A stretch of 34,387 nt of DNA from an uncultured Pseudomonadota bacterium (lineage in GTDB: Bacteria > Myxococcota_A > UBA796 > UBA9615). A program made the position numbers and the translations under genes. Below, one piece after another: positions 1 to 34,387 of this stretch. Under the pieces are notes generated by a model that saw nothing but the letters and a program-made list of their open reading frames with translations, made no database searches and was not told where the DNA came from. The stretch covers positions 1-34,387 of the forward strand of contig CALAGR010000032.1 in assembly GCA_937891735.1 (NCBI GenBank), read 5' to 3'. How positions within the stretch are numbered: position 1 is the stretch's first letter; each line of letters starts with the position of its first letter.

Positions 1-94
1 GAGCCGTGGGGTACCCTGCGAGAGTGACTGCGACACTCCCGCGAGGGGACGATGCTCGCCCCCCACGCCTGATCCTCGAGCGCCTGCAGTCTCC

Positions 95-319
95 GTGACG
101 GAGGACGAGCTCGTGGTCTACCTCCGCGACGGCAGGACGCTCAGCATGCCCCTCGTCTGGTTCCCTCGGCTGGTCCACGCGTCCGCGGAGGAGCGCCAGA
201 ACCACCGCCTCATCGGGGACGGCGACGGGATCCACTGGCCGGACCTGGACGAGGACGTCAGCGTTCGCGGGCTGCTCCGCGGCCGCGGGTCCCAGCAGTC
301 CATCCCCCGCGCCAGCTGA
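95..319 (+). CDS. DUF2442 domain-containing protein
   Basis: 74 aa, GTG start; VVYLRDGRTLSMPLVWFPRLVHAS..ERQNHRLIGDGDGIHWPDLDEDVSVRGLL matches the characteristic DUF2442 pattern. Confidence 0.85.
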   Translation: MTEDELVVYLRDGRTLSMPLVWFPRLVHASAEERQNHRLIGDGDGIHWPDLDEDVSVRGLLRGRGSQQSIPRAS

Positions 320-330
320 AGGGAGGATCG

Positions 331-1899
331 ATGTCTGCCCGTCTCCCCGCCCTCCTGGCCATCGCCCTGGTCTGCGGCTGCCCCGCCCAGGAGCAGCGGC
401 CCGGGGCCCCGGAGCCGGCCACACCGGCACCCGCGCTGGAGTCCCCCGTCACCGAGCTCGCCTTCGGCGCGGTCGACTTCCCCTCGGTCGGGGTCCGCAC
501 CGTCCAGATCCACAACCCTTCCCTGGCACAGATCGTGTTCTCGGTGGGGCTGGAGGTGGACTCGCCCGACGTGCGGCTGCTGGACCCCCCGAGCGCCGCG
601 ATGACCCTCGCCCCGGACCAGTCCCAGGCGTTCACCATCGAGTTCGCGCCCCTGCGCGGCGCTCCGGTGGCGGGGACCCTCACGCTGCTCCAGGACGGCG
701 ACCAGGGACGCCTCGATCTTCCGATCAGCGGGGTGGGGCGAGCCCCTGCCCTGGCCATCGAGCCCAGCGACGAGGTCACCCTGGACGGCGCAGACTGGCG
801 CTGCCCGCGCTCCTCGACGTTGCGCCTCCGCTCGGTCGGGGCGCTGCCGGTCCGGGTCGACTCGGTCAGCCTCGACACCGGCGCGGGCTGGACGCTGGAC
901 GCAGGGCTGCTGCCGGTCGTTCTGCAGCCCGGTGACGAGCGCGAGGTCACCCTGGGGTGGGTGCCAGAGAGCCCTGGAGACGGGGCAGCGACCGTTCTGG
1001 TCCAGTCGTCGGACGCGCTGGAGGGCACGCGCGCAGTCGACGTGGTCGCCACGGCACAGGCGGCACCGACGGCGATCCGCTCCCAGCTGATCGAGCCCCG
1101 CACCGACGTCCTCATCGTCACCAGCGACTGCGGTGGCTACTACTATTGCGACATCGGGGGCGTCGGCGGCCAGGGCCCGGACGAGCCGGTGGTCGCGCTC
1201 GCGGGCGCGTTGGCGGCCCGGGAGATCGACTTCCGGATGGCAGGCTTGCCATCCGATGGCGATGGGCTCGTCCAGCAGTACAACACCGACCCCGAGGCCC
1301 CCCAGATCCAGATCGTCACCGCGACCAGCACCCTGAGCGAGATCTGGGAGATCGTGCTCTCCGGCTCGGAGCAGGGCTGCCCCTCGCTGCCGCTCGAGTC
1401 GCTCTCCGCAGCGGCGCAGAGCCCTCCGTTCGGGGCCCAGTTCCATCGCCCGGGCGCTCGCATGCTGATCGTCGTCCTCCGCGAGACGCTGGGCTTCGAC
1501 GAGGGCGCCGCCGCGGTCGTTGACGCCGAGACCGCCATCGACGCGGCGGTCCTGGCCCCCGATCTGTGGAGCGCCCACATGTCGGGTGGGTACGGCTTCT
1601 CGATGGCCGGGATGCAGTCGCTGTTCGACTTCGTCGCCCTGCGCGCCGGACTGCTGGACGACATCTGCGATTCCGACTTCGCACCCTTCATCGATGGGCT
1701 CGTCGACCTCGCCGAACTGCCGACGCGCTTCGTAGCTGTCGAGGCGCTCGACGGGACCCCGATCTCCGTCGATCTGAACGGGAGCCCGGCCGCGGGCTGG
1801 ACCTGGTGGCCAGCACCGTCCCTCCTGGAGCTGACCGCCGCGCCGGATCGGGGGGACTCACTGCTCGTCACCTACGAGCCACCGGCTCAGTGCCAGTAG
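331..1899 (+). CDS. Secreted lipoprotein with HYDIN/choice-of-anchor-D (ASH-like) repeats and a C-terminal vWA-like region
   Basis: 522 aa; N-terminal signal with Cys (IALVCGCPAQ); ELAFGAVDFPSVGVRTVQIHNPS...FTIEFAPLRGAPVAGTLTL is typical of this repeat class; 11-nt gap after the upstream gene. Confidence 0.75.
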   Translation: MSARLPALLAIALVCGCPAQEQRPGAPEPATPAPALESPVTELAFGAVDFPSVGVRTVQIHNPSLAQIVFSVGLEVDSPDVRLLDPPSAAMTLAPDQSQAFTIEFAPLRGAPVAGTLTLLQDGDQGRLDLPISGVGRAPALAIEPSDEVTLDGADWRCPRSSTLRLRSVGALPVRVDSVSLDTGAGWTLDAGLLPVVLQPGDEREVTLGWVPESPGDGAATVLVQSSDALEGTRAVDVVATAQAAPTAIRSQLIEPRTDVLIVTSDCGGYYYCDIGGVGGQGPDEPVVALAGALAAREIDFRMAGLPSDGDGLVQQYNTDPEAPQIQIVTATSTLSEIWEIVLSGSEQGCPSLPLESLSAAAQSPPFGAQFHRPGARMLIVVLRETLGFDEGAAAVVDAETAIDAAVLAPDLWSAHMSGGYGFSMAGMQSLFDFVALRAGLLDDICDSDFAPFIDGLVDLAELPTRFVAVEALDGTPISVDLNGSPAAGWTWWPAPSLLELTAAPDRGDSLLVTYEPPAQCQ

Positions 1900-2017
1900 C
1901 TGCTCGCCCTACGAGCCCGCAGGATTGGTGATCGAGCTGCCAGCTTGCGGCCGTGGCGGCAGACCCGGGAGTCGTCCACCATGGTTGTTCACCGGTGGTC
2001 GGCTTGAAGGAGGAACC

Positions 2018-5000
2018 GTGGTGAGGTTGATCGCCCCAGGGCCCGGGTTTCTGGCGGCGGCCATCGCCGCGGCCCTCCTCGCCTTCGCCGGCGGGTGCAT
2101 CGACGCCCCGGGTGGGACCCTGGCCCCGGACGACGACGACGACACCGCGGACGACGACGACGTCACCGCGGACGACGACGACGACGACCTCCCCCCGCCG
2201 GGGGCTGCGTGGCTGCGCAGCGAGACCGCCGCGCCGGGCCCCGTGACCTTCAACGAGCTCTTCTACAACCCGCCCTCCGGCCAGGATCTCGAGTGGATCG
2301 AGCTGCACAACCCGATGGTCCTCGACATGGACCTGTCGGGCTGGCGCATCGAAGGCGGCGTGGCCTACTCCTTCGCTGAAGGGACCGTCCTGCCCGCCCG
2401 CGGGTACCTCGTCGTGGCCTCCGACCCGGGCGCCCTGGCCGACCAGACCGGCCTCGCGGACGCCTGGGGGCCCTTCGACGGCAACCTCTCCAACGGTGGC
2501 GAGCGGCTCGACCTGCGCAACAACGGCGGGCGGCTGATCGACACCGTCGCGTACGGCGACGACGAGCCCTGGCCGGTGCAGGCCGACGGCTCCGGGCTCT
2601 CCCTGGCCAAGATCGACGCCGACGCGGCCAGCGATCACGCGGAGAACTGGACCGTCAGCGCCACGCTCGGCGGCACGCCCGGCGGGTCCAACCTCCTCGA
2701 TCCCCTGGCGCCGCCCATCACCCTGGAGCTCGTGCCACCGGACGCCACCTGGACCTACGACCTGTCGGGGGCCTACCCCGCCACCGACTGGGCCGAGCCG
2801 GGGTACGACGACAGCGCCTGGGCGAGCGGTGACGCCGTCTTCTACGCCGGCGAGGCCGAGGCCAACGTCCTGGCCACGGCCCGGGTCACGACCGACAACT
2901 ACTACGCGCTCTACCTGGGCGCGGGCGACGGCAGCGACCTCCGCCTCGTCGGCCCGGATCCCGACGGCTCCTGGACGACCGTCGAGGAGTTCGGCGTCGA
3001 GGTGACCCCCCAGGACCACCTGTACATCGCGGCGTGGGAGGCGCCCGGCGACGCCGGCGGCCCGCAGATGACCATCGCCGAGGTCGAGCTGCCCGACGCC
3101 CTGGTGGGCACCGACGCGGTGGGCTTCGAGTGGATCCTCGGTCCCGTCGGAGGCTGCCCCGGCACGGCGCCCACGGACCCCCCGCCGGCCGAGGGGGATC
3201 TCGCCATCCTCGTCCAGGACGCCAACCTCGACGGGACGTGGGGCCTGCCGGCTGTCGAGGCGCCCCGCATGTCGTCCCCGTGGGGAGCGGCCGTGGGCGG
3301 GGCCTTCGACGACGCGACGAAGTACATCTGGGCCGACACCTTCGGGGCCGTGTCGGTGACCAACACCGACAACACGTACGCGCTCTTCCGCTCCCAGGAG
3401 CCCCTGCTGGCCCTTGGGGGGACCACCGAGCTCCCCTCGATCCCGACCACGTCCACCTTCCGCACGACCTTTTCGTTCGACGCCGCCCCGGCCTCCTCCG
3501 AGCTGTCCCTGCACTGCCTCGTGGACGACGGCGCGGTCGTCTACCTCGACGGCGTCGAGGTGCTCCGGTTCAACGTGCCCGCCGGTCCGGTCGACGCCGA
3601 CACCCTGGCCGCCGCGTCCGTCGCGGGTCCCGCCCACGTCGAGGCCGACGTCGCCGCTGCGCCGCTGGCGTCGGGGCTGCACGTTCTGGCGGTCGAGCTC
3701 CACCAGGCCCAGCCCGGCGACGCCGACCTGACCTTCGGGTGCGCGCTCACCGCCCGGATCCCCCAGGACGTGGGCAGCCCGCCGCCGGCCGTCCTGTTCA
3801 ACGAGGTCGCGCCCGCGCAGGCAGCTCCCTTCTGGGTCGAGCTGCTCGACGCGAGCCCGATCCCCCAGGACGTGACCGGCCTCGTGCTGGCCTCCTCCAC
3901 CGGCGACGAGCTCGTGCTCCCGCCCGGGGGGCTGCAGGCCGGCGAGCTCCTGGTGATCGACGACGTGGGCTTCGACGTGCAGGCCGGCGACGTGCTGTTT
4001 CTCTACTCGGCCGACCGGAGCGTCCTGCTCGACGCGGTGCGGGTCCAGGACCGGCTCCGCGGCCGCGTCAGCGACGGCGGCCCGTGGCGCGTGCCGCGGG
4101 AGGCGACGCCGGGCGTGCCCAACGTCATCGACCGGACCGACGACGTGGTCATCCACGAGATCCAGTACCACCGCGCGCCGCTCTCGCAGGAGGGCGCGCC
4201 CGTGACGTCGCGGTCCGAGGAGTGGATCGAGCTGTACAACCGGGGCGCGGCACCCGTGGACCTGGGCGGCTGGCAGCTCGTCGACGCGGTGGCCTACGCC
4301 TTTCCACCGGGCACGATCCTGGGACCGGACTCGTACCTGGTGGTCGCGGGCGACGCGGCGACCCTGCAGGCGGATCACCCCGATGTGGTGGTGCTGGGCG
4401 ACTTCGCGGGCCGGCTCGACAACGCGAGCGACCGGATCCTGCTGCTCGACGCCTCGGGCAACCCGGCGGACGCCGTGCGCTACTTCGACGGGGGGCGCTG
4501 GCCCGACGCGGCTGACGGCGGCGGATCGAGCCTGGAGCTGCGCGATCCCTGGGCCGACAACGCCTCGGCGGAGGCCTGGGCGGCGAGCGACGAGGGCGTT
4601 CGCTCGCAGTGGATCGCGTACAGCTACCGCGGGCCCGCCGGGTGGAGCGCCGTCGGCCCCGACGGGCTCTGGGACGAGCTCGTGCTGGGCCTGCTCGACG
4701 TCGGCGAGGTGCTGCTCGACGACCTCAGCGTGGTCGAGGACCCGGACAACGCGGCGGTGGAGCTGGTCCAGGACGGGACCTTCGACGACGGCGCCGACAC
4801 CTGGCGCCTGCTCGGAAACCACCGCCACAGCGAGGTCGTCCCGGACCCCGACGACCCCGCGAACCCGGTGCTGCGCCTGGTGGCCACGGGCTCCACGGGG
4901 CACATGCACAACCACGCCGAGACCACCCTGGTCCAGCCGATCAGCACCGGCGAGTACGAGATCTCCTTCAGGGCCCGGTGGATCTCCGGCTCCAACCAGC

Positions 5001-6823
5001 TCCACTCCCGCCTGTACTTCAACCGCCTTCCCCGGACGACGCGGGTGCAGCAGCCCGACCTCTCGGGCACGCCGGGCGAGCCCAACTCGATGGCGGTGGG
5101 CAACATCGGCCCGACCTACGAGGGCCTGCACCACGACCCGGCCGTTCCCGCGCCCGCCGAGCCGGTGCCCGTCAGCATCTTGGTGGATGATCCCGATGGG
5201 GTGGTCGGGGTGACGTTGTGGTCCTCGGTCGCCGGGGCGTCGTTCGCAGCGGAGCCCATGGCCGAGGTTGGGCCGGGCCGCTGGGAGGCCGAGCTCGCCG
5301 GGCAGCCGGCCGGGACCATCGTGCAGATCTACGTGGAGGCCGAGGACGGCCTCGGCGCATCCTCGACCTTCCCCGCCGCGGGACCCGACTCCCGGGCGCT
5401 GGTTCGCTTCGACGACGGGCTGGCGTCGACCACCGGCCTGCACGACTTCCGGATCGTCATGACCCAGGCGGACTCGGACTGGCTGCACGAGGACGTGAAC
5501 CTGATGAGCGACGATCTGGTCGGGGCGACGGTCGTGTACGACGAAGCGGAGGTGTTCTACGACGTCGGTGTGCGGGCCAAGGGCAGCGAGCGGGGACGGC
5601 CCCAGGCGGCGCGCCTGGGATACGGCGTCCGGTTCCACAGCGAGCAGCGGTTCCGGGGCAGCCACGGCAGCGTGATGCTCGACCGCTCCCAGGGGGTGAA
5701 CTTCGGCCAGCGCGAGGTGCTGCTGAACCTTGTGATGACGCACGCCGGGTCGGTCTCCGGCGAGTACAACGACCTCGTCCAGGCCATGACGCCCCGGCCG
5801 GAGCACACGGGGCCGGCGGAGCTGCAGCTGGACCGCTTCAGCAACCTCGTCCTCGCGTCCCAGTTCGAGGGCGGCGCCGATGGGACCCGCTTCGAGTACG
5901 AGCTCGTCTACTACCCCCTGACGACCGACGACGGCGGGGCCGAGGGGCTCAAGGTGCCGCTCCCCGACGAGGTGGCCGGCACCCCGCTGACCGATCTCGG
6001 TGACGACCCGGAGGCGTGGCGCTGGGCGTTCCTGATCAAGAACAACGAGCGCGAGGACGACTACAGCCGGATCATCGAGATGTGCCTGGCGTTCGATCTG
6101 CCGGACTGGGCGTTCCTGGAGGACGCAGGCGACGTCATCGACGTGGACCAGTGGCTGCGCGCGTTCGCCTTCGCGACGCTGGCCGGCGTAGTGGATCAGT
6201 ACGGCGCCGGCAGCCAACACAACGCCCAGTTCTACGTGCGGCCCGAGGACCAGCGGGTCCTGTACTTCCCCCACGATCTGGACTTCTTCGGGAGCGCCCA
6301 GATGGCCGTGGTGGGCAACGGGGACCTGGCCCGGCTGATCGCGGATCCGGGCAACCGCCGGGCCTACTACGGGCATCTGCAGGACATCGTGGCGCGCGCG
6401 TACAACGCCGGGTACCTGGCGCCGTGGTGCGACCAGCTCGGTGCCCTGCTGCCGGGGCAGGACTTCGACGGCTACTGCCAGTTCATCGATGATCGGGCGG
6501 ACTGGGTGCTGAACGGTTCGCCGGACGCGCTCTCCGCCGTGTTCCCGCCGGTGGACTTCGCCATCACGACGGCGGGGGGCGCTGACCTCTCGACGGAGGC
6601 GACGGAGGTGGCGCTCGAGGGGCAGGCCTGGGTCGACGTCCGCAGCATCGCGCTGGCCGGCGCGACCGAGCCGCTGCAGGTCACCTGGGTCGATGACCGG
6701 ACCTGGCAGGTGACGGTGCCGTTGCTGGCGGGTCCGAACGCCCTGACCCTCCTGGCCAGGGATCTCCAGGACGCGGTGGTGGGCACCGACTCCATCGTGG
6801 TGACCTCGACGCCCGCGCGCTGA
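2018..6823 (+). CDS. Large lipoprotein with lamin-tail (LTD) domains and a CotH-kinase-like region
   Basis: Track ORF 1925..6823; likely start GTG 2018 or 2021 after AAGGAGG (2007-2013). Lipobox FAGGC, Asp-rich spacer, LTD motifs (FNELFYNPPSGQDLEWIELHNP; IHEIQYH...EEWIELYNRGAAPVDLGGWQL), CotH-like GVRAKGSERGRPQ and YFPHDLDFFGS. Confidence 0.8.
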   Translation: MVRLIAPGPGFLAAAIAAALLAFAGGCIDAPGGTLAPDDDDDTADDDDVTADDDDDDLPPPGAAWLRSETAAPGPVTFNELFYNPPSGQDLEWIELHNPMVLDMDLSGWRIEGGVAYSFAEGTVLPARGYLVVASDPGALADQTGLADAWGPFDGNLSNGGERLDLRNNGGRLIDTVAYGDDEPWPVQADGSGLSLAKIDADAASDHAENWTVSATLGGTPGGSNLLDPLAPPITLELVPPDATWTYDLSGAYPATDWAEPGYDDSAWASGDAVFYAGEAEANVLATARVTTDNYYALYLGAGDGSDLRLVGPDPDGSWTTVEEFGVEVTPQDHLYIAAWEAPGDAGGPQMTIAEVELPDALVGTDAVGFEWILGPVGGCPGTAPTDPPPAEGDLAILVQDANLDGTWGLPAVEAPRMSSPWGAAVGGAFDDATKYIWADTFGAVSVTNTDNTYALFRSQEPLLALGGTTELPSIPTTSTFRTTFSFDAAPASSELSLHCLVDDGAVVYLDGVEVLRFNVPAGPVDADTLAAASVAGPAHVEADVAAAPLASGLHVLAVELHQAQPGDADLTFGCALTARIPQDVGSPPPAVLFNEVAPAQAAPFWVELLDASPIPQDVTGLVLASSTGDELVLPPGGLQAGELLVIDDVGFDVQAGDVLFLYSADRSVLLDAVRVQDRLRGRVSDGGPWRVPREATPGVPNVIDRTDDVVIHEIQYHRAPLSQEGAPVTSRSEEWIELYNRGAAPVDLGGWQLVDAVAYAFPPGTILGPDSYLVVAGDAATLQADHPDVVVLGDFAGRLDNASDRILLLDASGNPADAVRYFDGGRWPDAADGGGSSLELRDPWADNASAEAWAASDEGVRSQWIAYSYRGPAGWSAVGPDGLWDELVLGLLDVGEVLLDDLSVVEDPDNAAVELVQDGTFDDGADTWRLLGNHRHSEVVPDPDDPANPVLRLVATGSTGHMHNHAETTLVQPISTGEYEISFRARWISGSNQLHSRLYFNRLPRTTRVQQPDLSGTPGEPNSMAVGNIGPTYEGLHHDPAVPAPAEPVPVSILVDDPDGVVGVTLWSSVAGASFAAEPMAEVGPGRWEAELAGQPAGTIVQIYVEAEDGLGASSTFPAAGPDSRALVRFDDGLASTTGLHDFRIVMTQADSDWLHEDVNLMSDDLVGATVVYDEAEVFYDVGVRAKGSERGRPQAARLGYGVRFHSEQRFRGSHGSVMLDRSQGVNFGQREVLLNLVMTHAGSVSGEYNDLVQAMTPRPEHTGPAELQLDRFSNLVLASQFEGGADGTRFEYELVYYPLTTDDGGAEGLKVPLPDEVAGTPLTDLGDDPEAWRWAFLIKNNEREDDYSRIIEMCLAFDLPDWAFLEDAGDVIDVDQWLRAFAFATLAGVVDQYGAGSQHNAQFYVRPEDQRVLYFPHDLDFFGSAQMAVVGNGDLARLIADPGNRRAYYGHLQDIVARAYNAGYLAPWCDQLGALLPGQDFDGYCQFIDDRADWVLNGSPDALSAVFPPVDFAITTAGGADLSTEATEVALEGQAWVDVRSIALAGATEPLQVTWVDDRTWQVTVPLLAGPNALTLLARDLQDAVVGTDSIVVTSTPAR
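2129..2188 (+). repeat. GAC-rich tandem repeat (21-bp unit x2 plus GACx6) coding the poly-Asp spacer
   Basis: GACGACGACGACGACACCGCG / GACGACGACGACGTCACCGCG / (GAC)6; the first two units differ at one base. Confidence 0.9.
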
Positions 6824-6946
6824 GCGGGTTCGCACGGTCGATGTTCAACCCACGTCGCCCACGGCTACCCGGGCCGGTCTTGACACCGGTCCTATGGGAC
6901 AGATGCTGGGTGGGACGCGGGCCTGCTCCGGGCCCTGGAGTACGAC

Positions 6947-7198
6947 ATGGACAAGATCGACCCGACGCCGCCGATCCCGGTCGCGGCAGAGCTGCTCCCG
7001 AGTGGCCCTGTGGACGGTCCGGCCGCGAACCAGCCCCCGCTGGACCTCGCCACCGTGCTCGTGCTCGACCCCCGGATCCTCATGGCCGACACCGACGCGT
7101 ACAGCGAGATCACGCGACAGATGAGCGAAGCCCTGGCCGCGCTGTCCACCGCCGAATGGCTCCTGCTGGGGCAGGTGGTGGAGGAGAACGCCGCCTGA
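6947..7198 (+). CDS. Hypothetical small protein
   Basis: 83 aa ORF ending 4 nt before the next CDS start; no family recognised. Confidence 0.45.
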   Translation: MDKIDPTPPIPVAAELLPSGPVDGPAANQPPLDLATVLVLDPRILMADTDAYSEITRQMSEALAALSTAEWLLLGQVVEENAA

Positions 7199-7202
7199 TC
7201 TG

Positions 7203-8213
7203 ATGCGCATCGCGATCCTGTGCAGCGCCCACGGCTTCGGACACCTCGCACGCCAGCTCGGCGTGGCGGAGGCGCTGCTCGCCCGTGGGGCCGCCGTGCA
7301 GGTCTGGACCGCCGCGCCCCCCGAGGTGGTGCACGACTACCTGCCGGGGTTGGAGGTGGTGCCGGCGACCCTGGACGTCGGCATCGTGCAGTCCGACTCC
7401 CTCACCGAAGACCTGCCCGCCACGGCCCGGGTGCTCGCGGAGCGGACGGCGGAGGACGCCATCGACGGCCTCGCCGACCGCCTGCGGGGTCGCTACGACG
7501 CGGCCATCGTGGACATCGCTCCGGCGGCGCTGGAGGCCTGTCGCCGCGCGGGGCTGCCCGCGGTGGCGGCGGGGAACTTCGACTGGGCCTGGACCTACCG
7601 GCACTACCCCCTGCTCGCGCCCTGGGCTGCGCGCCTCGCGGCCTGGCAGGCGCCGCACCACGCGCTGCAGATGCGCCCCGGACCCGACCTGACGGGATTT
7701 GCGGGCACCACCGAGGTCGGAGTGGTGGGCCGGTACCGGCCGCCCCGGCGGCCCGACGGCGTGCGCGGGAGCGACAAGGCCGTGCTGGTGTCCTTTGGGG
7801 GGTTCGGTCTGCACGCCCTGGATGCGCTGCTTCCGCGGATCCCCGGGGTGATCTGGCTGCTCGCCGCGCCCATGACGCCGTTGGATCGGCCCGACTGCCG
7901 GTTCGTCACGGGGATCAGCTACCCGGCGCTGGTGGGGGCCGCGGACGCGGTGCTGACCAAGCCCGGGTACGGGATCTTCGCGGAGACCGCGCTGGCGGGC
8001 ACCGGCGTGGTGTTCGTGCGTCGCCCGGGGTTTCCAGAGGCCGCCTCGTTGGAGGCCGCGATGCTGGACCGGGGGGACGTGGCGGTGCGCTCGTTGACCG
8101 CTCCGGCGGTGGCCGAGGCGCTCGATGCGCTGTGGAGCGGCCCGGCGCGTGCGCCCATCGCCAACGTGGGCGCGGCGCGGGTGGCGACGCTGGTGGCCGA
8201 CCTCGTCACATGA
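7203..8213 (+). CDS. MurG/UGT-like glycosyltransferase family protein
   Basis: 336 aa; N-terminal AILCSAHGFGHLARQLGVAEALLARGAAVQVWT and C-terminal GISYPALVGAADAVLTKPGYGIFAETALAGTGVVFVRRPGFPE typical of GT-B/MurG-like proteins. Confidence 0.75.
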   Translation: MRIAILCSAHGFGHLARQLGVAEALLARGAAVQVWTAAPPEVVHDYLPGLEVVPATLDVGIVQSDSLTEDLPATARVLAERTAEDAIDGLADRLRGRYDAAIVDIAPAALEACRRAGLPAVAAGNFDWAWTYRHYPLLAPWAARLAAWQAPHHALQMRPGPDLTGFAGTTEVGVVGRYRPPRRPDGVRGSDKAVLVSFGGFGLHALDALLPRIPGVIWLLAAPMTPLDRPDCRFVTGISYPALVGAADAVLTKPGYGIFAETALAGTGVVFVRRPGFPEAASLEAAMLDRGDVAVRSLTAPAVAEALDALWSGPARAPIANVGAARVATLVADLVT

Positions 8214-9609
8214 GGCGGCGGGTCCACTTCTTCTTCGCGTCGTTGTAGGGCGGGTACCGCAGGGCCGGATCCACGAAGGTGGGCTTCTCGAGCACGCCCT
8301 TGTTGTGGCTGAACGTGTCGAAGCTGTGCTTGCCGTGGTAGCCGCCCATGCCCGAGGTGCCCACGCCGCCGAAGGGCAGGCCCGGCACCACGAAGTGGTT
8401 GATGCAGTCGTTGATGCACACCCCTCCGGAGCTCGTGCGGCTCAACACCTTCTGCTGGGCGGACCGGTCGCCGCTGAACATGTACAGGGCCAGGGGCTTG
8501 GGGCGCGCGTTCACGAAGCGCACGGCCTCATCCACGTCCTTGACCGTGATGATCGGCAGCAGGGGGCCGAAGATCTCCTCCTGCATGAGGCGGGACTCGG
8601 GGCTCACCTCGTCCAGCAGCGTCAGCTCGATGAAGCGCTGCTCGGGATCGCTGTCGCCGCCATGCACGACGGTGCCGTCCGACAGCATCGACAGGAGCCG
8701 CTTGAAGTGATGGTCGCTGACGATGCGGCTGTAGTCCGGGCTGGCCTTCGGGGTGTCACCGAAGAACTCCATGAGGGTCGCGATCAGCGCGTCCACCAGG
8801 GGGCGCTTGACGCTGTCCTCCACCAACACGTAGTCCGGCGCGATGCAGGTCTGGCCGGCGTTGAAGGCCTTGCCCCAGATGAGCCGCTTCGCGGTGACCG
8901 ACAGGTTCGCCGTCTTGTCGACGATGACGGGGGACTTGCCGCCGAGCTCGAGCGTGACCGGGGTCAGGTGCTTCGCCGCCGCCGACATCACGATCTTGCC
9001 GACGCGCTCGCCGCCGGTGAAGAAGATGTGGTCCCAGCGCTGCTCCAGCAGGGCGGTGGTCTCCGGCACAGCTCCGGTCACGACCGCCACGGCGTCCTTG
9101 TCGAGGTACTTGGGCAGCAACGAAGCCAGGATCGCGCTGCTGGCGGGGCTGACCTCGCTGGGCTTGACGACGGCGCAGTTGCCCGCCGCCAGGGCGCCGA
9201 TGAGGGGCGCCAGGGCGAGCTGGATGGGGTAGTTCCACGGCGCGATGATCAGCGCCACGCCCAGGGGCTCGGGCAGGACGTACGCGCTGCCGGGCTGAAG
9301 CACCATCGGCGTGCTCTGCCGCTCCGGCTTCATCCAGCTGTGCAGCTCCTTGAGGGTGTGCTCGATCTCGAGCTCGAGGTAGCGGATCTCGGCGAGCCAG
9401 CCCTCAAACGACGGGCGCCCCAGGTCCGAGGCGAGGGCGCCCAGCAGGGCCTGCTCGTTCTCCTTGACCAGATCGAGCAGCCGGCGGAGCTGCGCCTTGC
9501 GCCAGCCGATGGGGCGGGTGCGGTCGCTTTGCCAGGTCTGCCGCAGGCGGGCGACCAACGCGGCGGCGTCGAACGAAGGGGATGGCGGGGCGACGGCGAT
9601 GGCGGACAT
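8206..9609 (-). CDS. Aldehyde dehydrogenase (class-3-like)
   Basis: 467 aa; PLGVALIIAPWNYPIQLALAPLIGALAAGNCAVVKPSE, FTGGERVGKIV, LELGGKSPVIV, NAGQTCIAPDYVLV, FGPLLPI, PFGGVGTSGMGGYHGKHSFDTFSHNKGV. Confidence 0.95.
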   Translation of the reverse strand: MSAIAVAPPSPSFDAAALVARLRQTWQSDRTRPIGWRKAQLRRLLDLVKENEQALLGALASDLGRPSFEGWLAEIRYLELEIEHTLKELHSWMKPERQSTPMVLQPGSAYVLPEPLGVALIIAPWNYPIQLALAPLIGALAAGNCAVVKPSEVSPASSAILASLLPKYLDKDAVAVVTGAVPETTALLEQRWDHIFFTGGERVGKIVMSAAAKHLTPVTLELGGKSPVIVDKTANLSVTAKRLIWGKAFNAGQTCIAPDYVLVEDSVKRPLVDALIATLMEFFGDTPKASPDYSRIVSDHHFKRLLSMLSDGTVVHGGDSDPEQRFIELTLLDEVSPESRLMQEEIFGPLLPIITVKDVDEAVRFVNARPKPLALYMFSGDRSAQQKVLSRTSSGGVCINDCINHFVVPGLPFGGVGTSGMGGYHGKHSFDTFSHNKGVLEKPTFVDPALRYPPYNDAKKKWTRRLM

Positions 9610-9635
9610 GGTCGTTTCTCCTCAGGAACCGTACT

Positions 9636-10181
9636 TCACGGGGCAACCGTACGCGTTCGGTCCGACTCGGGAAAGAAGCGCAGCGCGAGGTCGATGTGCT
9701 CCTGCTCTTCGGCCGCGATCTGTCCGAAGATCCGCGCGGACTCAGGGTCCGACGTGGCGAGCTTGCGCGCGAACTGCTCGCCCGCGATGCGGCCCCGGTC
9801 CTCGGCCTTGGCCATGTACCAGGCGAACTCGTGGGCGGTGCGGCAGTCGGTCAGGCCGGCGAAGAGGTGGGGCGAGACGGGCCGGTCCTGCACCGGGATC
9901 CCCAGGGCCGCCATCCGCTCGAGCAGCCAGCGCAGGTGCTTGTCCTCGGCGGCGGCGAGGTCGCGCCAGGCCTGCCGGAGCGCGTCCGGGGCCTCATCGA
10001 AGGTGGCCGCGCCCCACAAAAAGGCCTGCCGGGCCTGGAGCTCTGCGAACGCCGCGATCCGCATGCGATCACCGAGTCCGTGGGGGCCGCCGAGCTTGCG
10101 GGGGCCGGGGCAGGAGAGTCCGGGCGCGACGGCCAGGAAGGGCGCCCAGTCGGGGGGCGGCGGAGGTCCGGTCCAGGGCAT
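9636..10181 (-). CDS. Ferritin-like DUF455-family protein
   Basis: Track ORF extends to 10277, but ATG 10181 (MPWTGPPPPP) is likely; helical ELQARQAFLWGA..AAEDKHLRWLLERM...AEDRGRIAGEQF...IAAEEQEHIDLALRFF. Confidence 0.65.
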   Translation of the reverse strand: MPWTGPPPPPDWAPFLAVAPGLSCPGPRKLGGPHGLGDRMRIAAFAELQARQAFLWGAATFDEAPDALRQAWRDLAAAEDKHLRWLLERMAALGIPVQDRPVSPHLFAGLTDCRTAHEFAWYMAKAEDRGRIAGEQFARKLATSDPESARIFGQIAAEEQEHIDLALRFFPESDRTRTVAP

Positions 10182-10233
10182 GGGCCGATGGTAGTCTCCT
10201 GCGGCGCGCGCAACAGGCCGTTGTCCTGGAGGG

Positions 10234-10641
10234 ATGATGAACGAGCAGACCGAGAACGACCTGGCCCTGGCCGTCACCGCACTGGGCCGGGAGGTGAAGA
10301 ACCTCAGGGATCTCGTGCTGGCCTACAACCCGCGGATCCGGCAGATCGAAGACCGGGTGGACGCGGTGGAGCGGCAGATGTCCGCGTTGGGCACGCGGAT
10401 GGACAACGCCGAGACCCGGCCGGATCCGCTGGAGGATCGCATCGACTCCGCCGAGCGGTCCGAGGACGCGATGGCCGCGCGGATCCGCGCGCTGGAGAGC
10501 AAGGTCCTGTCGACCGAGGAGTGGACCGAGGAGGTGCGCCGCGGCCTCGAAGGAAACCAGGACGCCCTGAACGGCGTGCGGGCGGACATCGACGACCTGC
10601 GCAAGACCCTGCAGCCCGACGAAGAAGAAGAAGACGAGTAG
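10234..10641 (+). CDS. Coiled-coil hypothetical protein
   Basis: 135 aa; heptad-like, charge-rich sequence with acidic C-terminus (PDEEEEDE). Confidence 0.6.
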   Translation: MMNEQTENDLALAVTALGREVKNLRDLVLAYNPRIRQIEDRVDAVERQMSALGTRMDNAETRPDPLEDRIDSAERSEDAMAARIRALESKVLSTEEWTEEVRRGLEGNQDALNGVRADIDDLRKTLQPDEEEEDE

Positions 10642-10659
10642 CGGCGAGGGCCGCCCCCC

Positions 10660-11091
10660 TCACTCCGGCGGGGCCATCCGGTCCATCCAGCGGTGCAGGA
10701 TCCCCGCGTCCAGGAACTCGTCTCCGTGGGCGGTGAAGCCGTGGCGCTCGTAGAACGGGATCGCGTGGGTCTGGGCGGCGAGCACCACCCGGGACAGGCC
10801 CGCGGACCACGCCCGCGCCACCAGGGCTTCCAGGATCGCCCCGCCGAGGCCGCATCCCCGCCACGCCCGCCGCACGGCCATGCGCCCGATGTGCCCGTCG
10901 GCGAGGAGGCGCCCGGTGGCCACCGGACCGCCCGCGTCGTCCGTGGCGATGAGGTGCAGACAGACGGGATCGTGGTGATCGACCTCCTCGTCCAGGGGCA
11001 CGGCCTGCTCCTGCACGAACACCTCGTGCCGGACCAGAAGGAGCCGCTCCCGATCCTGCTCCCAGCTCGCTTCCTCGATGTACCAGGTCAT
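10660..11091 (-). CDS. GNAT family N-acetyltransferase (ElaA/YjcF-like)
   Basis: ATG at 11091 (MTWYIEEASWEQDRERLLLVRHEVFVQEQAVPLDEEVD); GRLLADGHIGRMAVRRAWRGCGLGGAILEALV; FYERHGFTAHGDEFLDAGILHRWM. Confidence 0.9.
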   Translation of the reverse strand: MTWYIEEASWEQDRERLLLVRHEVFVQEQAVPLDEEVDHHDPVCLHLIATDDAGGPVATGRLLADGHIGRMAVRRAWRGCGLGGAILEALVARAWSAGLSRVVLAAQTHAIPFYERHGFTAHGDEFLDAGILHRWMDRMAPPE

Positions 11092-11810
11092 GGCACGTCC
11101 ACGTTGGTGAGCACGCCCAGATCCCGCAGCGCCGCGCTCATCAGGGGGGCCCAGCCGCGGTTCGCCAGGGGGCTCGCGGGGCTCGGGTGGGGCACGCTGC
11201 CGATGACCACGTCCAGGTCGCCCACCACCTGGCGGGCCTTCTTCTCGGCGAACTTGCCCACCCCCACCACGAAGCGAGGCTGCAGGTGCTGCACCGTCCG
11301 CCGAAGCGCGCGGTCGCAGGCCGCGAACATCGGCTCCCGTTCCTCCTTCGGGAGCTTTTCGGGGATCCGGTTGCGGCCGCCCTCCTCCATGAACACCAGC
11401 GGGCAGTAGTTCGCCACGAAGAAGCGGGCGAAGAAGGCTTCGGGTGTGACGTACGTGTCCTTCGCCCAGCCCCACAGCCGCCGCCCGCTCACCTCGCTGC
11501 GGGGGCAGTGAAAGCCGAGGATGGGCCGCTTGGGGTGCTCGGGGTCGGGCTTGCCGATGGGCGTCTCGATGCCGAGCCAGTCCCGCACGTGCGCGATCTC
11601 CCCGAAGGGCACACCGACCTGGGACATCCCCCACGGACCAGGGTTCATTCCGATCAGCAGCACCTCCCGCCGCCCCTGCCCGTACTTGCCGCAGTACTGG
11701 TCCCAGGCCGGACGGGCGTAGACGAGCGGGTTGTAGACGTAGGCGGTCGGCGGGCCGAAGGTCAGGCCTGCGAGGTCCGCGATGAGGTCGTCGGTGATCT
11801 GCTTCAACAT
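11088..11810 (-). CDS. SMUG1-type single-strand-selective uracil-DNA glycosylase
   Basis: ATG at 11810 (MLKQITDDL...); VLLIGMNPGPWGMSQVGVPFGEIAHVRDWLGI, GFHCPRSEVSGRRLWGW, NYCPLVFME, SVPHPSPASPLANRGW; 4-nt ATGA overlap with the GNAT. Confidence 0.88.
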   Translation of the reverse strand: MLKQITDDLIADLAGLTFGPPTAYVYNPLVYARPAWDQYCGKYGQGRREVLLIGMNPGPWGMSQVGVPFGEIAHVRDWLGIETPIGKPDPEHPKRPILGFHCPRSEVSGRRLWGWAKDTYVTPEAFFARFFVANYCPLVFMEEGGRNRIPEKLPKEEREPMFAACDRALRRTVQHLQPRFVVGVGKFAEKKARQVVGDLDVVIGSVPHPSPASPLANRGWAPLMSAALRDLGVLTNVDVP

Positions 11811-11870
11811 CGGTTGGCCTGCGGGGTGCGGTACGCTCGTGCCGCCCATCGGGAGGGCGATGGGGACGTC

Positions 11871-12710
11871 ATGCGAGAACTGAAGGGGCGGGTCGCCATC
11901 ATCACCGGGGCCTCCCGAGGGATCGGGGTGCATGTCGCCCGGGCCCTGGCAGGGAAGGGTACACACCTCGCCCTCGCGGCCAGGAACACAACCGAGCTCG
12001 AGGCGGTCCGCGCGGAGCTCTCGGCCCTCGGCGTCAACGTCGTCGCCGTGCCCACCGACGTGTGCGATCCCGCCGCCCGGCAGGCCCTCTTCGACGCCAC
12101 GGAGGCGCAGCTCGGCCCCCCCGACATCCTCGTGAACAACGCCGGGATGGAGGCCGCGTCGGCCTACGAGAAGCTGTCCCACGACGAGATCCAGCGCTTC
12201 ATCGACATCAACCTGGCGGCGCCCATGCACCTGACCCGGCTGGTGCTGCCGGGCATGTTGGAGCGGGATCGGGGCCACATCGTCAACATCGCGAGCCTCG
12301 CCGGACTCGGCCCCACCGCGTTCGGCGAGCCCTACGGCGCCACGAAGCACGGGCTTGTGGGGTTCACGAAGTCGCTTCGGGCGTCGTCGAAGGTCAGCGG
12401 CAGCAACGTCTCCGCGTCGGCCATCTGCCCGGGCTACGTGCGCGACGTGGGCATGTACCAGCAGATGCAGGACGACGGCGCCGAGGCCGCAGGCCCCCTC
12501 CTGGGCACCTCGTCCCCGCAGGCCGTCGCCGCCGCGGTGCTCAGGGCGATCCACGCCGATCTGCCCGATGTGGTGGTGAACCCCGGGCTACCGCGCCTCA
12601 TGTTCGCGCTCATGCTGCTCTTTCCTCGCTTCGGGGAGTGGGCGGCGCTGCGCACCGGGTCGTTCGATGTCTTCAAGACCGCGGCCGATGCCCGGGGCCG
12701 GGGGCGCTGA
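11871..12710 (+). CDS. SDR family oxidoreductase
   Basis: ATG at 11871; GRVAIITGASRGIGVHVARALA (TGxxxGxG), NNAG, YGATKHG (YxxxK), ICPGYVRD. Confidence 0.93.
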   Translation: MRELKGRVAIITGASRGIGVHVARALAGKGTHLALAARNTTELEAVRAELSALGVNVVAVPTDVCDPAARQALFDATEAQLGPPDILVNNAGMEAASAYEKLSHDEIQRFIDINLAAPMHLTRLVLPGMLERDRGHIVNIASLAGLGPTAFGEPYGATKHGLVGFTKSLRASSKVSGSNVSASAICPGYVRDVGMYQQMQDDGAEAAGPLLGTSSPQAVAAAVLRAIHADLPDVVVNPGLPRLMFALMLLFPRFGEWAALRTGSFDVFKTAADARGRGR

Positions 12711-12715
12711 GCGGG

Positions 12716-14125
12716 GTGGGCAGGCTCCCCCTTCACGCCGTCGGGCTCTGTCTGTTGATCGCCCTGGCCGCTCCCCGGGCCGCGGGGGCGGACGACGCCG
12801 CCGAGGTGCCCTGGTGCGAGGGCGCGATCCTGTTCCTGCCCCGGCCTCCGGAGCCCCCCGCGCAGATCCTGCTGCCCGCCCAATGCCTGCAGGCCGCCAC
12901 CGAGGGGCACCGCACCGCCATCGCGGCGGGGGAGGCGGGGGCGCTGCTGGTCAACCACCTCGACCCCGACCGGCCCACCGTGGTGCTCGTGCCCACCGTG
13001 GGAAACGTCACCGGGGTGGAGCTCCGGGACGGCGCCCTCACCGTGATGGAGGCCCTGTCCGTCAGCCGGTACGTGGTCGTGCTCGACGATGGCTCCGTCG
13101 CCGCGCCTGCGATTCCCCCCGAGCCGGTGCAGGTGGAGCTGCCGATCGCGCAGGTGCCCGGTGAGCGCGTGCGCATCGGTGAGGTGGAGCGGCTCTCGGG
13201 CCGGCGAGCCGTCGTGCGCCGCGACCCGGACGGGCCGCCGCTGCTGATGGGATCCCTGGTGGCGGTGCACCGCCCCGGCATCCCGAGCGCAGTGGATCCG
13301 ACCTCGGGGCGGGTGCGACGGGGGCGGCAGGGCCGCACCCGGGTCGTGCCGATCGACTCCGCCACCGATCAACACGTCGTCCTGCTGCTGGGGCGCGGCG
13401 ACGTGGTCAAGCGCGGCGACGAGGTGCTGTGGGGCGGGAGCATCGGCCCCGCGACGGCCCGCATCGTGTCCCCTGGATCGTGGCGCAACCAGCTGTCGTT
13501 CCTGCTGGAGTTGACCCCGGGGTTCTCGTTGAGCGTCTGGTCGCCGGGGTACCACGTCGCGGGGCGGCTGCGGGCCGCGTGGGCGTTGCCCATCCCGATG
13601 CGCCTGGAGGTGGGTCTGGAGCACGTCTCCCTCGGCTTCGTGCCCGACGGGCGCCCCTTCGTGGGGGGCGACGTCCAGGTCCTCGCGGAGCTCGATCTGG
13701 AGCCCTTCGGGATGGGCATCAGCGGCGGCTACCAGAGCCTGGGGCTCGACCACACCGGGGTCACCCTCGGCGGCCAGGTCCGGGTGGGGTTCCGGGACGG
13801 GCTGCACGTGGATGTGCGCGCCCGGTTCCTGGTGGGGGCCAACGACCCCTTCGGCGGCGTGGAGGGGCGCGGCGTGATCCCCTTCACGGATCTGGTGGGC
13901 CTGAGCCTGGAGGGCGGCGGCGGCAGCGGTCAGGGGTTCGCGCGCCTGGGGCTCGTGGTGCACGCGTTCGGTCAGGGGGGCCCGGGAACCCTCCTGGTGA
14001 ACCCCGGACTGGGGCTGCAGGTCATGGGCTGGACGGGGCTGGCGGACCGGAGCGACGTCTGGTCAGGCACCCGGATCAGCCACGTCGGCCCGTCCGTGAC
14101 CCTGCGGATCGAATGGCGCCCATGA
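12716..14125 (+). CDS. Predicted exported protein, possible outer-membrane beta-barrel
   Basis: GTG start within track ORF 12062..14125; signal-like VGRLPLHAVGLCLLIALAAPRAAGADD; C-terminal half has alternating beta-strand-like pattern (LRLEVGLEHVSLGF..VQVLAELDLEPFGMGISGGYQSLGLDHTGVTLGGQVRVGF). Confidence 0.65.
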   Translation: MGRLPLHAVGLCLLIALAAPRAAGADDAAEVPWCEGAILFLPRPPEPPAQILLPAQCLQAATEGHRTAIAAGEAGALLVNHLDPDRPTVVLVPTVGNVTGVELRDGALTVMEALSVSRYVVVLDDGSVAAPAIPPEPVQVELPIAQVPGERVRIGEVERLSGRRAVVRRDPDGPPLLMGSLVAVHRPGIPSAVDPTSGRVRRGRQGRTRVVPIDSATDQHVVLLLGRGDVVKRGDEVLWGGSIGPATARIVSPGSWRNQLSFLLELTPGFSLSVWSPGYHVAGRLRAAWALPIPMRLEVGLEHVSLGFVPDGRPFVGGDVQVLAELDLEPFGMGISGGYQSLGLDHTGVTLGGQVRVGFRDGLHVDVRARFLVGANDPFGGVEGRGVIPFTDLVGLSLEGGGGSGQGFARLGLVVHAFGQGGPGTLLVNPGLGLQVMGWTGLADRSDVWSGTRISHVGPSVTLRIEWRP

Positions 14126-15698
14126 GCAGGATCAGTCCGAACAGCAGCGATCCCCGGGCCGGGCTGGCCTGAGCGCACCCGCAGGCCGGGACCGCCGCGT
14201 CGTCGTCGTCCCCCGTCGTCGCGGTGGTGTCAGCCACCCGCAGCGCCTGGCCGTCGCCGTCCGCGATCAGCTCCCAGTCCCACGCCGCGGGGAGCTCGAA
14301 GGTGGCGCCGTCCACGTCGATGGAGGGCCCGCGCAGCAGGGTCGCCTCGGTCACCCCGGACGGCGCGGTCACGCGGATCGTTCCTCCCAGGACCACCGGA
14401 CCGTCCGCTCGCAGGGGCTCCCGGCCGGCGGCGAGGGAGAACGCGGCAGCGCCCGCGTTCATGGTCCAGGCCCCCACGGAGGTGCCCAGCGTGGCCACCC
14501 CGCCGCTCTGCACGAAGCTGGCCTCCAGCGCCCCGGCCACCATCAGGTCGCCCTCTGCGAGCACCGTCGCGAGGCCCGCCCCGACCCGCACGTCCTGCAC
14601 CGAGAGCGAGCCCGTCACGGACAGCTCCGCGTCGCTGCCCGCTCCCTCGGCCAGGGTGATGGTCCCCGCCGTCAGGGCCCCGGCGACCAGCAGGCGCCCC
14701 GAGCCCGCGGCGTCCTCGTGGGCGGCGCCCACCAGGATCGTGTCGATGCTCTCGTCCCCCGTCCGCACCAGCGGCAGCACGCCCACCGCGCTCACCACGA
14801 GGTCCGCGACGGTCTGCACGTCCGTCGGAGGGGTCCACTCGGCGGCGTCCCAGGCCCAGGGGGTGCGGAACTCACCGAACGGGTCACCGCGAACGACGTC
14901 CTCGGCGATCTGCTGCAGCGCAGCGGCGCGGTCGCCGGTGACCGAGCTGGGCGGCGCCTGCAGCCCCACCGGGGAACGACCGGTCAAGGCTGCGAAGAAG
15001 ACCGCCCCCGCGAGGTAGCTGCCCAGCTCCGACGGGTGGGAGCCGTCGCCCACGTACAGGTCCCAGAACAGCGAGCCCTGGGCGGTCGGGTCCTCCCCGT
15101 CGGCGACGAGCCGGTCGTGCACGGCCCGGAACGCCTCGCCCACCGGCGCCATGAACACCGGGCGGTCCGGCGTCGCCGCGGCGGTCGCGTAGGCCAGGTA
15201 GCCCGCGGTGAGCCGGTCCTGCATGGCGGTGAAGTCGGAGAACAGCTCGGGGTTCGTGTCGTCTCCCACCCGGCGTCCCCAGGTCAGGAACAGCATCGTG
15301 TCCGCCCCGGCGGCGCCGACGACGCCGTGCAGCACGACCGCCGCGTCCCGGGACTCGATCCACACCGGGGTGGTGCTGTAGAAGCCCGGCACCTGGGACT
15401 GGTCCTGCAGCACCACCGTGGCCCAGGGCTCGGCCCCCGGGGTCAGCCACGCCGCCACCTGGGCGTTGGCCCCCTGGGCATCGGCGAGGTGCTGGGGGAG
15501 GCGGTAGCCGCCGGGGGTGTTGCGCTCCACCCGTACGTCGGGCCACGCCGTCACGCCGGCCTCCAGCCACCCGTCCACGATGGAGGCGAGGTCGTTGCCG
15601 GCCGTGTAGCTGTTCCCCAGGAAGAGCACGTGCTGGTCCTGGGCGACGGCGGGGTGCCACAGAAACAGACAGGCCAGGACGAGCAGGAGGGTGCGCAT
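14076..15698 (-). CDS. SGNH/GDSL-like hydrolase with a MYXO-CTERM-like C-terminal sorting signal
   Basis: 540 aa; signal peptide then HVLFLGNSYTAGNDLASIVD (GxS block) and GDGSHPSELGSYLAGAVFFAAL (DxxH block); C-terminus DDDDAAVPACGCAQASPARGSLLFGLILLMGAIRSAGSRTGRRG. Confidence 0.8.
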   Translation of the reverse strand: MRTLLLVLACLFLWHPAVAQDQHVLFLGNSYTAGNDLASIVDGWLEAGVTAWPDVRVERNTPGGYRLPQHLADAQGANAQVAAWLTPGAEPWATVVLQDQSQVPGFYSTTPVWIESRDAAVVLHGVVGAAGADTMLFLTWGRRVGDDTNPELFSDFTAMQDRLTAGYLAYATAAATPDRPVFMAPVGEAFRAVHDRLVADGEDPTAQGSLFWDLYVGDGSHPSELGSYLAGAVFFAALTGRSPVGLQAPPSSVTGDRAAALQQIAEDVVRGDPFGEFRTPWAWDAAEWTPPTDVQTVADLVVSAVGVLPLVRTGDESIDTILVGAAHEDAAGSGRLLVAGALTAGTITLAEGAGSDAELSVTGSLSVQDVRVGAGLATVLAEGDLMVAGALEASFVQSGGVATLGTSVGAWTMNAGAAAFSLAAGREPLRADGPVVLGGTIRVTAPSGVTEATLLRGPSIDVDGATFELPAAWDWELIADGDGQALRVADTTATTGDDDDAAVPACGCAQASPARGSLLFGLILLMGAIRSAGSRTGRRG

Positions 15699-15732
15699 GG
15701 GGCAAACCTAGCTGCTTGTTCCATACTTCCCC

Positions 15733-16713
15733 ATGCCGATCCCCCAACGCGCGCTGCTCCTGGTCCTGCTCCTCCTGCTCCCCGGGAGCGCGTTCGCGGA
15801 CGCGTCGGAGGCCCAGACGCGACGGGACGCGCTGCGCGCAGCCCTCGCCACCGTGCAGGTCCAGGACACGGGTGAGGTGTTCCTGTGGAAGATCACCAGC
15901 AAGCGCGCCCGACACAAGGGCACGGCGTGGCTGTTCGGCTCGGTGCACCTCGGGCTGCCGGAGATGTATCCGCTCAACCCCGCCATCGACGCCGCCTTCG
16001 AGGGCAGCGACGCGCTGGTGGTGGAGGCCGACATCAGCGCCCCGGGGGTGCAGGCGTCGGCGGGGGCGAAGATGCTGGCCCTCTCCCGGCTGGATGAGGG
16101 GCAGACGCTGGAGTCCCTGGTGCCCGAGCGGGCGGCCGAGCTCAAGGATGTCCTCGCGGGCTACATGGTCCCCATGGTGGTCGCCAACACCATGAAGCCC
16201 TTCATGATCTCGATGATGTTGAGCCTGCTGGAGCTGCAGTGGGCGGGCTGGGATCCGGCCTGGGGCATCGACCGGCAGTTCCTGGACCGCGCCCGGGGCA
16301 CCAAGGAGATCGTCGAGCTGGAGAGCGTGGAGATGCAGCTGCGGATCTTCACGGACCTGGACATGGACGTGCAGGTCGCGATGCTGGAGGCCTCCCTGGA
16401 CTTCCATGGCCTCGCGGACCAGTGGACGCGGCTCGCCTGGAGCGCCATCGAGGCGGGGGACAGCAAGGCCCTGGTGATGCTGGCGGAGCTGGAGGGGGGC
16501 GGCATGGACGACGCGGCCCTGGAGGCGTTCAACGACACGCTGCTCGGCGACCGCAACGTCGGCATGGCGAAGCTCGTGATCGAGCACGTCAAGAAGGGGA
16601 AGGGCACCTGGTTCGTCGTGGTGGGGGCCCTGCACGTGCCCGGCGAGGACGGCCTGCTGGACCTGCTCGATGACCAACGCTTCCTGGTGATCGAGCAGCA
16701 GCCCCGCCAGTAG
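15733..16713 (+). CDS. TraB/GumN family protein
   Basis: 326 aa; signal peptide; LWKITSKRARHKGTAWLFGSVHLGLPEMYPLNPAIDAAFEGSDALVVEADI; WGIDRQFLDRARGTKEIVELESVE; GTWFVVVGALHVPGEDGLLDLL. Confidence 0.9.
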   Translation: MPIPQRALLLVLLLLLPGSAFADASEAQTRRDALRAALATVQVQDTGEVFLWKITSKRARHKGTAWLFGSVHLGLPEMYPLNPAIDAAFEGSDALVVEADISAPGVQASAGAKMLALSRLDEGQTLESLVPERAAELKDVLAGYMVPMVVANTMKPFMISMMLSLLELQWAGWDPAWGIDRQFLDRARGTKEIVELESVEMQLRIFTDLDMDVQVAMLEASLDFHGLADQWTRLAWSAIEAGDSKALVMLAELEGGGMDDAALEAFNDTLLGDRNVGMAKLVIEHVKKGKGTWFVVVGALHVPGEDGLLDLLDDQRFLVIEQQPRQ

Positions 16714-16725
16714 AGAGTCGAACCG

Positions 16726-17622
16726 TCAGGCCGACAGGCGTGCCACCGCGTCGTGGTACTCGCGCACGATGTCCTGCACGATGTCCTCGATGGGCTTGAC
16801 CTGCCGGACCTGGCTGACGCCCTGCCCCGCGCTCCAGATGTCCACCCACCGCTTCGCCCCCAGGGGCGTGCGATCCGGGTTGGCGGCGTCGGGCAGGGTC
16901 TGCTTGAGGAAGTTGGCGTGGATGCCCGACACCTCGTTGGTGTACACGACGTCGTCGTGGGTGCTGTCCACCACCATCTGCTTGTACCGGTCCGACGCGC
17001 CGCACTCCGTGGAGGCGATGAACCGCGTGCCCATGTAGGCCAGCTGCGCTCCCAGGACGAGGGCTGCGGCGACCTGCTCGCCGCCGCTGATGCAGCCCGC
17101 CGCGATGATCGGCACGGACAGGTGCTCCCGCAGCCACGGGATGAGCACGTAGGGGTTGAGGGTGCCCGCGTGCCCTCCGGCGCCGTGGCTCACGCCGATG
17201 ATCGCGTTGACGCCCGCCGCTTCGGCCTTGCGCCCGTGCCGCAGGTTGATGACGTCGTGAAACACGGTCATCCCGTGCTGGTGCACCTTGTTGACGATCC
17301 CGGTGGGGTCGCCGTAGCTCGTGATCATCACAGGGACGTCGTACTTGATGCACATGTCCACGTCCTGGGCGAGCCGCGCAGGATCCGTGAGCCCGATCGT
17401 GACGTTGATCGCGAAGGGCTTGTCGGTCTTGCTGCGGATCCAGCGCAGGTCCTCTTCGAACGCCTCGATGGTGCGGCAGTTCAGGCTGGGCATGGAGCCC
17501 AGGATCCCGGCCTGGGCGCAGGCGACCACCATCTCCTTGTTGCTGATGATGAACATGGGGGCGGCGACGAGCGGATACCGCAGGCCGAGTCGGGCGCTGA
17601 GGGGGGTGGAGAAGCTGTTCAT
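16726..17622 (-). CDS. Nitronate monooxygenase / 2-nitropropane dioxygenase family
   Basis: ATG at 17622 (MNSFSTPLSARLGLRYPLVAAPMFIISNKEMVVACAQAGILGSMPSLN); GHAGTLN; PIIAAGCISGGEQVAAALVLGAQLAYMGTRFIASTE. Confidence 0.92.
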   Translation of the reverse strand: MNSFSTPLSARLGLRYPLVAAPMFIISNKEMVVACAQAGILGSMPSLNCRTIEAFEEDLRWIRSKTDKPFAINVTIGLTDPARLAQDVDMCIKYDVPVMITSYGDPTGIVNKVHQHGMTVFHDVINLRHGRKAEAAGVNAIIGVSHGAGGHAGTLNPYVLIPWLREHLSVPIIAAGCISGGEQVAAALVLGAQLAYMGTRFIASTECGASDRYKQMVVDSTHDDVVYTNEVSGIHANFLKQTLPDAANPDRTPLGAKRWVDIWSAGQGVSQVRQVKPIEDIVQDIVREYHDAVARLSA

Positions 17623-18563
17623 CGGACCATGCCTAGCAGGCGGACCAGCAGCGCGTCTCGGTCCGGCTGCGCGCCGTCCAGCCGCGTCCAGCCGAGCACC
17701 GTGGACTCGGGGTGGGCCATGCGAAAGGTCGCCAGCCCCCGGGGGGCGACGGTCCAGGGCGCCAGCTTCTTCGGGGTGCCCTCGGCCGGGACGAACGCCG
17801 ACTTCGTGCCCGTGGACCAGCGCTGGTCGCCGCACTCGGTGCACACCTGCGCCGTGAACTGGTAGCTCAGGGCCAGCTCCTCGGCGGACCACACCGGGAG
17901 CATCGCCGTGAACTCGACCTCCCGGAAGGTCTGGGCCGAGGTGTCCTCCCGCAGCTGGTCGAAGGCCTCGACCTGCTCGCTGGTGCGGAGACCGGCGATC
18001 TCCTTGCGGTCGAACAGGATCGCGGATCGGGCCTGGGAGAGGTCCCAGACCACGAACTGCGACTCCTGGATGTCGGCCTCCGACAGGCAGCTGCCCAGCC
18101 ACTGCTCGAGCTGGGCGAAGACGTACGGGCCGATGGATCCGAGCAGCACCACGCGGCCCCGGTAGCGCGAGACGATCTCACCGGGCACCTGGGTGCGGGG
18201 CGGCACCGGCCGGTCCAGTCGGCCATCGGCCAGGGAGATCAGCTGCAGCTCGGCGCCCGTGCCCGTACGGCCCGTGCCGGGGCACAGGCCGTTGCCCTTC
18301 CAGCCGGACAGGGCGCTGCAGTCGCACAGCGCCAGATCGACGGGGAGGGTGCGCCACGCGTGCACGACCTCGCCCACCGCGAACAGGGGCAGGGGCAGCA
18401 CGGCCTTGATCTCGTGGGCGTTGCCGTCGCTCTCGAGCCAGTGGGTGGCGACCTGGCCCCGGTCGTCCCGGGCGACCACGAGCATGGTCTCGGCCAGCAG
18501 GGCCGAAGGAAGGACCACGGCGAGCACGGCCGCCGCGATACAGAGTGCCAGGGGTCCCCTCAT
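17619..18563 (-). CDS. Exported hypothetical protein with cysteine pairs
   Basis: 314 aa; signal peptide MRGPLALCIAAAVLAVVLPSALLAE; CDCSALSGWKGNGLC and VCTEC motifs; ATGA overlap with the nitronate monooxygenase gene. Confidence 0.65.
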   Translation of the reverse strand: MRGPLALCIAAAVLAVVLPSALLAETMLVVARDDRGQVATHWLESDGNAHEIKAVLPLPLFAVGEVVHAWRTLPVDLALCDCSALSGWKGNGLCPGTGRTGTGAELQLISLADGRLDRPVPPRTQVPGEIVSRYRGRVVLLGSIGPYVFAQLEQWLGSCLSEADIQESQFVVWDLSQARSAILFDRKEIAGLRTSEQVEAFDQLREDTSAQTFREVEFTAMLPVWSAEELALSYQFTAQVCTECGDQRWSTGTKSAFVPAEGTPKKLAPWTVAPRGLATFRMAHPESTVLGWTRLDGAQPDRDALLVRLLGMVR

Positions 18564-18570
18564 CCTCGGA

Positions 18571-19962
18571 TCAGGATGACACAGAGCCTTGTTCGCTGTC
18601 TGGCTCGGCGGCTCCTTCGTCCCCTCCGCGGCGTCGTCGTCGGCGTCGTCGCCGCTTGCCGGACGTCTCCTCGGTGGACGAGGTGGGGTTGTTGGCCTGC
18701 CACGACGTCACCAGGGACAGGATCTCGTCGCCGAAGCCCTGCACCTGCCACACGCGCATCTCGTCGATGAGGGCGAAGTCCGCCAGGGTCGTGGGCTTGA
18801 GGGCGGCGATGTGCCGCAGCACCGTGTTGTTCACGATCATGGCCGGCGTGAGCTGGGCCTCGTCCGCCCGGGCGTTGCGCCACAGCTTCAGGGCGCCGAA
18901 CAGGGGCTCGTCGTCCCGGGTGTAGATCGGCACCTCGGGGCTCGTGCGGGGCGTGGTGCTCTCCTTCTTCGCAGGGATCGGGGTGGTGTCCTTGCGACCC
19001 GCGGCGACGGCCTCGAGAACGACGACCCCGTGGCGGCGGGCGATGTGGCTCTTGGGTCCCAGGGCGTCGATCAGCTGCTCCTGATCGGCGGGCCGGGCCC
19101 GGGCGATCTTGAGGTTCGCGTCGTTGCCCCAGACCTTGAACGCCGGACGGTTCTTCCGGGCCGCGATCTCGTCGCGCACCACGAACAACGCGCGCAGCAC
19201 GCGCTTGCCGACCTCATCGAGCTTGTTGGCGCCCTTCACCTTGAGGCAGCTGTCGGGATCGAAGGGGCGGCCGGTCCACTCGCGGGACTCGAGCAGCATG
19301 AACTCCTCGGCGAGCATCTCGCCCCGGTCCTGGGCTTCTGCGGCCTCCATGAGGATCTCGCGCAGCCGCGGCAGGTAGTGGGAGTCCAGCCGCGCATAGC
19401 CCAGGTGCTCCGGCAGCAGCGGGCGGTGCGACCAGTCGTGGCGCTGGTACTTCTTGTCGAGCTTGTCGCCGAAGTACTGGAGCACCAGGTCGCTGAGGCC
19501 GAAGCGCTCGTGCCCTGTGGCCTGGGCGGCGATCATGGTGTCCCAGATGGGGGAGATCTGGAATCCGTGGTCGCGCTTGAGGGACACCACGTCGTAGTCC
19601 GCGCCGTGGAAGATCTTGATGACGTCGGGGCTCTCCATGAGCTCCCGGAGCGGCTCCAGATCCGGCACCGCCAGGGGATCGACGACCCAGTCCATGCCGC
19701 TGTCGCCGGTCATCTGCAGCAGGCAGGTCTTCTCGGTGTAGGAGAAGAAGCTGTCTCCTTCGATGTCGGCGGCCAGGACCCGGGTTCCCTGCAGATCCGC
19801 GACGCACTCCTCCAGCTCCTGTGGCGTCGTGACGTAGCGGTAGCCGCGGTCGGACAGCGTCTCGATCGCCCGGGCGGGCAGGGTGGGCGCGTCGTCGTCG
19901 TGCGTCGAGGGTTCGTCGAGGTCAGCGGTCTCGGGGTCGGATTCGGTCACGAAGGCTCCCAC
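18571..19962 (-). CDS. rnd: Ribonuclease D with two HRDC-like regions and an Arg-rich tail
   Basis: LAADIEGDSFFSYTEKTCLLQM, IKIFHGADYDVVSLKRDHGF, WDTMIAAQ..GLSDLVLQYFG..DKKYQRHDWSHRPLLPEHLGYARLDSHYLPRL; C-terminal HRDC-like segments, then GK followed by about nine Arg. Confidence 0.9.
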   Translation of the reverse strand: MGAFVTESDPETADLDEPSTHDDDAPTLPARAIETLSDRGYRYVTTPQELEECVADLQGTRVLAADIEGDSFFSYTEKTCLLQMTGDSGMDWVVDPLAVPDLEPLRELMESPDVIKIFHGADYDVVSLKRDHGFQISPIWDTMIAAQATGHERFGLSDLVLQYFGDKLDKKYQRHDWSHRPLLPEHLGYARLDSHYLPRLREILMEAAEAQDRGEMLAEEFMLLESREWTGRPFDPDSCLKVKGANKLDEVGKRVLRALFVVRDEIAARKNRPAFKVWGNDANLKIARARPADQEQLIDALGPKSHIARRHGVVVLEAVAAGRKDTTPIPAKKESTTPRTSPEVPIYTRDDEPLFGALKLWRNARADEAQLTPAMIVNNTVLRHIAALKPTTLADFALIDEMRVWQVQGFGDEILSLVTSWQANNPTSSTEETSGKRRRRRRRRRGGDEGAAEPDSEQGSVSS

Positions 19963-20792
19963 CAGGTGCTGCGCCGGGCCACGAGGCCCTGGAGCAGGGC
20001 GAAGAAGGTCGGGCCCGCGGCGTCGGCGATCTCGGCGACGTGGGCGTGGTCGAGTTCGTCGCCGTCGCCGGCGGCGAGGTTGCTGATGACGGACAGGCCG
20101 CCGATCCTGCAGCCCATGTGGCGGGCCGCGATGGCCTCGAGCACGGTGCTCATGCCCACGGCGTCGGCGCCCATGGCGCGGACCATGCGGATCTCGGCGG
20201 GCGTCTCGTAGGTGGGCCCGAGCAGGCCGAAGTAGCTGCCCTCGGGCAGCTCGGCCCCGGCGGCCTTGGCGGCGGCGCGCAGCGCGTCGCTCATCCCGGG
20301 ATCCCAGGCGTTGGACATGTCGGGAAACCGGGGTCCGAGCGCGGGGTCGTTGGGTCCGATGAGGGGGTTCTGGCCCGTCAGGTTGACGTGGTCCGTGATC
20401 AGCATCAGCTGACCCACCTTGAAGCTCCGGTTCACCCCGCCCGCGGCGTTGGTGATCACGATCCCCCGGGCCCCAAGGCGCACCAGGGTGCGGATCGGGT
20501 GCACGACGGTGACTGGATCATGCCCCTCGTACAGATGCGCGCGGCCCCTGCAGCAGACCACCACGACCCCATCGAGGGTGCCCACGCAGAGCTCGCCGGG
20601 GTGTCCGACGACCGTCGTGCCGGGAAACCCGGGGATCTCCGGGTAGGGAATGGTGTGCAGATCGTCGAGTTTGCCTACGACGTCGCTGAGACCGGATCCG
20701 AGGATGAGCCCGACAAACGGCTCGGCGGTTCGGGGATCGGCGCTGCGTATGGCGTCGACCGATCGGTCAACGTCCGCGAGCACGCTGGACAT
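19947..20792 (-). CDS. punA: Purine-nucleoside phosphorylase
   Basis: 281 aa; GLILGSGLSDVVGKLD, FPGTTVVGHPGELCVG, RAHLYEGHDP, ITNAAGGVNRSFKVGQLMLITDHVNLTGQNPLIGPND, GPTYETPAEIRM, GADAVGMSTVLEAIAARH. Confidence 0.95.
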   Translation of the reverse strand: MSSVLADVDRSVDAIRSADPRTAEPFVGLILGSGLSDVVGKLDDLHTIPYPEIPGFPGTTVVGHPGELCVGTLDGVVVVCCRGRAHLYEGHDPVTVVHPIRTLVRLGARGIVITNAAGGVNRSFKVGQLMLITDHVNLTGQNPLIGPNDPALGPRFPDMSNAWDPGMSDALRAAAKAAGAELPEGSYFGLLGPTYETPAEIRMVRAMGADAVGMSTVLEAIAARHMGCRIGGLSVISNLAAGDGDELDHAHVAEIADAAGPTFFALLQGLVARRSTWWEPS

Positions 20793-20911
20793 GCGGCCTC
20801 CAGTTCAGCAGTCCCCCACCGGGCCAGGGCAGGCGACCTACCGCTCAATACGAACAGAGTACGGATTTACGACGCATCTGCAACCAAACGGGCTCGGTGC
20901 CGGGCGCGCCG

Positions 20912-22372
20912 TCAGCTGAGCAGCGTGCCCGCGATGTTTGCGGTCAGGAACGCCGCCAGGGTGCCCGCGATCATGGCGCGGACCCCGAGCTTCGCCAGAT
21001 CCGAGCGGCGGCTCGGAGCGATGCTGCCGATGCCCCCGAGCTGGATCCCGATGGAGCCCAGGTTCGCGAAGCCGCACAGCGCGTAGGTCACGATGATCAT
21101 GCTGCGTCGGGACAGGTCCCCCGACATCTGCGCGAGCTTGAGGTAGGCGACGAACTCGTTGAGGATCATCTTGATGCCCAGGAGCTCGCCGACCGCCGCG
21201 CACTCCGCCGCGGGCACGCCCATGGCCCACGCCAGGGGCCAGAACACGACCCCCACGATGCGCTCCAGGGTCAGCGGGTTGTCGATGCCGAACAGGGTCG
21301 AGGCCGCGCCCAGCAGGCCGTTGGCGAGGGCCACCAGCGCGATGAAGGCGAGCAGCATCGCACCGACGTTGAGCGCGAGCTTCAGGCCTTCCCCCGCGCC
21401 TCGGGCCGCGGCGTCCACCACGTTGATGTCGGTGGACTCGATGTCGAGCGTGAACTCACCGGCCGTCCGCGCCGTCTCGGTCTCCGGCCACATGATCTTG
21501 GCGATCACCAGGGCCGCGGGGGCGGACATCACGCTGGCGGCGATCAGGTGCCCCGCGATGTCGGGGAACACCCCGCTGAGCATGCCCACGTAGGCCGCCA
21601 TGACCCCGCCCGCCACCGTGGCGAACCCGCCCGTCATGACCGCGTTGAGCTCGCTCATCGTCATGTCCTGCACGTAGGGCTTGATGACGAGGGGGGCCTC
21701 GGTCTGGCCGACGAAGATGTTGGCCGCCGCTGACAGCGACTCCGCGCCCGACGTGCCCATGGTCCGGTACATCACCCAGCCCATGGCCCGGACCAGCAGC
21801 TGCATGACGCCCAGGTGGTACAGCACCGCCATCAGCGCCGAGAAGAAGATGATGGTGGGCAGCACGTTGAAGGCGAAGTACGAGCCCGTGGCGGCGAGGA
21901 GCGGCGCGCCCCCGGCGTCCGCGCTCGGGACCAGCGGCCCGAAGGGGTCTGTGGGGTCGGGCGTTCCCACGGGCACCACGTGGTCCACGAGGCCGCCGAA
22001 GATGAACCGCGCGCCCTCGGTGGAGTAGCCCAGAAGGGTCATCACCACGACGTTGAGCTGGTCGAACAGCCACGCGCCGGGCGCGGTCTTCAGGACGATC
22101 AGGGCGAAGACGAACTGCAGCCCCAGCCCCCAGCCGATCACCCGCCAGGGGACCCGCTTGCGGTCCGCGCTGAGCAGCCAGGCCAGCCCCAGCATGATGG
22201 GGATGCCGATGAGCGACTGCAGGCGGGACAGGATCGAGACGGGCTCGCTCGCCTTGCTGGCGATCACCGCGTCCAGGCCCTCCAGCGGCGCATCGGCCAC
22301 CGCTGCGCCGGTCAGCAGCAGGGCCGCGGCGGCGATGCAGAGCGCCAGCGACGCCCAGCGACCGAGCCTCAC
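20912..22372 (-). CDS. NupC/CNT family nucleoside transporter
   Basis: Likely GTG 22372 overlapping the deoA stop; SLIGIPIMLGLAWLLSADRKRVPWRVIGWGLGLQFVFAL, NIFVGQTEAPLVIKPYV, EFVAYLKL, CGFANLGSIGIQLGGIGSIAPSRRSDLAKLGVRAM. Confidence 0.95.
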   Translation of the reverse strand: MRLGRWASLALCIAAAALLLTGAAVADAPLEGLDAVIASKASEPVSILSRLQSLIGIPIMLGLAWLLSADRKRVPWRVIGWGLGLQFVFALIVLKTAPGAWLFDQLNVVVMTLLGYSTEGARFIFGGLVDHVVPVGTPDPTDPFGPLVPSADAGGAPLLAATGSYFAFNVLPTIIFFSALMAVLYHLGVMQLLVRAMGWVMYRTMGTSGAESLSAAANIFVGQTEAPLVIKPYVQDMTMSELNAVMTGGFATVAGGVMAAYVGMLSGVFPDIAGHLIAASVMSAPAALVIAKIMWPETETARTAGEFTLDIESTDINVVDAAARGAGEGLKLALNVGAMLLAFIALVALANGLLGAASTLFGIDNPLTLERIVGVVFWPLAWAMGVPAAECAAVGELLGIKMILNEFVAYLKLAQMSGDLSRRSMIIVTYALCGFANLGSIGIQLGGIGSIAPSRRSDLAKLGVRAMIAGTLAAFLTANIAGTLLS

Positions 22373-23664
22373 TCGGCGCCCACCACGAGCGCCCGGTCGA
22401 GCAGCCGCAGGGCCTCGGCGGTGGCGGATCCCGAGGCGACCCGCAGCTGGGCCCAAGGCTGGCCGGATCGCACGTGCTGCCCCACCTCGACCAGCAGCTG
22501 GACCCCTACGCCGGGGTGCGGGGCCTGGCCGTCCGCGCCACGCCCGCCGCCCAGCGCGGCGGCTGCGAGCCCCACGTCCAGCGCGTCCAGGTGGGTGATG
22601 AGGCCCGAGTCGGTGGCGAACACCGGCAGCGCGCTCACGTCCGCGGCGCCGAGCAGGCGCGTGGGGTCGTGCAGCGCGGCGACGTCGCCCCCCTGGGCCT
22701 GCACCATCGCCTCGAACCGGGCCAGGGCAGAGCCGTCATCGAGGGTCGCGGCGAGCCGGGCGCGCAGGGGCTGGGCCGCCGAGGGGAGGCCGAGCCGGTC
22801 CGCTTCGCCCGACGCGGTCACCGCCTCCTGGGCGAGGTCGAGCACCAGATCCCGCAGGTCCTCGGGCCCCCCGCCGGACAGGCAGGCCACCGATTCCTCC
22901 ACCTCCATCGCGTTGCCGACCGTGAGGCCGAGGGGCGTGGACATGTCGGACAGCAGGGCGTGCACCTTGCGGCCCGCGCCCCGACCGATGGCCACCATCA
23001 CGTCCGCCAGGTGCTGGGCCGAATGCTGGTCCTTCATGAAGGCGCCGCTGCCGACCTTGACGTCCAGGATGAGGGTCTGCGCCCCCTCAGCGAGCTTCTT
23101 GCTCATGATCGAGGGCGCGATGTGATCGACGGTGGGAACCGTGGAGGTGCGGGAGCGCAGGGCGTACAGCGTGCGATCCGCGGGCACGAGGTCCGCGGTC
23201 TGGCCGGTGATGACGCAGCCCACGGCCTGCAGCACCGCGTCCATCTCGTCGGACGAGAGATCGGTGCGAAACCCCGGGATCGCCTCGAGCTTGTCCAGGG
23301 TGCCGCCGGTGTGGCCGAGCCCGCGCCCGGAGATCATCGGCACCGCGAAACCCACCGCGGCCATGACGGGGGCCCAGATCAGGCTGACCTTGTCTCCCAC
23401 GCCGCCGGTGCTGTGCTTGTCGACGGTGGGCCGGTCCAGGTGGGTCCAGTCCAGCACCTCGCCGCTGTTCATCATCGCCAGCGCGTAGCTGGTTCGCTCG
23501 GAGTCGGTCAGACCGCGGCAGAAGATCGCCATGAGCATGGACGCGAGGTGCACCTCGGGGGCGCTTCCGTCGGCCGCCGCGCGCACGAACGCGGTGATCG
23601 CCTCCTGGCTCAGGGTCCCCCCGTCGCGCTTGATGGCGATGAGGTCGCGAAGATCGGTTGTCAT
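22369..23664 (-). CDS. deoA: Thymidine / pyrimidine-nucleoside phosphorylase
   Basis: 431 aa; DKHSTGGVGDKVSLIWAPVMAAVGFAVPMISGRGLGHTGGTLDKLEAIPGF; DHIAPSIMSKKLAEGAQTLILDVKVGSGAFMKD. Confidence 0.96.
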   Translation of the reverse strand: MTTDLRDLIAIKRDGGTLSQEAITAFVRAAADGSAPEVHLASMLMAIFCRGLTDSERTSYALAMMNSGEVLDWTHLDRPTVDKHSTGGVGDKVSLIWAPVMAAVGFAVPMISGRGLGHTGGTLDKLEAIPGFRTDLSSDEMDAVLQAVGCVITGQTADLVPADRTLYALRSRTSTVPTVDHIAPSIMSKKLAEGAQTLILDVKVGSGAFMKDQHSAQHLADVMVAIGRGAGRKVHALLSDMSTPLGLTVGNAMEVEESVACLSGGGPEDLRDLVLDLAQEAVTASGEADRLGLPSAAQPLRARLAATLDDGSALARFEAMVQAQGGDVAALHDPTRLLGAADVSALPVFATDSGLITHLDALDVGLAAAALGGGRGADGQAPHPGVGVQLLVEVGQHVRSGQPWAQLRVASGSATAEALRLLDRALVVGAE

Positions 23665-23673
23665 GGGGTCTCG

Positions 23674-24519
23674 CTAGTAGCCCGCGGCGCCCTGGCCGCC
23701 GGTGACCACCTCGACCGAGGAACTCGCCCCGAGTCGGTCTGCGCCCGCTTCGACCATGGCCCAGGCGTCGGCGTTGTTGCGTACGCCGCCCGAGGCCTTG
23801 ACCTTCAGGCCCGCGGCTCCGACGACGCGCTTCATGAGCCGCACGTCCTCGATGGTGGCGCCGCCCCCACCGAACCCGGTGCTGGTCTTGACGAAGGCCG
23901 CGCCCGCCTCCCGCGACAGCACGCAGCCGGCGATCTTCTCTTCGTCGGTGAGCTTGGAGGTCTCCAGGATCACCTTGAGGGGGTAGGGCTTGGACGCCTC
24001 CACGGTCATGACGAGATCGGCGAGCACGGTCTCGAAGTCGCCGGACTTCAGGGCGCCGATGTTGATGACGGTGTCGATCTCCTTGGCGCCGAGCTTGATG
24101 GCCTCCCGGGCCTCGAAGGCCTTGACCTGGGGCAGGGAGGCTCCGAGGGGGAAGCCGACCACGCAGATGGTCAGCACGCCGGTGCCCTGCAGCAGCTCCA
24201 CGCACAGGGGCACGTTGCTGCTGTTCACGCACACCGAATAGAAGCGGTACTTCGCGGCTTCCTCGCACAGCTGCACCAGATCGCTCCGGGTGACCTCGGG
24301 CTTGAGCATGGTGTGGTCGATCTTGCGGGCGATGCGGTGGTCGTCGCGGCCCGCGGCGTGGATCAGCTCGGTGGGCACGAACGTGGTGTTGGCGTTCCAC
24401 CCGGCCCCGTACTGCCACTGGAAGGCGGCATCCGAGGAGCGGCCGGGCTCACCGGTGAGGGCGCGCTGGACCCGCTCCACCAGGGCATCGACGAGGGCGT
24501 TCATCTCGTGGGGGTGCAT
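23674..24519 (-). CDS. deoC: Deoxyribose-phosphate aldolase
   Basis: 281 aa; KIDHTMLKPEVTRSDLVQLCEEA, VGFPLGASLPQVKAFEAREAIKLGAKEIDTVINIGALKSGD, VKTSTGFGGGGATIEDVRLMK, VKASGGVRN. Confidence 0.96.
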   Translation of the reverse strand: MHPHEMNALVDALVERVQRALTGEPGRSSDAAFQWQYGAGWNANTTFVPTELIHAAGRDDHRIARKIDHTMLKPEVTRSDLVQLCEEAAKYRFYSVCVNSSNVPLCVELLQGTGVLTICVVGFPLGASLPQVKAFEAREAIKLGAKEIDTVINIGALKSGDFETVLADLVMTVEASKPYPLKVILETSKLTDEEKIAGCVLSREAGAAFVKTSTGFGGGGATIEDVRLMKRVVGAAGLKVKASGGVRNNADAWAMVEAGADRLGASSSVEVVTGGQGAAGY

Positions 24520-24547
24520 GACGGCGAGTGTAGCGGAGGACGCCGTC

Positions 24548-24580
24548 GCCGACCCCTGCCGACCCGCGGTCGGCGGGTCG
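24548..24580. promoter_or_regulatory. Candidate operator: phased GCCGACC repeats and overlapping palindromes between divergent genes
   Basis: GCCGACCC at 24548 and 24558; reverse complement GGTCGGC at 24568; perfect CGACCCGC-N5-GCGGGTCG at 24560-24580; perfect GCCGACC-CGC-GGTCGGC at 24558-24574. Confidence 0.5.
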
Positions 24581-24590
24581 TCAAGCTAGG

Positions 24591-27347
24591 GTGCGCGCCG
24601 AGGGACCCCTGAGCACCGCACCGAGAAGCCGCACAGTCACCAAGGAACTCGACCGGAAGCTGGGCTTCCTGGCGGTGTTCTCGATCTCTGTGGGCGCGAT
24701 GCTGGGCTCGGGGATCTTCGTGCTGCCGGGGCTCGCCGCCGCCAAGGCCGGTCCCTGGGTCGCGCTGTCGTACCTGCTGGCCGGGCTGCTGGTGCTTCCG
24801 GCCGTCCTGAGCAAGGCCGAGCTCGCGACGGCGATGCCCGTAGCCGGCGGAACGTACGTGTACGTGGATCGGGCCATGGGGCCCTGGATGGGCACGATCG
24901 CGGGGCTGGGCACGTGGTTCGCGCTGTCCGCCAAGACGGGGTTCGCGGTGGTGGGGCTCGCGTCCTACCTCGTGCTGTTCACGAACCTGCCGGCGGTGCC
25001 AGTCTCCCTGGGCGTGCTGAGCCTGCTGCTCGTGGTGAACATGCTCGGCGCCGGCAAGGTCTCTGGGTTGCAGGTGCTGATCGTGGGGGTCTGCCTCGTG
25101 GCGCTCGCCGCGTTCGCGATTCTGGGTGGGATCGCCTCGGATCCCACGCACTTCCAGCCGGCCTTCCCCCTGGGAAGCGAGGGGATCCTGGCCGGCGCCG
25201 GCTTCGTGTTCGTCTCCTACAACGGCGTGACCAAGGTCTGCTCGATCGCCGAGGAGGTGAAGAACCCGGCGCGCAACATCCCATTGGGCATGCTCAGCGC
25301 CCAGTTCACGGTGATGGCCTTGTACGCAGTGGTGGCCTGGGTGATCACGGGGAACGTGCCCTACGAGGAACTGAGCCACGACATCACTCCGGTGGCGACG
25401 GCTGCGCACGCGATCGCAGGTCCCGGGGGGAGCCTCATCATGGCGGTGGTCGCGGTCCTGGGACTCGCGTCGATGTGCAACGCGGGGATCCTGTCCACCT
25501 CCAGGTTTCCGTTCGCCATGGGGCGGGACTCGCTGCTGCCGCCGCTGATGGAGCGGGTCAGCGAACGCTTCGGCACCCCGGTTCCAGCGATCCTGGTCAC
25601 CGCAGTCCTGCTGTTCACCCTGGTGCTGGGGCTGCCCGTCGAGAAGCTGGCGAAGCTCGCGAGTGGCTTCACCATCTTCATCTTCTGCGTCGTGAACCTC
25701 GCGCTGGTGGTGCTGCGGGAGTCCGGCGCCCGCTGGTACCGGCCCACCTTCAAGGCGCCGCTGTACCCCTGGACCCAGCTGGTGGGCATCGTCGGGGGCC
25801 TCTGGCTCCTGTCGGAGCTCGGCTCCGTCGCGGTGGTCGCCATCCTGGGGGCCCTCACCACCGGAACGCTGTGGTACTTCGGCTACGCCCGCAAGCGCAC
25901 GAAGCGGCGCAGCGCGTTCCAGTACCTCGTCGGCGAGGTGGAGGTGCTGCAAGCCACCGAGAAAGCAGAGCGGGCCGAAGCCCAGCCCGACCGCCCCGCC
26001 AGCGTGGTGGTGCCGGTGTTCGGCGGTGAGCCTGCCCCGGAGCGGTTGGTTCGCCTCGGGGCGGCGTTCGTGGCGGGGGGCGTGCTCGAGGTCCTGCGGT
26101 TGGAGGAGATCCCGGAGGCCGTACCGCTCCTGTCGTTTCGCCGACCCGATGAGGAGACCCGTCGGCTCGCCAACGAGGCCGTGGCCGTCGGCGACGCGGT
26201 GGACGTGACGGTGGAGTTCCACGACGTCCTGACCCACAACGCCACCGAGGCGCTGCACCGCCACGCGCAGGCCATCGAGGCCGACTGGATCGTGATGGAG
26301 TGGCCGGGCCGCAAGGAGGTGCGCTTCCTGATCCGGCACCCCATGTCCTGGTGGATCGAGCACCCCCCGTGTGATCTCGCGATCTTCCTGGACCGGGCAG
26401 GGGAGGGGGACGGCGACACCTCCGATGACTTCCGGCGCATCCTGCTGCTGACGGAGCCGGGCCCCTACGACTCGCTGGTGGTGCACGTCGCGGACATGCT
26501 GGCCCAGGATCAGGGCGGCACCATCACGCTGTATCAGCCCGTGGCGCAGGACCTGCCCGCGAGTCGCATGGCGGATCACGAGGCGTACCAGAAGCAGCTC
26601 GCCCGCCTGTGCACCAGCCCCGTGGAGCGCAAGATCGTGCGCGCCAAGGACATCTACGAGAACATCCGGGTGGTCAGCAAGGACTACGACCTGCTCATCC
26701 TCGGGGCGTCGTCCGAGCTCGGCTGGCGCACCCTCGTGCAGGGCTCCCTGGGCCAGAAGGCGGCCGACGCGGCGGTCTGCTCGGTGCTCAAGGTCAAGGC
26801 CCCGCGGCACCGGGTGCACAACCGCCTGAGCCTCACCCTCACCGACACGGACGAGCAGCCGTCGGCGGACGAGATCCTGCGGGGCGCGGCGTTCGCAGCC
26901 CGGATCCCCGTGGAGCGTTACCAGGACCTCTTCGCGGCGCTGGGGTTGGCGCTGTCGAAGAGCACGAACGCTCCGCCGGAGGACATCATGCGCGCGTTCG
27001 AGAGGCGGGAGAAGCAGCAGAGCACGGCGCGGCCCCAAGGGGTGTCCCTGACTGCGCCCACGCTGCGGGGCATCGCGCGCACCACCCTGGCGGTGATCAC
27101 GACCGAGCGGCCGGTGGAGTTCCAGGCTCCGGGCCGTCCCAAGGTGGACGTCCTCATCGCCGTCATCGCGCCTCCGGGGGATCGGCAGACCCAGCTGTGG
27201 CTGTTCGAGCAGATCGCCCAGCTGGTGACGCGGGGGGACCTGCTCGCGGGGCTGCGCGGCGCCACCGACGCAGCGGGCCTGCGGGCCGCCATCGAGGACT
27301 CGGCGGTGCGCCTGGGTGGCCTGTTCGGCGGCATCACGGTCGAGTAG
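24591..27347 (+). CDS. APC-family amino acid permease with two USP-like domains and a C-terminal PTS EIIA type-2-like domain
   Basis: 918 aa; LGFLAVFSISVGAMLGSGIFVLPGLAAAKAGPWVALSYLLAG...YVYVDRAMGPWMGTIAG; cytoplasmic RRILLLTEPGPYDSLVVHVADML..DYDLLILGASSE (USP-like); terminal EDIMRAFERREKQQSTARPQGVSLTAPTLRG...RPVEFQAPGRPKVDVLIAVIAPPGDRQTQLWLFEQIAQLV (EIIA-like). Confidence 0.85.
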   Translation: MRAEGPLSTAPRSRTVTKELDRKLGFLAVFSISVGAMLGSGIFVLPGLAAAKAGPWVALSYLLAGLLVLPAVLSKAELATAMPVAGGTYVYVDRAMGPWMGTIAGLGTWFALSAKTGFAVVGLASYLVLFTNLPAVPVSLGVLSLLLVVNMLGAGKVSGLQVLIVGVCLVALAAFAILGGIASDPTHFQPAFPLGSEGILAGAGFVFVSYNGVTKVCSIAEEVKNPARNIPLGMLSAQFTVMALYAVVAWVITGNVPYEELSHDITPVATAAHAIAGPGGSLIMAVVAVLGLASMCNAGILSTSRFPFAMGRDSLLPPLMERVSERFGTPVPAILVTAVLLFTLVLGLPVEKLAKLASGFTIFIFCVVNLALVVLRESGARWYRPTFKAPLYPWTQLVGIVGGLWLLSELGSVAVVAILGALTTGTLWYFGYARKRTKRRSAFQYLVGEVEVLQATEKAERAEAQPDRPASVVVPVFGGEPAPERLVRLGAAFVAGGVLEVLRLEEIPEAVPLLSFRRPDEETRRLANEAVAVGDAVDVTVEFHDVLTHNATEALHRHAQAIEADWIVMEWPGRKEVRFLIRHPMSWWIEHPPCDLAIFLDRAGEGDGDTSDDFRRILLLTEPGPYDSLVVHVADMLAQDQGGTITLYQPVAQDLPASRMADHEAYQKQLARLCTSPVERKIVRAKDIYENIRVVSKDYDLLILGASSELGWRTLVQGSLGQKAADAAVCSVLKVKAPRHRVHNRLSLTLTDTDEQPSADEILRGAAFAARIPVERYQDLFAALGLALSKSTNAPPEDIMRAFERREKQQSTARPQGVSLTAPTLRGIARTTLAVITTERPVEFQAPGRPKVDVLIAVIAPPGDRQTQLWLFEQIAQLVTRGDLLAGLRGATDAAGLRAAIEDSAVRLGGLFGGITVE

Positions 27348-27467
27348 GGCCCGGGCTGGGGCTCGTGGCGGGGCCCCGCGGCTCCAAATGACCCTGCGTG
27401 ATGATCCGGTTCGCTCAGGTGGCTCCAGCGCCCCAACCCGGGACAGTTTTCGTCCTGGGCCCGGTGG

Positions 27468-27736
27468 ATGATGGCGAGGTCCCTCACGGAGTGCGCCTTG
27501 ACCTCCCCAGCCCCAGCACCGACGAGCTTCCTGGACTTCGTCCGTCGCTTCTCCACGACCAACGCCTGCATCGAGTTCCTGGCTTCGTGGCGCTGGCCCG
27601 ATGGGTTCGAGTGCCCACGGTGCGGCAGCTCAACTACGTCGTGCGCCGCGTCATGGGGACAGAGCCCACCACGAGGCGCCAACTGGTTCACGGCGACCAG
27701 GAGCCCCTCGCTGTCCTCACCCCTGTGGCTGCCTGA
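27468..27736 (+). pseudogene. Decayed N-terminal fragment of an IS1595/ISXO2-type transposase (zinc-ribbon region)
   Basis: TSFLDFVRRFSTTNACIEFLASWRWPDGFECPRCGS in the 27468 frame; homology-like continuation QLVHGDQEPLAVLTPVAA in a second frame; no downstream catalytic region. Confidence 0.7.
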
Positions 27737-27737
27737 G

Positions 27738-27999
27738 GTCTCGCGCCAAGCCGCAGAGCCGCGAAGGAGCCCACGTGCTACCTGAAAACAAGGCCGCGAC
27801 CGCCGTCGTAGATGCCTCGTACCTGATCCACACGACCTGGGGACCGGGGCTGCTGGGTCGGCCTGTTCCATCGCGCTGGAGGCAGAGCTGCGCAAGACGC
27901 CTTCCGCATGGACCTCGTCGTGGATGACTGCTTGATCGTTGAACTGAAGTCCGTCGGGCCGACAACGTCTTTGCGCCTCCGCGGCTCTGCGCGGGAACT
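27738..27999 (+). mobile_element. Inverted-repeat-bounded decayed GxxExxY (PDDEXK_3) cassette
   Basis: Left TCTCGCGCCAAGCCGCAGAGCCGCGAAGGAG and the reverse complement of the right repeat TCCCGCGCAGAGCCGCGGAGGCGCAAAGACG match 23/31 without gaps; coding relic between them. Confidence 0.6.
27781..27960 (+). pseudogene. GxxExxY-family (PDDEXK_3) pseudogene, frameshifted and internally deleted
   Basis: Fragments in three frames: ENKAATAVVDASYLIHTTWGPGLL, SIALEAELRKT, FRMDLVVDDCLIVELKSV; same order as in intact GxxExxY proteins. Confidence 0.7.
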
Positions 28000-28201
28000 C
28001 CGTGGGGGCCGCCACCGACCCTTCGAGAACCAGACAGCCCCTCGTCATCGCCACCCCCCACCAATGGCGGCCCGAACCAACCGGATCATCAAGTCGGCCG
28101 AAATGCCCCCGGAACGCGGGGGTGCGTAGACACCAGGAGTTCGGCGAAGTCCGGCCCTTGGCGCAACACCGCGGGGCGTCGGCCCGGCGCTACGGTGCGC
28201 C

Positions 28202-28924
28202 ATGCTTCCTCACGACCCGTCCCCTCTCCTCGTCGCTGGCTTCGTCGCCCTTCCCGTGGCGATGGCGCTGCTCTTCCTGTTCGCCGCGCGCCGCGTCGCC
28301 GGCAACGTGCCAGGCCTCGCTTTCTTGCTCGCGATCTGGATGGGTGGCACCGGCGCGCTCGCCGCCGCCGGATTGCTCGCGCACTTCGATCCGCCGCGCC
28401 CGTTGCCGGTCCTGGTCGTCACCGTCATCGGCCTTGTGCTGCTGCTGCGGTCGCCGCTGGGCCGCCGCCTCGCCTCGCTGCCCCTGGTGCTGCTGGTGGG
28501 CTTCCAGGCCTTCCGCATCGGCGTCGAGTTGCTCATCCATCGCGCGGTGGACGAAGGCATCGCGCCGCCGGAGATGAGCTGGGACGGCTACAACCTGGAC
28601 ATCCTGACGGGGGTCACGGCCCTGCTGGTGGCCCCGGTGGCCACCCGCCTGCCCCGGGCCGCGCTGCACGCCTGGAACGTGGTGGGGCTCGGGCTGCTGC
28701 TGACCGTGGTGGGCACCGGGGTCCTGGCGATGCCCAGCCCCCTGCAGCAGATCCACACCACCCCGCCCAACGTGTGGATCGCGCACTTCCCGTTCATCTG
28801 GCTGCCGACGGTGCTCGTGGCGGCCGCCCTGCTGGGCCACGGGCTGCTCTTCATCGCGCTGCGCTCAGCGGCGAGGCCGCCCGGGCACGGCGACCGACAC
28901 CAGCCCGCCCTGACAGATCAGTAG
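28202..28924 (+). CDS. Hypothetical integral membrane protein
   Basis: 240 aa with about 7 hydrophobic segments; central FRIGVELLIHRAVDEGIAPPEMSWDGYNLDILTG. Confidence 0.75.
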   Translation: MLPHDPSPLLVAGFVALPVAMALLFLFAARRVAGNVPGLAFLLAIWMGGTGALAAAGLLAHFDPPRPLPVLVVTVIGLVLLLRSPLGRRLASLPLVLLVGFQAFRIGVELLIHRAVDEGIAPPEMSWDGYNLDILTGVTALLVAPVATRLPRAALHAWNVVGLGLLLTVVGTGVLAMPSPLQQIHTTPPNVWIAHFPFIWLPTVLVAAALLGHGLLFIALRSAARPPGHGDRHQPALTDQ

Positions 28925-31335
28925 GGCTGCCAGATGATGGGGCTGGTGATGGCCCAGGCCTGCACGTTCATCCAGGGCTCCATCGGGCGGTCGCCGCGCA
29001 CCATCGCGAAGTACCACCGCTTCTGGCTGGGGGCCCCCGCCGCGGGATCCACCACGCGCTGCCGGATCGACACCGTGCGCAGCCCGTCCTTGACGTCGCC
29101 GTAGGCCGGGAAGGTGGCGATGGGGTTCACCGACTCCACCGGCGCGCCGTCCCCACCGCCGAACGTCCCCGCGTACAGCTCCACGCGATCCACGGGCATC
29201 CACTCGGGGGCCAGCACGGTGATCTCGATGTGCTCGTCGGCGTAGCGCGCGTCCAGGAACGGGCCGGTGGACGCGGTGACCCGGCGCGACCGGCGCAGCG
29301 ACTCCACCGCCGCGTCGCGCGCGTCGTCGCTGGTCGGGGCGCCGTCCACGTCGCCGATCCAGACCCAGCTCCGGCCCACTCCCCGCTCCTCGCCCACCAG
29401 GCGGTGGCTGTCCGACACGCCGCTCAGGGTGCGGGCCTGTCCCGCGTTGAGCAGACCCACCACGTCCTTGAGGAGGGCGTCGGCGTCTTCGGTGTGCTTG
29501 CCGTTCAGGATCTCCAGGACGTCGTAGTCCAGGTCTGCCCGCAGCTCGGCGTTCGGGATGGCGTTGAACACGCCGATGCGCCCCATCCGCGGGTGGTTGA
29601 CCTGCAGGACCGAGGCGGGCGCCGCCTCGCGGATCGATGCCGTGATCTCGAAGGGACCACGATGGCGGTGTCGCACCACGCCCAGCTCCGGCGCCCAGGG
29701 GTACACGTTGTAGTGCCCCTGATCCTTGGAGGTGACCTCCAGGCCCGACAGCCACAGCATCTGGTCGGTCACGCCCGCCCTGGCCAGGTCCTGCGTCCAG
29801 TCGGCCACCACGTCGTGCTCGGTGGTGGAGATGCAGTCCAGGCCCTCCGCCGCGGAGGCCACCAGGCCATCGGTGGGCGGCACGTTGCTGTCCGCGGACA
29901 GGCCGCTGTGCTGGTGCAGGTCGCACTGGAGCCAGCCCGCCGCCGGCACCACGCGGGTCAGGCTCAGCCGCAGGGTCGCCGCGCCGGGGGCGCCCACGAG
30001 CACATGCGCCGTGGCCAGCGACCAGGCCGGTCCGCGGGTCACGACCACCGAGTAGTCCCCCGGCGGCACGGGGATGGACGCGGTGCCCATGACGTTGGCG
30101 CGGTCCCCGCCGATGGCCGCCGACGGCGGACCCAGGTTGGGGGTGGGCGTGCCGTTGATGCCCTCGAACCGGAGCCGCGCGGGCATGGCCTTTCCCGTCG
30201 TGCTGTCCAGCACCGTCACCTCCAGGGAGCCAGCCACGGACGCGGTGACCGTGACCTGGGCCGCGCCCTTGGCGGCGCCCTCGGCGGGCACCGGCACGGG
30301 GGGACCCGCGAGACGATCCGGGGTCTGGATCGTGACCACAAAGGGCCGGCGCGGCAGGCTCAGCTGAAGATCGCCGTTCTCATCCGTCCGACCTACCACG
30401 AAGGGCGATCCGTCCACCGCGTCCACCGCGATCATGGCCCCCGCGATGCCCGCCCCCTCGGGGTCCCGCGCGTGAACGACGACCGGCGCGCCGTCGGGGG
30501 TCACCGAGGACGCGAGCTCGCCGATGGTGCGGCCCACGAGCAGCGTGCGGGTGACGGACGCGGAGCCCCCCGGGGCGATCGTGGGCGTGTCCCAGACCGG
30601 GTCGGACCAGGACGCGCCGTGGGGCCCCATGGCGTCCGCGGCCCCGAACAGCAGGAGCGCGTGGTCCGGCCCTTCGGCGCCGACCCAGGGCACGGGGTCG
30701 GACTCGCCCAACATGTTGAACCCGGGCCCCGGAGCGAAGTGCCGCAGGCCGCCCCAGCCCACGATGTCGCCCAGGTCGTAGTCCACCAGGGCCACGTCCC
30801 CCAGGTTGCTGGCCCGGGTGGTGATGCTCAGCGCCGCCAGCGCCCCGACGGGGGCCTCCTGCAGCACCTCCCACCGGGTCTCGATGGCGACCGTGACGTC
30901 GTCGGAGTCCACGCCACGCACCACCAGGGCGTTGCCCTCCACGACCTGCTCGGTGTAGCGCCCCTGACGAGGGAAGCTGCGCTCCAGCCACGACCCCAGG
31001 CCGTCGAGCCGGTCCGCCGCGCCGTTCACCGTCACGTCCAGCAGGTTGCCGCCGGACTCCGAGAAGCCCACCCGGTGCTCGATGTCGCTCACCACGAGCC
31101 GCACCGCGCCGTTTGCGCTGCTCAGCAGCCAGTCACCGGGGCGGCCGGTGGCGGCGGTGCCGGTGGGCAGCGTGTCGTCCGCGGTCAGGCGCCGCGGGGC
31201 GGGCACGGAGGGAGGCGGGGTTGGCTCGGGGGTGGCCTCGGCCGTCGGCGGCTCCGGCGCGGGGGCGGGCGCCGGCGGATCACCGCAGCCGACCAGGAAC
31301 CCGAGGGCGATGCAGAGAGCAGGAAGGCGGGCCAT
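28918..31335 (-). CDS. CehA/McbA family metallohydrolase (PHP-like) lipoprotein
   Basis: ATG at 31335 (MARLPALCIALGFLVGCGDPP, lipobox); AAGWLQCDLHQHSGLSADSNVPPTDGLVASAAEGLDCISTTEHDVVADW, LQVNHPR, LSGVSDSHRL. Confidence 0.85.
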   Translation of the reverse strand: MARLPALCIALGFLVGCGDPPAPAPAPEPPTAEATPEPTPPPSVPAPRRLTADDTLPTGTAATGRPGDWLLSSANGAVRLVVSDIEHRVGFSESGGNLLDVTVNGAADRLDGLGSWLERSFPRQGRYTEQVVEGNALVVRGVDSDDVTVAIETRWEVLQEAPVGALAALSITTRASNLGDVALVDYDLGDIVGWGGLRHFAPGPGFNMLGESDPVPWVGAEGPDHALLLFGAADAMGPHGASWSDPVWDTPTIAPGGSASVTRTLLVGRTIGELASSVTPDGAPVVVHARDPEGAGIAGAMIAVDAVDGSPFVVGRTDENGDLQLSLPRRPFVVTIQTPDRLAGPPVPVPAEGAAKGAAQVTVTASVAGSLEVTVLDSTTGKAMPARLRFEGINGTPTPNLGPPSAAIGGDRANVMGTASIPVPPGDYSVVVTRGPAWSLATAHVLVGAPGAATLRLSLTRVVPAAGWLQCDLHQHSGLSADSNVPPTDGLVASAAEGLDCISTTEHDVVADWTQDLARAGVTDQMLWLSGLEVTSKDQGHYNVYPWAPELGVVRHRHRGPFEITASIREAAPASVLQVNHPRMGRIGVFNAIPNAELRADLDYDVLEILNGKHTEDADALLKDVVGLLNAGQARTLSGVSDSHRLVGEERGVGRSWVWIGDVDGAPTSDDARDAAVESLRRSRRVTASTGPFLDARYADEHIEITVLAPEWMPVDRVELYAGTFGGGDGAPVESVNPIATFPAYGDVKDGLRTVSIRQRVVDPAAGAPSQKRWYFAMVRGDRPMEPWMNVQAWAITSPIIWQPY

Positions 31336-31382
31336 GGAGTCTCCGGGGCGGGGCGATTGCGGCAGGGCGGTCCGCGGGTCGA

Positions 31383-32090
31383 TCAGGCGTCGAAGCGGCT
31401 CTTGACGATGATCCACAGCGCAGCCACCCCATCCCGCCACGTGATCTTCTTGCCTTCGTCGTAGTCCCGGCCGCTGTACGAGATCGGGACCTCGTAGACC
31501 TTGAGGCCCCGCTGCGAGATGCGGGCCGTGAACTCCGGCTCGAAGCCGAACCGGTCGCTGGTCAGCGTCATGCCGTCCAGGATCTCCCGACGGAAGATCT
31601 TGTAACAGGTCTCCATGTCGGTCAGGTTCATGTTGGTCAGCAGGTTGCTGAGGAAGGTCAGCCCCTGGTTGGCGATGTAGTGGTGGAAGTTCAACACCCG
31701 GTGGGGTCCACCGAGGAATCGGCTGCCGTACACGACGTCGGCGCGGCCATCGAGCATCGGCTCCAGCAGGCGCGCGTAGTCCCGGGGGTCGTACTCCAGG
31801 TCGGCGTCCTGGATGACGATGATGTCGCCCCGGGCGGCCGCGAACCCCGTGCGCAGGGCGGCGCCCTTGCCCTGGTTGTGCTCGTGCATCAGCACCCGCA
31901 CGTTGTCCCAGGCCTGCTGGATGCGGGGCAGGATGTCCCGGGTGCCGTCGGTGCTGCCGTCGTCGATCAGGATCAGCTCCATGCGGAAGGGCTGGGCCTG
32001 CACGCGCCGCACGAGCTCTTCGACCCACTCGTGCTCGTTGTATACGGGGATCACGATGGAGAGGAGGGGGTCCTTCAGGGGCTCTGGCAT
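31383..32090 (-). CDS. Glycosyltransferase family 2 (dolichol-phosphate-mannose synthase-like)
   Basis: ATG at 32090; LLSIVIPVYNEHEWVEELVRRV, ELILIDDGSTDGTRDIL, NQGKGAALRTGFAAARGDIIVIQDADLEYDPRDY, VVYGSRFLGG. Confidence 0.95.
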   Translation of the reverse strand: MPEPLKDPLLSIVIPVYNEHEWVEELVRRVQAQPFRMELILIDDGSTDGTRDILPRIQQAWDNVRVLMHEHNQGKGAALRTGFAAARGDIIVIQDADLEYDPRDYARLLEPMLDGRADVVYGSRFLGGPHRVLNFHHYIANQGLTFLSNLLTNMNLTDMETCYKIFRREILDGMTLTSDRFGFEPEFTARISQRGLKVYEVPISYSGRDYDEGKKITWRDGVAALWIIVKSRFDA

Positions 32091-32353
32091 CACCACTCCC
32101 GGCGGATCCGGGTCGTCCAGACGCCCGCGGACTCGCTCATGGACAGCAGCGTGTGGCGGTTGGCCACGCACCAGTCCTTGAAATCGTTCTCGACGCCCGG
32201 ATCGTCCGCGAGCACCTGCAAGGTGAGCCCCGGATCGAGCTGTCGGATGGCGCGCCCCGCCTTGATCATCGGCACCGGACACAGCAAACCCAGGCAGTCC
32301 AACAGCAACGCGCCGTCGGGCAGGGGGGTCAGGATCGGGGCGGGGCGGGGCAC
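32090..32353 (-). CDS. TusA-family sulfurtransferase-like protein
   Basis: 87 aa; LLLDCLGLLCPVPMIKAGRAIRQLDPGLTLQVLADDPGVENDFKDWC (CPxP motif). Confidence 0.9.
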   Translation of the reverse strand: MPRPAPILTPLPDGALLLDCLGLLCPVPMIKAGRAIRQLDPGLTLQVLADDPGVENDFKDWCVANRHTLLSMSESAGVWTTRIRREW

Positions 32354-32391
32354 GGCCGCGGAGTGTAGACGCGGTGTAGAGTGCGCGCGCC

Positions 32392-34281
32392 ATGAGAGTC
32401 GTGTTCATCGTCCTGCTCGCCGCCCTCGTCGTCCTTCCCGGTTGTCGGGACACGGGGGCCAACGTCAACGAGGTCCCGGGGGCCGAGCTGTCGGCGGTGC
32501 TGACCGCGGACGCCACGTCGGTCCTGGTGGGCACGCCCATCCGCTTCGACGCGGGGGACTCCACCGACTCCCTCGGGGTCGCAGGCCGCTTCAGCGACAG
32601 CGGGATCGAGGTGTTCCGCTTCGACCTCGGCGACGGCTCCGTGGTGGACAGCGATCTGTTCTACGTGGACCACGTGTACGCGGAGCCGGGCACCTACACG
32701 GTCACCCTGACCGTCGAGCAGGGGGGCCAGAGCGACTCTGCGAGCATCGAGGTTGAGCTGCGCTACCCGCCCCCCACGTTGCTCGGGGTGGACGTCTCGG
32801 CGGACGACAAGGCGGTCATCGGCGAGTGGATCACGCTGCTGGGCAGGGGCTTCCGGGAGGCGAACCTGCCAGATGTGTCCTTCGATCTGATCGACGCGCC
32901 CAACGTGGAGTTCCTCAGCGACTTCGAGATCGCGGTGCAGGTGCCGGTGCGGGTCGCGTCGGGCTTCGTGGACCTCACGGTGGACTTCCCCTACGAGGAC
33001 GACGCCGACGACGTGCTCGAGATCTGGGTCACCCGGTACGGCCTCGCCACCGACGCCTGGCGCGGGCGGGTCTACATCGTCGAGTTCGGGTCCGGCACGA
33101 GCGCCGAGCCCCACAGCCAGAGTCTGGAGCTGGATGAGGCGGCGGTGGTCCGGATCTCCGGCGACGGGTCGTTCGCGCTGATCGGCGACGCCCGCTACAC
33201 CGCGACCCTCGCGCCGACGGTGGTGGTCGCCGACATGACGTCCGACTTCCAGCCCGTCGTCACGGCGGAGCTTCCGGACGTGGGGGACGGCCCGCTGCAC
33301 GGCATCGCCATCGCGTCCGAGGCGCCCATCGCGGTGATCCTGGATCTGTCGGGCTTCACGGTGCTCGACCTGTCCGACATCGCCAACCCGGTGCAGGTGG
33401 GGGATCGCGAGGTCTTCAGCTTCTCCGAGATCGCGCCCACGGCCATCGAGCTGTCTCCGGATGGCAGCAAGCTCGCGGTGCTGTCCACGTTCAACGACCG
33501 CGTGCGCTTCTACGACATCACGCCCCAGGGCCCGGTCTACAGCAGCGACTGGGTGTCGGTGGGGGAGGGCACCCAGGATCTGGCGGTGCACAAGGACACG
33601 GGGTACCTGTACGTGCTCGGTGGCGGCGGCGAGGGGGCGATCCCCCCGGACCTGAACCTGGGCAACACCTCGCTGACGGTCATCGACTTCGAGGGGTTCA
33701 CGGCCGAGAACGTGCATGGCCCCGGGGTGTACCTGGACGCGAACGCCGCTCCGCTGCCCCTGGACCTCGCGGTGGGACCCTCGGGCACGGCCTACGTGAC
33801 GAGCTTCGACCAGAACACCGGCGACATCATCGGGGCGTTCGGCGCCATCTCATCCAACCCCACCAACCTGGGGGCGTGGGTCGATCTGGTGGAGAGCGTG
33901 ACCAACCTCAGCGTGGGCGCGATGGTGCCGCTGGAGGGCCCCCTGGACGGTGCCCTGGTGCCCGGGACCGCGCTGTTCGCCCCGTTCGGGTTCCAGACGG
34001 GCCTGGACGTGCGCTACGACGAGCGGCTGTACGTCAGCACGGTGATCGGGCTGGGCACCACGCTCGAGTTCTTCAACGGCAACGACATCCTGAACCTGTC
34101 CCTGGACATCGACTACGGCGTGGCCATCGGCAACCTGGACACGGGGGATGTGCAGGTCTTCGACATGTTCCACGAGCCGGTGGTGTCCTACGTGGACTTC
34201 GTCCTGAACTACGACCTCGAGCCCATCACCCAGCTCCTGCTGCCGCCCTGGGCCCTGGGGGACGTGGCGATCCAGCCCTGA
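32392..34281 (+). CDS. Lipoprotein with PKD-like, IPT/TIG-like and beta-propeller-like regions
   Basis: 629 aa; lipobox VVLPGC; FDAGDST..FRFDLGDGSVVDSDLFYVDHVYAEPGTYTVTLTV (PKD); PPTLLGVDVSADDKAVIGEWITLLGRGF (TIG-like); repeated propeller-like FSEIAPTAIELSPDGSKLAVLSTFNDRVRFYDI. Confidence 0.8.
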   Translation: MRVVFIVLLAALVVLPGCRDTGANVNEVPGAELSAVLTADATSVLVGTPIRFDAGDSTDSLGVAGRFSDSGIEVFRFDLGDGSVVDSDLFYVDHVYAEPGTYTVTLTVEQGGQSDSASIEVELRYPPPTLLGVDVSADDKAVIGEWITLLGRGFREANLPDVSFDLIDAPNVEFLSDFEIAVQVPVRVASGFVDLTVDFPYEDDADDVLEIWVTRYGLATDAWRGRVYIVEFGSGTSAEPHSQSLELDEAAVVRISGDGSFALIGDARYTATLAPTVVVADMTSDFQPVVTAELPDVGDGPLHGIAIASEAPIAVILDLSGFTVLDLSDIANPVQVGDREVFSFSEIAPTAIELSPDGSKLAVLSTFNDRVRFYDITPQGPVYSSDWVSVGEGTQDLAVHKDTGYLYVLGGGGEGAIPPDLNLGNTSLTVIDFEGFTAENVHGPGVYLDANAAPLPLDLAVGPSGTAYVTSFDQNTGDIIGAFGAISSNPTNLGAWVDLVESVTNLSVGAMVPLEGPLDGALVPGTALFAPFGFQTGLDVRYDERLYVSTVIGLGTTLEFFNGNDILNLSLDIDYGVAIGNLDTGDVQVFDMFHEPVVSYVDFVLNYDLEPITQLLLPPWALGDVAIQP

Positions 34282-34387
34282 GCACGCTCTCGATCGTGAT
34301 CCCGACCCTGCGGGAGGCGCCGCGCATGGCCGCGCTGGCCGAGCACCTGCGGGCGGTCGCACCCGACGCAGAGGTGCTCGTGGTGGA
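34278..34387 (+). CDS. Partial glycosyltransferase family 2 protein (runs off window)
   Basis: Translation after the preceding stop: STLSIVIPTLREAPRMAALAEHLRAVAPDAEVLVVD; start is either CTG 34278 or GTG 34296. Confidence 0.75.
   Translation, partial: MSTLSIVIPTLREAPRMAALAEHLRAVAPDAEVLVV

Follow-up and report, generated by a model that had tools for sequence, protein, structure and literature searches.

An EIIA-type domain without a phospho-acceptor histidine on an APC-USP-USP permease from a bacterial class largely lacking HPr

One gene of the window (the whole 34,387-nucleotide stretch of DNA that was analysed) encodes an amino-acid-type permease whose C-terminal segment resembles a PTS EIIA domain of type 2, with Thr-Ala in the place of the catalytic Pro-His. 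The question raised by this locus is whether such a domain can still take part in phosphotransfer and, if it cannot, what it may be kept for. A preliminary description, made from the sequence, had proposed a pseudo-EIIA serving as a sensor or allosteric module. Permeases fused to USP, transporters bearing EIIA domains, and SLC4 proteins with regulatory domains of the EIIA fold are each already known separately. No description of the APC-USP-USP-EIIA architecture, or of a pseudo-EIIA on APC permeases, was found in the open-access literature, and what appears new against the searchable literature is the combination of these features in one bacterial protein, with His-keeping relatives and loss of the PTS documented side by side.

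Gene and domain layout

The open reading frame encodes 918 residues from a GTG start and is conserved at full length in many genomes (Table 1). Homologue alignments begin at residues 13–18, and residues 1–21 were modelled at pLDDT below 50, so the true start may lie some codons downstream. An 845-residue minus-strand open reading frame running across the permease gene (24501–27038) was discounted as a high-GC shadow frame. The order read from the sequence in the preliminary description, with a permease core followed by two USP-like segments and a C-terminal EIIA domain of type 2, was borne out by Pfam and by the full-length model (pLDDT 81), in which a second alpha/beta domain is visible at the first USP segment.

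Table 1. Features of the permease gene (window positions) and of SLC4-type genes on other contigs (contig positions)
Feature	Position	Strand	Basis and remarks
Whole gene, APC-USP-USP-pseudoEIIA	24591–27347	+	918 aa; start codon uncertain, possibly up to ~17 codons downstream
APC permease core, CAT/BcaP-like, residues 24–429	24660–25877	+	Pfam PF13520 AA_permease_2, 6.3e-46, 157.6 bits
First USP-like domain, residues 466–604, no ATP-binding loop	25986–26402	+	Pfam Usp E 1.3e-4; alpha/beta domain in model
Second USP-like domain, residues 615–736	26433–26798	+	Best Usp stretch; whole protein 33.3 bits, cut-off 24
EIIA type-2 fold domain without His or Cys, residues 758–907	26862–27311	+	Pfam, model, Foldseek
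Arg806 (CGG), column of PtsN Arg57, kept	27006–27008	+	Alignment
Ala822 (GCG), column of phospho-acceptor His73 of E. coli PtsN	27054–27056	+	Ungapped and family alignments
Gln868 (CAG), column of second active-site His (PtsN His120)	27192–27194	+	Gln in 9/10 clade copies
SLC4-type gene, genome G005 (same genus)	L070 1–1947	-	HCO3_cotransp >550 bits; His column kept (AIVHDQ)
SLC4-type gene, genome G034	L169 1146–3080	-	HCO3_cotransp >550 bits; His column lost (AICVKR)
SLC4-type gene, N-terminal part only, genome G002	L069 1384–1788	+	PF00359 35.6 bits; His column kept (ALVHCR)

For the permease core, the closest solved relatives by sequence were 6f34 and 5oqt, a bacterial CAT homologue, and 6f34 covered the core of the full-length model with a TM-score of 0.85 to the target (Foldseek). 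Scores against the NCBIfam models for the BcaP equivalog and the TIGR00909 subfamily stayed below the cut-offs (219 of 690 bits and 243 of 556.8 bits, respectively). Taken alone, the first USP segment scored 23 bits with Usp, just below the cut-off of 24; in its alignment the ATP motif G-x2-G-x9-G-[ST] was missing, and a search of its profile against the PDB gave no match. The second USP domain aligned with part of this motif (G705..S708..G718-S719), short of the full pattern, and in homologues it also matched CCC_C_2nd_pro (prokaryotic CCC C-terminal domain) weakly, under the cut-off.

Two groups of known transporters resemble this core-plus-USP arrangement. APC-USP-USP permeases of haloarchaea and Bacteroidota have the same core and tandem USP tail (~35–42% identity over residues 6–740), but those among the matches listed end after the second USP domain and carry no EIIA domain; fusion of USP to an amino-acid permease has been reported for archaea (PMC12159084). 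SLC12 transporters (NCC, NKCC, KCC) were aligned by Foldseek over ~880 columns, taking in the APC core and the USP-like C-terminal lobes, and in KCC1 the lobe has a USP-like pocket to which ATP binds (PMC8280820). The orientation of the domains differs from that in the window model, however (rmsd 18–21 Å), the core of the window protein has a CAT/BcaP-like sequence, and nothing in the alignment points to an EIIA domain in SLC12. In sequence searches, SLC12 chains were weak (E 1.9e-4 at best), far behind the CAT homologues.

The surroundings of the gene were compared by all-against-all BLAST of seven homologous loci, among which no flanking gene was shared; only the permease gene and its shadow frames were matched. 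Divergent from the permease gene in the window, with ~70 bases between, lies a nucleoside salvage cluster (19947–24519, minus strand; purine nucleoside phosphorylase family, NupC-like transporter, thymidine/pyrimidine phosphorylase, DeoC). Just downstream of the permease gene, a short frame (27468–27785, plus strand) with an IS1595 transposase zinc-ribbon is probably a transposon remnant.

The EIIA fold, its active site, and the PTS of the genome

PTS_EIIA_2 (PF00359) matched residues 780–902 with a score of 31.5 bits, above the curated cut-off of 27. Prediction of residues 742–918 with AlphaFold2, using 29 family sequences, produced a model at pLDDT 89.4 and pTM 0.84, and the closest solved fold was that of EIIA-Ntr (1a6j, Foldseek E 2.0e-10, TM 0.71/0.82), followed by 2a0j and 3urr. 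The next matches were other EIIA domains, interleaved with the SLC4 cytosolic domains of AE2, AE3, NDCBE, and band 3 at E-values from 1.5e-6 to ~2e-4. The C-terminus was thus matched to EIIA by both profile and fold, and the alignments placed no histidine at the active site.

The motif GVSLTAPT lies exactly at 27039–27062, as first described, and was aligned by phmmer to the ..GVAIPH.. of solved EIIA-Ntr chains without gaps, with Thr821-Ala822 (codons 27051–27056) standing for Pro-His. The proposed check of the His column was made by running the alignment, and the residue found there was Ala822. To locate the columns of PtsN His73, His120, and Arg57, positions were counted along the printed alignment between 1a6j and a relative that keeps the His. 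Both His and Cys are absent from the whole of residues 758–918. Compared with EIIA-Ntr (PtsN, PF00359), the window domain has in common the fold, a profile score above the cut-off, and the Arg57 column, but it has neither the acceptor His nor His120, is fused to a permease, and is encoded in a genome without EI or HPr. A further residue of the domain, Arg865 (27183–27185), was invariant in 29/29 full-length relatives of one alignment, with or without the His; its column holds Thr117 in E. coli PtsN, and it may make a contact peculiar to the fused domain.

In the window assembly (7.87 Mb, 95% complete), profile searches returned 0 matches for HPr and 0 for the EI N-terminal domain. The single PF00359 match of the genome is the permease gene itself, and its sole PEP-utiliser C-terminal domain sits in a reading frame judged to encode PPDK by inspection of the sequence. 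HPr was likewise missing from 64 of the 71 genomes of the class to which the window belongs. The PF00359 matches that were read in HPr-less genomes sit on transporters (APC-USP-USP, APC-TrkA_C, or SLC4), with no free PtsN among them. With the acceptor His missing from the domain, and neither HPr nor enzyme I detectable in the genome, phosphorylation by the classical route would not be possible. The earlier proposal that this is not a phosphotransfer domain is therefore supported by the sequence, the fold, the alignment, and the missing His, and the lack of HPr and EI is its strongest independent support. More generally, an annotation as "PTS EIIA" in this phylum often does not denote phosphotransfer.

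Retention and loss of the histidine among relatives

Searches were carried out on 379 genomes of the phylum, on 71 genomes of the class, and on a contig collection, and the full APC-USP-USP-EIIA architecture was found in Myxococcota, Planctomycetota, and one Poribacterium. Outside the class, the PH motif (PHAT-like) is kept in 27 genomes (other Myxococcota classes, Planctomycetota, and Poribacteria), 26 of which contain HPr. Within the class, all 11 copies found are without the His (SLTAP, ALTAP, ALTGP, AISAP, ALSAP, ALISP, SLSAP, ALSGF, ALTAT, ALIGI, and AVSGV at the site), and 10 of these 11 genomes have no HPr. His-less copies are carried by 12 genomes altogether, 10 of them without HPr. 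The two exceptions are G245, where HPr was found and the EI N-domain was not (assembly 80% complete), and G263, where two His-less copies (L032 and L154; GVALCMAS and GVALAFAT) occur despite HPr and EI, a case of His loss without PTS loss.

Ten class copies were of sufficient length for the tree, where they form a single branch with full support, and the two copies of G263 represent a separate loss of the His. Counted over the architecture, as the preliminary description had proposed, losses of the His fall in one clade, the window's own class, and in one small group, with the His kept elsewhere. Loss of the His and loss of the PTS in the class are essentially one evolutionary event, and genome counts are therefore not independent. 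The main family offers two independent pairs and the sister family described below one or two, so significance is out of reach for His loss against HPr loss, and the Fisher values for His against HPr (1e-6 and 0.026) ignore relatedness and are descriptive only.

The sister architecture, APC-EIIA-TrkA_C, which allows a check that is partly independent, occurs in the same phylum (e.g. L005, L041) and shares with the window protein an APC core and an EIIA domain, but it has no USP domains, ends in a C-terminal TrkA_C (tested in L005), and occupies a separate branch of the permease tree. Here the His is replaced by Asn in L005, L042, and L039 (APNMRH) and by Tyr in L160 (HISYKT), and these losses are confined to HPr-less genomes (4/4). 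All 8 HPr-containing genomes keep the His in this architecture, as do three HPr-less ones (G153, G095, G218), a pattern that fits His loss lagging behind PTS loss, as relaxed selection predicts, though it is no proof of such a sequence of events. With these three genomes on one side and G263 on the other, the link between His and PTS is not strict.

Constraint on the domain and its proposed role

In a comparison over 99 codons with the nearest copy, L006 from the same family, dN was 0.26, dS 0.69, and dN/dS ~0.38, dS being poorly estimated at 92% GC3. The His-less clade conserves R806 (9/10), E807, T812, G817, R865, and R889, has lost the loop glycine, the Pro-His, and the second His, and has gained common residues of its own at Gln868 (9/10) and Trp870 (8/10). 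Relative to the APC core, its EIIA domain diverges faster than that of the His-keeping clade (ln-identity ratio 2.10 vs 1.57). This is a mix of relaxed and new constraint, rather than free decay, and R806, R865, Q868, and W870 are the residues of interest for function.

In our judgement, the EIIA-fold tail has probably been uncoupled from the PTS and, independently of it, regulates the amino-acid transporter from within the molecule or serves in its oligomerisation. In an ancestor, a PTS, perhaps of the nitrogen type, would have phosphorylated the domain, and the uptake of amino acids would in this way have been tuned to PEP and nitrogen status. According to a review, PtsN in its unphosphorylated state binds to transporters such as TrkA and YcgO and regulates them, and nitrogen status is reported by PTS-Ntr (PMC13104625). 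When the PTS was lost in the class, this input would have been cut and the His no longer selected, with small residues settling in its place; the domain may have been retained because its unphosphorylated form was already making useful contacts within the protein, either to the USP domains or to the permease core. At present it would be stuck in an unphosphorylated-like form, acting by way of such contacts to the USP lobes or to the core. The locus would then allow the survival of a signalling domain beyond the loss of its pathway to be traced, with living relatives that have both the His and the PTS and others that have neither.

The alternative with most in its favour is that the tail is a decaying remnant, functionless since the PTS was lost and harmless at the end of the protein. 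The quicker divergence of the EIIA domain relative to the core in the His-less clade and the loss of the active-site glycine and Pro-His would both be expected of such a remnant, but the frame is intact in all copies at ~35% mutual identity, purifying selection is seen against the nearest copy, residues are conserved and Q868 and W870 newly shared, and the EIIA fold is confidently predicted. As a general expectation, moreover, 160 useless residues are seldom kept throughout a class in bacterial genomes, and we consider decay unlikely.

Less probable still is a switch that continues to be phosphorylated, on Ser or Thr of the loop (e.g. Thr821, Thr824) and by an unrelated kinase. The loop of some clade members is rich in Thr and Ser (TAPT, SAPT, SAPS), and Myxococcota are known for their many Ser/Thr kinases, but positions 821 and 824 vary, and the two copies reading LIGIAK and VSGVIA do not keep Ser/Thr at both of them. 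Least probable of the three is a PTS missed through assembly gaps or divergent EI and HPr, with the domain as its non-catalytic docking partner: the assemblies are drafts of 72–99% completeness and G245 has HPr without the EI N-domain, but the same searches detect HPr and EI in nearly all His-keepers and in control genomes, and 64 HPr-less genomes out of 71 are too many for gaps.

For the favoured reading, that of a PTS-independent regulator or oligomerisation part, a precedent is given by the SLC4 anion exchangers (band 3/AE1, AE2, AE3, NDCBE), which likewise have an EIIA fold as the regulatory domain of a transporter; the cytosolic domains of AE1 and NBCe1 resemble this fold (review, PMC4664831). 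In SLC4 the domain is N-terminal, longer, and attached to an SLC4 membrane core, whereas that of the window protein is C-terminal and without SLC4 sequence membership; by Pfam, PF00955 (HCO3_cotransp) is absent from the window protein, and its membrane core is APC. By analogy with this precedent, and with the retained constraint, the role of sensor or allosteric module suggested at the outset is plausible, and the protein may serve as a bacterial model for an EIIA fold that comes to regulate a transporter, as in the animal proteins band 3, AE2, and NBCe1. The wider proposition, that a PTS domain was converted into a phosphate-independent regulator after PTS loss, echoing on an unrelated membrane core a possible step in SLC4 and occurring in at least two permease architectures, seems to us evenly balanced.

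Bacterial SLC4-type bicarbonate transporters with an N-terminal EIIA-like domain, placed as is the cytosolic domain of band 3, were also observed (Table 1). PF00359 scored ~23 bits in the two full proteins (L070, L169), and all three genomes concerned (3/3, with that of L069) are without HPr. On L069, a plus-strand frame at 773–1375 reads on inspection as a beta-type carbonic anhydrase and ends ~9 bases before the EIIA-like gene, an arrangement that suggests a bicarbonate operon.
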